The position numbers and the translations under genes are program-made. DNA of 64,000 nucleotides from Onchidella celtica (lineage: Eukaryota; Mollusca; Gastropoda; Systellommatophora; Onchidiidae), in NCBI GenBank assembly GCA_963931925.1, contig OZ007579.1, positions 39,283,457 to 39,347,456 on the forward strand, read 5' to 3'. Within the stretch, counting starts at the first letter, position 1; each line of letters begins with the position of its first letter. The notes beneath the pieces are model-generated. The model was given only the letters and a program-made list of their open reading frames with translations, was not told the origin of the DNA and made no database searches. Shown here piece after piece: positions 1 to 64,000 of the stretch.

Positions 1-1
1 A

Positions 2-3000
2 TCTGTAGAGCGATTCCGTCTTGCAGAAGTTTATATTGATACACTTTTTCTCACAGGTATTGTTACTGCATGTGTACTGCCTAATCCAGTGGCTGATATA
101 ATCATAGGGAATGTACCTCAAGTAAATAAGTTTCCTATCGGTAACTTGGAAATTTGGACTGAGGAGGAGAGTGTTGCTTGTGCGACAACACGCCTACAAT
201 CGAGTCGACGAGCAGACAGTCCATTGAGTAATCCTACTATTGAAGTGAACATAACGTCTAGTGCATTTCATGATGAGCAACATTCAGATCCCACATTGAA
301 ACATTTGTTTGCTAAGGTTGATCCTACCGCACCGGATACCTCTAAGTTTCTTATTAAAGATGACTTATTATATCGTAATTTTCGGAGTAAGCGAGAGACC
401 ATTATGCAGCTTGTGGTACCGAGATCTTTTCGTCGCGACATTATTCGTCTCGCGCATGACACTTCCTTGGCGGGTCACCAAGGAAAGGCCAGAACTAAGT
501 CTCGAATACGATCGCAATTTTTTTGGCCCAGTATTTACGCAGATGTAAACCGGTTCGTATCAACATGTGACGTATGTCAGAGACGTACTTCTAAAGGAAG
601 AGCATCCCGGGCTCCTCTGCAGGAGATGCCTATGGTCTCCAGACCATTTGACCGCGTTGCCGTAGATATAGTTGGACCCCTACACAAATCAGACAGAGGA
701 CATCGTTTTATACTTTCTGTCATTGACTACGCAACCCGTTGGCCAGAGGCCATTCCGCTAAAAGACATTTCAGCTGATCATGTCGCTGAGGCCCTTATTA
801 CTATTTTTTCGCGTCTTGGGTTTCCGGTTGAAATTTTATCGGACAGAGGTCCACAGTTTACCTCTGAGCTTTTTAAGAGGGTCTTGGAATTGGTCGGGAT
901 TAAACAAAGATTGACATCCCCATACCACCCACAGTCTAATGGCTGCTGTGAACGGTGGAATGCTACCATGAAAAGTATGCTTGCACGAGTTTCGGCCGAC
1001 AAGCCGAGTGATTGGGATCGACAACTCCCCGCTATTCTTTTTGCATACCGAGAACTACCGAACGCATCGACGGGTTTTTCCCCCTTCGAATTATTGTATG
1101 GTCGTAAGCCGCGTTGTCCAATGGCCATACTCCATGATTTATTCGCCGGATCAGACACCGACGACAATGATACGCGGTCTGCATATCAATACGTTGTAGA
1201 CTTGCGCCATCGAATTCTTAACGCATGTCAGCTCGCACAAAAATCTTCAGCTGCGCATGCTAGTCTTTATAAACTATATCGTGATCAAGGTAGCCGATTG
1301 CGAACCTTGGCCGTCGGAGACCAAACTCTTGTTCTCCTTCCGGAGACGAAAAATAAACTCCTTCTTACATGGAAGGGACCTTTTAAAGTTCTAAAGAGAC
1401 TTTCTCGAGTAAATTATCTTATCAAGATTCGGGGACAGGACAAAGTCTTCCATATAAATATGTTAAAGCAGTACCTGTCCGACGATGATAATCGACAGAA
1501 TAATCGCCGAAATGTGGTTGCTCAGGCCAATGCGGCCTTGGTTTCAGTTGACGATGATGATCCTATTAAGATTGAGAATTCAATCCCCGCACTTCGATCT
1601 TCTGAAAACACTTCGGATGTAAATATAAATCCAGATTTATCTGAATCGCAAAGACAAGATATAAGAGATTTGCTTAACGAGTTTACTACAGTCTTTACTG
1701 ATCTACCAGGTAATACTTCTTTGGTACAACATGTTATAAGATTAAAGACGGATATACCCGTCTTTGTTAAACCATACCCGCGTCCGCTGCACGCACAGGA
1801 GACTATAATAACCGAGGTACGTAACATGTTTCACCTAGGAGTGATAGAGCGATCGACGAGCCCATATAACTCACCCATCGTCTTAGTGAAAAAAAAGATG
1901 ATACCGTGCGTTTTTGTATTGACTATCGTAAACTTAATGAGGTTACGATATATGACGCTGAACCGATTCCCAACCAGGAGAATCTTTTTGCTCAGTTAGC
2001 AAGGGCAACGATTTTTTCTAAAATTGACCTTTCCAAAGGCTATTGGCAAATTCCGCTTGATGAGAATAGCAAGCAATATACCGCTTTTCAGACTCCGTTG
2101 GGTCTTATGCAGTGGCGCTATATGCCTTTCGGGTTAGTTACAGCCCCTGCCACTTTCGCCCGTATGATGACAATATTGCTCCAGGGTATGAATTCCGTAT
2201 TGTCGTATTTTGACGACATGTGTATTTATGAAACCAATTGGTCGGGCCACCTCGCAGCCCTACGACAAGTTTTTATTGCTCTTCGTCGAGCTGGCCTTAC
2301 GGCGAAACCCAGTAAGGTGTTTTTAGGATATAATAAAATTAATTTTCTGGGCCATACAATTGCCCACGGCGTTCAGACTCCGGATGACAAGAAGATAACT
2401 ACCATCTTAAAGCTCCAACCCCCTCGAACTAAGAAAGAAGTTCGTAGTTTATTGGGCTTTCTTAACTATTATAGGAAATTCATTCCAAATTTTTCTTCGC
2501 TTACAGCTCCGTTGTCGGACCTCACAAGAAAGAATTTTCCTAATAAATTGAAATGGACAACCGAATGTGCTGATACACTTCGTACCGTTCAACAACTGTT
2601 TTCCACTTCCCCCATTCTCATACTGCCAGATATAAACCAAATATTTATTGTCCGCACTGATGCGTCGGACAAGGGATTGGGAGCTGTGTTATTACAGGAA
2701 CGAGACGATACCTTGCGGCCATGTCTATACGCCAGCCGCAAGTTGCTAGATAGGGAATGCCGCTATGCAATTATCGAGCGAGAGTGCCTCGCTATCATTT
2801 TTGCTGTAAACGCATTTTCGCGATATCTACTCATGTCCGAGTTTATAATTGAAACGGACCATCGTCCGTTGTTATTCTTAAAGGCTAACAGGGCTAAAAA
2901 TGCTCGATTAACGAGGTGGAGTCTTGCACTCCAGGAATACCGGTTTGTTATCCGGGCTATCCCTGGCGGTGACAATTCTCAAGCTGATATTTTGTCACGT

Positions 3001-3009
3001 CTCATTTAA
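2..3009 (+). pseudogene. pol: Element A pol: protease end, integrase, RT, RNase H; one frame break
   Basis: The frame is open from position 2, so the gene starts upstream of the window. A protease tail (IIIGNV, about 95-112) is followed by the integrase zinc-binding HHCC region (about 450-585). The integrase core has catalytic Asp codons at 665 and 842 and Glu at 950, giving DD35E spacing. The GPY/F integrase tail (TWKGPF) is near 1369-1386. RT begins near 1640, and at an eight-A run (about 1887-1894) the frame shifts by one. It continues to TAA at 3007-3009 through the RT FDD motif (2209-2217) and RNase H (RTDASDKGLG, near 2653). All catalytic motifs are present. The break falls inside RT, so programmed frameshifting is unlikely; a one-base deletion or a homopolymer sequencing error fits better. 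Confidence 0.88.
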
Positions 3010-3686
3010 ATTCCTATTAAAGAGTGTTGTGTCTTGTATTGGGGTTGGATAGTGCTTGTCCCCCTCAATTCTAGACGGTGGATGGATTCACATTTATCTT
3101 GTTCATTACTTTATGAACCAGTTTTACAATCCTTTTTTGTGAATATCCTCTTTCCACCAGCGTCATTCCTGACTGTGACCTGAACTTCTGGCAAACCTGA
3201 CGCCCTTGTCAGCGAGTCAATGAGATGGAGACATGGCAAACCAAGCTACCAGAGCTACTGCTGCCGTTGGATACCACAGTATTTTAATTAACAATATATT
3301 GTGTGTGAATGTGTATATAAGCAGCAATTGTGTGTGTTGACTAGATAATTATGAGCCTATTCCTTCAGTAAGGCTTCATTGTTTCATAATAGTTATACTT
3401 TAATCCAGCAGTATACAGTGATATACTCATTATTATTATAGATGTTCCTGAGAATTTTGATTGTGTGCAGTAAGAATGTTTAGATAGACTAGATTCTATA
3501 GAACGTGGCATCAATAATTGTATGCTTTTTGTCCATTCAATATGCACGTTCTTAGTTAGATTTTTCTTCTCAAGCTTAAGGCTCATTTTTCTACAGTACT
3601 ACTTAAGCCCCTACCACAATAACTTTGGGATTTCTTGGATCCTATCGTGTAAATTTTATTTAAAATTTTCACTGGGGTGGGGGATA
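3010..3686 (+). other. Element A 3' noncoding region ending in the polypurine tract
   Basis: About 680 bases lie between the pol stop codon and the LTR, with no supported reading frame. The last bases (3673-3684, GGGGTGGGGGA) form a polypurine tract, the expected plus-strand priming site. The same GGGGTGGGGGAT string precedes the LTR of element B at 10877-10888, which supports this boundary in both elements. Confidence 0.7.
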
Positions 3687-4957
3687 TGTCAGGGTTAGGA
3701 CTAGAATTGCCGTGCTGGGTCACGGTTTGTTTATTTCAGGGTCGCGTTGATTTTAGCCAGTGCATATGTCCTTGAACTATTCTCGTGGACAGTTTGTTTT
3801 TGTAACGCTTGTTCTTAGAGATGGAAAGAAAGTGGGGCAGTGACGGTGCAGTTTTCGACCCCGTGATTTTGATAAACTTTAACAGGGGTGAGAAAAGGGA
3901 GTGAGTAAATTCGTACATAAAACGTAGAGGGTTTAGAGACTTTAGGAAGGGTTTTGATATGTTAAATTGACCTTGTCTGTTACTATTAATAGAATCTATT
4001 AATACTACGAGCTGAGCTCGAAATGGATGCACCAATCAAATTTGGGCAGTTGGCTGGGGAATTGCATATGGCCGAGCGGTATTTAAGCGGAGCCATTACT
4101 ATGTTTGATCATTCCATGCAGAATTATTATCCATCTGTGAGGGCAGTCGGCTGGGTTCGGCCTGAGAGAATCAGAAGATTGTTAAAATCATGTCTATGTC
4201 CTTGATAGACATTGGAATGAGACCATACGCTATTAAGAAATCATCTACTGCTATTATCTCCAGCTCCCTGATCTCGTATCAGGGAACAATCGTAAGTTTC
4301 TACCTATTGATTCGACGATGAACGTGAATCTGACCTTAAGTTTCCAGTAGAAGTGCTACCGAAAGAATGCAAGACTACAATGTTTTTTACATGCAATTAG
4401 ATCTAGCATGAGTGTCTGGTATACACATTTGTAAATTGAAATTGATGTGTCTGGATGAGGCTGGGGATTGCCAGCCCATCCTAGAGTAGATCTAGATCTA
4501 ATGTAACTACGTCAGTTGTGTTGACGAGTTATATTCTTGTTAAGCGGTAGGCACAAATAACTGAGTTAACATTGTCGTCTGAGACATTAAGATATTATTT
4601 ATTAGATAGTAGGTAGGCTATATCTGCAAGATAGATAAGTAATAATTAAATTGTGAATGAGTCAGAATGATATAATCTTTTAAGAACCTAGAGGAGACTT
4701 CTAGTGATATATTATTGTGTTTTCATTTGATGCTGCTGATGTTGTCCTTTTAGAATGTAAAAGCTAGACGAAATTTGTTAGGGAATTTAAAGTAATAAAT
4801 TTGTGGCCCTGCAAGGTCCTTGATAAAACTTACTCGAATTGTTATTAGTATATGTGGCATGGTATGGAAGAGTAATTTCTAAAAACCTCTCGATAGATTA
4901 AAATGCAGTCGTAACTATAATTCCATAATAACCATCCCCGTAACACTCGAGGGCACA
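3687..4957 (+). repeat. 3' LTR of element A
   Basis: The LTR starts TGTCAGGG directly after the polypurine tract. It has a TATA-like TATTTAAG at 4080-4087, preceded by a block with CACCAATCA (4029-4037). The solo LTR at 32134-33367 carries the same arrangement (CACCAATCA near 32602, TATTTAAG at 32650-32657), so the two are diverged members of one family. The end is set at GGGCACA by alignment with the solo copy's end; an alternative end is CCCCGTAACA near 4945. The target duplication cannot be tested because the 5' LTR is outside the window. Confidence 0.7.
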
Positions 4958-5869
4958 CCCGTAACACTGGGCGCATTGTTCTGACGTTCCAGGTACCAAG
5001 TTTTAGTATTTTTCTGTTTTTGCCAGGTGCACACTTTACGTCAGCTTTTTGACTTTTGGTCTAGCTCCAACCACCTTATGAAGCAGGCTGACGTGGCGGA
5101 ACAACACCCAACTGCCTGGGGGCTGCCCAGGTTACGGCGGGCGGTAGTTGATCAATGCAGCTGAAAAGCCGCTCCCACCGACAGAGGGGACCCCTGGCGC
5201 TCATCCGTACGCCAAATGGATTGAGCTTATCACCGGTAACTGCCACCTCCCGTGTTGTGCCCATCCGTAACGGATGGCTGGAGTGTCCTCTCCAAATCGG
5301 AAATGGGTGGGCTTATAGAGGAGAGACAGACGCTTGCCAAGCCCGAGCAAACGCCTCCTCGTTTTGCTGCCTTGCCTGGGCTATTTTTAAGAGATGGTGC
5401 TTTGCCCAGAGGCACCACCCCTCTCTCTGCCATTCTACTTAAATCCAAGGGAGAGACCAGGTCAATACATTTGGAACTAGTCCGGCTGCAGGAGATGCTG
5501 GAAGCCAGTTTGATGCAGTTCTCCCTGACAACCACCTTCGGGTCTCCACTCCTGATTTTCTGTCTGGGTTTACTCCCATAGCCTTTGCTATCATAGCAAC
5601 ACACAAGGCAGTGTGGTATTTGTATTCAGGGTTACCTTCCCCTAGTCTTCCTCTCTCCCGAGATGACCCACAAGACAGTGGGGGTGACAGTAGCAGGCTG
5701 TATTGTGTACTGTCGTACAATAGCAGAAAACTCTGGCCTGATAAATATGTACTAATGTGTGATTGAATTTTCACAGAGAGAGTTTGCGTGCAGCCTGAAG
5801 GAGTCAAGAAGCAAGAGCTCCGAGTAAAGGGAAAAGTAAAATCAGGAAGTAAAAGTTAAGTAAAATTCA
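4958..5869. other. Unassigned sequence between elements A and B
   Basis: There is no convincing gene here. Open frames on both strands overlap one another, are about 60-120 codons long and show no recognisable domain. No LTR copy of family B is seen here or in the leader that follows, so element B has lost its 5' LTR or is truncated. Confidence 0.5.
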
Positions 5870-6501
5870 AAATTTTTGTGCCCTGGATTGTGGGCTGTTC
5901 CTTTAATCTGTCTTTTTCTCTGTTTTTGCTGTTTTCGTTTGCTGTCTTGAACTTAGTTTATCCTTTTCAAAAGGTGTGGTAAACTTGGAACTTCGTCCAT
6001 CACGGTGAACAGTCTTTAGGGCTTTGTTATTGTTTAGTTGTAGCGTCGATATCTTCTCTGTTTCTGCAGGAAGACGTATTCTCTTGTCCCCTCTCTGACC
6101 TATCTGTAGATACGTTCTTTTTTTCAGGCTCTGTTCTTGTTCGTACCTGGTAGTGTAATCGGCGTAGTTAGATTGCATTTTTTTTCCCATTATAGTTTTT
6201 TTTAGAAGCTTGTCCTAGTCTGGTTCGTTGTCTTTGATGTCCGTGTGGTCCTTCTTCTGAATTTCCTCATTCTTGTCTTTTCTTTTCTCTTTTGTTATTT
6301 AATAGTGCTAGACATTTTATAAACATAGAATTAGTTAGAGAGAATATGCTATAAAATGTTCAGTGAGGTGTGTTTCTGAATTGCATTTGAAAATAGTGCT
6401 TGTTATTGTAGTGGCATAATTTCAGGTCTCGGGATACGTCGTGTATAGTGAGAATATAGACAGTAATTGTATTTCAAATTGTATCATAATAAATCCGTGA
6501 A
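5870..6501 (+). other. Probable 5' leader of element B
   Basis: This AT-rich sequence precedes the gag start codon at 6502. There is no LTR end and no clear tRNA primer-binding site that I can name. The position suggests the untranslated leader, but its left limit is undetermined. Confidence 0.4.
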
Positions 6502-7719
6502 ATGGCGGATCTCCGTGAGCTCATGAAATTGGGTACGGAACTTGGCCTTGAGGGAGAGGAGCTGCGCGGCTGGATTAAAGAGCAGCAGGCGGAATTGCGC
6601 GATGAGCGTGCTAAAGTTAGAGAGCGAGAAAAAGAGGCTCAAGAGCGGCAGAGAGAAAAAGAGGCTCAGCAGCAGGAAAAAGAGGCTCAAGAGCGGCAAC
6701 AGGAAAGGGAGTTAAAGTTAAAGGAGATAGAAGCCCAAGAGCGGGAGATAGACGCGCGAGTAAGAATCGCGGAATTGGAACTCAAGAAGAATGCGCCAAC
6801 AGAAACAGTTGAGCGGCAGGGGCAAAACAAAGGTGGTGTTAGGATTGAGCTGCCTACGTTCGAAGACCGGAAGGATGATATAGACGCCTTCCTTTACAGG
6901 TTCGAACTTAATGCACAACTGCAATGGGGGGACAATAAGCAATTATGGTCCACTTACCTGGCGTCCTTATTGCAGGGACGAGCGTTAACCTACTTTAAAG
7001 AGTTACAGCGCGAAGACGTGCAAGATTACGATAAGCTGAAGGCTTTGCTGCTTCGCCGATTTGCGCGTACCGAGGAATATTTCCGGTAGCAGTTTAGGCG
7101 AGCACGTGCGGATACCAGGGAGGACTTTGCTGCCTTCGTCGCGAGATTGACGGAATATTTCGCGAACTGGGTAGACTTGGCTCATGTGGGCGCGGATTTT
7201 GCTAAATTAAAAGACCTAATGATCCGTGACCAGCTATACGCGTCGTGCCATAAAGATCTGGTGGCTTTTCTGAAAGAAAACGAACCCGCGACGGTGCAGG
7301 AGGCGTCAAAGTTGGCGGAAGCATACCGTACGGCACATCCGTCCAAACCAGTCGCGAGGGCGTACGTACGTTACGTCGCCGTGGTTGAGGGGTCGCCGAC
7401 AGGACATAAAGACAGGTCGCGTCAGCGTGGTGCCTATAACGGGCAAGCCCAGGGGCAACGTAGGGGGTATCACCAATCACCTGCATATGGATCCGGTAAG
7501 TTTGACCGAGCAGGAGGGCTAGGTCGCGGTAATGGCCGAGGGCGATTTGTGACCTTTGCCGATGACCGACGGCATAGGGACTTTAGTTCCGGTCACGATG
7601 GGTCACGGGGACCCAGGTCTAGCGGAGCACAGGGAGCGGAGTGTTGGACTTGCATTTTTCTCGGGATTGTCGGGCCGCGAAATGTTGGAACTGCGGAAGA
7701 GCAGATCACATTAGCGTGA
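6502..7719 (+). pseudogene. gag: Element B gag, one internal stop
   Basis: The protein starts MADLRELMKLG. Residues of about 30-105 are a highly charged Glu/Arg/Lys/Gln-rich coiled coil with repeated EKEAQER units. A retrotransposon gag capsid-like domain follows (ELPTFEDRKDDIDAFLYRFE, from about residue 117). TAG at 7087-7089 interrupts the frame; the same frame resumes at once and continues to the nucleocapsid, so this is a point nonsense mutation. Near 7641-7662 the frame leaves the zinc-knuckle coding sequence because of a short deletion, and the last ~20 codons to 7719 are out-of-frame readthrough. The protein would bind element RNA and form the virus-like particle. Confidence 0.8.
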
Positions 7720-10538
7720 ATTGCCCTGCAGGTAGGATAGCGGCGAACGTGGATGGCAATCATAGTAGCTCCACTCAATGTTCGCCTAGTAAGTTTCAGC
7801 ATGCGACCGCGTGTGTTACATCGGACAACGGAGGCGGACAGTATTCTAAGTGTCCCAGTTGTGAGAAGTTATTATCTTCCGGTGTTTTACCTTGTGGGAG
7901 AAAGATCCCCGTTATAAATTCATGTCATACAGGAGGTGGTCTTAGGGTTTATCCGGGGTTTGTTGGGGACGAACCGGTCTCGGTTTTACGAGATACAGGA
8001 TCTACCGTTGTGGGAGTGCATAGGGACTGCATTCAGGGTTCACAGCTTACAGGTGAGACTGTCCCATGCATACAATTTTCAGGGGCCATTGAGAAATTAC
8101 CATTGGCAAAGATAGTGATAGATACGCCTTTCCTTAGCGGGGAAGTCGAAGCAGTCGTTGGTTGTTTTCCAGGCGCCCAGCTCATCATTGGTAATGTATC
8201 TCGGGTAGTTTCCCCTTCCGAGGAGAATGTGCAGGCATGGTCACAATCAAAAGGTATTGACTTTTGTTCCGCAGTCGAGACACGTCGACAGGTAGGTGAT
8301 AGGAATAAGATTAGACCTTTGGCAACGCCAGCGGTCAACCTGGATATCACACCAGAGCGCTTGGCGAGATTGCAAAAGGAGGATCCATCATTGAGTCCAT
8401 GTTTTGGGGAGGCACGAACGGAGAAAACGAGGAAATATAAGAACGGGTCGTCTTCCTTTGTTATCCAGGCGGGCATTCTGTTCCGTAAGTATGTTACGGT
8501 GGCTTCCGTTTTAAAGCAGGTCGTTGTGCCAGCGTTGCTAATCGCAACAGTATTGCATTTGGCACATGATGTCCCATTAGCGGGTCATATGGGTATAGCT
8601 AGAACCAAAGAAAGGGTTCTCAAGAATTTTTACTGGCCATCCATCCACAGAGATGTACGAGTGTATTGTAAGAAGTGCAGTGCGTGCCAAAAGACGACGC
8701 ATAAGGGTCGTACACCCCAGGCTCCTCTTCAGAATATAGCAGAAGAAGCTTCTAGTATCGCTTCAAAAAGAGCAAAAGACTATAAAGATAGAGGATCCAA
8801 ACTGAGAATTTTTAAGCCGGGAGACAAGGTCCTATTGTTATTACCTACGGACCATAATAAGTTATTGATGACATGGAAGGGTCCTTATGTTATTGAGCGA
8901 GTTGTTTCGAAGGTAGATTACGCTATCCACATTGAGGGATCAAGTAAGGTTTTCCATGTTAATATGCTACAGAGATTTTATGAGAGACCAGAGTATCTGT
9001 GTGCACAGACGAAACCAGAGGAGAGTGTCTTCTCTATTGCTTGTACGGGGGTCGTAGACCAGTTAGACAGTGACGTAAGCGACACCGAGGCGCAGGAAGA
9101 GGTACAAATTCAATTGCCGGAGTTAACTCCGACACAAGATTACAGGGACGTAAAAGTTAACCCTGACCTTACGAGTTCAATGAGTACGGAACTTAAGACC
9201 CTGTTAGCGTCATTCCCGGATGTTATTACAGATTTGCCGGGTCGCACTACGGTGATCCAGCACCAAATAAAGTTGACTTTGGATAAGCCAGTATCTCTTA
9301 GACCTTATCCGTTGCCTTTTTCTTCCAGAGAGAGAGTTAGAAAAGAAGTTGAGTCAATGTTGAAGTTAGATGTGATAGAACCATCAACATCGCCGTATTC
9401 ATCACCCATCGTCCTCGTGAAAAAACTTGATGGATCGGTGCGGTTCTGTATTGACTTTCGAAAATTGAACACTATTACGTTAAGCGATAGGGAGCCTATT
9501 CCATTTCAGGAGGAACTAATAGCTTCATTGGCCGGGTCCACGTGGTTTTCCAAGATAGATTTAACGAAAGGTTATTGGGAAATCCCTCTTGCTGAGGAGT
9601 CTAAACAATACACGGCTTTCCAAACGCCCATTGGATTATTCCAATTTAAGGTCATGCCATTTGGGTTGGTAAACGCGCCAGCGACGTTTGCACGATTAAT
9701 GAGACTGGTATTAAAGGACATACCTAATGTCGTGTCATTCTTTGACGATATAGCGTGTCATACGTCGACATGATCTGATCATATTCACACACTAACGGTA
9801 ATTTTTAAACGATTACGTCATTTTGGGTTAACTGCTAAACCCGCAAAGATGGATTTGGCATGTCCAGAGATAGTATTCTTAGGACATATCGTGGGTAGAG
9901 GTGTTCAGAGACCTGAAGTAACAAAAATTGACAAATTAGTAGGGTTGCAAATCCCTAAAACAAAGAAACAAGTCAGAAGCTTAGTGGGAATTTTGAATTA
10001 TTACAGAAAGTTCATTCCAAATTTTTCCTCCTTGTCATCTTCTCTTACTGACCTTACTAAGAAGGGACAACCCGATAAGGTCCAGTGGACGTCTGAATGT
10101 CAGACAGCATTTGATAATTTGGTGACAGCATTATCATCGTCACCCATTCTGATATTACCCGATTTTCGATCTAATTTTATCCTCAGAACGGATGCGTCGG
10201 ACTCTGGTGTCGGCGCTTGTCTTCTACAGGAGAAGAACGAATGTTTCCATCCTGTATGTTATGTCAGTAGGAAGTTATTGCAGAGAGAAAGAAAGTATTC
10301 TGTGATAGAGCGGGAGTGTCTTGCCATTGTGTGGTCCGTCCAGAAATTAGGACGTTATCTCATGGGACGAGAATTCTGTATCCAGACGGACCACAAGCCA
10401 CTGACATTTTTGTCGAAGGATCGTTCGTCCAGCCCACGCTTGTCTAGATGGGCATTGGCGTTACAGCCGTATACCTTCGTTATTCAACCAATTCCAGGAA
10501 CCAGCAATCATATCGCCGACTAACTTAGTCGAGCCTAG
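7641..10538 (+). pseudogene. pol: Element B pol: zinc knuckle, protease, integrase remnant, RT, RNase H
   Basis: The frame carries the second half of one CCHC knuckle (HFSRDC), a complete knuckle (CWNCGRADHISVNC, CX2CX4HX4C), an aspartic protease (RDTGST, Asp codon 7992) and the integrase zinc-binding HHCC region (about 8550-8700). Where element A has the DDE core, this copy jumps from APLQ (about 8720-8732) to the region before the GPY/F module (TWKGPY, about 8872). RT follows with an FDD motif (9741-9749). TGA at 9771-9773 and TAA at 10521-10523 interrupt the same frame, which otherwise runs to TAG at 10536-10538. RNase H (RTDASDSGVG) starts near 10185. The element cannot make a working integrase. 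Confidence 0.88.
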
Positions 10539-10890
10539 GGGAAGAGTTCAGGAGCTTATACATCGGAGGACAGGAACATTGACAGGATCTGTGTGAACGA
10601 GTGTAGACTTTAAAATATTGACATTATAAATATTATATGAAGAATGGTTGATAGATTGATTGGTTTTGATTCTGTATTAGGTATTGTGTTTGGTTGGCTA
10701 TTGATGATGTGATACATATATGCATAGGCAGGGCATGTTGATCCCCGTATCTTCCCCTGATTTCGGTATTATATATGCTAGGGGCATTGGTAGGTCATTT
10801 TTATGTAGGTATTGCTCACGCTCACTCGTTGACAGTCATCTTGATGCGATTTGAAATTAATTGCATTAATTTTTTTGGGGTGGGGGATGA
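10539..10890 (+). other. Element B 3' noncoding region and polypurine tract
   Basis: These bases lie between the pol end and the LTR and show no coding signal. The polypurine tract is GGGGTGGGGGATGA at 10877-10890, directly next to the TGTCAC start of the LTR. Confidence 0.75.
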
Positions 10891-12042
10891 TGTCACGAGC
10901 AGGTGAGCTGGGATCAGTAGTTACGGGGGAAGGGGGTAGAGTAAAGTTAACCCACGGCCCACGGGTAATGAAAAGCGTGCATGTTGTGAGTGGGGGGGGG
11001 GGTCTGGATGAGGCGAGAGCGCTGTACTACTATCACTGCAAGTTAGAAGGTCCCAGGGGACGGACGTGAGTGAGAACAGTCGGGAGATTGTGACAGTGTT
11101 TTCCAGTGATGACTGGTAGGTGGAACGATGATTGATAATTATGATTGATGTATTATATTCGTCTACGACCATGATGTAAATAAGTATATGTGAGGAATGT
11201 GGAAGTCCTTGATACTGTATATAGCAATGTGCGCCATGAGCGATAGATGGAAGTTAGCTTCATGGATTTGTAGCGAGAGTGAGTAGGGTGTAATACGGTG
11301 GAGGTGTTACCGTAAGATGTTTGGTGAGTGAAATGTGAACTATTGTGTGTACGCTTCATGAGTTGTAATGAGGGGTGAAGTGATTAGATATGGTATGGTA
11401 TTATACCAATGTAATGTTATTTTTGTAGGTGCCGGGGTCGGGCCGAAGAGCCGCCTACGGTGAGCACAGGGGATAGGCCAGCATAGGGCCGAAGGCCACA
11501 CATCGGCCAGAAGTGAAGCTGTCGGTGCAGGACAGTAGAGGCACATGAGTCGTGGCAGTCTGGCCACAGACAGGGATGTATATATGCTTGTAATGTGCTA
11601 TTAAGATGTACTACTGTGACATGGATGTATTACTGTGCGAATGAGATATTCATGTGAATTGAAGTATTAACGTGCTATGGCCACGTGAAGTGTATAGGAG
11701 GCTAAGGTGTATTGCCATAGGGAGGCGCTATTGAGAGACTGTGGTGTGAAAGAATATTAGTGTGTCATTAAGACCCTGAGTGGAGAGGCTGAGGCCGAGG
11801 TGTCTTTAGAGTAATTACCGGGTTGTGGACCCGAGGAAGTGTGTTTACGGAAGAAGGCCGTGGACGGCAGTTAACTTGAAGAATATAATGTATACATGTA
11901 ATTGCACTGTTATCCTTATCTTTATATTTATGTTTAATAAATGTGTGAGTCTGATGGGTTGTTCTGTTAAGTGTTATACTTGTTCGTTCGTGATTGTTGT
12001 CTTGTTATAACCATCGCATCTCCCAGTCTGGGATTTGTGACA
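10891..12042 (+). repeat. 3' LTR of element B (family B LTR)
   Basis: The LTR is 1152 bp, beginning TGTCACGAG and ending TTTGTGACA, so it has short inverted termini. Both ends match two solo copies that have perfect target duplications. AATAAA at 11936-11941 is a likely polyadenylation signal; the solo copy at 29950 has AATAAA at the same relative place. The expected 5-bp duplication downstream would be AAGGT (12043-12047), with no partner because the 5' LTR is missing. Confidence 0.88.
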
Positions 12043-12961
12043 AAGGTCATCATCATACCTGATGGACGAACTATTATTATACTGTTGTTTAGAAACGAGT
12101 TATCAATGTGTCTGTATATTTTATTTGTAGTCCACGTACTGATTATAGTGTATCACTTTGCATTCTGTTGTTGAGAAATTAGCTGTCATTGATTTGATTT
12201 TATTTGTCGTAGTAAAGAAGAGAGAGAGAGAGAGTAATAACTGGGTTGCCTTTTGGTAGTGCTTGGGCTGTTACAAAAGGCCTCATATCTCACTTACCAT
12301 AAAGTAGAAGAGTCAGGCGACCTGACATGATGATCATGCACTGATAGCTTGTAATCACAGCATAAAAGGTATAGCTGGGAAAACTTGCGTTTTGTAATGA
12401 TAATTAATTAGATAATAAATTTGATGTTTTTTAGAAAAAAATAAGTGCTCTTGTTTGATTCAATCTGATCGAGGTATCCTCTCATTGTTCTGTAAAAGTT
12501 TTATGTTTATGTCATAGAGCACATTTTGAACTTTGTTTGGACATGTCACGTGTTGTTGTGAATTACTTGGTAGCTGAGATATCACACTTCAAAGTTTGCC
12601 AAAAATGGCAAATTTAGCAAAAATCTGAACTGGTGTGCGCTCAGGCGGATCGAGTGAAGACGGTCTACCGGTGTACTGAAACCCGATAGGCCAAGATCCG
12701 CCCACCGCTCCCAAACTAAGTTGGCCCCTGGAGTTGCCGTGTGCTAGATTCATTGAATTCTGAACATTTTAGACTGTTATAAGCACTTGAAGTTGGCGAC
12801 TATCACTTTTTTTAAGACACAAAGTTTTGAGAAAAGTTCGTTTGGGCAATTACTCAATAACTAGGCCTGTACCTTCCGGACCGAACCGCCGTGTTGCAGC
12901 ACATATATGCGTTTCTCTCTTCTAACAAAAAGACCTATATTAATTGAAGAGACTTTCTTGG
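12043..12961. other. No recognised feature
   Basis: AT-rich sequence with a short (GA)n run near 12222-12235. Open frames are short and low in complexity. I see no gene or classified repeat. Confidence 0.5.
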
Positions 12962-13201
12962 TGAGGCATGCTATGATCTTTATACATGTACGGCGTCACT
13001 GCCGTAGATGTGGGGTGAAACAGACCAAGGCCGATGTAGGCCCCAGTCCGGTGGGTTCGCCTCCCTTACATTTTGCTTCACACTAGCATGATGGGCACTG
13101 CTCGCGGCATCCCGCTGGGCGTGGTGTGGACAGTGCCTATTACTGGAGGCGAGCCACCGGTGTGGTGCCTGTTTCACCCCTTAGTGTCTCCATGCCTCCT
13201 C
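12962..13201. repeat. Imperfect 240-bp foldback (inverted repeat)
   Basis: GGGGTGAAACAG at 13012-13023 pairs with CTGTTTCACCCC near 13168-13179. CCGGTGGGTTCGCCTCC (about 13050-13066) pairs with GGAGGCGAGCCACCGG (about 13145-13160). An inner pair GGGCACTG / CAGTGCC and an outer pair GAGGCATG / CATGCCTC extend the stem. The loop is GC-rich. It could be a foldback transposon remnant or a structured noncoding RNA locus; the sequence alone does not decide. Confidence 0.5.
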
Positions 13202-13937
13202 TAAACGTGTATGTGTGGGATGTGTATAGTACACAAGTGATTTCGTAGAGAGTGTGTAGGAGCCCGTGTGTGTGTAATCACATTTCCAGTCTCTGAATAA
13301 AAATTCTTTTCACTAGCATCTTCTACCTTCAAGTAAAATGGTGCCTGTCTGTTAGTCTGTTAGCTGGTTTGTTTGTTTCGTAGTGTAATTGTCGTTTTGA
13401 ACTACTTAACCCAATGTTAATTAAAACTGTTGTTTCGTCCTCTTTTTCCCAGCCACCCGTCGGCTCGAAGTGTGAAATAATTATGTGGCAGACAGTGCCA
13501 AGCCCAGATTGGGCTTATCAGTCGCCTCAGAAGATATCAATAAAAGATGAAGTCATGGTCATCATCGAAAACCCTGGGCGGACATTATGATCACTATCGA
13601 TGTTCCACACTACTGATGATTTGTTATTAGTGTAATTTGGAATCGGCCTGAAGTGTTAATTGTTTTCTTAGACAGAGTTTGTACAGACTGACAGAACAAA
13701 CAGTCACGAAGTTGAAGTCTCAAACTTAAACATTAGGCAAGTACCTGCCAGTTTTGATCGGCGCCACTAGTTGGAGGGTGACGACATGAGAATTAGTTGA
13801 GAGATCGTGCATTAGTCAAACTGGGTAGATACCACAAAAATCCAATTTTGTGGCGTGACCATCAATTCGTCGCCGACCAAAATTGCTTAGTGCGCGCATT
13901 CCTCGGGCAATATGTAGAAGGAGATGGGCAAACCCTG
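13202..13937. other. No recognised feature
   Basis: Mixed-composition sequence without a supported reading frame, TIR or tandem repeat. Confidence 0.5.
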
Positions 13938-14014
13938 TCCCCCCTCCCCCTCCCCCCCCCTCCCCCTTCCCCCCCTCCCCCCTCTCCCCCTCCCCCTCCC
14001 ACCCCCCCCCCCCC
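13938..14014. repeat. C-rich (CCCCCT)-type tract
   Basis: This is an almost pure pyrimidine tract of C5-C10 runs separated by T or TT. The minus strand has many G runs of four or more and could form G-quadruplexes. A proline-rich open frame across it is a by-product of composition. Confidence 0.85.
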
Positions 14015-14082
14015 GAAACCGGCGAGCTGCACTCCAAAGTCTGATGATGCAAATACCACAAGAATAATAGGAAAGATTTCTA

Positions 14083-16254
14083 TAGTTCGTTCCAAAATTC
14101 ATGTCCACAAAAAAACTTTATTTTCTCAAAAAAGACTTTACATTCAAATTTGAGATTTTGCATGCAGTGTTAGAATTTCAATGACGTTATGAATCCCAAA
14201 AATGAAATTTGCAGCTTTTATAGTTTTCTCAAAGCGGTGAATTCCTTTGATCTTTTCGGCTTTTTTTCTTTCAGATAACAGCAGATTGAAGAATATTTAC
14301 TGTAATGACATTTTGACTGCATTATCGCGCTGGTTTGTCAGTGGCGTAGCAAACAGGTGTAACAGGGGGGCCATGAGCCGCCTAGGGTCATAGCCTAATA
14401 GTAACACAACTGTTTATGGGATTGATTCAACAGGTGGAGCGAGGTTGATTTGGCATGTCAATATAAAGTTATGCCGTATGTTTAGATAGTATGTTTGATT
14501 AATTGTCTAGCTCTGAATCCGACGATTCCAGAGGATTGATAATAATATTTTGGTTGGATGAAATTAAGTCCGTCGTTTTGCCAATAATCTTCTTCCGAGC
14601 GTATTGTATGGTCTTCGCATTTGGTGAAAAATTCTCTGTCAATTTCTTTAATAGCTGCGCAGGCAATTTTTTTGACGTCTGACATCTTGAACGTTGTATT
14701 TTCCATAGCGACCTTCCCTTTGACTTGAGCCCACACGAGTTCAATGGGGTTGAGATGTGAATGGTAAGGAGGCAATCGCAGGCTTGTGTGTCCAAATTGA
14801 TGGATAATCTTGTCGACCTCGAATATTATGGGCTTCTTATTTTTTCGCACAAGAGAAAGCAACTCTGAGCTGATGAGTTGAGCTGAAAGGAATATTTTCC
14901 TTCATCAGCCATGCCTTGACATCGTCTTTCTTGCTATTGGATGTTGGAGTTTTATCATCGTCTGACTTGATGTTGTGGTATGATGCGTTGTCCATAACCA
15001 AACATGAAGGTCTGTCCAGTGAAGGAAGAAGAGAATGTTCCAGCCAGTTTTTAAAAATTGTTCCATTCATTTCTGCATGATAGTCTCGATTATCCGTTGA
15101 AATTGAATTATAAACGAGCTCTGAGTTTTGGATGAGCCCCTGATTTCTGCTTCCAGCATGCGCTATTATAATTCTATCACCTTACTGGTAGGAATATATT
15201 CTCCTGTGCTTTCCGTCTTTGGATTGCCATTCCTTGTCATATGTATGGTGAGCATTGACCCATGTTTCGTCCAGGTAGACAATATCAAAGCCATGCGTGC
15301 GCTTTTCCTTTATTTGACGCAGGTACTTTACTCATCGTTTCCACTAGGTGCGCTCTTTCACAAAGTACGTTTCTGCCGGATGAAGATTTCTTGAATGCAA
15401 AGCCCATGCTTCTAACAATCCTCCACAAATGTGTTTTTGAAATTTGAAATCCATTTTTTTTCTGAAGATGAGATCTAAGCTTTCTCAAAGTGACAAATTC
15501 TTTCCTCTGAAACATGCTTTCAATTTCTCGCTTTATCACGTCCTTATCAAAATCATCTATCTTCTCCTTTCTTCCTTTTTTCGACGGGGTGGACGCAATG
15601 TCTGATTCCTGCAACCATCTTTTGAGAGACTTTAGACCAATTCCCAAATCATGTCGAGTCCTATTAAATGGGTCATTGATGTCAACATAAAGACAGCCAG
15701 GTCTTGTTTCTCGTGTGAAATATCGGAACAATTTCAAAGCAATACTTCTGACTGTAGTAAATTTGTACTTCAACGCCCTAATAGTGAAATATAGTGTGAT
15801 TGATAATGAAAAAAACGAGTCTCAAAGGATTGAATAAAAATGCCACTGAAAGATTCAACTGTTGTCTATCAATGGTGCGTCAGCGTGACCTCATAAGTTA
15901 TTGAACGGAAGGCACGTTTTTCTTGGTGCACACAGTCTGAACGTTGGGGATTTCATTGTAATTACGAGTGTTTTGGTTCCCGACATTCATGATTTCCGTT
16001 CATTTGGAGTGAGTCAGCACAAATTGAGAAAATTTAGTAGTGTAAACTATCTAATATTCTACTCAGTGTGTTGCTGTAGTATTTTATATAGCGTTAAGAG
16101 ACCAAATTTCAAACTGCTGGTCTTTTAGGGGTGCAAAAAATATTGTTTAACGTCATGGATATCCTAAACCTGCATACAAATGTTTACTTTAGTCAAACAG
16201 ACAGTTTAAAAGATATAAGACAATTGCCATGGTCATGAATTTTGGAACGAACTA
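14083..16254 (-). mobile_element. IS630/Tc1/mariner-type transposon, DD82E (Sailor-like), defective
   Basis: The termini are perfect 21-bp inverted repeats, TAGTTCGTTCCAAAATTCAT(G) at 14083-14103 and its complement at 16234-16254. A TA dinucleotide flanks each end (14081-14082 and 16255-16256), the target duplication typical of this superfamily. The 2172-bp body carries one transposase gene on the minus strand. The perfect TIRs contrast with the broken gene. The insertion abuts a C-rich tract on its left. Confidence 0.85.
14482..15773 (-). pseudogene. DD82E transposase, several frameshifts
   Basis: The N-terminal part (15773-15285) is helix-turn-helix-like: a basic DNA-binding region with a KSLKRWLQES segment and a second region ending in a TLRKLRSHLQ helix. 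The catalytic part has LDETW (first Asp codon at 15271), MDNASYH (second Asp codon at 14992) and PPYHSHLNPIELVW (Glu codon at 14742). Between the second Asp and the Glu are 250 nt including one frame change; removing one base gives 82 residues, hence DD82E. Frame changes occur near 15285, near 15190 and near 14850, so the gene is dead. The enzyme would cut and paste DNA by binding the TIRs. Assignment to the Sailor group rests on the spacing and the ELVW motif. Confidence 0.8.
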
Positions 16255-16787
16255 TAGTTCGTGTTGACCCAGCTTTACAGCCTCCTGATTCTGGCAATGT
16301 ACCAGATATTGAGGGATAGACAGAGAGAGAGATGGAGGGAAGAAGCAAACTTAAGTAAAACGGGGGATTTCCTGTCGGATATTTGCACTCGGGAACTGAC
16401 ATGAAATGAGTTTGAATGTTATTTACGCAAGATAGTTTTTGGTACAAACACAAAATATACAGAAACAAGAAATTCAGTGAAATTAAATCATGCTTGGAGA
16501 TTAAAGAATCTAAACTAGATCTATACTCTATGCCGGATCGCAGAATTTTAAAGCGAGTCGTTGACAGAAATTTCTGGAGATAATCTGATGAATGAACAGC
16601 ACACATGTTCAGTCAAGCTGTTCACTGACGATAGGACGGGAAGATCCCGCGTTGATAATGCAAATCATCCAATACAAATCCTTTAATTTTATGCTCATAG
16701 GCTGTTTTTTACCCATGTCATTGAAATTTTTAGTTCGGACCCTCCGCCGCTCTCCCTTTCCTTCCCCTTAGTCTGTGCTATCAACAG

Positions 16788-16905
16788 TTAAGCTGGATTT
16801 TCATGTGTGCGGAAACTGAAACGCAACGAAAACGTCAAAAACTTTTCAAGTAGTGAAATGGAATGTTTCATGACGTTTCCATACACATAGAATCACTCTG
16901 TCTAA
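16788..16905 (+). repeat. TTAA-flanked MITE, left part only
   Basis: TTAA at 16788-16791 is followed by GCTGGATTTTCATGTG and GCGGAAACTGAAACG. The same terminus occurs at 45536 and 48204 and, reversed, at 45725. The right terminus is not seen here. TTAA flanks suggest a piggyBac-like target preference. Confidence 0.55.
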
Positions 16906-18634
16906 TTTTGTACTTGGTGGTTAAGGGATTCCACAACCACAACTTAGACGAGAACATCATTTGAGAAGTTTCACCACGACAGTTTTATTACATTATTAAA
17001 AGTCAGAGCTCACGATGTGAGCGTTTCTTGGTCTTACTCGTTCACAGTGTTGACACATACAACACACGATCGAACATACAGAAGTGACGACACAACTCAG
17101 TCTCTTCACTGTTTATCTACAACTTACAGCGTCAAACACTAATACTAAAGCCACTTAATGTTGAACGTTGAAGTTTTCAGTTGTGCAAAAGGTGAAGCCG
17201 GAAAAACAATAACCAAGACTGGAATTTCCTTTTGATGTATTTACGCCTGTACCATCTAATGATGAGTGGAGAATGCTTCATTGGTGGTCTTTAGAATTAT
17301 TTACGTGGGAGATGATGAAAATTACTGTCTTTGCACTGGCGAGCACGTCGATTTTCTCTCGACATTTCCCTCTCTTTTGTGTGTGTTTTGTCAAAATGGT
17401 ATTATTTTGCTTGTTGGGAGTCTGGCCAGTGAAAAGCTTTACCCCTATTTTGTCCATCCCATATTATTTTTTGGGGAAACAAAAACGTGTGAGAAACAGT
17501 TTGTTTTGGTTGAATAAAACCACAATATCCCCCATATATGCTATAGCCCACCCAGGACTGAAAACAGGAGGGAAGTATCTCTATTATTCGTCTACTACGA
17601 GTACGACGTGAGTGTAAGTAGGCGTAAATCAAACATTTTAGTCACACTGAGAAGGCCGCTGTCGAGTTACTAGACTTCAGATCTGAAAGTGTCCCAAAGA
17701 CAGAGGTGGCGCTAATGATGCCATTTTGCCCGAGTGGCTATGTAATGCAAGATGACCAGCGGAAACGGGTTGAATTCTCAAGGCTTTGGGAACGGCCAAT
17801 TTTTACGACTGGGTGAATAATTTAGAAGTGGGATACGTTTTGCGCCTGAAAAATACAATCCATTAGGGGCAGGATTCTCTTTTCTGCGTATTTATTTTCA
17901 CTGTCCGTCGACAAGAGATACGACGCAGGACATTTGATAGGAGTACTTAAGTGAGGGGCGTAATGTTTTCTGTTGGACAGACAGAGCAAATGTCATTACA
18001 AAATAATTTTCGTTAAAATGAAATTCTAAACAGGGATTATGCTTTATCTCATCGGTTTTCTGTTCGAAAACAATTTGCATACAATGCAATGTGATTGCCC
18101 GTTGTGACATTCGATTCGCGGCAGTTTTTGTTGTTCATGCCAACATTTTATGTATCTTTCTATCTAAAGCTTCTCTACGTTTGATTGGTCCATTCGTGAA
18201 TTTTGCATTGCAATATTAGAATTTATCATATATTTGTTCGTTTGTTTGTTTGTCACTTGTTTGTAAACTTTAACTTTTAACTTGTATTTGATTTTGGACA
18301 CAGTAATCAAGAATTACACTTTCATATGAAAAGTATAAAAAAATAGCGCTGAATATAAGATGGAATACTCCCCCACCTCTCCCCTCCCCCAGCATCCCCA
18401 ATCCTTTCCCTGCCCTAGTTCATGCATGGAAAATCTCATTACTTTTAAGTTTCGTTTTCTTTCTACTTTCACGTATTTTATTTTATTCAAGTCTTTGTTC
18501 GGTAATGGTTTTCTGCACTTTGTTCGGTTTGCAACCTAACACTGTCCGGAAAGGCCGTACTTACGGATTACCTATCAAAACAAAACCTCCAACACGAAAT
18601 GACGATTCTTTGACAGTTGGGAAGTAAGTTAAAC
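16906..18634. other. No recognised feature
   Basis: About 1.7 kb of single-copy-looking sequence. Short open frames at 17.3-17.6 kb overlap on both strands and show no domain. Confidence 0.5.
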
Positions 18635-18724
18635 AACATTAACTACAATAACCATAATAACAGCAATTATAACCACAACGGCAATAATAACAATAACAAC
18701 AACAATAATAACAACAACAACAAA
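18635..18724. repeat. (AAC/AAT)n microsatellite
   Basis: An imperfect A- and AC-rich trinucleotide run (AACAACAATAAC type) that reads as poly-Asn in one frame. Confidence 0.85.
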
Positions 18725-18959
18725 AATCGAATGTTATATTTCCCACTCCTGGCGGGTTCAAACAAGATGTCAAGCGCGCCGTCTCGTCGGGCGTCATTAG
18801 GAATGTGAGGGAAGGAGCCTCGCGATTAGTTCTGAGTACACACAATTGACTGCACAAAACATCACAGAAACAGCTAGCCGATTCACGCACAAGCCGATTT
18901 TGATCAAGTGATTGGTTGGATCGTGAGGTCAGGACACTTACTTTCAATGAGATCTCGTG

Positions 18960-19165
18960 CACCTACCAACCAATAGGCTTTCATTGAAACTCAATGTCGT
19001 GACGTCGCTACCAACCAGTCGGATCTCATACACACTCAATGTGGTGATGTCATCTGCCAACCAATCAGGTCTCTTTGAAACTTAATGTGGTGACGTCACC
19101 TACCAACCAACCGGATCTCATTGAAACTTAAAGTCGTTACGTCACCTATCCAACTCGTCGACAGA
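18960..19165. repeat. 46-bp minisatellite with a TGACGTCA-like core
   Basis: About four diverged units share CCAACCA (18966, 19011, 19057, 19103; a variant at 19150), spaced 45-47 bp. Each unit has TCTCATTGAAACT-like sequence, then GTGACGTCAC or a one-base variant. The core resembles the CRE/ATF palindrome. A solitary related unit lies near 44545-44580 and related sequence near 42345-42430, so the unit is dispersed as well as tandem. Confidence 0.7.
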
Positions 19166-19783
19166 GAAAACTCAGCTAATGCGGACTGAGGCTTCTGTGC
19201 CATGAACTTCCTTGCCAACATTTGAAGGAATAATAAAAAAAGACAAAAACGGTACGGAATCCCCAATGTATGAAACTGATCTTTTTGTACATGTTTCCAC
19301 CGGATCTGTTGAGCACGAACAATTAAATGAGTTTTCAATGTTCTCGGTAGAACAATAACCAGCCATGGGTTTATAAATCATTCAGTAGATCAAATGTGTT
19401 ACAAAATGAAGAACCTCATCCGGAAATTACAATTGCATTTATGCGGGAAGCTAATTGGATTTACGCCAAGTAAAGGAAGGCGGTTTTTTTTTTTTTTTTT
19501 TGTAAAGCCACTGGCTGATTTACACAACTTTCCGATACAGAGAATTTTGAGTAAACTTCACGTGCCGCTCAGTAAAGCAGATCCAATTTCACAGCGGCTG
19601 CCTCTGTAACAACATAGGCGTAGACTGTAATTGTCCACGCTCTACAGTGGAGTGAATCATCTAGAGGATCACTTGTGAAAATACTTGTAGCCAGTGTCGC
19701 ATAAAATTTGCTTGTTTTACACCCCCACAGTTTTGCCAGACACGCACTGCTTTGTTATTGGAAATAAAAAATAGAAGGCTATT
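19166..19783. other. No recognised feature except a poly-T run
   Basis: T17 lies at about 19485-19501. Nothing else is supported. Confidence 0.45.
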
Positions 19784-19953
19784 CAGGGCCGTCTGAATAT
19801 CGCTGTGGGTCCCTAGGCAAAGCAATAGTCTGCGGTGGGATTTTCTTCTCCTGCTTCAAAAACCAATGTAAATGTTGCATGCTTGGGGTCCCCTTAAACC
19901 CTTTGGGTCCCTAGACTACTGCCTAGTATGCCCCTGCGTTAAGACGGCACTCG
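19784..19953. repeat. Short MITE with GGGCCGTCT termini
   Basis: The left end CAGGGCCGTCTGAA pairs with the right end TTAAGACGGCACTC. The interior contains GGGTCCCTAGGCAA and a second GGGTCCCTAG. A fragment of the same interior occurs at about 27045-27125. No clear target duplication is visible. Confidence 0.55.
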
Positions 19954-20539
19954 ACATTATGTGATATAATAAAACGCGAGGGCTATGAAAAACGGGGGAG
20001 GGACTCGACATTGTCTGGTGAAACTGCAATATATTCCCTTTTTGTTATATTCTGACTGCTAATGAAGATCTGCCCAAAAAACTGTGCAGGCTGTGGATGT
20101 TTCAGTTTGGAAGTTACACGATCTAATATTGTATTTGCAAAATTTGGTTACTGTAGGTGGCCTAAGACAAAAGTCCTTTGCGTTCAAAGGTCGAGAATTT
20201 GTGAAATATACATAATTATTACAATCGTAAAGTACGTTCTCAATTATGATAATGAACTAAAAACAAAAACTGGTTTTATTTCCTTTCTTCCAGCAAATTA
20301 AGTTGTTGAAAGATATAAAAATCATGTTTCAGAGACAAACAGTCATGTAAAGCGCCTCTTTGAGTTTGAGAAAATTAAAACCATATCAAAGAAATCAACC
20401 ATTTTTATAGCTTAAAGAACAAACACAGGGGAAGAGGTGATAGCAAGCCATGAAATGCATGAAAGGTTGTATCTTGCCAAGGCTTGCATGAGAAATAGCA
20501 ACCCTTGTGTTTTATTGTAGGCTGTCGTTATAAGGGTGT
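19954..20539. other. No recognised feature
   Basis: A 79-codon open frame at 20062-20301 shows no domain and atypical composition; I do not call it a gene. Confidence 0.4.
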
Positions 20540-20830
20540 GCGCACCCCAAGAGTTTAGAGCTAGGGTCGCGTGCGTATACGAAACTTATCCCTAACCCCG
20601 GCCTTATCTTCAACCCTAAATCTTATCCGGTCCCTAACCCTGTCCCCTACCCATTCAACCAAAAACAGGAGGAAAACAAAAAACGAAAATCCGAAAGAAT
20701 AATCAATTAAGATTGTTGTTAGGGGTATTTCGGGGGAGCTCTCTAGCTCTAGGGTCACAAAAGGCATCGAAATACGTACCTCTAGGGGGAAAAAAAAAGG
20801 GAGTACGTACGTACTTCTAACAAGATTCTT
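20540..20830. repeat. Dispersed repeat, opposite copy at 43290-43550
   Basis: Both copies contain interrupted CCCTAACC-like words, a GGGAGCTCTC block, a GTTGTTAGG(G/A)GTATTTCGGG-like block and a TACGTACGTACTT terminus, in opposite orientations. This is a mobile or duplicated repeat, not telomeric sequence. Confidence 0.6.
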
Positions 20831-21019
20831 TATTGTATTGTTTCTGTTGTATTTCTCATGTGATGGTTTGCAATATAGAACATTTTCTTTCTTTGCCAAA
20901 GTTTGACCTTGTTTCAATCCTTGTTGGGATCCCATAGATTATTTGAGGTCCTTGGTCTCTACACTTGGCATTTGCACCTTTTTAAAAAAAAATGTCTTGA
21001 CCTTCTTTTTGTTGTCATG

Positions 21020-21310
21020 GTTTTGTGTTTGTATTTTGTAAATTTGTTTGGTCCCATTTTTGGGGTGGGGTGGTAGGGAGCTCTTCTCGACTTCCAACAG
21101 CCAAGGTATCTTTAACGTGAGCAGCGTGCACAATGGCCTTCCGATTTTTCTGGTCCTTATCCGAGAAGACTAGGTCCTCGATCCTACCTACCAAAGGATA
21201 AGGGACAGGAAATTCCCTCAAAATTCCAACATGCCTGCGCCACCGGTAATCGAACACGGTGCCTTTCGGCATGAGAGGCGAGCAACTTCCTTCTTGACCA
21301 ATGTGCCCCA
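21020..21310 (-). repeat. tRNA-derived SINE
   Basis: On the minus strand a tRNA-like head with a box-B-like GTGTTCGATTACC (complement of about 21245-21257) is followed by the central block GGTAGGATCGAG, CTTCTCGGATAAGGAC and GCTCACGTTAAAGATACCTT. A different tail replaces the usual one. Related copies lie at 27590, 29815 and 36567. Such elements are transcribed by RNA polymerase III and moved by LINE enzymes. Confidence 0.75.
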
Positions 21311-21934
21311 CAGATTTTCCATGTATACGTGTGTATTTTTTATAGTACTCTTCACACCAAATCCATTAGAATATATACTTAAATGAACACCTTTTGATCA
21401 AATAATGCTGGTTTTAACCGACCTGTAGACCCTTGACAGACACTGACATGAAATGTAAATGATGATCAATTGCCTTAACAGCAGAGCAATAAATGATTTT
21501 ACGACATACAAAATGGTTTTACGACGTACTCCAAATGCCAGGAACAATGCCACGCATTTTGTATGCTTGTGATAACCGAACTGATCTAGTTCAAAGGCAA
21601 TTCTACAAAGTATCAGGGCGCCTGAAGGTAATGAATAACTTATGTATTGCACTTGGGTTTATAAAGGTCGTTATTGAAGAACAATCTATGCCGATTCGCT
21701 TGCTATTACTGTGATTAACTCTTGGTACGAGAGTGACATTGAATTATGCAGGATGTACGACGTTCCTGAGTGCTTGAGGTTAAACGTGTCAATGTAGTTT
21801 CTGTACTGGGTGGCTGATGCATCTGATATCTGTAAAGTTATGATGTAATTCGTGTGGAAACTAAAGTGCGTAAAAATAATATTAAATTATGTGAAAGCTA
21901 GAGATTGCGTAAGACTGGCAGGTATTTATTTAAT

Positions 21935-22015
21935 GAGTGATTATTTGTATTTGTATTTGTAAACTTCTTTGATCCCATTTGGGAAATTTGCCTTTGTGAC
22001 ATTGCACCCCAGTTA
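21935..22015 (-). repeat. SINE tail fragment
   Basis: The plus strand reads TATTTGTATTTGTAAACTTC then CCCATTTGGGAAATTTGCC and CCAGTTACAATTGG. It matches the tails of the copies at 36567 and 37545 and has no tRNA head. Confidence 0.55.
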
Positions 22016-22017
22016 CA

Positions 22018-22090
22018 ATTGGTTGATTGATTGATTGACTGACTGATTGATTGATCTATCAAAAGATTGATTGATAGATTGATTGATTTT
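22018..22090. repeat. (TTGA)n microsatellite
   Basis: Imperfect TTGATTGATTGACTGA repeats, next to the SINE tail. Confidence 0.8.
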
Positions 22091-23130
22091 CTAAAGATGA
22101 CAGAATGAAAGAGGCCAAGTTGTGCGGTACAACAGAGACGGTAGGGAATGTAGTGGGTCTGAGGTTCGATTTTAAAATTCAGATGTAATAGCATATTTGC
22201 GGTATATCTAGATCTGGACGTTCAGTAGGTCCTCAGATGATGGAAAGATGAAGTTAACTCTATACCAAACCCTTACATAACTAAATCGTCTAAATTTTCA
22301 ACACTGCCACCAGAGCCAATGACAACAGCCATCCAGTCAATGAATACTTTGTTAGGGTTTTTCCGATCATTGCCAGCACCAACTACCAAATTTAATGAGA
22401 AGTAAAAGACGCTCGCAGCTCAAAAACCTTCTGCGAGAGTATAATAGTATCCATATGGCACTGAAAAGATCTAATGTTCTGGAATCAAACAATAATCTGC
22501 CGCACTGTCAACGGTCATGGTTAAATTGTCTTCTGTCATTGGCGCTACAAGGTCCTTCTCAAGTAATTATGACAAAGTTGTGTAACTAAAGTTTTCAGTC
22601 TCTGGATAATGTAAAATTCCATCTTCATCTTCATAAAAACTGTTCTCTTTTTCATAAATTCAACGTCATCTTTCCGTCCATGTTTCAACTGAATGTGCAG
22701 ATTTCTTGAAATCCGAAGAGAGCACCATACCTCCAGATCCATGGCAGAATAATCATTGTTTTTCCAACGTGAACCTTCAGCGCGTCTTGTCCTTCCTGAG
22801 AGGGGCTAAGATCTACAACTTGGTTTAAAAACTTTTTAATATATTAAAATTCTTTTCAGATCTACATGAGAATTTAATCAATGTGATAAAGTTAATATGG
22901 AACCATCTAATTCTATGTGTAAAATTTAAATTGAAGGAATTCCGAACATCAAACTGAGTAAAGTAGACCGTGAAAGGCGCAAAGGGGCCGTCATCCTGCA
23001 CACGCATCGCAAAACCCAGACTCAAACTTAAACTCAAACTCCCCGATACAGCCTGGGATGTCACCCGTTATGGAAATGACAAAAATAGGACTGTTGGTGG
23101 AGGACCGTACCATTTTACATTGTGATCTAT
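22091..23130. other. No recognised feature
   Basis: About 1 kb without a supported gene or classified repeat. Confidence 0.45.
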
Positions 23131-23549
23131 AGGTAGAATGCGCATATCCGCCATCTTTGAAGTAAAGGCCCACGCGTCACCATGGCGATTGTGGCATTGA
23201 TTTTGATTCGTTATCGGATTTGCACTAGGAGGACTTGAGTCGTCTCGAACCAATCGGAGGCGAGCTAAAAGTGGTTTGCTACAATAAACAACTACACGTG
23301 TGTACATGCACATGGGAGAGGTTCGGTCAATTCTTTTACTTCCTTTCCCAACACGGATGGTAGGGAATCTGACCAGCTTGGATCCATCACTTCCACCCCT
23401 GACATAACGGTCAACTGCAATGCAACTAGCAGGAATTTTAACGGCTTAGACATATCTCAAGTTACACTCATCAGCTGATCCACCGGCCATCTTGTGTGTC
23501 GGAAGAACAAAACAAAAACACTCTGTGTGACATCATCCGCATTCTACCT
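23131..23549 (-). mobile_element. Non-autonomous THAP-carrying element (ISL2EU-like family)
   Basis: The TIRs are AGGTAGAATGCGCAT at the left and its near complement ATCCGCATTCTACCT at the right. AT flanks both ends (23129-23130 and 23550-23551). On the minus strand lies a remnant of a THAP-type zinc-finger exon (about 23445-23340: GTTGCATTGCAGTTGAC, then CAGATTCCCTACCATCCGTG). After KEVKELTE the sequence jumps to the subterminal region, the same junction as in the copy at 29.2 kb. At 419 bp it is an internal-deletion derivative. Confidence 0.72.
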
Positions 23550-23604
23550 ATAGGTAAACTGTGAACAGAATTCAGTATTCTCTCTACTGGGCTTTGTAAT
23601 GACA

Positions 23605-23782
23605 CAAAGCCCCGCGTAAGAAATAAAACCCAAACAATACATAGCAAACTAAAGAGAAGACAGAAAATACACAAATTTTCGGCTTTCACCTTTTTCAAGT
23701 GAAAAAAAACTGTTAAAGTCTTTTATTGCTCGCTTTAGCTTGCTTTGTATTGTTTGGGTTTTATTTCTCACGCGGGGCTTTG
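23605..23782. repeat. Long hairpin with 50-bp arms
   Basis: The arms at 23605-23654 and 23733-23782 are complementary at 47 of 50 positions, with a loop of about 78 bp. The shared core is TATTGTTTGGGTTTTATTTC. It starts 55 bp from the right end of the THAP-carrying element. It could be a foldback MITE or a local inverted duplication. Confidence 0.8.
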
Positions 23783-24632
23783 CAACATACAACCTTTTCT
23801 TTTTGCCCAATTTTGACTTTGCTTATAGCCCTGCTGCGACCCCACAGTTTTTCTGTGGTTTTTATGATATTTTGTAATGACACGGACAACAGCCCAAAAG
23901 AATACAGTTTTGTGCTCGGAAAAACTTTGCTCACCCCGGACTTTTCAGCAAACCTCAGTTACATGTAAGAAGTATGAAATACATAATGTAATGCTCAGAC
24001 TCGCAATTAATTCCTGCCATTTCCTGGAGCAGCCGGCACTGCCTGAGCGACTTCCTACTGCGTGCAGACTTCCCCCCACAGCACATGTTGTCATTCTCTG
24101 CTTCCGGTGCGGAGAATGTCCAATGAGGAACGGTTTCCGGTTGCTCGTCTCATTGTCGTGGACGGCCCAAAGAATCAGCTATCCCAGCAGCCCTTGTCGG
24201 AGCCACCACTAAAGCGAGACAAATTTACAACCAAAATAAAAATTAATGATATGTGTTAAAACATTTTGATATCTTTCTTTTGCATTAGAGAGAATGTACA
24301 GATCGAGAGCACATCTGATTCAAATGCCTGGCCATAACTTTGTGTTTCATATTGATTTACATTAAAGCGGCAAAAAATGTTGTAGACGAAAGCGGAAATG
24401 AAATAGACACCATGTCCAGATCAGGATGACTGGACGGCTAATTCAGATGCCAATAATTACAGACTTGACAGAAAGTCTAAAAAAAAGTCTAATTGTATAT
24501 TGACATGGAGTTGTTTTTGTTTTTTTTTTTGTTTTAAATTGGCATCAGATGCCAAATTGTTTTGTAGTATTTCGTTTAGCTCACCCAAACATTATAAAAG
24601 TGTACATACATAATATGTGCATCCTTACATAT

Positions 24633-24637
<5 letters not shown>
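23783..24637. other. Repeat fragment and unassigned sequence
   Basis: The first 120 bases resemble 20868-20940 and 44035-44090 (a CTTTGC...CCCCACAG block). The remainder shows no feature. Confidence 0.4.
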
Positions 24638-24728
<91 letters not shown>

Positions 24729-24975
24729 TTCTCTCTCTCTCTCTCTCTCTGTCTGTCTGTCTGTCTTTCTCTCTGTCTGTCTGTCTGTCTTTCTCTCTCT
24801 CTCTCTCTCTGTCTCTCTCTCACTCTTTCTCTCTCTCGTTCTCTCTCTCGTTCTCTCTCTCTTTCTCTCGTTCTCTCTCTCTGTCTGTCTGTCTTTCTCT
24901 CTCCCTCGCTCTGTCTCTCTCTCACTCTTTCTCTCTCGCTATCTTTGTCCGTCTTTCTCTCCGTCTCACCCTCTT

Positions 24976-25022
<47 letters not shown>

Positions 25023-25362
25023 GTCTGTCTTTCTCTCTCTCTCTCACTCTTTCGCTCTCTCGTTCTCTCTCTCGTTCTCTCTCTCGTTCTCTCTCTCTTT
25101 CTCTCGTTCTCTCTCTCTTTCTCTCTCTCTCTCTGTCTGTCTTTCTCTCTCCCTCGCTCTGTTTCTCTCTCACTCTTTCTCTCTCGCTATCTTTGTCCGT
25201 CTTTCTCTCCGTCTCACCATCTTTCTCTCTCTCTCACTATCTTTGTCTGTATTTCTCTCCCTCTCTCTCTCTCTTTGTCTCTCTCTCTGCCTCTCTATCT
25301 CTCTCTCTCTCTCTGTCTCCCTCTATCTCTCTCTCTGCCTGTCTCTCTCTCTCTCTCTTTGC

Positions 25363-25397
<35 letters not shown>

Positions 25398-25400
25398 ACT
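24638..25400. repeat. (TC)n tract, about 760 bp
   Basis: A pure (TC)n block of about 90 bp leads into variant TCTG, TCTT and TCGT blocks. A higher-order pattern recurs (TCGTTCTCTC groups; CTATCTTTGTCCGTCTTTCTC at about 24940 and 25190). The long Ser/Leu-only frames across it are artefacts of the dinucleotide period. Confidence 0.95.
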
Positions 25401-25582
25401 CATACATACAAACATGGCACACATAATAATACACCAACATTTACACATATTGACACACACACACACACATGCACACATAACGTAATCATATTTTTGACAC
25501 ACGCACACACAAAAGGTACACGAAGACTTAATCTGACAATGCGCTCTTTTACATACCTATATAAACACACACACACACATTT
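25401..25582. repeat. (CA)n-rich tract
   Basis: Interrupted ACACAC runs directly downstream of the (TC)n tract. Confidence 0.85.
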
Positions 25583-26423
25583 TATACACAGATCCATTAA
25601 AGCAAGGTAACCGCCGGAGAAGTAATTATCATTAATTATTATGTATCGTCTGAATGTGTTTAGAATTGAACTTTTGACCCGCCAGCCATTTTACACGTAC
25701 TCTAAGATCAATGAACATGGCGTCCTATAATGGAGATTCGTTAGAATCCGTTGCGATTTAAAGGCAGAAACGATAGAATCAAACATTACAAAGTATAGAA
25801 GGCGTTGATCCGGGCAAGGTGCCAAAGGACAGGTGGCTGGTTAACAACCGGCCGAGCTGCCAACAGCCATGCATCACATATTACATTTTGTAGTTCTTCA
25901 GTGCCAAACGCAGTGCCTACACGTTCGATCATTTCAAAGAAAATTGATTTTCCCGAACTATGGAGCTGGAAATACCTTTTCTGTTTATGACTTTCCTCCA
26001 CAAACGTCATCTTCTCTCACTCAATTCCTCTGCTACTTTCCCCTCGCGTGTACGAATCCCTGCTACAGAGAAACGCGTTTTTTTTATCCGACGTTCGATA
26101 TCAACAATCAAATTTAATTAGCACAAATGGTGGGCATTTTCCATGGCATTTACCAATGCAATGGCGGGCGGAAGTAAACAAAGAGGGCGTGTGATGTCAT
26201 GTTCGTTCAACTTATTATAAACTCTGGGGCTTAAGAATGTACATAACAGATTTGGCTGATAATGAAATCTCTGGAGAAAGATTGGACGCAGAAGGGCGGT
26301 GGTTTTGATGAAGAGGAGCATTAAGCTATTTAACTGTTGTACGACGGAATATTGTTTTGTAGAGAATAGTCACCATTTCTCGGACCTACTGAAGGTTCCT
26401 TTTACCAAAATTACAAGATACTG
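25583..26423. other. No recognised feature
   Basis: Overlapping short frames on both strands; nothing supported. Confidence 0.45.
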
Positions 26424-26745
26424 TAAGATGAGATTTCGCACTGCCACCTAGCGGCGAATGCGCGGAAGTCATGAACAAGGCCGTATTTTACATAGCCAAA
26501 GAGCGAAAATATTGAATTTCTCTTCAGCTATCTCTGTAAGCCTTGATTGGCGTCCCTTGTTTTGCAATTATAACTTCAATAGCTTTTTTGGTAAAACTCT
26601 GGCTATTTTTTCTCTTCTATTTCTGCGTCATAAATTTAACATTTTACCAAGCATTCTTTTCATGCAATGCGCCATGGGCGACGCCCCTGATAGGCTCGAA
26701 AACTCTGTGCAGGATTTTTTTTAGAGGTGCGAAGAAGGGAGTGTC
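26424..26745 (+). repeat. MITE with TAAGATGAGA termini
   Basis: The left end is TAAGATGAGATTTCGCAC then GCCACCTAGCGGCGAATGC. The right end is GAGGTGCGAAGAAGGGAGTG then TCTCATCTTA. An inverted copy lies at 37138-37536. The flanking dinucleotide is TA on both sides, compatible with a TA-target family. Confidence 0.65.
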
Positions 26746-27585
26746 TCATCTTATCGTTTCTAGTATCTTTGAATTAACCAATTGGTATGAGCTACTTAGA
26801 AAAAGAAAACGAATACGGTATCAAGGCTAGATACATGGAACTTTAAGTTCAGAGAAATAATTTCTGACGTCCCTGATCTACGCCTGGGCACTGGAAGCAT
26901 TATCAGACCAAACTTAGCTAGGTCCATACAGACTGTTCAGATAACAAACAAAGTCTGTTCTGCTTTTAATCTGAATTAGTGTCATGTGTTCTGAGTGGCC
27001 AGAAATGAATCTGCCTGACCTCAGTTGCAGGGCAACCTTAAAATAATTAGGACCCCCCTAGGCAACTTGCGGGTTTTCTTCCGCATTTCAAAAACCACTG
27101 TAAATGTGCATGCATGAGGCCCCCAAAATCCTAAAATACAGACGTACCTTTTTGTTAATAGTTTATTTTCTTCTTACTTTATTTTCATTCTTCTTAAAAT
27201 ATTTTCTTTACAGTATTTCATGTCTCCACCACTGGCCAGGCACACTCTCCATTACCTGGGCGGTGTGGCTTGAAAATCCCTGCAGGTGTTGAGAAAAACG
27301 ATATTATCATGAAAACAAACAATAAAATACTTATTCTGCTTGTATTTTCATACCTCTGAGACTATCTCCCCGGGCACCTGCCCAGTGTGGCCATGCGTTA
27401 TGACAGCGCTTGCTGCTTGTAAACTCGTTCCGTCAAAAATGTTGTCTTGGAGGAGAGGCTTTGGTGTTTTAGCTCTGATTCATTTCAGGAGCTTCGCTGC
27501 CCTGGACATTTACGTCTCATTTTTTTCTTGTCCTTGTTACTGTGTGTTCTTGTGGTAGAAATTAATGTTGTTGTTGTTTTTTTTT
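26746..27585. other. Mostly unassigned; one MITE fragment
   Basis: 27045-27125 resembles the interior of the MITE at 19784-19953 (CCCCTAGGCAA, TTTCAAAAACCA, GTAAATG, GCATGC). The rest shows nothing. Confidence 0.4.
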
Positions 27586-27589
27586 AAAG

Positions 27590-27745
27590 AATTTTTGCTT
27601 CGACAGCGACCTTGTTCGGCCTGATCTTCTCGACTTTCAACTGCCAAGGTTTCTGTAACGTGCGCAACGTGCACACGCAAACTCCGAATTTTTCGTCCTT
27701 ATCTGAGAAGACTAAGTGCTCAACCGTACTTGTTACAGGAGCAGG
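27590..27745 (-). repeat. SINE fragment (central part)
   Basis: On the minus strand it has CTTCTCAGATAAGGACGAAA and GTGCACGTTGCGCACGTTAC then CCTTGGCAGTTG, the same block as the copy split at 29815-31390. There is no tRNA head. Confidence 0.65.
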
Positions 27746-27993
27746 GAGAGAGTAAAATAGAAAAGTATGATAGGAAAGTTCAATGTGACCCAGTAGCCAT
27801 TGCTTAACGAAGGGCATTTCAGGCAGTTTACATTCTGGGAAATTTTAATTACAAATTTGTTAATTACAGATTTGAAATGCAGGCATTGTTTCATTGAAAA
27901 ACAAACAAATGTCTTCCAGTGATGTTATGAAACCTATGAACACCTGATCCTTTCGCGCAATCGAAGCCCTCAAGGGCATTCTTGTTAAAAGTG

Positions 27994-28265
27994 CAGTGGC
28001 GTAGAGTGAGTAGGGCCATTGGGTTCGATTGCCCCAGATGCAAAATTCTTAGTTGAGCAAATTTCAATAATAAAAAATATTAGTCATAAATAAAAGGAAA
28101 TCGCACACTCTCTCTGAGGTACAGAAAATTCCCCAATGTTCGAGCATTCTATACATTCTTTTCGACGACAGGGCAAATAAACATTGCTACATGCTGACAG
28201 TCCAAGGGTCTGTAGGCGAAATATTTGCCTTGCCCCGGGCGCTGGCAAACCACGCCACACCACTG
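27994..28265. repeat. hAT-like MITE
   Basis: The ends are CAGTGGCGTAGAGTG and the complement of CAGTGGTGTGGCGTGG. The flanking 8 bp are TAAAAGTG (27986-27993) and TGAAAGTG (28266-28273), matching at 7 of 8. The CAGTG start and 8-bp duplication fit hAT-type transposons. There is no coding capacity. Confidence 0.7.
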
Positions 28266-28719
28266 TGAAAGTGTTAAATGAGTAGCAGAGATTTCAGGTA
28301 AAAATCGCCGTGGCAACGAGAGAGTTAATGGCAACATGTAGGTAATTTGTTTTCTCTGGATAGATAATTATAATATAAAATGATGGCTAGTGGAAAAGCA
28401 TCCTGGCAGAAACTTTAATTTTTCCAGAGAGTCTGACTTTCTCAAGTAAAAGGAGGAAAAAATCTCGCAATTTATTTGATTGTTTGATCAAATCTGACCC
28501 GGCGCAGCGAGTTGAGATACTGATTTCTCACCTGAATGCTAAAAGATGTGCAAACATGCAAACGATGCTGAGAGTTCCTTTGAAGAAGGATCAAAGTTAA
28601 ATTAGCATCTTGCCGTCATTAGGAACTGCAGTGATCAGGGTGTTCAGTAATTCATGAGGTCAGTCGCCAGCGCAACATTTTGTTAATTTAAGTTTTGCTG
28701 CACTGAATGGCAAACAAGG

Positions 28720-28890
28720 ACAGGGAGAAGAAGAAGAGGACGACCAGGAAGAAGATGGCAAGACGACATAAAACAGAGAGGAGGAACATCATGGATGAGG
28801 AAAACATCGGACAGAAAAAAATGGAAATCATTGTCGGAGGGCGACATCCTGCAGTGGATGAACAATGCGAAGGTGACAGGTGAACCGTGA
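28720..28890 (+). pseudogene. LINE ORF2 C-terminal fragment
   Basis: The frame from about 28722 reads GRRRRGRPGRRWQDDI, then SWMRKTSDRKKWKSL, ending in a stop at 28888-28890. The RGRP..RW.DDI...W...DR..W pattern is seen at the C-terminal end of many LINE reverse transcriptase proteins. No RT motifs remain. The clade is not determinable from this piece. Confidence 0.6.
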
Positions 28891-29162
28891 AAATTAAGTA
28901 GAGTTGTGAAGACGCTTATAAACCTCACTTCCGCCTTTTATGACATTCTATGAAAGCGCCATGAACCAACCGGCGGCGAGCTAAACGCAGGTCGCTACAG
29001 TAAACAGACGCACATGTATAGGCCCATTGCCATATTGGCCATTTTAGCTGTCAGGACCGACGCGTAACCATGGCCATGGCAGCATTGATGTTGATTCGTT
29101 AGCTGATTTGCACTACACAAATCGGCGGGGAGCCTAAGAAAAAATTTCACTACAGTAAACAA

Positions 29163-29492
29163 TGACAGAGTTTTTGTTTTGTACTTCCGCCAAACAAGAT
29201 GGCCGGTGGATCAGCTGATGAGTGTAACTTTGAGATGTGTCTAAGCAGTTAAAATGCCTGCTGGTTGCATTGCAGTTGACTGTTGTGACAGGGGTGGAAA
29301 AGATGTATCCAAACTGGTCCGATTCCCCACCATCCGTGTAAACAAGAGAAAGGAAGTGAAAGAATTGACCGAACGTCTCCCATGTGCAAATACACACGTG
29401 TCATTGTTTACAGTAGTGAACTCGCCGCCGATTGGTTCGCGACGCTTAAGTGGGTCCTGACAGACAAGATCATGGATATGCGCATTCTACCT
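29163..29492 (+). mobile_element. Non-autonomous THAP-carrying element, left end unclear
   Basis: The right end ATGCGCATTCTACCT (29478-29492) is followed by AT. The interior matches the 23131 element in reverse orientation (AAGATGGCCGGTGGATCAGC and the THAP start). The left TIR is not visible. Upstream 28930-29162 holds two further diverged copies of the subterminal region (ACAGTAAACA...), so the insertion is nested or rearranged. Confidence 0.6.
29254..29372 (+). pseudogene. Truncated THAP-type zinc-finger exon
   Basis: MPAGCIAVDCCDRGGKDVSK leads to RFPTIRVNKRKEVKELTER, matching the first half of the THAP domain in the 51.5-kb copy (CIVVGC..., RFPSVRV). After ELTER the frame runs into subterminal element sequence, so the Trp-containing half and the final Cys pair are missing. 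A product could not form the zinc site. THAP domains are C2CH zinc fingers that bind DNA, often transposon ends. Confidence 0.6.
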
Positions 29493-29539
29493 ATACTGAA
29501 TTGCGTTCACTGCTCGCTATAGCAATGGTTGTCAGTGTA

Positions 29540-29760
29540 TGCAATATCGCCCCCTGATGTCGATTTTGATTTCCAAGGGTGGGGGGGGGGGGGGTCAAGA
29601 CCTCGAAAGGGAGACAAGGGAGCGAAAACGTTGAAAGGGGGCGATGGGGGACGGGGTGGGAACGTGAACGGAGCAAGATTTGGAGGCAAATAGAGGGCAA
29701 CGATTGGTTAATTCAACAACACGGTTAGATGGGTTTTATGAACAGGAAAAGGATTTTTTT
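29540..29760 (+). repeat. Fragment of the CAGTGGTTCTCAA MITE family
   Basis: ATATCGCCCCCTGATGTCGA, TTTGATTTCCAAGGG, a G12 run and GCAAATAGAGGGCAA match the interior of the copies at 34081 and 60272. Neither TIR is intact. Confidence 0.6.
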
Positions 29761-29814
29761 TTCAGTGCTCTGGATACTTTCTGTTTTAAAACCACTCTGC
29801 TGTATTGGGGATAC

Positions 29815-31390
29815 ATTGATCTAGAGGCAAAGTGCTCACCTCTCATACGGAGGGTACCGGTTTCGAACCCTGGTCAGTGCAGGCATGTTGGAATTGGGGC
29901 ATTTTTTTCAAATTTTCCTGTCCTTGGTCCTTTGGAAGGTAGGATCGAGTGTCACGAGTGGAGTGAGCGGGATTCAAAGATTACGGGGGCATGGAAGTGA
30001 GGGAATGACTCACGGGATAGTAAGGCTGCTCACCTATATTGACTTCTGTTAGTTAACGTTAAAGCGTGCATGTTGTGAGTGGTGGGGGTCTGAATGAGGC
30101 GAGAGCGCTGTATTACTATCAATGCACACTAAGACGTCCTAGAGAACGGACGCAGGAGAAAGCCCCAGAGGGCGAACATAAGGAGAGCAGTCGGAAGACT
30201 TGGGAGTAGTGTTTTTTCCAGTGATGACTGGTAGGTGGAACGATGATTGATAATTATGATTGATGTATTATATTCGTCTATTAGCATGATGTAAGTAAGT
30301 ATATGTGAGGAATGTGGAAGTCCTTGATACTGTATATAGCAATGTGCGCCATGAGCGATAGATGTAAGTTGAGTTCATGGATTTGTAGCGAGAGTGAGTA
30401 TTGTGTACTACGGTGGAGGTGTGTTACCGTAAGATGTTTGGTGAGTGAAATGTGAACTATTGTGTGTCCGCTTCATGAGTTGTAATGAGGGGTGAAGTGA
30501 ATAGAAATGGTATGGTGTTATACCAATGTAATGTTATTTTTGTAGGTGCCGGGGTCGGGCTGAAGAGCGCTGCCTACGGTGAGCACAGGGGATAGGCCAG
30601 CATAGGGCCGGAGGCCACACATAGGCCAGGAAGGGAGCTGTCGGTGCAGGACAGTAGAGGCACATGAGTCGTGGCAGTTTGGCCACCGACAGGGACGTAT
30701 ATGTGATCGTGAATGTGCTATTGTCATGTTGATGTGCTATTGGAATGCTAATGTGCTATTGCCATGTTGATGTGCTATTGAAATGCTAATGTGTTATGGC
30801 AATAGGAAGGGATTATTGGGAGACTGCGGTGCCAGTGAAATATTAATGTGCTTTTAAGACATGGAGAGGAGAAGCTGAGACCGAAGTGTCTTTAGAAAGT
30901 AACTACCGGGTTGTGGACCCGAGGAAGAGTGCATGTGGGAATAAGGCCGTTGGACGGCAGTAACTTGAATAATAATATGTATGTATGTAATCGCACGGTT
31001 ATCCTTATCGTTATATTTATGTTAATAAATGTGTGAGTCTGATGGGTTGTTCTGTTAAGTGTTATACTTGTTCGTTCGTGATTGTTGTCCTGTTATAAAC
31101 TATTACATCTCCCAGTCTGGGATTTGTGACATCGAGCACCTAGTCTTCTTGGATAAGGACGAAAAATGAGGAGGTCAAGTGTGCACGTTGCGCACGTTAA
31201 AGACAACTTGGCAGTTGAAAATCGAGATGAACAGGCCGCTTCCTAGGGAAAGGAAAGAAAAAAAACCTGTTCCCTTCTCTCCACCCCCCACCTCCCCCCC
31301 CCCCCCGACACACACACAAAAAAGAATGCTGCATAGTGGCGAGGACGTGTCTGCTCCAGTTGTAAGTGGGCTGCAATGACACTAAGGCAT
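29815..31390 (+). repeat. tRNA-derived SINE split by a solo LTR
   Basis: The first part is 29815-29949: box-A-like TAGAGGCAAAGTG near 29822-29834, box B GGTTTCGAACC at 29859-29869, then GGTAGGATCGAG. The second part is 31132-31390: TCGAGCACCTAGTCTTCTTG, GCACGTTGCGCACGTTAAAG and a tail with TGGCGAGGACGTGTCTGCTC. Joining across the LTR restores the continuity seen in the uninterrupted copies at 21020 and 36567. Confidence 0.82.
29950..31131 (+). repeat. Solo LTR, family B
   Basis: The 1182-bp LTR has ends TGTCACGAG and TTTGTGACA and is flanked by a perfect 5-bp duplication, TCGAG (29945-29949 and 31132-31136). Its sequence parallels the element B LTR throughout (for example GATGACTGGTAGGTGGAACG). 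Solo LTRs arise when the two LTRs of one element recombine and the interior is lost. Confidence 0.93.
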
Positions 31391-31506
31391 ATTAATCGTG
31401 CTCCATTATTCTGTACTATTTGCAGTTGTTTAATTTTCTCCTGCGCTAGTCCAGCAAGGCCGTCTCTCAACGTGCAAAAGACAGAATGTATAATAGTCTC
31501 AAACAA
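31380..31506 (-). pseudogene. LINE RT C-terminal fragment
   Basis: The minus-strand frame contains LAGLAQEKIKQLQIVQNNGA followed by RLI. The pattern L..L..VQN.AARL is widespread just after the RT domain of CR1/Jockey-like LINEs. It abuts the SINE tail. Confidence 0.5.
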
Positions 31507-31544
31507 ATAAAAACAACCCGAAATGTAATCTGGTCATCAAAGGA

Positions 31545-32126
31545 TAGCAAATCAAAACAGTCACAAAATTCAAATGTCTAGGCTATTTGGTAACATCAGA
31601 TGATAGGAGCACAAGTGAAGTAAGGAAAAGAATACTAATGGCCAAAGATTCATTCCAAAAAATTAGACCAATATTAATGAACAGAAATATATCAACGACC
31701 ACTAAAATCGAAGTCTTGATTATGTGTGGTCAGTGCTTTTATACGGATGTGAATGTTGAAAAATGAACAAAGAAATAGAGAGGAAACTAGAAGCAGCAGA
31801 GACATGCTTTATTACAAGAATATTAAGAATATCATGGCTGGAGAAAAAATCAAATGAGTCAGTCATTGATGAAAACAATAAGACAGAGGCAACTGAAATT
31901 TCTAGGACACATCTGTCGCCTCGGGAGCCTCGAACATCTATCAGTCACATTGAAGATCGAAGGCAGGAAAAGCAGGGATAGGCAGAAAAACTTTCACTGA
32001 AAGTCCTAATTCATGGATAACAAATAAACTTCAAACAACAACTCCTTCGTGAGATTGGCTGATGACAGATCCGAGTGGAGAGCCATGATCGCCAATGTCT
32101 GTTCCAGACAGGGCAACTGATGATGA
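31545..32126 (+). pseudogene. LINE RT C-terminal region, frameshifted
   Basis: FKCLGYLVTSDDRSTSEVRK is followed, after a frame change, by KEIERKLEAAETCFITRILR with ISWLEKKSNESV, then RQLKFLGHICRLGSLEHLSV in another frame. The final segment DRSEWRAMIANVCSRQGT ends at a TGA-TGA-TGA string (about 32119-32126), a typical LINE protein end. At least two frame changes make it a pseudogene. The upstream RT core and endonuclease are absent, as expected of 5'-truncated LINE copies. Confidence 0.75.
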
Positions 32127-32133
32127 TGAGTCC

Positions 32134-33367
32134 TGTCAAGAGCAGATTTAATTCATAAGAGTAAATTTTTGCGAGAGCAGTAAGTAATTTTTAGAAACGT
32201 AATTATTGTACGAGCCAGCATAACTTGGCCTTGAGCTGGTCTCGTAAACAATGTGTTTTGAACAGTTTTTTCCCTGATAGATAGACAGAAGGTGGGGAAG
32301 GATAGAGGGACAGCGTAGGTGTGCATGACTGAGCACTTGTTGTATCTCGTGTTTTGAACTAGGGTTAGTAAAGAGGGAAGGGGTGAGTAGGAATTAAATG
32401 TTATTGAGACGTCTGTTGACGTACAGAAAAACCGTGATCCAGAGTAAAAGCTCGGGGTTTTGAACATGTTAAGAATTTATTGCTATAAAATTTATATTAT
32501 ATTGTATTGAAGTAATTCGACCTTTGATGTCGACCCAAGGTCGTTGCGTAGGGCTGTTACTTAAAATAACTCAGTTCGGCAGCTGAGCTAGAAGTGGTTG
32601 CACCAATCACAATCCAGGAATTAGACGGTAAGCTGCAGATGCAGTCCAGTATTTAAGGCCATACAGAACTTAGTTCTGGGCCACATGTAGACAAATCCAT
32701 TTACGAGGTGGACGGCGATAGTCCTCAGCCAGATGAGAGACATAGAGACGCAGTTGAGCAGTCCAGTGTGAGGGGCCTGATTTAAAGCTCCAGAGCCTAA
32801 GCTACTTGGTTTGATATAAACCCACAGCGTTTACATCCAGCGCTCTCACTCCCAGTGAGGGCCGCATGGTGAGAGTCTATACTAATTTGTAATGATGAAA
32901 GTGAACCGTTCTACTTACTTTTGAAGACAGTTTCAGAGCTACCGCCAGACAACGCATGGTTGTACAAGCATTCTCCATGGCGTGTCTAGAGGAAATGTCC
33001 ACATCATAACATGTCTCATTGAATTAATAGAATTTAAACTGTTATATCCGTCGCCACGTGCGCGGATTCTATTTGCCATATAACGCATATGACCTGCAAG
33101 TAGTTAGATTGAATTCGTTAGTCTTTATAAAAGCTGTAGTTCCATTAGTTAGATTCAGTTGCCTTTGAATTGATATATATATTTATAATTATATTTGTTA
33201 CATTAATTCCTGTAATTAAACTGCTCTACAGTTCTGCTAAAATTGAAAGCAATTGATTTATTTAGTTTCTAGAGTGCAAGTATTTATTTTTGTGTGTTCG
33301 TCGATTGTGGGAGCGGACCTCGAAAGAGTGTCAGTCGAAATATCCCCATGTAACCCACATCGCGACA
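32134..33367 (+). repeat. Solo LTR, family A
   Basis: The 1234-bp LTR begins TGTCAAGAG and ends CATCGCGACA. A perfect 5-bp duplication AGTCC flanks it (32129-32133 and 33368-33372). TATTTAAG at 32650-32657 sits downstream of GCACCAATCA, as in the element A LTR. It inserted just after the LINE end at 32126. Confidence 0.88.
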
Positions 33368-33599
33368 AGTCCAGCAAGTAGTGAGTTACATTAGTCCAAT
33401 TTTGACAAGACAATATCGGACGAAAGGTTGGAAAATATTGAAAATGAATGAATGAAGAGGACAATATTTAAAGTAGATGATGGAAAATGTAGGAAGGAGA
33501 TGAATGACAAGGGAACAGATGTCGACGGTCCTCCAAGCAAATCTTGTAAACCAGTTTGAGAAAATTTTACAGGAGAGGGAAAAAAACTGAACAGCAGCA

Positions 33600-33872
33600 T
33601 GTCTAATGAAGCATCGATTGTCGCGTTTATTCAAGTTTTTGGCTGTTTCAAAACTGGTTGTAAAAAAAACGTAAAATACAATGATCTCTTTTTGTGCTCC
33701 CTTTGGTAAGCCGCACCGCACGGGGAGACATTGTGACAAGCGTAGTGTCCTGGCGCGCATGTCTCAAGCAAGACTGATTATTATGGGAAATTGTCTGTAT
33801 CAAAGAGAGGGAGAGAGAAGGTTGGGACGACAGTTTTGTCTCGGGTAATGCCGGGTATCTCACCCATTTGAG
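33600..33872 (+). repeat. Copy of the ~390-bp dispersed repeat (R390)
   Basis: GTGCTCCCTTTG, CACGGGGAGACATTGTGACA, AAGCAAGACT, ATTATGGGAAATTGTC, a GAGAGGGAGAGAGAAGG tract and TAATGCCGGGTATCTCACC occur in the same order as in 40480-41055. Confidence 0.7.
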
Positions 33873-34080
33873 AAAAACCATTATTCTGAATTGCACAGGT
33901 ATGTTTTCGAACCTTCAGGATCTGCTTACCTGCAATAATGTGTGGCTGTGAATTTTTTCCCGGGGTTATTTCGTTCATGAGTGGCAGAGCAACTGGTGAA
34001 TTGAATTTATTGTTGCGCCGCTATTTGAGTCAAATGTCTGTTTACACACGAATAATAATATATCATTATACTCTCTCTGT

Positions 34081-34569
34081 CAGTGGTTCTCAACGTGAGC
34101 TACATCGCCCCCAGGGGGCCATATTGATTTCAGGATGGGGGAGAGGTCGAAAAGGGCGACAAGGGGGCGAACATGATGAAAAGAGTGCGATTATTATTTT
34201 GAGAGGGGGGGGGGGAGGGAGCATAAATAGAGAGAATGGCTTGGGGATAAATACGGATAAAAACCACTAACGTGTTCAATAACACTCGTTGATGGATTTT
34301 ATGAACAGGAGAAACGTGTTTTGTGACAAGTGCATTTGATTAAGAATGATCTCTGTTTAAATGCGAATAATCAACACGTTTACTGTCAGTGTCATCAATA
34401 CGGCTTTGAAACATTTAACATCAAAATTTGTTGAATAGATTGTCTTCTTGTGACATGAACCTGTTGGTTTTGATTAGGGACTGGATCGACGGCGGGGGCA
34501 GAAAGAGGATGATGAAAAACAGTTTGGAGCTGAAGGGGGCGATTGCCTGGAAAAGGTTGAGAACCACTG
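34081..34569 (+). repeat. hAT-like MITE, CAGTGGTTCTCAA family
   Basis: The left end CAGTGGTTCTCAACGTGAGC and the right end GGTTGAGAACCACTG form inverted repeats. The flanking 8 bp are CTCTCTGT and CTCTATAT (6 of 8 match). The interior is G-rich. The element has no coding capacity. Confidence 0.75.
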
Positions 34570-34692
34570 CTCTATATCCTTATCATTCGATTTTGTCTGC
34601 TCACTCACAAATCTTCTCAGCAAAAGGAATAATTGAAAGTTAACATAATTTTCACATCGATATTCTGTGAACAGACTGTGTTTTGTCTTAGC

Positions 34693-36223
34693 CAGTGTTT
34701 CTCAAGGTTGGGATGTGGGACTTCAGAATGTTGCGTAGGGATTGTTCATAGAAATTTTAATTTCATAGTGTATTTTAACTTAACTGTATGGATAAACTAG
34801 GTATTTGACTATATCGTGTTGATGCCTTCCTGGCTTAACTCGAACTAAATGGTTAAAATAGAATTGCAAACTTTCTCCGAACATCAGAATGTTGCGTAGG
34901 GATTGTTCATAGAAATTGCAAACTTTGTCCGAACATTGTGAGATGCACGTTTATTGTTATTGGGTGTTTTTTTTAAAACTAAAGTGGGGCCTGGGGCAAA
35001 AAAGCTTGATGTCACAAATCCCAGACTGGGAGATGTAATAAGTTATGACAGGACAACAATCACGAACGAACAAGTTTAACACTTAACAGAACAACCCATC
35101 AGACTCACACATTTATTAAACATAATTACACAGATAATAGCGCCATTACATACATTATATTATTGAATTTAACTGCCGTACAACGGCCTTACTCCCACAT
35201 GCACTCTTCCCTCAGATCCACAACCCGGTAGTTACTTCCTAAAGACACTTCGGCCTCAGCCTCTCCCATCAGGGTCTTAATAGCACATTAATAATTCACT
35301 GGCACCGCAGTCTCTCAATATCACCTTCCTATTGCCATAACACCTTAGCATTCCACTAGCACCTCAGCAGGGCAATAGCACATTATCATTTCAATAGCCC
35401 ATCAACATGGCAATAGTACATTATCATTTCAATAGCCCATCAACATGGCAATAGTACATTATCATTTCAATTAGCACATTCACGCTCATATCTACGTCCC
35501 TGTCCGTGGCCAGACTGCCACGACTTTATGTGCCTCTACTGTCCTGCACCGACAGCCTCACTCTTGGCCTATGTGTGGCCTCCGGCCCTATGCTGGCCTA
35601 TCCCCTGTGCTCACCGAGGTGGCTCTTCGGCCCGTCCCCGACACCTACAAGAATAACATTACATTGGTATAATACCATACCATTTCTATTCACTCCACCT
35701 CTCCTTACAACCCATGAAGCGTACACACAATAGTTCACATTTCACTCACCAAACATCTTACGGTAACACACCTCCATCGTAGTACACAATACTCACTCGT
35801 GCTACAAATCCATGAACTCAACTTTCATCTATCGCTCATGGCGCACATTGCTATATCCAATATCAAGGACTTCCACATTCCTCACATATACTTATTTACA
35901 TCATGGTAATAGACGAATATAATACATCAATCATAATTATCAATCATTGTTTCACCTACCAGTCATCACTGGAAAAAACTCTCTCACTAGTCTTCCGACT
36001 GCTCCCCTCATGTTCGCCCACTGGGCTTTCTCTTGCGTCCGCTCTTTAGGACGTTCTAACTTGCAGTGATAGTAATACAGCGCTCTCGCCTCCTTCAGAC
36101 CCCCACCACTCATAACATGCACGCTTTCCCTTACTTGTCTACGTGCGTTAATTTTACTCTCCTCCTTTCCCCCCGTAATTATTAACTATCGCTCACTCCA
36201 CTCGTGACACTTGAGAAACACTG
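34693..36223. repeat. hAT-like MITE interrupted by a solo LTR
   Basis: The left end CAGTGTTTCTCAAGGTTGGG and the right end TTGAGAAACACTG (36211-36223) belong to the same family as 34081. The 35010-36209 LTR and one copy of its duplication split the element between AAAAAGCTTGA and GAAACACTG. The flanking octamers are GTCTTAGC and GTCTAGAC, an imperfect match. Confidence 0.78.
35010..36209 (-). repeat. Solo LTR, family B, minus orientation
   Basis: The 1200-bp LTR has plus-strand ends TGTCACAAATCCC and CACTCGTGACA, the inverse of the 29950 copy. The 5-bp duplication CTTGA is perfect (35005-35009 and 36210-36214). A small internal duplication (ATCATTTCAATAGCCCATCA, twice near 35380-35450) distinguishes it. 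Confidence 0.93.
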
Positions 36224-36566
36224 GTCTAGACCATAAACAGGAAACCTTAAATTGAGACGAAATCAGTGTAATTTTGAAGTACAGCTCTCGAGTAAAACGC
36301 TCGAAAAATGATATATCAGCATGACTGTCTTCAACTTGTCGAGTGCAGAATTCCTGTCGACGTGACAAAACAACCCTGTATTTACTTTGTAGAAAAGTCT
36401 CTGTTTTATTTGCTACTGGGAATTGTATTAATTCATATCGTCACCTAATTTCTTGTTTTTTCTAACTCCACTTTTTGCACAACTGAGAAGTTCGACATTA
36501 AACGTTTGCGACTTTAGTATCATGATAAGGAGTTAGAATAAACAAACTGTGACACAGCTTGATAAT

Positions 36567-37020
36567 TATTTGTATTTGTATTAATTGTATTTGTATTTTG
36601 TATACTTCTTTAATCTCATTTGGGAAATCTGCCTTTGTGCTATTGCAGCCCAGTTATAATTGGAGCAGGCACGTCGTCGCCACAGTGCAGCACCGGTTGG
36701 CGATTGTTTTTTTTTTTGTTTTTTTGGAGGGGGGAAGATGAGGGAGGGATGGGGAGGGAATAGTAGGGATGAATTTTATTTAATTTTGCCCGGACAGCGG
36801 CCTGTTCGGCCTGTTCGGCCTGCTCTTTACGATTTCCAACTGCCAAGGTATCTTGAACGTGCGCAACGTGCACACGGGCCCTCCGAATTTTTTCGTCCTT
36901 ATCCGAGAAGACTAGATATTCGATCCTACCCCCCAATAGAATCAGTTACACGAAAATATGAGAAAAATCCCAAACTTCCAACGTGCCTGCACCGGGCGGG
37001 TTTATACGCCATGTCGCATG
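36567..37020 (-). repeat. Near full-length tRNA-derived SINE
   Basis: On the minus strand the order is a GTGCAGGCACGTTGGAAGTT-like junction, TAGGATCGAATATCTAGTCT, CGGATAAGGACG, GCACGTTGCGCACGTTCAAG, ACCTTGGCAGTTGG, then GGCGACGACGTGCCTGCTCC and the tail CCCAAATGAGATTAAAGAAG. It supplies the uninterrupted arrangement for comparison with 29815-31390. The tRNA-like head near 36990-37020 is decayed. Confidence 0.7.
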
Positions 37021-37137
37021 TTAAACAAGTGTCAAAGATTGCATTTGGTATACCTCTTTTACACGCTAAAAGATCCCCCAGCTTTTCGGAAAATGGGAGT
37101 AGAACAAACAAGAACTAAGCAAAGAGACTGGAAACGG

Positions 37138-37536
37138 TGAGATGAGACACTCCCCTTCTTCGCACCTCTTAAAAAATCCTGCACAGTTTGCCAGCTGATT
37201 GGGGGGGGGGGGGGGGGGAGCGGGCCCCATGGTGCACAGAATGAAAAGAATGGTTGTTATGATGATTATGATAAATTAATGATGAGGATTTGTTAGTGCT
37301 ACTGCGACCAAAAAAAAAAAAGAAAAATGGAAAAATAGCCAGAGTTTTCCCAATGTCATTGAATTATAATTACAAAGTAAATGACGTCAATCAAGGCTGA
37401 CAGCGATAGCTGAACACTGAACAAAATTCAACAATTTTACCTATTTGGATGTGTAGAATACACCATTTTATAATGATTAAGTGCATTCGCCGCTAGGTGG
37501 CGGTGCGAAATCTGTGGACGCTAACTGTCTCATCTT
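37138..37536 (-). repeat. MITE with TAAGATGAGA termini, inverted copy
   Basis: Left GAGATGAGACACTCCCCTTC then CGCACCTCTTAAAAAATCC, and right GCATTCGCCGCTAGGTGGCG then TCTCATCTTA, mirror the 26424 element. An inserted G18 run and a poly-A run lengthen this copy. Confidence 0.6.
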
Positions 37537-37544
37537 ATTATTTT

Positions 37545-37665
37545 TTGTATTTTTTTATTTTGTATTCTTCGTTAATCCCATTAGGGAAATTTGCCGTAGT
37601 GGTCAAGATTGCAGGCCAGTTACAACTGGCGCAGACACGTCCTCACCGGGGCAACGCAGTATCTT
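37545..37665 (-). repeat. SINE tail fragment
   Basis: TTTGTATTCTTCGTTAATCC, TTAGGGAAATTTGCC and GGCGCAGACACGTCCTCACC correspond to the tail of the 36567 SINE, without a head. Confidence 0.6.
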
Positions 37666-38023
37666 TGAACTGAGGTCGCGATATTAATATAAGAGAAAAG
37701 CGTTACGGCACTCGCCTGCAATTTAATGTGCCCCTCACTAATCCTCAGTTCATACCGTGGTGTATGTACTTCCACTTCTGTATGATTGTCTACAGAATGT
37801 CGTCGCATGAGCATAAAAGTTTAACTCAGTTTTGAATGTCTATCGTTGTCCATTTACGATTACATGGGATTGCACCACTGACCCAATGTTGGGACTTGAT
37901 TGTCCAAGGTAACCAAAGTTTGTTTTGTGATATGTGTGGAACTGATCATGTGTTGGATATTTTGATCCCTCTCTTTTGATCCTAATCTCTCTTTCATTGT
38001 CTTGATGTATTAAATGTTCTTAA

Positions 38024-38029
<6 letters not shown>

Positions 38030-38067
<38 letters not shown>

Positions 38068-38190
38068 TCTCTGTCCCTCTTCCTTCCCCTGTCTTTTACC
38101 TCATATCCCTCTTCTCTCTCTATCGTCTCTCCTCTGCTCTCCTGGCGCTAGATTTCTCTCTCCCTCCCTCCTTCCACTCTTTTTCTTTCT

Positions 38191-38235
<45 letters not shown>
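38030..38235. repeat. (TC)n-rich simple repeats
   Basis: Two pure (TC)n blocks (about 38032-38063 and 38202-38229) joined by pyrimidine-rich sequence. Confidence 0.85.
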
Positions 38236-38659
38236 CCGCTCTCCCATTCCCTTTTTCTAACTATTTTAAATACCCTCTTATCTTATCTTTCGTATTTACG
38301 AACTATTGTGACAGCTATAAATGTGTAACTTTAAACTTTTGTCAATGTCTGTGTCGGCATAATTATTATGTATAAATTCTTCAGACGTCTGTCGGGTAAT
38401 TATGATTGTGGTGAATGTGACAGAGAAATGTGACAAATAAGTCAAATGGACCAAAACTATAATTGATAGTTCTCCTATGGTTATGAGGCCTGGGAGATGG
38501 ACACGAGGCTGACTGATGTCCTCACCCCGTATGGACAAACCCTTAATGTGAGCCCATTAATTCGTTGTTTGTATAATGTAGCGTTCTAAACGCTTTGTGA
38601 TAGCTGGGAGCAGGAAGGATGGGGAGTTTCGTGAGAGTTCTTGTTTTATTTGGACTTGA

Positions 38660-39190
38660 GCAAATAGATAGATGGATGGAGGGAGGGAGGGAAGAGGGAG
38701 GGGCGGAGAGAGGACAGGGAGGGGTGGGTGGGTGGATGGATAGATGGATGGAGGGAGGGAGAGAGGAAAGGGATGGATGGGTGGGTGGGTGGTTGGATAG
38801 ATGGATGGAGGGAGGGAGAGAGGAAAATGAGGGATGGGTGGGTTGTTGGATAGATGGATGGAGGGAGGGAGAGAAAATGGAATGGAGGAGGGATGATTAG
38901 GTGGATGGAAGGTGGGAGAGAGAGAGGATGAGAGATGGATGGATAAATGGATGATTGGGTGGAGGGAGGGAGAAAGAAAGGGGGGGTGGAAGGCGGGGGA
39001 GAGAGAGAGAGAGAAAGGGAAGGATTGATGGATGGGTGATTAGGTTAATGGACAGAGGGAGGGAGAGAGAGAGAGAAAGGGATGAATGGATGGATGGATG
39101 ATTGGGTGGGTTGAGGGAGGGAGGACAGAGAAAGATGAATGGATGGATGGATGGATGGACTGGTTGGATGGAATGACTGGTTGGATGGCT
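38660..39190. repeat. (GGAT)n/(GGGA)n repeat block
   Basis: GATGGATGGAGGGAGGGAGA-type units recur with a loose higher-order period (GGTTGGATAGATGGATGGAG near 38791 and 38843). Open frames across it are artefacts. Confidence 0.88.
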
Positions 39191-39499
39191 GGATGGACAT
39201 AATTACATAAGAAGCTAGATCAATAAACGTTTGTTTCGCGTAAACTTGAAACTAACCCATTTTCCAAAAAACGTTCCGCGAGTACCCAGTAAACACTATC
39301 AACGTATCTTCTCCCTTCCATTCTAGTGGTCCATTAGCCGAAGCTTTTAGTACTGTCTAACATAATTATTTGTTTAAGAGTCTGTAGGTTTTTAAATAGT
39401 TAATTGACCAAATGGGTTTTCGGTCCCATGAGGAAAAATTGGTAATAAGCCAAATCTTCTGGGTTTGTTAGGCATTCTAGTTTTTAGGAACCTTCAAAT

Positions 39500-39892
39500 C
39501 TTATTTTATTATTAAAAAAAAGGTAGTGGCGGGAGTAATTCATTGTCGTGCAATTTTAGCATTTTTTCTACTCGACACTACAGCCTAAATGACAATTTCA
39601 AAAGTCATAAGATTAATTTTCTTAAGTGTCAACTAATCCAGCCCAATTATGTTTGTATAGACCGGTTGTGTTGATTCAAGTTGCAGGTATTTTTGTAAGC
39701 TCACCTCACCGGAAACATTCAATTCGGTGCGCGCAATTATTTCCCTACCAGAAATGTGTGCGTAGTGCTTTGGTGGGCATGAAATTTGTAGTAAGACTGT
39801 AGGATATATGGAAAGCTTTCTAGACCAAAGAGAGAGAGAGAGAAGGATGGGTTCATAGGTTTATCTCGGAGAATGCCGGGAACTTCACCTAG
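39500..39892 (+). repeat. R390 repeat, tandem unit 1
   Basis: The unit contains GGGAGTAATT (39531), CTACAGCCTAAATGACA, CTCAAGTGTCAACTAA-like sequence, GTGCGTAGTGCTTTGGTGGG, a (GA)n run and GAATGCCGGG, ending CACCTAG (39886-39892). The next unit's GGAGTAATT begins 390 bp after this one's. The CTAG end preceded by a short GC-rich palindrome is Helitron-like, but no 5' TC terminus was established. Confidence 0.65.
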
Positions 39893-39940
39893 TTATAAAA
39901 TAAAAATTAAAAAATGTGGCTGGAGTAATTCGGTGTGGTG

Positions 39941-40305
39941 CACAGACTAATAAATTAACCAGACTGGAAACACGAGTTTCGGGCTGTGTCGTTTTTTACG
40001 GAATTTCCCGAGCGACGACTGTATAACCAACATGGCCGCCGCTCGGGAAATTCCGATTCTAGTTCAATCTGCCATAGAAATTTCTTTTCATTTGTCAAGA
40101 TTGGTCGTACATGTATGAATTTCTTGGTGCGGAACCAAACTTCCGCGTTCAGTAGGCGCGTCAAAATGGTGTCATTCAAAATTGTAGCTATGCTGAAGCG
40201 TCGGTCGCTACCTTAATCCTAATATGGCGGATGGTTCATGACCTTTCGCTGTTTTGTGACGTCACACAGTGGGATCATCCAATCTGGTTAATTTATTAGT
40301 CTGTG
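39941..40305 (+). repeat. hAT-like MITE, CACAGACTAATAA family, copy 1
   Basis: The element is 365 bp with TIRs of about 25 bp (CACAGACTAATAAATTAACC and complement). The flanking octamers GTGTGGTG and GTATGGTG match at 7 of 8. The interior has two near-complementary TTTCCCGAGC / GCTCGGGAAA arms around ACCAACATGGCCGCC and a TGTGACGTCACA palindrome. It has no coding capacity. Confidence 0.85.
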
Positions 40306-40570
40306 GTATGGTGCAAATTTGGCTAAATTTTTGCTCAAGGCTACAGCCTGAGTGACAGTCTCAAAAAATACAACATTAATTTTCTCAAGTGTCAACTAAG
40401 CTAACCTAATCGCTTTTGTAGCGGCCTGTCGTGTTTATTATTCAAATTTCAGGCAATTGTTCAAAACAAGTTATAAAAATGTTCAATACTACAATGTTCT
40501 CTGCTAGTGCTCCCTTTGACAATCTCACCACACGGAGAGACTGTCTGACAAGCGTTCGGTTGGTGTGTAC

Positions 40571-40935
40571 CACAGACTAATAAATTAACCAGACTGGATG
40601 ATCCCATTGTGTGACGTCACAAAACAGCGAAAGGTCATGAACCATCCGCCATATTAGGTTTACGGTAACGACCGACGCTTCAGCATAGCTACCATTTTGA
40701 ATGACACCATTTTGACGCGCATACTGAACGCGGAAGTTTGGTTCCGCACCAAGAAATTAATACATGTACAACCAATCTTGACAAATGAAAAGAAACTTCT
40801 ATGGCAGATAGAACTGGAATCGAAATTTCCCGAGCGGCGGCCATGTTGGTTATACAGTCGTCGCTCGGGAAATTCCGTAAAAAACGGCACAGCCCGAAGC
40901 TCGTGTTTCTAGTCTGGTTAATTTATTAGTCTGTG
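40571..40935 (-). repeat. hAT-like MITE, CACAGACTAATAA family, copy 2
   Basis: The same 365-bp element in opposite orientation, 265 bp from copy 1. The target duplication GTGTGTAC is perfect (40563-40570 and 40936-40943). Confidence 0.9.
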
Positions 40936-41419
40936 GTGTGTACTGCTCTGCTGGGCATGAGTTCTGAAGCAAGACAAGGGAATATTATGGGAAATTGTCC
41001 AGGTTGGAGAGAGGAAGAGAGAAGGGTGGTAACACATGTTTATGCCGGGTACCTCATCTAGTAGTAGTAAGTGAAACATTTTTACTACTGAAAGCGTCAT
41101 AACGTTCCTGAAAATGAGATGATGTGATGAAGACTAAAACTAAAACATGCCAAGTATGTACCAGGTAAATATCACAGACGCTCTGGATCCACAGAAGGCG
41201 TTCAAGGCATGATCAAAGTATTATGCTGAAGAAACAGAGCAATATAATCCAAAACAGAAATAACAGCAGTAATAATCAATATTAACAATAACATAACGGT
41301 TGAGAATAATAAGAAAAGAAGATAGATAACGGAAGAAAACGATAATTACGGAAGTGTTGATGAGAACGTTTAGTAAAATATAAGAAGACAGTCCGAAAAA
41401 AAAAATAGAATGCGTAGTG

Positions 41420-41684
41420 AAGAGAGAGGATGAGAGAGAAGGAGGGAAGGGGTCGAAAGAAAGAGGAGGAGAGAAAGGAACCAAAAGAGAGGGATGGGGA
41501 GAGAGACAGAGAGAGAGTGAGTGAGCGAGGTAGAGAGCTGGGAGAGAATGAGGAACTGGGTAGAGAGAAAGAAATAAGGGGGAAAACAGAGGAAGCGAGA
41601 GAGGGAGAAAACGAGAGAGGTATAGAGCAGTAAGAGAATGGAGAACTGGGCAGAGAGAAAGAGATATGGGGGAGAAACAGAGCT

Positions 41685-41717
<33 letters not shown>

Positions 41718-42057
41718 GGCAGAAAGCAGCAAGAGAAAGGGAGAAACTAGGAAGATTTCAATTAGAACTATAACCATCGGAGAGAGAGAGAGAGACAGAG
41801 ATTAACAAAGAGAGAGAGAGATTGACAGAGAGAGAGAGAGAGATTGACAGAGAGAGAGAGAGAGAGATTGACAGAGAGAGAGAGAGAGAGAGAGAGAGAT
41901 TGACAGAGAGAGAGAGATTGACAGAGAGAGAGAGAGAGAGAGAGAGATTGACAGAGAGAGAGAGAGAGATTGACACAGAGAGAGATTGACAGAGAGAGAG
42001 AGAGAGAGAGAGAGAGATTGACAGAGAGAGAGAGAGAGATTGACACAGAGAGAGATT

Positions 42058-42105
<48 letters not shown>
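41420..42105. repeat. (GA)n tract with GATTGACAGA units
   Basis: Purine-rich sequence; from about 41800 the word GATTGACAGAGAGAGAGA recurs more than ten times with variable (GA)n spacers. It is a compound micro/minisatellite. Confidence 0.9.
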
Positions 42106-42108
<3 letters not shown>

Positions 42109-43289
42109 GTAGGAAATGAATCATTTAAGTTCCCGCATCAGAACTTGACGCAACGGAGTAATAATACTACACACACTATCATGGACACAATATGATATAT
42201 CCAAGAGGTTATGTAAACGTATTAAATGACTCTCAGCTTTGCTTCTCTGCAAAGAAAAAAAGCAGAGAACGAAAATAAAGGAGATTTTGCGTAATTAAGA
42301 ATAGTAATGTCCCGGCTCCCATGAACCGGTTTCGACTAATTGGCTGGGTGACGTCACGATATTGAGTTTCAGTGTAACCTCGCCCACGAACCTGTGTGCT
42401 CGCAATGACACTCCAATTTGTGACGTCAGCATCCAACGAGTCAGCTATCAAATTAGGCTAGTGCGTGCTGAGACGAGATAATAATTATGCAACTTATGAC
42501 GAACAGGCTATACCAAGGCCCAGTAGCTACCTAAGCTGGCTAAATTAAGTTCAGTTTGGTTTCTCCGCCAAAGGCAGAGGACGGGTTTGAGTTAGATTTT
42601 GGGTTTAACGGCACGTCGGCCCCATAACAACCACTTTGAGCCCTTCACAGATTTTTAAAATATTTTTCTTTATCTTCCTTTGGGTTAGTTTTCAGCTCTG
42701 AGATTCTTGTAGATAGGATCAAATACAAGTGAAATTCAAAACCTAAACCGAACGGAAAAAAGGCCCAAAATGAAAAGTATATCTATCTGCAATATATTTT
42801 TTCTAAATATGATAAAAATCTGTAACTTGTACATTTTGGCCTCCTTCGGAAAAATGACAAGATGCACGGAGGGCGGAAATGAATAAGATTTTACGTAAAT
42901 AACGGCAGTAAAGCGGCAAAGACAGCCAAGATAGATTCAGCAAGACAGTGTGTAAATTTGATCATACGAGGTATCTTCTCGGATGTGTACACATTTTCAT
43001 CGAATCTGCCGGTTTGTGATCCCACGGTTAACTGTTCAATAAACCTTTGCACTTGGCAAAAATACTGCCTGCCCACTCTAATCTACAGATCGGGGACTTA
43101 TTATGAACTTGCTGGATGGAATGTTGTACTTTGGACAAGGACTGCAGTGTTTCTCATAGTGAAGCGCATGTACGTCCTGCCTTAAGTGGGTCATGATCGT
43201 TCAGAATGGGGCGTGGGAATTTTTTATAAAAGAATATTGTTACAAGTATGTATGTCCCCCAAGGTTGTTGTTTTTCATTTTTTGCACTA
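42106..43289. other. Mostly unassigned; CRE-like repeat fragment
   Basis: 42345-42430 has GGGTGACGTCACGAT and TTTGTGACGTCAGCATCCAA then CGAGTCAGCTA, resembling the unit at 18960-19165. Nothing else is supported; frames at 42.9-43.2 kb overlap on both strands and lack domains. Confidence 0.45.
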
Positions 43290-43550
43290 GGAATACGTGC
43301 TTTAAAGCCTTGTGTGGCCTCAGAGCTTGAGAGCTCCTCCCGAAATACTCCTAACAACAGCCTTAATTAATTATTCTTTCAGATTTTCTTCTCCAGTTTT
43401 TTTATTGAAAGGGGGCAGGGTTAGGGATGCGATAAGATTTAGGGTTGGGGATAAGGAAGGGGTTAGGGATAGGTACGGATATGTACACGTGTCCCTAGTG
43501 CAAAACGCTTGAGCTGCGTACGTACTTATAACAACAGCCTTCATAGAGAC
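43290..43550. repeat. Dispersed repeat, opposite copy of 20540-20830
   Basis: GAGCTTGAGAGCTCCTCCCG, AAATACTCCTAACAACAGCC, interrupted GTTAGGG words and TGCGTACGTACTTATAACAA mirror the 20.5-kb copy. Confidence 0.6.
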
Positions 43551-43576
43551 GTTACGTTCATAGTGTGATATAACTT

Positions 43577-43783
43577 ACGGAGATATCATACTGAGCCCAG
43601 TCAGACACAGTCAGATACTTCCAGCAAAACGTACATCAAAGAACTAATCTTAAAAACTGCTTGTGTCTGACCGGGCTTAGTTATGATAGGGTCTTCCCAA
43701 ATTTTCTAAGAAAATATAGAAGGCTATAGCGTGCACTTCTTGTCTGCCAGCATCAGTCTGTGTCTGACTGGATTTGGTATCAT
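43577..43783 (+). repeat. Three-armed foldback MITE, copy 1
   Basis: The arm ATCATACTGAGCCCAGTCAG begins the element. Complementary arms occur internally (CTGACCGGGCTTAGTTATGA, about 43659-43678) and at the right end (GTCTGACTGGATTTGGTATC). All three copies of the arm motif are also present, inverted, at 49209-49415. The element is about 207 bp and non-coding. Confidence 0.75.
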
Positions 43784-44749
43784 GGGGGGGGGGGGGTTTC
43801 TCATGTTTGAGAAACACTGACTCCTACAGAGATAGCTAGTAGTTATTGCAAAGGCAGACATTACTTGAGTGCGTGTGAGATACAGCCGTGACTTCTAACA
43901 ATGTCTGAAAAAAAACGGGGCTAAATGATTGAGTTATAACTTTTCCCGCGTACATCGAAACCGGTATATCTGCAGTATATGTCAGAGTGAAGCTGAGACA
44001 TTATCCCATCTAATCTAGGCATGCACGATCAAAAATTGCCAAAAAGCAAGCCTAGCTGGGACCCCACAGTTTTGCTGTGATTTTTATATTACTTCGTCAC
44101 TAGGCGTGCACGAGCCGATATTGATGGGGGGTCAAGTTGAGTGGTGACGTCACGCCATTAAGTTTTAATGAAATTCAACTAGAACTATAACCACGGAGTA
44201 TGTATTTATAGAGAGATCTCACTTCTGCCAAATAGGGAAACTAGGTCGCTGCAGGAAACAAGGATTGAAAGAACCGTCTTCACCAAAGATAGCGTGCATG
44301 TCTGTATACTGTATTTTGTTCGTATTTTTGGGCTGATTGAAACTATTGAGAGCCGTTGGTAAGTTCTTACGCCCCGTGGAAATGCACAAACGGGTAATGT
44401 TTACCGCAGTGACCTACTTTACGCTCCATGCTAACAGTGATTTCGCGGCGCCTCCCGTGTCTCGCAGTGCAAATCGACCAATGGTGAAACTTCTCTATAC
44501 ATATACACTCTCTGATAAAAGTAAGCTTTTTGCACGAGGTGTCACTTAAATTGAAGGTTGTTATGTCACCATCCAACTCGTCCGCCCATCAGAGTTAGCT
44601 GGGACGTGCCTGAGCGTAAGGTTTTCGTGACTCAACCGCTTGTTCTCACACTAATCAACCGGTTTTTTTTTCCTTTCAGGATTAGATATCTCATTAGTCT
44701 CTCATCTCCTGCGGCATCAACCAAAGCCAGTGGTTAGAGCTCACAGCTT
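43784..44749. other. Unassigned; solitary CRE-like unit
   Basis: 44545-44580 carries TTAAATTGAAGGTTGTTATG then TCACCATCCAACTCGTC, matching the last unit at 19130-19160. 44035-44090 resembles 23800-23860. No gene is supported. Confidence 0.45.
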
Positions 44750-44965
44750 GGAGAAAAATAAGAAAGCAGACTACCGCCGCTACCGCCAAGTTGGAAACCA
44801 TCCCGAGGCCCAAAGCAAACGGAGAAAAGGGCGCGACGAAAGCACCCAACACCCAACCCAGACCTGTCCTTCCCCTGCAGTCGCTGTGACAGAGATTACC
44901 TGTTTCCGATAGGCCTCACCAGTCACCAGGGTGACTGTACCCGGCCTGGCTCCAGCATCATTCAC
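44750..44965 (+). pseudogene. Possible LINE C-terminal zinc-finger fragment
   Basis: One plus frame has a basic, Pro-rich stretch and then CSRCDRDYLFPIGLTSHQGD followed by C (near 44870-44935). A Cys-x2-Cys...His...Cys finger of this form occurs at the C-terminal end of some LINE proteins. No RT motif is present and the frame shows no clear end, so the call is tentative. Confidence 0.35.
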
Positions 44966-45535
44966 GGGATCTTTATTTGCGACGTCAGGCTACACGCACA
45001 CCGATGTCCGAGCTTTTGTTTGAGATTATTGTGTAATTCAGCAGGAGAGATTTTTAATGACAAAACATTTTCTCTTCACATCCTCATTTACTTCCCACCC
45101 CTTTTCGTGTGCCTAACTGAGACAGCATTTCCCATCTTTAATTCAAAATGTGGCAAAAAGAAAAGAGATTGCATATAGCAAAGACACGCGTAAGAAATAA
45201 TGCAGAATCGATACACTAAAAACTCAAGGGAAAAGATTAATAATAATTATATTGTGACTTTCCCGTCTCTAGCCAGAGGAGTCTTGGCGGACTGAGAAAG
45301 CATCACAGTATTTCTTAATTATTTAGTCCCTTTAAAGTAAACTTCCGACCACTGTCTGTGTGCCTGGACGGTTATCTCAGAAAGTTGTGGACAGATTTCA
45401 ACCTCATTTATCATAGTATTATTTGTTTCACAAGTCGGCTGAAGTCCAAGTGCGAGAAGGCGGGTGGAACGAGGGAGAAGGTAAGGAGAATCAGTGTCCA
45501 TGGAGATGTAAGTTTTTCACAGCAGAAACAAAGCC

Positions 45536-45728
45536 TAAAGCTGTGTTTTCTTGTGTACGGAAACTGGAACGGCAAAGGAAACGTCAAAAATCCATCAAGT
45601 AATTTAAAAAAAAGAGGGTTTCCATTAGTGCTGAAACAGCGTTTCTCTGTATGAAAACATGATTTCTATTTCACTACTTCATATTACGTATCCGTTTCCG
45701 CTTCGGTACATATGAGAACCCAGCTTAA
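45536..45728 (+). repeat. TTAA-type MITE, both ends present
   Basis: The left end AAAGCTGTGTTTTCTTGTGT then ACGGAAACTGG pairs with the right end CCGCTTCGGTACATATGAGA then ACCCAGCTTAA. TTAA at 45725-45728 is intact and the left one is mutated. The same family occurs at 16788 and 48204. Confidence 0.7.
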
Positions 45729-46089
45729 ACCATGTTTATCTGGAACCATTAAACACATGTTACAATGTCAGAGACCTCAGTTGACCCAGATCTGAGACTA
45801 AGAGCTGCCGGTAAAAAGCTCTAATGGTGATAAAGATTGTTTGTAGGGTGGAAAATGTTGATTTTGGTAGGTGTGGGCGTGTGGACCTGGTCATTCTACC
45901 AATTATTGAGATTCTCCTGGTCAGCAGTGGCCAGGGCATGATGGAGAGTTAAGAAGGTGTTGAAACCCTTTTGAAAATAAGCAAAAACTGTACTAATTTC
46001 TTTAAAATGCGCCGTACTGTCGCTTGAGCAGAGAAAGTGTCCCACGGATAAGACGTCTAATGTCTAATGGGATAGATACAGAGGTAGAA

Positions 46090-46340
46090 CTGCAAAACCT
46101 TACAGTTAGTAGAATAACTTTACTTTACAGTTTACTACAGTACTTTACAGTTAGAAGAACAGCTGCACTTTACAGTTAATAGTACTACAGCGCTTTACAG
46201 TTAGTAGAACGGCTGTACTCTACAGTTAGTAGGACTACAGTACTTTACAGTTAGTAGAACAGCTGTACTTTACAGTTAGTAGGACTACAGTACTTTACAG
46301 TTTGTAGAACAGCTGAACTTTACAGACAGTAGAACAACAA
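46090..46340. repeat. Minisatellite with a TTTACAGTTAGTAG core
   Basis: About ten half-units of 25-26 bp, arranged as a ~51-bp dimer whose halves differ (TAGAACAGCTGTAC versus TAGGACTACAGTAC). Confidence 0.85.
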
Positions 46341-47019
46341 GCAAACATTTCAGATCCTATACAGGCATGCAGATATACTGACATCAGACAATACACTTAG
46401 ACAAAGACAGACCCAGACACACAGTTAGACAGCCAGACATTATCTGCAACTTCAGCCTCGATTATCTGACATCCAGAAAAAAAAAAACGGAAGGGAAAAA
46501 CAAAAGTTGGATTTAAATTAATAAGGAGAAATTCTGAGAGCAAAACGTGGAAGTGTCCTCTTGATGTTGTGCCGATGTATGGTAATGGCCTGGTTGTCGG
46601 CACGCCAGGGAGCTGGGGCTCCGGCCTGGTACAGGGGACAACTTGATTTAAGTCTGGATCTGAGCCATCATTTCCCCGGGATTCCATCCGCTTCTCGGGC
46701 CACACTCCATTTGCTTCCGGTTCCAAAGCGGAACCCTGTCTGGGCCATGAGACGGCCTTGTAGGGGTTTGGAATGGGTTTATGTTGGAGCTGTGTGTGTG
46801 GGAGGGGGGGCAGGGGGATGCGGGGGTGGGAGGGAGATATTAAGTTGGAGGTGTGTGTGAAAGACCAGGGAGGTGTATGGTGAGAGAGTTGAGTCCGGAG
46901 ACAAGTAAAGGAGAGTATCACCGATAATAAAACCCAGGAGCTTAAATGAGAAAGTGACTGACATAACTCTCTAGATAGCCAGTGGAAAACGTCTGTCGTG
47001 GAGATTCTAAGCCACTGAC
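46341..47019. other. No recognised feature
   Basis: Overlapping frames on both strands at 46.4-47.0 kb are Pro/Ser- or Gly-rich and without a domain. A GGGGGGG-rich patch lies at about 46800-46835. Confidence 0.4.
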
Positions 47020-47300
47020 TCATTCATTCACTCAGCCATTCGTCTACCAGTTCATTCAGTAACTGTCTCATTCATTCAACCATCCGTCTACCAGTTCATC
47101 CACTGACTCACTCATTCTTTCAGCCATTCGTCTACCAGTTCATTCACTAACTCACGCATTCATTCAGTCATCCGTCTAACAGTTCATTCACTAACTCAGT
47201 CATTCATTCAGTCATCCGTCTACCAGTTCATTCACTAACTCAGTCATTCATTCAGTCATCCGTCTACCAGTTCATTCACTAACTCACCCATTCATCCATT
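47020..47300. repeat. 44-bp minisatellite
   Basis: About six units of CCGTCTACCAGTTCATTCAC then TAACTCAGTCATTCATTCAG. Exact 44-bp spacing is seen between 47172, 47216 and 47260. It grades into CATT/CATC repeats on its right. Confidence 0.88.
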
Positions 47301-47404
47301 CATTGACTCACTCCTCATCCAATTAATTTTTCAACACGCTGACTTACTCATTCACTCACTCACCCTATGAGCCTGTGTTATAAAAATGGTACAGGACAAA
47401 AATG

Positions 47405-47850
47405 TTTTGGACATAATAGTCTCCGTCCGTCCATCCATCCGTCCGTTCGTCCACCTATCTATTCATCTATCCATCTGTCCATCCATCCATCCACCCACCC
47501 ATCCATCTATTCAATCTTCCACCCATCAACCCATCAACTTACTCATCAATCCATCCATTCATCCACCCATATATTCATCCATCCATCCATCCATCCATCC
47601 ATTCATCCATCCATCCATCCATCCACCCATCCATCCATCCATCCATCCATTCATCCATTCATCCATCCATCCATCCATCCATTCATCCATCCATCCATCC
47701 ACCCATCCATTTATTCAGTCTTTCATCCATCAACCCATCTACTTAATCATCAATCCGTCCGTCCATCCACCCATCCATCCACCTACTCACCCACCCATTC
47801 ATCCATCCATCCACTCACCCACCCATCCATCCATTCGTCAATCCAATAGA
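47405..47850. repeat. (CATC)n microsatellite
   Basis: ATCCATCC/ATTCATCC repeats that give long His/Pro/Ser/Ile frames in two registers. It is not coding. Confidence 0.92.
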
Positions 47851-49208
47851 GAGTGCGGGGGAGTGAGACAGACCGGAAGCTGACCCAGTAATTAAACCCT
47901 CATTCACATCGAGTCACTGGCGAATGTGATGCAGTTTGTCAATAGGTCAGCCTGACCCGGAACTGGGCAGCATGCCAGAGAGCCTTAGCCATGCCGACAT
48001 GTTCGCGATGTCAAAATGTCACAGATCTGTCATGGTAACGCCTGGATGTGCTGACAACTGCCATTAGAGGGGACGTCTTGACGCCAAATTATTGAGAACC
48101 TGACTTACCTTCCTTTGTTCACACAAACGTATTGATAAATGTGACAATTCCCGTTCCAATAAATGCCACCGTCTGCATCCGATATATCGCGTTCTGAGAT
48201 ATCTTAAGCCATGTTTTCATAAGTACGGAAACTGAAAAGTAAAAAACTCTGCGAGTGGTGAAATAGAATGTTTACTGTTTGTACGGAAACTCCATATACG
48301 TGCGCGTGGAAAGACTCTTTCTTTTTAATAACAGATTTTTGGCGTTTTTGGCACGCCTTTACATGCAAGAAAAATATGTACGTTGTTTTGAAACTATTTA
48401 GTCACATTTAATTTACCTAATTCGGAGATAAAACGTAACACTTATGTCGTTCAAGGACTAAAAACCTGACAGAGATCATCTAGTGTAAGCTAGCATAAAG
48501 ACGTGTTGAACTGTCTCAACACTAATCGATCACAACAAGAAAGATAAAAATAAGGAAAGTGAAGTGTAAATGCCAAGACCTAAACACTGCGGCAGTGAAC
48601 AGAATTTCAAGTGCGGGCCAAAGTCGAATCAAAACAGGCTGGACAAAGTTCGTTGTCCGTCCTCGCCAAAGAGATTATTACAGTAAAGAAGATTATTCTA
48701 AACTGTTTGGTCCCCCCCCCCCCTCGTTACACACACTTGGAATAGATAAATGATATCCCAGCTTGCCATTCATGGTTATCTTCAGACGGAACAACACCCA
48801 GGCTGGACACTGACCGGCCGGAACCGTGGGAAGGACAGCTTACCGGAAATTGCACTGGCCAGAGAAGTGGACAAAATTGACATGCTAGGGAAAAAGACAG
48901 TAAACGCAGATATAGGTCATGTCGAGGGGTTTTTGCCATAACTTTTGTATGCAACATTCTGCCGATTTTGAGATTTTGTCATGAAAGTGATTTTCTCACT
49001 TTTTTTTTTGAGATAATGTTTGTGAGTAATGCTTTATTTGTTTTAGCCTTTCTGAGAAAATTTAGGCCTCATTTTCTAGAAAAGGCGAAAATGCATATAC
49101 AAGAATATGGCAAATACCCGACGCCGTGTATTTATAACGGGCCTTTAATTGTGTCTGACTGACAGTTTCCCTCGATCATCAGAAAAATGGAAATAAACAA
49201 AGAATAAG
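47851..49208. other. Mostly unassigned; TTAA MITE end at 48204
   Basis: 48204-48310 starts TTAAGCCATGTTTTCATAAG then TACGGAAACTG, the left end of the MITE family at 45536; no right end was found. 48750-48790 (TGATATCCCAGCTTGCCATT) recurs at 52456-52495. No gene is supported. Confidence 0.45.
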
Positions 49209-49415
49209 GGAGGTATCATACTAAGCCTGGTCAGACACTGTCAGATGTTGGCAGACAAGAAGTGCACGCCACAGTTTCCTATATTTTCTGAGTGAATCCG
49301 GGAAGACCCTATCATACTAAGCCCGGTCAGACACAGTCAGCTTCTGCCATCATTTCCTTGTTGTGCATTTTGCTGGCAGCATCAGACTATGTCTGGCCGG
49401 ACTTAGTATGATACA
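49209..49415 (-). repeat. Three-armed foldback MITE, copy 2 (inverted)
   Basis: The ends GTATCATACTAAGCCTGGTC and GGCCGGACTTAGTATGATAC are complementary, and an internal arm ATCATACTAAGCCCGGTCAG lies at about 49312-49331. Its reverse complement parallels 43577-43783 along its full length. Confidence 0.8.
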
Positions 49416-49829
49416 TCACTACCGGAGGGCACAAAGCGAAAATGTTTATCTGGTCGTCTGTAAAATGTTGTTATTTGACGCAGAAGTCCTTTTGCCAATG
49501 ACACAACGGAACAATGAACAAAGGTCTCGTCGGCCAGCTCGTGATAAGCGACCTATCAAGTTAAAGTAGGAAAAAGAACAAAAGAATGGACATAATTATC
49601 TCTTATCCACGGCCAGAATTGGAATTCTTTAATTATCCACTCATTCCGGGCAAATTTTACAGCTTCATTTTTGTGTGCCGCTGAATGTTTGGACAGCCAT
49701 TTATTATATTATTATTTTGTCTTTGAGCACTTAGTGCACTTGAACTTTTGAGTTCCGTGTCCACAGATTGTTTGAGGGTTTTTTCGAGTTATGGGGGAAG
49801 ATGGTGCAGGATGCAAAACATTAATAATG

Positions 49830-50170
49830 CTCTCTCTCTCTTCTTCTTTCTTTCTCTCCGTATGTCTGTCTGTCTGTCTGTCTGTCTATATCTCTCTTTC
49901 TCTCTCTCCCCCCTTCGCTCTCTCTCTCTCTCTCTCTTTTTCTTTCTCTCTCTCTCATACTCCGTCTCCGTCCCTCACTCGCTCTCTTTCTGTCACTCCC
50001 TCTTTCTTTTTCACCCTCTCTCTTTCTCTTTTTCCCACCTCTCTCTCCCCTCCATCTCTCTCATTCTCTTTCTCTCTGTCACTGTCTCGCTCACTCTTTC
50101 TCATTCATTCTCTCTCTCTCTCTCTCTTTCTATCTCTCTCTCGTTTTTCTTTCTCTTTCTTTCTCACTCA
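49830..50170. repeat. (TC)n/(TCTG)n-rich tract
   Basis: Pyrimidine-rich simple repeats; the Ser/Leu frames across it are artefacts. Confidence 0.9.
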
Positions 50171-50657
50171 CTTTCCGTTTGCCTGTCTTCCCCATCCTTG
50201 GCCAAACACCCACGTGTTAATCCACTCACAATAAATAAAACTACATCAGACAAAACGATTCCATATTTCATTAACTCTTTCCCACCAGAAAAGCCCGCAC
50301 ATCTCACAATATCTGTCTAACCTTTTGTCATTAATGAAACTTTTTCCAAGACGGCAAAGAAAACGTATAATCATATTGATTGCAGTCCCATTTTCCTTCC
50401 TGACCGCATCAACCTAAGAACTATAGTTATAATAATAGACTTATTTCATATTTTTTCTCACTTCATGAAGTGGAACTAGGTCAGTATTTGTAATAAGGTC
50501 AGACGGCCTCTTTTTAGTTATATAATGTTGATTTTTTATGTGTGTATGACGTGTGTTTTTTGCTGGACTATTCACGTCAGTCTGGGATAGAAAAAGAAAG
50601 TACTCTGACGTCACTACATGATGGTATTTTGTCAGTTCTGATCTAATTAGTGCTGTA
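50171..50657. other. No recognised feature
   Basis: AT-rich sequence up to the MITE; nothing supported. Confidence 0.45.
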
Positions 50658-50808
50658 CACAGACTAATAAATTAACCAGACTGGAAACACGAGCTTCGGG
50701 GTGTGTCGTTTTTTACGGAATTTCCCGAGTGGCGACTATAGGTAGAATGCGCATATTTCACTTTACTTCCGGGTCCGCCATGTTGTTTGGCTAGACTTGT
50801 CCACAACA

Positions 50809-51045
50809 ATGGAGGAATGCAGTGTAGAAGACGCTAAAGTAAGCCATTTGGACCCAGTCAGTCGGGCCAGGTACGAAGAAAAAATCGCAAAAGTAAAAGG
50901 ACTCGATCCTTATAGCATCCCTGACACCAGCTGGACCCAGAAAGACTTTCCGGCGGTCACATTTCCAGACATTGTGGCCTATCTAGTGTGCACCAGTCTC
51001 AACGTATCACCTACAATAATGGGGGAATGCCCCCAACCTATCTGT
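50809..51045 (+). pseudogene. N-terminal fragment of a YqaJ/SWIM-type transposon protein
   Basis: The frame opens at MEECSVEDAKVSHLDPVSRA, with RYEEKIAKVKGLDPYSIPDT and FPAVTFPDIVAYLV. This resembles the beginning of uncharacterised invertebrate proteins that go on to SWIM zinc-finger and YqaJ recombinase domains; that recognition is from general familiarity, not a search. After about residue 65 (YLVCTS) the expected sequence is lost, either by internal deletion or at an intron. Neither the SWIM finger nor the nuclease is present. The start lies about 70 bp inside the left TIR, so promoter sequence would be in the terminus. Confidence 0.45.
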
Positions 51046-51489
51046 GGCAGCTCAGTTTTGCCTTGTCATTTTATCATAAAATTTTATCAAATTAAATTAC
51101 ACTGTATCATTAAGCAACAGTAATCTGAAAGGACAACATGTTGAACTTGTTTAAAATGGATGATATCTGGCCTACTAGAGCTAGGATCTTGATCAGTGGA
51201 GTTCAGAAGGAATTTACTGACTCTGCTTACCTCCAGAAAACACACTAACAAGTAGGATGTTCTTAATGATTCAACTTGAAAAAAATTCACAACTAACCCA
51301 GTTCCAAAACCTACTACCGAACTGCGTGGTCCTAACCGTTAATTCTGTCAGACACCTACCTTCACTCGGATATAGTATATTGCTCTGGAGCCCTAGGCTA
51401 GATCTATCTGGCCTGCAATCTCGTGCAATACATGTAGTCTATGGAGATCTAGATCTAGCTCTCCTGCGACGAAAATAACAGGCTTAGTT

Positions 51490-51740
51490 TTATCACATTA
51501 TTCAATTAAAATGATGATTACCTGAGACGAAGTACTCGGCACAAACAAAATGGTGCGGCTTCAGAGTTTTGGAGTCAATTCCCTTTCTGTTCACTGCCTT
51601 CAACCACAGACGACGTCGACGCTCCGTTAATTCACTTCCTTTCCCTCCTTAACACGGACGCTAGGGAATCTGAACATCTTACAGCCACCCTTTCCACCCT
51701 TGTTGCTGCAACCAACAACGATGCATTTCGCTATCATTGT
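51490..51740 (-). pseudogene. THAP-type zinc-finger exon with one frame break
   Basis: The minus strand reads MIAKCIVVGCSNKGG, then MFRFPSVRVKEGKEVN. After a one-base shift near 51650 it continues ELTERRRRLWLKAVNRKG and HHFVCAEYFVSG. This gives the THAP order: Cys-x4-Cys, Phe-Pro, Trp, and a final Cys pair in which Tyr replaces the usual His (C-A-E-Y). The coding sequence ends at TCAG|GTAATC, a plausible splice donor, so this would be a first exon. THAP domains serve as end-binding modules in several transposases. Confidence 0.7.
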
Positions 51741-52331
51741 AACTGTTTTAATATCCAAGTGGAATTCGTCACGCCTCGCACTCACTTGAATCGACTCCAC
51801 TGGCCAAACAACATGGCGGAAAACCAAAACGAAACCACTCTGTGACGTCATGCGCATTCTACCTATATAACCAACATGGCCGCCGCTCGGGACATTCCGA
51901 TTCTAGTTCTATCTGCAGTAGAAATTTCTTTTTATTTGTCAAGATTGGTTGTACATGTATGAATTTCTTGGTGCGGAACCAAACTTCCGCGTTCAGTAGG
52001 CGCGTCAAAATGGTGCCATTCAAAATGGTAGTTATGCTGAAGCGTCGGTCGCTGCCGTAAACCTAGAATGGCGGATGGTTCATGACCTTTCGCTGTTTTG
52101 TGACGTCACACAATGGGATCATCCATCCTGGGTATTTTATTATTCTCTGGTGCTGTAAGCCTTGCTTGTGGTGTTCAGCAAAGACAGATATGGCTGTATA
52201 TGATTGGACGTGCGCAGTCTAGAGGCTTTCGTGGTAACAGAAAGTTCTTTTTATAGGTGAGACAATGTAATAAGTGTTATAACCTGTGTGGAATAAATAG
52301 CACTGAAAGTTGTGTGTGCTTTTCAGAGAGT

Positions 52332-52440
52332 GGGAGAGAGAGAGAGAGAGAGAGACAAAGAGAGGGAGGGGGGAGGGGGGAGAGAGAGACAAAGAGGGAG
52401 AGAGAGAGGGCCGAGAGAGAGAGCGAGGGAGAGACAGAGA
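52332..52440. repeat. (GA)n-rich tract
   Basis: Purine-rich GAGAGA/GGGAGG simple repeat. Confidence 0.85.
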
Positions 52441-52455
52441 AAATGTGTGTAAGTA

Positions 52456-52558
52456 TGATATCCCAGTTTGCCATTCATGCCTATCTTCAGTCGCACCAAA
52501 TTCACGTTCACAGAGCCTTTAAGAGCTCATACATGGCATACAGATCTAACATATCATA
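52456..52558. repeat. Dispersed repeat fragment
   Basis: TGATATCCCAGTTTGCCATT recurs at 48750, and TTCACAGAGCCTTTAAGA with CATATCATAA recurs at 58435-58490. Probably a LINE or SINE tail; the family was not identified. Confidence 0.45.
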
Positions 52559-52562
52559 AGTA

Positions 52563-52790
52563 TGAGTGTGTGTGAGTGTGTGTGTGTGCGTGTGTGTGTG
52601 TGTGGGTGTGTGTGTGTGTGGGTATGTGCGTGTGTGTGTGTGCATGTGTGTGAGTGTGTGTGTTTATGTGCGTGTGTGTGTGTGTGTGTGCGTGTGTGTT
52701 CGTGTGCGTGTGTGGGGGTGCGTGTGTGTTCGTGTGCGTGTGCGTGCGTGTGTGTGTGTGTGTATGTGTGTGTGTGTGTGTGTGTTGGTC
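52563..52790. repeat. (TG)n tract
   Basis: Imperfect (TG)n about 225 bp long with CG and GGG interruptions. It could adopt Z-DNA. Confidence 0.93.
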
Positions 52791-53089
52791 CTGTAGCAGG
52801 ATGCAGTGCCATCAGCATTACTCTCCAAACTTGGCAGATCGTAGTACCTGATAAGCACATCTTGTATGATATACCATTAAATTTCTGGTATAGTCAAGGG
52901 GGGGGGGGGGTGGGGGGGGGGGGAGAGAAGGGGGGGAGGAACGTCTTCATAATTTTAGGAGAAGAACAAAAAAGCGTATGTACTGACTAGAACAGAGATG
53001 TTAAGATAATGCACGAGAAAATTAAGTTTTAAAATGCTAAGAATTACCTGTTACTAAAAAGGTTCGTTTCTTTTTATTTGTAGCTGCTC

Positions 53090-53400
53090 TACCATTCCCT
53101 CCTGGGAATTCTCGTGTCTCTTGATCCCTTTCTTCCTTCCGGAGTCGTAGGCGGCGGCGGGGAGTGGGGGGGGGGGGGGGACTGCACTAGTAAGCGTTGC
53201 ACCAACTGTCTCCACCTCTGGCGGTCATGGGCACTGGCCTGGATCGTGGCAAAATTTTTCCTCTGTCCATTCAGTAATATTCTCCATCCCTTTCTTTCTT
53301 TGTCTGCCCTGTTTTCTCGATCCCTGAACTGTAACCTGGAAAGATGGTCTATGATAGTCCACTGGCTCTTGTCACATGTCCCTACCATTTCATCTTTCAC
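53090..53400 (-). pseudogene. Possible LINE C-terminal fragment
   Basis: The minus frame contains QWTIIDHLSRLQFRDRENRA and ASAHDRQRWRQLVQRLL. The DRQRWR..V motif resembles the end of LINE proteins. A G-rich run (53161-53180) follows. No RT motif remains. Confidence 0.4.
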
Positions 53401-56400
53401 CTCTTCACTGTGTTCAGAAGGTTTTCATAGTGACACACGTCTTGGGTGATTGTTTTGCTTACTTCTTCACTGGTGTGTCACCACGTAATTCAATTTTTCA
53501 TCTTTCTCGGGTATTTGTTAGATACAGCACAGCTGATGTACTTGAACAGGATCTTTCCTTGTAAATTAATGGAGAACAATATCGATGTTAACTCTTTTAT
53601 TAGAACCCGCATTAGCGTACCATGTCCAAGCTATCAGATTCCATAATGGCTACTCAATGTTAATTGTCTTTCACATTATCGTGCAAATTATAATAGTTTA
53701 TATTATAATCCCATTTTCCCATAGCCATGGCACAATGTATCGCCGTGCCTGTATGAGATATCATCATGAAAATGTAAATTATGTCAGACACGCAATACTA
53801 TTGTATTATTTTTTTATTTGATGTAAATCGAAGGCGACGTGGTAAACTATCGTAACTTACTTTTAGCAAGTTTTTTCAGGAGAGGCAAAAGAAAAAAAAA
53901 AAAAAACTAAATATTTTTACCTCGACAGACTTATTGGCTATGATTAAAAAGAAAAACTAACAACGACAACAACAAAAAAGATATTTGTGTAGGCCCCCCC
54001 CCCCCCCCCCCTCGACAAAATGAGGCACTTAAGCATTTTGGTGGTATGGAGATATTGGTATCACCAAATAGGTTATTCAAAACCCTTTCATTTCGTAAAA
54101 AAAATAAAAAATATTGCTGTAATTATAAGTGGCACACACGATAATTATGGTCTATCAAAGACTGGGAAGTGACACAAACACAGTTTTGAGAAGAACACGT
54201 TCAAAGTTTCAGCTTTTAGTCATAATTTTTGATGATGGCTTTATTCAGAGTCAGTTTTCAGGCATTGAACTTTCTCAAACAGGATTATCATTTGGAAAAG
54301 CAATAGTGAAGAGGTTAAACCTTTCAAAAATACTGAAAACGCTTAATCGATCAATTTGACCCTGTAATGCCGTTTAATGATTTACTCGAATCAGATAGTG
54401 CCGAAATGTGCCTTATTTTGTCGCGCGGCAACATATTTAACCTTTTGTTTTCAGAATTTAACCCCAATTTACAACACAACCTGCTGGCAGTCATTGGCTA
54501 AAAGCATGTCTAACATCTCAGTTTTTGAACAGACTTGAGATACGATGCTTTACCATGCTATGCTCGGAATAAAGTTGCATCGTTTTGATGGCCTAAGCCG
54601 GGAGTTTAGTCAGGTGACCTAGTGACCTGAATAGCCATTACAATGGAGACTGTTGCAGTATTATATTATTCTGTTTTTAGGTTTAATTTATTTCAGTAGC
54701 TGATTATCGCACCATCATGCTAAAATGAAGTTGTGGGGTGAATTTGTAAGCAGCTAAACCTTCCTGACTACGTGACTATGAATTCTGAAGTTTTATGTAC
54801 TGCCATAATTTTTGGCAATTAATTAGGTCGACACATCCGGGTTGGATAAAATTTCAGTTTTTAATATCACCCATTTGTCCATTTATTTATTTATTTATTT
54901 ATTCATTTTTTGAGTAGCAAAAAAGAGACACGTTTTAATGGAGCACCGGTAGAATAAAAAATATTATCGGAAATTTCGTTTCTGGCCTACCTTTACACAT
55001 TACGGGTTGAACGTCAACTTTATCACATCTGTATTTTTTGCGTGAAATTGTGGTCTAACAATAATCTCTATTAGTCAGTGCATGGATTCCAAGTGCTGTT
55101 TTTTAAGTGACTTAGAGCTAGGTCTACAGCTAGGCTTGGTACAAGAATTGCAAGATTTACCTTGCTGGGGTGGGCTAGTCCTCATTATTTGTGAGTTGTC
55201 ATAAAAATGACTGTTCCTAGCAAAATAATGATAACAATAAAAATGATAACAATATCTCTGTTCTTTTGGGCGCAATATAAAAGACAGAAACTGACTTCAG
55301 TTGAAGCCAAAGAGAGAGAGAGAGGGAGAGACAACGTCAGGGCTAACTATTGAATAAAGATTGTTGTTTGGGGATTGTAGTCTAACTAAAAAGCCCAATA
55401 GAGAAAATCATGAGTGGCATTGAATCTTCATCTATGACCCTTTTTAAAATTATTTTTTTTAAATTTTGCTTTCTTTTGTTAAACAATATACTTATCTTAT
55501 ACAATAAATGCACTTTCAGCAGGAGAACTAAGTGCATTTGTGTCAGAAACATGTATTCATTTACAAAAGAAAAAAAACATGAATAAAATAAAACCCAGAC
55601 ATGAGGTGGGAAACATATAGATCTACTTTTCTTCATGCAGCAATTTTATGTCACACACTCAACGACTTTTGGAAGGAGGTCAAGGGCCGAGACACTTTCT
55701 TGGCGAGAGCCTGTCTTCGTCTGAAGATTCCTGGCAATCTCGCTATCCCAAGACTTCCAATACAGCTATGAATTGAGTGGAAAACTATAAGTACACATTA
55801 AAGTAACTACTTGCAACGTCTGAATCTAGACGACTGTAAACTTTAATGTTAACGTTCTGCTTTGTAGTGTTTGGGTCTCAGAATATTTTCATGTAGAACT
55901 GTACGTGTCTTTGGCGTTGCTCCAAACGTTATATTATTATCGAACACTGAACAAAGAGAAATGTCTGCCTACCTATAAATCGTTAGTGTTTATGGAACAT
56001 TCAGATTTCAGAAAAGTCCCTTGTCTGTCAAAGTTCATACAGTCTGTTCTCTCATGAGATCTCGTCGTCTTAGATATTCTCCGCCTTCCTTCCCCACCCC
56101 CACCCTTAATAGCTCATGTAATATAAAAAAGGTTGAGGGGGCCGAGTGTGAATTGAAATTAACCCCCCCCCCCCTTCCTCAAACCCCCACAAAAGACAAC
56201 AACAACAACAAATCAATCCCCTTTTGAAACTACGCGATTGGAAAACAAAAAAGTAAAGAAAAAAAAGGCCAAAAACAAACAAATCATGGTAGACAAAGCA
56301 ACACTTCCGCCTCTGTGCAGTCTCCACGACTCAGCCGTGTCAAAAATGCTGTACATGATAAACCTAATTTGGAGAATGGCGAGGAAGTAAATAGATTGTT

Positions 56401-56572
56401 GTGTCTGTACAGTCATGGTCGTTTTGAACTACCGACGTGAGGGGGCGTCAGCCGGTGTCCATATCGCATGGCGCAAGCCAAGGCTTTAACTCAATCAGTG
56501 TTAACCTTTTCCTTACGCTGATATTTTTGTACTACGATCCGTAAGTCTTACGGAATTTTAGTAGACAGTCAT
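53401..56572. other. About 3.2 kb with no recognised gene
   Basis: Only homopolymers stand out: A14 near 53890, C19 at 53994-54012, a TTTA run near 54885 and C11 near 56163. Open frames are short and AT-driven. The only hint of age or function is the lack of recognisable transposon ends. Confidence 0.45.
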
Positions 56573-57418
56573 ATTGCTGCATGAAGGAAAGTAGATCTAT
56601 GTGTTTTAGCTGATCTGTATACAAACCAATGGATAATTTTGTTGACCTATAATTGCTGCATGAAGGAAAGTAGATCTATGTGTTTTAGCTGATCTGTATA
56701 CAAACCAATGGATAATTTTGTTGACCTATAATTGCTGCATGAAGGAAAGTAGATCTTTGTGTTTTAGCTGATCTGTATACAAACCAATGGATAATTTTGT
56801 TGACCTATAATTGCTGCATGAAAGAAAGTAGATCTTTGTGTTTTAGCTGATCTGTATACAAACCAATGGATAATTTTGTTGACCTATAATTGCTGCATGA
56901 AGGAAAGTAGATCTATGTGTTTTAGCTGATCTGTATACAAACCACTGGATAATTTTGTTGACCTATAATTGCTGCATGAAGGAAAGTAGATCTATGTGTT
57001 TTAGCTGATCTGTACACAAACCACTGGATAATTTGGTTGACCTATAATTGCTGCATGAAGGAAAGTAGATCTATGTGTTTTAGCTGATCTGTACACAAAC
57101 CACTGGATAATTTTCTTGGCATATAATTTGCTGCATGAAGGAAAGTAGATCTATGTGTTTTAGGTGGTCTGTACACAAACCACTGGATAATTTAGTTGAC
57201 ATATAATTGCTGCATGAAGGAAAGTAGATCTATGTGTTTTAGCTGATCTGTACACAAACCACCGGATAATTTGGTTGACATATAATTGCTGCATGAATGA
57301 AAGTAGATCTATGTGTTTTAGCTGATGTGTACACAAACCACTGGATAATTTGGTTGACATATAATTGCTGCATGAAGGAAAGTAGATCTATGTGTTTTAG
57401 CTGATCTGTACACAAACC
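56573..57418. repeat. 79-bp tandem repeat, about 10.7 units
   Basis: Units start ATTGCTGCATGAAGGAAAGT at 56573, 56652, 56731, 56810, 56889, 56968, 57047, about 57126, 57206, 57285 and 57364. Nearly every step is exactly 79 bp. Each has AGATCT and GTTTTAGCTGATCTG. Left units carry TATACAAACCAATGG and GACCTATAAT, right units TACACAAACCACTGG and GACATATAAT, so variants are zoned along the array. The last unit is truncated at ACAAACCCC. Confidence 0.96.
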
Positions 57419-57732
57419 CCCTCTCCTTCATTCTAGTTCTTTCTCGTTGTTCCGGTTCTCTATTGCTGTTCCTTTTATGTTTGTCTAATGGTGTTTATCT
57501 CCAGCCCCACACCGTAGACCGTCTGAGATATATTTTTTTAATATTTCAGCTACATGTTCAACCACAAACTTTGCACAGTCTAGTTTATGTACTTTTAAAG
57601 GAACACAACAGACTGAAGATCTTCCACTTAAATACTTTCATCAATACATTATTTCTATCGTACCTCTTCTATCTATATATCTGTCCACTCCTCCATACAT
57701 CTGTCTGTTCACATACACAAGTACTATTCTGT

Positions 57733-58180
57733 CTATCCATCCATCCATCCATCCATTCATCCATCCATCCACCAATCCATTCATCCATCCATCCACCCAT
57801 CATCCGCCCATCCATCTTCTGTCCACCCATCCATCCATCCATTCAAATATCCATCCAGCCATCCACCCATCCATCCATCCATCCAACTGACCATCCATTC
57901 ATCCATTCATCCATTCATCCATCCATCCATCCACCCATCTATCCATCCATCCACCCTTCCGTCCATCTGTCCATCCATCCATCCATCCACCCATCCATAC
58001 ATCCATCCATCCACCCATCCGCCCATCCCCCATCCGTCCATCCATCCATCCATCCACCCATCCGCCCATCCATCCATCCATCCATTCATCTACTCATCCG
58101 CCCATCCGTCCATCCATCCATCCATCCATCCACCCATCCACCCATCCGCCCATCCATCCATCCACCCATCCATCCATTGA
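57733..58180. repeat. (CATC)n microsatellite
   Basis: CCATCCATCCACCCATCCGC-type repeats. They give His/Pro/Ser frames on plus and Trp/Met/Asp/Gly frames on minus, all artefacts. Confidence 0.92.
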
Positions 58181-58379
58181 AAACTCTCTTTAAATTTCCC
58201 CGTATCTTTTCTACTCCGAGAATTATGAACTACTTCTTTCTGCCACTCTTTCCAGAAGGCGGGGCTGATGAATACGCAGTCTTGTGAAGTATGTTACGTA
58301 CGTAAGCACTGCCGTTTCCTGAGTCATACGTTTCCCTATCCCTGTCCTATTAAGGTTTGAAAGGTGTCACCAGAGTAGT

Positions 58380-58494
58380 ATCAGATTAGATAAGATAAGA
58401 ATCATTTTATTAAACCCATGAGAGAAATCCACTTTCACAGAGCCTTTAAGATGGTACACACATCAAACGCATCATTACATAAACATATCATAAC
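58380..58494 (-). repeat. LINE/SINE-like tail fragment
   Basis: AATCATTTTATTAAACCCAT then GAGAAATCCACTTTCACAGA resembles a non-LTR 3' tail read in reverse. The CACAGAGCCTTTAAG block is shared with 52514-52530. Confidence 0.4.
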
Positions 58495-58821
58495 TTAACT
58501 CATTTCTCCCCAAGTAAATTTGGCCAAGTTGCTCGAGCTGGCCCAAGTAAATTTTGCAGTTTTCATGCTTTTATAGGGTGTGTTAGAAAAAAGTTCATTA
58601 CTCGATTATTTTTTAATATTTTTCAATTCTATTTGGTGGAAGTGTTTATAAATGAATGCTTTATGATACTCTTGGTTGTTTTTATTATTGTATGGGTATA
58701 AAGTAGTAATTTGTAAATTAGAATTGAAAATAAAAATATAGGGTCGGGGTCAAAAACGTGGATTCCCCGTTCATGGTACAGCTCGGCACGAAAGGCGAAA
58801 ACGGGGATTCCCGTGAGTTAA
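58495..58821. repeat. TTAA-flanked MITE
   Basis: TTAACTCATTTCTCCCC at the left and GGGGATTCCCGTGAGTTAA at the right form short inverted repeats with TTAA at each extreme (58495-58498 and 58818-58821). Confidence 0.55.
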
Positions 58822-59123
58822 CTTATCACATGAAGTATACATGACGCTGAACCATAGTTAAATATGGCACACATCTAGATAGTATAATGTCTTGTGGAGG
58901 CGAAACGGCAAAAACGATCTTTTGTGTATTTCTCTGTTTGCTCTGATGTGTATTATTCTGTTTCACCTGGATGATCTAGACATTAACATTGTCTCCTTCT
59001 TCAAGTGTAATCTCCGAATCCTTCATTCAACTGGTCGTCGCCCCCCAGTACTGCTTTCTTTTATCTCCACTTTTTACCAAATTTGACAAAAGGCCGTAAT
59101 CTGACATTTCCCATTATATGTAA

Positions 59124-59340
59124 CTAGATGACCAACCGGGCATTGCCCAGAATAAACAATAATGTGCTCCCCCCCCCCCCCTCTCTAGTATAATAAAAGT
59201 AATAAACTACAGTCTTGCTTCAGAACTCAAGCGCACCAGAACACTACGCACCAAACTGAACGCTTGATACGGTTACTTTTTATGACATGCACGGTACTAT
59301 TGTATTACGAAACAAACATCCTAAAAATACAGATGTTACA
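59124..59340 (-). repeat. R390 repeat, minus copy
   Basis: The reverse complement has GTGCGTAGTGTTCTGGTGCG, TGAAGCAAGACTGTAG, then GGGCAATGCCCGG and TCATCTAG. The 13-base palindrome and CTAG terminus (59124-59127) are the clearest of the four copies. Confidence 0.65.
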
Positions 59341-59596
59341 TAGCAATGAACAGTATTTTTTTTTAAAATACATGCTTGAAGTAAACAACTTTTAATTATA
59401 GCCATCATCTTCCTTATTTCAATTGCCACCTTCCTGTCAAATTTAAGGCCTGAATAGTGTATAGTTTGGTCAGTTAGTCATGCCAAAGGTGTTGCAAGTT
59501 ACTGAAATATATAATAGATAGGTCAGTGGACATTGCAAAGTACTTCCTATCATTCCTACACAAACCGTGAAAGTATCTCACCGCTGGGAGTAGATT

Positions 59597-59814
59597 TTAA
59601 CCCCTTAGTTGCCAAGGAAACAAAGTTACGATTTCCATACATCATATTACCCACTATGAGTATTTCAGTCTCGGCAAGTCATCAGTGTGAGTCTAGAAGA
59701 ATGAAATATTAGGTTTCTAAATATCACTTTCACTTTCTTATACTGATATAATGTTACTAGCTACATTACAAACGGTAGTTCACGATTACACAGATCAGGC
59801 ATTTAAAGGGTTAA
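59597..59814. repeat. TTAA-flanked MITE
   Basis: TTAACCCCTTAGTTGCC at the left pairs with GGCATTTAAAGGGTTAA at the right, with TTAA at both extremes. It is 218 bp and non-coding. Confidence 0.55.
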
Positions 59815-60271
59815 GGAGTTGAAAAGTTGATCGTTCTCTTTGTAAATTTCAATTTGCAAAACTTTACAAGCGATATCCTCAAAACACTTTAAATGAGGAT
59901 GTGAAAGAAAAAAGTGCCAGGACGACGTAATATTGGCATCGACTCTGGCGAAAATAGTCGCTATTCTGAGACTCAAGGAGCCTGGCGTGTAGGTTTTCAT
60001 ACGAGTGAACAGTATTTGAGTCAACAACGCATGAAAATTACGGTTATTTTCACAGACAATCTCTTGCATTACCGTATAAACACCGGGGCATTTTCCAATT
60101 TCTTTTAAAAGTGTACTTTATGCAGTAGTCCAGACGGCACCAGTGAGGAAAAAGAGCAATAACCGTGGATTGTTTTGGCCGGGTTTTCATTTCGGTGGGC
60201 GGGGTCGTGAGAGTTATTGAACCTGGCGTAGACAACCTGAGAGCACGAGGCTGGGTCTGAAGAGTAGAGAG

Positions 60272-60724
60272 CAGCGGTTCTCAACGTGGGCGATACCGGC
60301 CCGGGGAGGGCTGGAGGGTGGAGGGGTTTTGATTTCCAAGGGGGCGAAAACGAAGAAAGATGGCAATGGGGTGGGGAAGGGGGTCCAAAAACAGTCCTGA
60401 ATGGTGGACGATTTGAGGGCAAATACAGGGCAGCCACTGAGTTGTTCAACAGCAGTTGTCGTAAATAGGTTTATAATTTAAAGATGTTATAATTATAATG
60501 AATCATCAACATTGCATTAATGCTTGCCATTAATATAATAAAGGTTTGAGAAAATTAACATCATAATTTGTGTTTTAGTCTGTCTTCTTGTGAAATGTCT
60601 ATCTTTTGAGTTTGACAAGGCACATTTTTCGGCCCCGGGGGGGGGGGGGGGGGGGAGGAAAATACAGAACATTTGGGGCCTGGGGGGGGGGGGGCGATTG
60701 CCTGGAAAAGACTGAGAACCACTG
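60272..60724 (+). repeat. hAT-like MITE, CAGTGGTTCTCAA family
   Basis: CAGCGGTTCTCAACGTGGGC and GACTGAGAACCACTG are the ends. GGGCGATTGCCTGGAAAAG before the right end is shared with 34540. G runs of up to 20 occur near 60638 and 60680. The flanking octamers match poorly, so this copy is older or the ends have drifted. Confidence 0.72.
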
Positions 60725-60788
60725 CATCAGAGACTACAAGGGCTTTTATGTTTGATGTTTTCCCTCCGCTACAGGTGAAGACACTCCG

Positions 60789-61368
60789 TGTAACAGCTGA
60801 GGTTGTTCTAGCACGTTATAGTAGGGGGGAGTTAGTTGATCTAACTACAACCCTTTAGAAAACGAAACTATTACAGCTGTAAAATAAATAAACACGAGAT
60901 CCGACGATAGATTAAATAATACCAAAGTTTAATAACTGTATAGTGAACAATAAATTACTAGGAAGACGCCAGCGAAACTAAATATCTACGCCACACAAAA
61001 GGAAACTCACTTACTCACCCCCAACCACTCACACAGGTCTATATATATAAACATTTCTATAGAAAGTTCCCGAAATAAACGTTACCTTTGCCCTCGCACA
61101 AACTAACCAATCACGCATCAATACGTCATCAGGTTACATCACCCAAGGCCAAATCTGGCGTAAACATTCGTTTCCACAACGTTATCGAATATTCGGGAAC
61201 ATACTAATATTTACTGAACGAGTCAAAACACCTGACAACAAGCGAGCGAGGAAAAAAACTACTCACTAGAAAAGAAGGTCAGGTCACGGAGTACATGGAC
61301 ACATGCTCAGCCACCAGCACAACAACAAAACCGGGGGAGGGCAAGGGGTAGCCCGCAGATGCTACACA
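60789..61368 (-). repeat. 3' LTR of element C
   Basis: On the minus strand it starts TGTGTAGCATC (61368 leftwards) after a short purine-rich AAATTGGGGAG, and ends GCTGTTACA at 60789, 580 bp in all. Minus-strand TATATATA (complement of about 61041-61048) and ATTAAA (complement of about 60929-60934) are in promoter and polyadenylation order. The 60789 end is the best TG...CA choice and was not confirmed by a second copy or a target duplication. Confidence 0.65.
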
Positions 61369-62132
61369 ACTCCCCAATTTAAGTTGAATATTTTCAACTC
61401 CAAAAACATTATACAGCGTCTGCACTATCGTGAAATAATCTTATAGCACTCCCAATCTCACAAAGGTAGTTGCTAATTCTAATACAATTAATAACACTTT
61501 CAGTGTCTTCCCGAATGTCATCACAAATACGATACAATGCAGTGTACTTTGCATCACTAATACCATAACTAATACAATACCGTCATTGCTTCCCAATAGT
61601 AAACAGTAGGCCTACTGGTCAAAATAACACAACGCCACCACTGTGGTGAAACAATGGTCAATGATATTATTACAAATCATATAAGGTGAAACGATGGCCC
61701 ATCGTTACACCATGCTTCGTGCACGAATCGTAGCATATAACTTGTTGTACATAACATGGTTATCTCCAAAATGTATAACTCATACGTACAATGGCAAAAA
61801 TACCAATACATACCGACCACTGATTAGGGTCTTCCTTCATCATATTAGGTCAAAACAAGTTACAACATTGCAATATAACACAAACACTGCTTGCTCGCAG
61901 TCCCCATTTGGGTTACATTTTCAAAAATTACACCAAGTTCCATCGGTAACTAATATGACATAGCATAAAACCAAAATGTGACTAACACATCATGACTCTA
62001 TATCAGCCATCAATTCAGTATTCAATCACAGATGAACTATGTCCCCAATTACAGTACAATACTGCCGTCCTAGAAATTCATCTAGTAGGCAAAAGTATGG
62101 GTTACAATGCATTTCACTGATAGTGTACTACT
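61369..62132 (-). other. Element C 3' noncoding region
   Basis: 764 bases between the pol stop and the LTR without a supported reading frame. AAATTGGGGAG next to the LTR (complement of 61370-61380) is the probable polypurine tract. Confidence 0.65.
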
Positions 62133-64000
62133 TTAAAATACCCTGCTCAGGAAATCGGCACAGACATTTTCTCTGCCTTTTACGTAGTGAATCCTGAATC
62201 GATAAGACTGTAAAAATAAACTCCATCGTAATAACTTTGGACTGTCAAACTTGGCAGAGTTCAAAAACTCTAATGACCGATGGTCAGTTTGGAGCACAAA
62301 CTCCTTTCCATATAAATACAAAGTAAACTTTTTTACAGCCCAAACAATAGCTAAACATTCGCGCTCTGAGACCGAATATTTTGTCTCACGAGGCAATAGC
62401 TTACGACTAGCATATGCCACAGGGTACAACTTTCCCTCGTGTTCCTGCATAAGACTAGCGCCTAATCCGCGATCTGATGCATCAGTTGCTAAGACAAACT
62501 CTTTGGAAAAATCTGGCAAACATAACACGGGTTTGGAGATAATGACATTCTTCAAAGAGGTGTACGCTTTCTCCTGCGTTTCATCCCACTGAACTATATT
62601 GGGCTGACCCTTTCTAAGTAAATCAGACAATGGTGATGCAATCGCTGAAAAGTTAGGAATAAATTCATGGTAATATCCCACTAATCCTAAGAATGCTTTC
62701 ACTTCCTTCTTAGTGGTGGGTCTGGGTGCGTCTCGTACCTTACATACATTCTCTTCTAACAGGCCAATCATACCTTCTCCCACTAAGTGTCCAACAAAGT
62801 CTACTTCAGACGTTCCAATCAGACACTTCGATGGTCTTGCAGTTAATCCAGCTTGGTCCATCCTCTGCAGTAAGTCCTTGAGAGTCTTCACATGCTCGTC
62901 GAATGTCTCTGTATGAATCAGCAGGTCGTCCACATATGCTGTCACATTGTTCATTCCACGGATCAATGGCTTTACGATCCTGTTCAGCGTGGCTCCTGAG
63001 TTCATCATCCCAAAAGGCATCCGAATGAATTCATAGTGTTCGCCCATGGTGACGAACGCCGTCTTGGGAATGTCTTGCTCTCGAACTTTCACTTGCCAGT
63101 ATCCCTTGCTCAGGTCAATCCGAGAGAATAATTTTCCTCTCGAGAGACTCTGAAACACTTCTGATGGCGCTGCTGTCGGATGAGGGTCGAATACTGTGAT
63201 CTTGTTTAACCTCCTGTAGTCGATGCAGACTCGGTTGGATCCGTCCTTCTTCTTGACGACAACAATAGGTGAAGCATAAGCTGATGAGCTCCTTCGAATG
63301 ATGCCCAGCCGTTCCATGGTGGTAAGCTCCTCCTTCAAGGACTCGCGCATAGCGTAGGGCACAGGGTATGGTCGTTGACGAACTGGTACTTCTGTCGTCA
63401 GGTCGATGCGATGTTCACCCAACTGACAGCATCCAGGGAGATTGGTGAAGACGTGCTGGTAATTCTTCACCACATCGCAGAGTTCTTGACGTCGTTCCGA
63501 CGTCAGTTGCGTTCCATACTGGACATCTCTGTAGCCTTCCTTCTGGTCCCAGCTTCCTAGGTCGGCAAGGTCCTCCGCCGTTCCACCGTTGTCGCCTTCC
63601 AGGTCGCAGTCCTCGATGACTGTCATGCTAGCTGACTCCACGGGTTGACTCTTGTCTATCAGGTCGTCCTCTGCCAGTACAGTCTCAGCACTATCACCGC
63701 CGCCGTCCTTTATGGCGTTGACATGTTCAGGCGTGGTATCTCTCCTCACAACAGGCCTCGGTTCTATTGCCACTGCTGCTGCTTTTGACGTCCTTGGAAT
63801 GTATCTCTTGAGGAGGTTGGCGTGCAAGGTCTTTTCTTTTGCACCCATCTTGACTCTATAGTCGTTAACACCGACAACTGAGACTACCTTATATGGTCCC
63901 TTCCATTGGACTAGGAGCTTGTTAGTGTTCGTCGGCAGTAGCACCAACACTTCATCTCCGGGGCGGAACTTCCTCTCTCGCGCCTTCCGGTCGTAGTAGG
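62133..64000 (-). CDS. pol: Element C pol: integrase C-terminus, RT and RNase H (5' partial)
   Basis: The frame is open from 63998 to the stop at 62133 (about 621 codons) and continues beyond the window. FRPGDEVLVLLP and VQWKGPYKVV (about 63965-63880) are the GPY/F integrase tail. A linker of about 100 residues, rich in acidic and small residues, follows. RT starts with YRDVQYGTQLTSERRQEL and has PYPVPYAMRE, VCIDYRRLNKITVFD, the catalytic YVDD (complement of 62926-62937) and FLGLVGYYHEFIPNFS. RNase H has ATDASDRGLGASL, SVSERECLAIVWAV and the terminal VCADFLSRVF. No stop or frameshift is seen. RT copies element RNA, RNase H removes the RNA strand and integrase inserts the DNA. Confidence 0.92.
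   Translation of the reverse strand, partial: YYDRKARERKFRPGDEVLVLLPTNTNKLLVQWKGPYKVVSVVGVNDYRVKMGAKEKTLHANLLKRYIPRTSKAAAVAIEPRPVVRRDTTPEHVNAIKDGGGDSAETVLAEDDLIDKSQPVESASMTVIEDCDLEGDNGGTAEDLADLGSWDQKEGYRDVQYGTQLTSERRQELCDVVKNYQHVFTNLPGCCQLGEHRIDLTTEVPVRQRPYPVPYAMRESLKEELTTMERLGIIRRSSSAYASPIVVVKKKDGSNRVCIDYRRLNKITVFDPHPTAAPSEVFQSLSRGKLFSRIDLSKGYWQVKVREQDIPKTAFVTMGEHYEFIRMPFGMMNSGATLNRIVKPLIRGMNNVTAYVDDLLIHTETFDEHVKTLKDLLQRMDQAGLTARPSKCLIGTSEVDFVGHLVGEGMIGLLEENVCKVRDAPRPTTKKEVKAFLGLVGYYHEFIPNFSAIASPLSDLLRKGQPNIVQWDETQEKAYTSLKNVIISKPVLCLPDFSKEFVLATDASDRGLGASLMQEHEGKLYPVAYASRKLLPRETKYSVSERECLAIVWAVKKFTLYLYGKEFVLQTDHRSLEFLNSAKFDSPKLLRWSLFLQSYRFRIHYVKGRENVCADFLSRVF

Follow-up and report, generated by a model that had tools for sequence, protein, structure and literature searches.

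A two-gene-start element in the Onchidella celtica genome as a probable deletion derivative of an ISL2EU-type transposon

INTRODUCTION

A 1,125-bp unit on contig OZ007579.1 of Onchidella celtica raises the question of how a single pair of terminal inverted repeats (TIRs) came to enclose two gene starts and, in this copy, no transposase core. The unit lies in the window, by which we mean the whole stretch of 64,000 nucleotides that was analyzed (GCA_963931925.1, forward-strand positions 39,283,457 to 39,347,456). A first-pass annotation, made from the sequence alone, had read it as a deleted ISL2EU-like element in which two convergent genes start near opposite TIRs, with an autonomous partner expected elsewhere in the genome. 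We conclude, with a probability of about 0.92, that it derives by internal deletion from an ISL2EU-type two-gene transposon, is non-autonomous, was amplified in trans and carries its gene starts as passengers.

RESULTS

Structure of the element and its gene remnants

The element is bounded by exact TIRs and flanked by AT on both sides, and the flanks extend the perfect inverted repeat to 18 bp (50737-50754 and 51850-51867). Its features, in window positions, are as follows.

50740-51864, no strand: non-autonomous element of 1,125 bp, a type-C deletion derivative, defined by its TIR pair and equal to the two joined ends of the full-length copy on contig C9
50740-50754, plus: left TIR, AGGTAGAATGCGCAT, exact, 15 bp
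51850-51864, minus: right TIR, AGGTAGAATGCGCAT, exact, 15 bp
50738-50739, no strand: left AT target-site duplication, from the AT flanks of 32 of 34 copies and from empty sites
51865-51866, no strand: right AT target-site duplication, on the same evidence
50774-50794, no strand: left arm of an inner subterminal inverted repeat, pairing with 51800-51820 (21 bp, 95%)
51800-51820, no strand: right arm of the same repeat, pairing with 50774-50794 (21 bp, 95%)
50809-50995, plus: beginning of the SWIM-YqaJ gene, some 62 codons of exon 1, cut by the deletion, 98.4% identical to C9
50994-50995, no strand: deletion junction with a 2-bp CA microhomology, about 8.5 kb lost relative to C9
50996-51519, no strand: probably what is left of the transposase gene's first intron, adjoining the THAP exon in C9 (rc 9807 onward)
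51520-51521, minus: splice donor GT (CAG|GTAATC) by sequence, 3' of the THAP exon
51522-51737, minus: THAP exon, with a frameshifting 4-bp deletion near 51633 and a tyrosine for the C2CH histidine

The minus-strand THAP exon proposed earlier is real and its donor is present, but its frame is broken in this copy. Because the 4-bp deletion shifts the frame, only the second half of the domain is recognized by PF05485 (E=0.0031, below the cut-off), and the residue that we take to be the zinc-binding histidine of the C2CH motif is a tyrosine. The same exon exceeds the Pfam cut-off in two other copies, the full-length one on C9 (E=8.4e-11) and the type-A copy L012 (E=2.3e-10). On the plus strand, the open reading frame that starts at 50809 (MEECSVEDAK...) had no Pfam match of its own in the profile search of the window element, and the exon gave a single weak match to solved structures (E=1.5). 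The same sequence, however, opens the YqaJ-bearing gene of the C9 copy, which bears out the proposal that the plus strand holds the first codons, put at about 65, of a YqaJ/SWIM-like gene. What needed correction was the view of it as an intact exon start: the fragment ends at the deletion junction 50994-50995, within exon 1, and not at a splice site. In C9, exon 1 runs on past this break as TSFYTAKQF-AAG and then reads GTAGGT, a donor by sequence.

A full-length copy carries both genes

A full-length copy of 9,702 bp is found on contig C9 (39429493-39439194), with AT on both sides, an exact left TIR and a right TIR with one mismatch. The locus was recognized where matches to the plus exon and to the YqaJ family (at least 150 each) adjoin, 3.3 kb apart on the same strand. 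Element positions 1-256 align to C9 rc 1007-1262 at 98.4% identity (four mismatches in 256, no gaps), and positions 255-1125 to C9 rc 9807-10708 at 92.7%, gaps counted (35 mismatches in 871, plus 31 gap positions). The window element is the two ends of this copy joined.

The nuclease strand of C9 carries, in order, exon 1, the stretch AFKSLSAYNQTYNGWV, which we take for a further exon of the gene, a SWIM-like stretch (HCTCMAGLAEA*THVASLLF, stop codon included), YqaJ (PF09588, E=1.9e-22) and, below the cut-off, the beginning of a PHD finger (PF00628, E=8.6e-4); this second gene also matches PF01771 over the cut-off. The transposase strand carries THAP (PF05485, E as above), HTH_Tnp_4 (PF13613, E=7.5e-14) and DDE_Tnp_4 (PF13359, E=8.7e-51). 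Between HTH and DDE lies a reverse-transcriptase-like frame on the opposite strand (PF00078, E=8.3e-4, below the cut-off), and the frame of the nuclease gene changes just before YqaJ. In our reading both genes of the C9 copy are broken, because each of the matching regions is a single open frame in one or both of two sister loci, L017 and L018.

The genome search for full-length copies with these TIRs thus ended at a copy that encloses a transposase gene and a YqaJ gene facing each other, and the family profile search led from the plus gene to YqaJ and from the minus gene to THAP, HTH and DDE in C9. Neither TIRs around unrelated sequence nor a plus fragment belonging to a non-YqaJ family was observed. 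The prediction drawn from one deleted copy therefore held in that the parent is present in the genome with its two genes facing each other; the expected autonomous partner was found as a 9.7-kb copy with both genes that is itself broken.

Related two-gene loci in the genome

Among the matches listed, no second copy of the C9 DDE exon exceeds 78% identity over most of its length; the next relatives are at C8:36262589 (78%) and C15:6948534 (66%), and fragments occur on C11 (85% over 66 residues) and elsewhere. The YqaJ exon has relatives at C13:12353085-12353838 (74-88%) and C11:18779237-18780061 (78-83%), the remaining ones listed being at 49% or less. The decayed C11 locus (THAP at 18773931 and DDE at 18776783, both plus; YqaJ at 18779237 and exon 1 at 18784738, both minus) has the gene order and orientation of C9. 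Further long copies were located at C1:17840309-17846512, C2:1915132-1920443, C15:6735596-6740220 and C8:36255665-36263230.

The sister loci L017 (on C15) and L018 (on C9, at 2.24 Mb) both hold the SWIM-like motif, YqaJ and a PHD finger in one open frame. The SWIM-like motif (PF04434) scores E=0.19 and 0.46, respectively, below the cut-off, and the PHD finger (PF00628) E=1.6e-5 in each, over the cut-off. L017 also has HTH and DDE in one open frame, and the 3' ends of its nuclease and transposase frames, counted from stop to stop, overlap by 2 bp.

More generally, at least 100 YqaJ loci have a DDE match within 6 kb (150 YqaJ and 150 DDE matches listed), while 50 of the 150 have none among the DDE matches listed. 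In all 100 cases the nearest listed DDE match is on the strand opposite to YqaJ, with 88 convergent and 12 divergent arrangements; the divergent loci form a subgroup, e.g., at C7:51521435. Another ISL2EU-type family, exemplified by L046 (C1:4926098), comprises at least 39 loci with a 316-amino-acid YqaJ frame and near-equal scores, many of them with a 523-amino-acid DDE frame close by. Since the loci are near-equal in YqaJ score and many have the DDE frame, this family was probably active recently. L021:357-1403 is a further YqaJ-type locus; the frame upstream carries a SAP-like domain that scores below the cut-off (PF02037, E=1.3e-4), and the second protein of such loci may vary in its DNA-binding parts. 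With so many YqaJ and DDE loci side by side, many of them stop-free in the matched stretch, and with short copies sharing ends, this genome is well suited to asking whether transposition requires the YqaJ protein.

Copy number and short relatives

The TIR pair with AT on both sides stands as first described. The 15-mer TIR occurs 3,265 times (1649+1616) in the 1.14-Gb host genome (43 contigs), while the reversed 15-mer used as a control gave 0+0 matches across the same genome. A DNA search with the whole element, in which 40 of 766 candidates were scored, returned at least 45 matching pieces. At least 37 of these span 1,100 or more of the 1,125 positions, and besides the window copy itself (100%) these long pieces are 90-96% identical to the window element. 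The first 100 listed 15-mer matches form 32 pairs within 12 kb and leave 36 matches unpaired. The spans of the pairs are 327-433 bp in 21 cases (11 of exactly 350), 714-761 bp in two, 1,062-1,139 bp in eight and 1,510 bp in one. The window itself holds two short relatives.

23131-23549, no strand: related short element of 419 bp sharing the TIR, its right copy having one mismatch
29165-29492, no strand: related copy of the 350-bp short element (96% to L005), with one exact TIR

These two show 47% and 48% identity, respectively, in the first half of the THAP exon, and the second has a single recognizable TIR. At L092, an apparent second element of the same TIR group directly abuts from position 1759, with ATAGGTAGAACGCG following the end of L092.

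For the comparisons below, copies were counted if both TIRs (at most four mismatches) lay 950-1,320 bp apart, which left out, e.g., L059, L070, L076 and L094. After removal of three double extractions (L014, L060 and L061), 37 distinct aligned rows gave 34 copies, seven of which had been fetched by the plus-exon search, two of these being also among the whole-element matches.

Target site

AT flanks both ends in 32 of the 34 distinct copies, in agreement with the duplication expected of ISL2EU; the wider flank is mostly T|AT|A and so departs from the A|AT|T of that group. TAT is present at the left in 29 copies, ATA at the right in 30, and both in 26. The window element is inserted in a repeat of about 370 bp, of which an inverted pair occurs at 39938-40307 and 40569-40935, and two uninterrupted paralogues of the insertion site lie in the window.

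39985-40065, plus: uninterrupted paralogue of the insertion site (empty site)
40810-40895, minus: second uninterrupted paralogue of the insertion site

L049, elsewhere in the genome, interrupts this repeat at a position 2 bp from that of the window element; the repeat around L057 recurs in L097, and L060 interrupts a short element resembling L005. When these four insertions (window, L049, L057 and L060) are set against their empty sites, one duplicated AT fits and the length of the site is unchanged. Both empty paralogues read GT at the AT of the window insertion; L057 and its empty site differ by one base beside the site and by a gap further left, and for L060 the discrepancy lies a few bases outward on the right. 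We read the TIR as starting with AGG because the empty sites favor AT as the duplication. The alternative, a TA duplication with a TIR starting GG, was discarded, as it predicts empty sites 2 bp longer than those observed (compared by eye).

Passengers, regulators or captured exons

The THAP-coding remnant could be more than a passenger. KP and other internally deleted Drosophila P elements keep the THAP-coding end and the TIRs, and in a KP-type repressor a selected THAP-only product represses transposition; by analogy, a THAP peptide from the short copies could compete for the TIRs. Type A, the most frequent of three junction types (below), would suit such a role, with the THAP ATG kept in 21 of 23 copies, the donor GT in 18 of 23, and a domain over the Pfam cut-off in L012, the sole type-A copy tested. 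However, the THAP exon shows a substitution pattern that looks neutral: of 77 unique substitutions across the 34 copies, 58 are non-synonymous, against 74.5% expected (p=1.0), and no selection on the remnant was detectable by this test. Type B, moreover, was amplified despite lacking the ATG in eight of nine copies (ATC instead), and both type-C copies read, the window element and L067, carry the 4-bp frameshift. A repressor role looks unlikely, because the THAP remnant shows a neutral pattern and one amplified lineage is without the start codon. That a TIR pair captured two host gene starts, as in Pack-type elements, agrees with what the window copy shows alone, namely two gene starts and no transposase core. 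It is ruled out for practical purposes by the C9 and C11 loci: both exons start the transposon's own genes in C9, unless that copy was itself put together by a later joining, and C11 has them in the same order.

We therefore return to the reading of the element as a deletion derivative with passenger gene starts. The short copies look like passengers moved by other elements, judging from their sequences. In the plus exon, 24 of 37 unique substitutions are non-synonymous (0.649, against 74.3% expected; p=0.19; 34 copies), a proportion compatible with neutrality. This exon has 37 substitutions in 61 codons versus 77 in 74 THAP codons, and it is gapped in 0 of 34 copies versus six of 34 for the THAP exon, counts that ignore insertions relative to the reference. 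The left end is thus less changed than the right, both against C9 and among the copies; it may be under some constraint, or the parent may have been a mosaic whose two ends came from different sources.

Origin of the deletion

Three junction types were distinguished among the 34 copies: A (23 copies), B (nine) and C (two, including the window element). In C9 rc coordinates, the last left-hand position is 1275 in A, 1260 in B and 1262 in C, and the first right-hand position is 9823, 9815 and 9807, respectively; the value of 9807 is taken from the alignment of the window element with C9, the 9819 (overlap -8) given by the script reflecting a later 2-bp difference. Microhomologies measure 3 bp in A and 2 bp in B and in C. 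All three junctions thus cluster within 16-17 bp on each side of a deletion of about 8.5 kb, and deletion alone converts none of the types into another. Genome-wide, with up to three mismatches allowed, the type-A pattern gave 72 matches (reversed control, one) and the type-C pattern three. The type-B pattern matched 53 times: the 12 matches with no more than one mismatch belong to type B, and the 41 with three mismatches represent other right sides, C9 included. In a tree of the 34 copies, the two C copies group together (support 99), as do eight of the nine B copies (94); the ninth, L014, joins the C copies (83), and the deeper nodes are weakly supported.

On the preferred reading, and starting from the observed structure, parentage, AT duplication and gene order of the element, the course of events would be as follows. 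The parent had two tail-to-tail genes, a THAP-HTH-DDE_Tnp_4 transposase read from the right TIR side and, from the left TIR side, a SWIM-YqaJ nuclease-like protein with a PHD-finger-like start, gene models whose splicing and expression are predicted from sequence. As the comparison with the C9 copy shows, about 8.5 kb between nuclease exon 1 and the region past the THAP exon was lost and the ends were joined at a 2-bp microhomology, most likely by abortive gap repair after excision. Transposase from full-length relatives would then have bound the ends in trans via its THAP domain, and the short element would have been excised, reinserted mostly at T|AT|A with duplication of AT, and amplified, retaining its gene starts as passengers. 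Against this reading stand the broken state of the C9 parent, with no functional partner among the copies read, the departure of the target flank and first TIR bases from those usual for ISL2EU, the smaller amount of change at the left end, and, against random abortive gap repair in particular, the three different but tightly clustered junctions.

These junctions invite the explanation that types A, B and C arose by independent deletions guided at both sites, by DNA structure or by nuclease cutting. None of the three is derivable from another by deletion alone, a founder with both side sequences within 30 bp had 0 matches in the genome by exact pattern, and a G5-N4-C5 hairpin lies immediately to the right of the right-hand breakpoints. 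Yet the right side is covered by only one full-length copy, the types may share an ancestry after a first deletion, the placement of L014 separates junction type from ancestry, and the founder may have been lost or have diverged past the exact pattern. In other longer copies the left-hand break appears to lie at different places, and the clustering therefore concerns this amplified group. We regard recurrent guided deletion as a serious but doubtful possibility, and loss of a short-lived founder as at least as likely as recurrent cutting. If the junctions were independent, the formation of non-autonomous copies would be guided and not accidental. More specifically, two fixed places 8.5 kb apart could be where the transposon, or its YqaJ nuclease, cuts or makes repair stall, with near-identical two-ended derivatives forming repeatedly as a result. 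This idea appears improbable; if true, it would give the transposon a built-in route to its own non-autonomous copies. In a lesser variant, the SWIM-YqaJ-PHD partner may read chromatin to guide or repair transposition.

DISCUSSION

Comparison with known systems

As in KP, an internal deletion in the window element has kept the THAP-coding end and the TIRs; the transposase class is a different one, and the THAP remnant here is without sign of selection. Spy transposons insert in AAATTT without a target duplication, whereas AT is duplicated here, and PIF/Harbinger elements differ in their 3-bp TWA duplication and Myb/SANT second protein, in place of which we find AT and YqaJ.

The closest likeness is to ISL2EU, a member of the PHIS (PIF/Harbinger, ISL2EU, Spy) superfamily described with a DDE, HTH and THAP transposase and a YqaJ protein (PMC4482050, PMC9179366, as far as consulted). 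The C9 copy has DDE, HTH and THAP on one strand, the joining of the exons being predicted, together with a second gene with YqaJ, an AT duplication and an animal host. In the parts of PMC4482050 consulted, AT duplication and the target A|AT|T are given as a shared characteristic of ISL2EU, whereas the flank here is mostly T|AT|A, a difference in a trait that we do not take as defining the group; likewise, the TIR starts with AGG here versus usually, though not universally, GG, and the C9 copy, with reverse-transcriptase-like sequence inside, measures 9.7 kb versus an average of about 4.84 kb. We place the family as ISL2EU-type by its gene content and AT duplication, and not by a tree with named ISL2EU transposases.

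The second gene of C9 shares PF09588 and PF01771 with YqaJ and viral alkaline exonuclease nucleases; here these domains stand in a transposon gene beside SWIM-like and PHD-like parts. This SWIM-like motif and PHD-like start also set the second protein apart from that of ISL2EU as described: neither SWIM nor PHD occurs in the main text of PMC4482050, where, in the parts consulted, the function of the additional open reading frames of these transposons was called unknown in 2015. Likewise, none of the listed titles and abstract openings on YqaJ with SWIM, THAP, PHD or DDE announces a SWIM-YqaJ-PHD architecture in a transposon. In scallop, YqaJ and THAP are listed among contracted gene families (PMC10225492, in the part consulted). 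The element in the window belongs to a new ISL2EU-type family, whose unusual details are the clustering of its deletion junctions and its SWIM-YqaJ-PHD protein.
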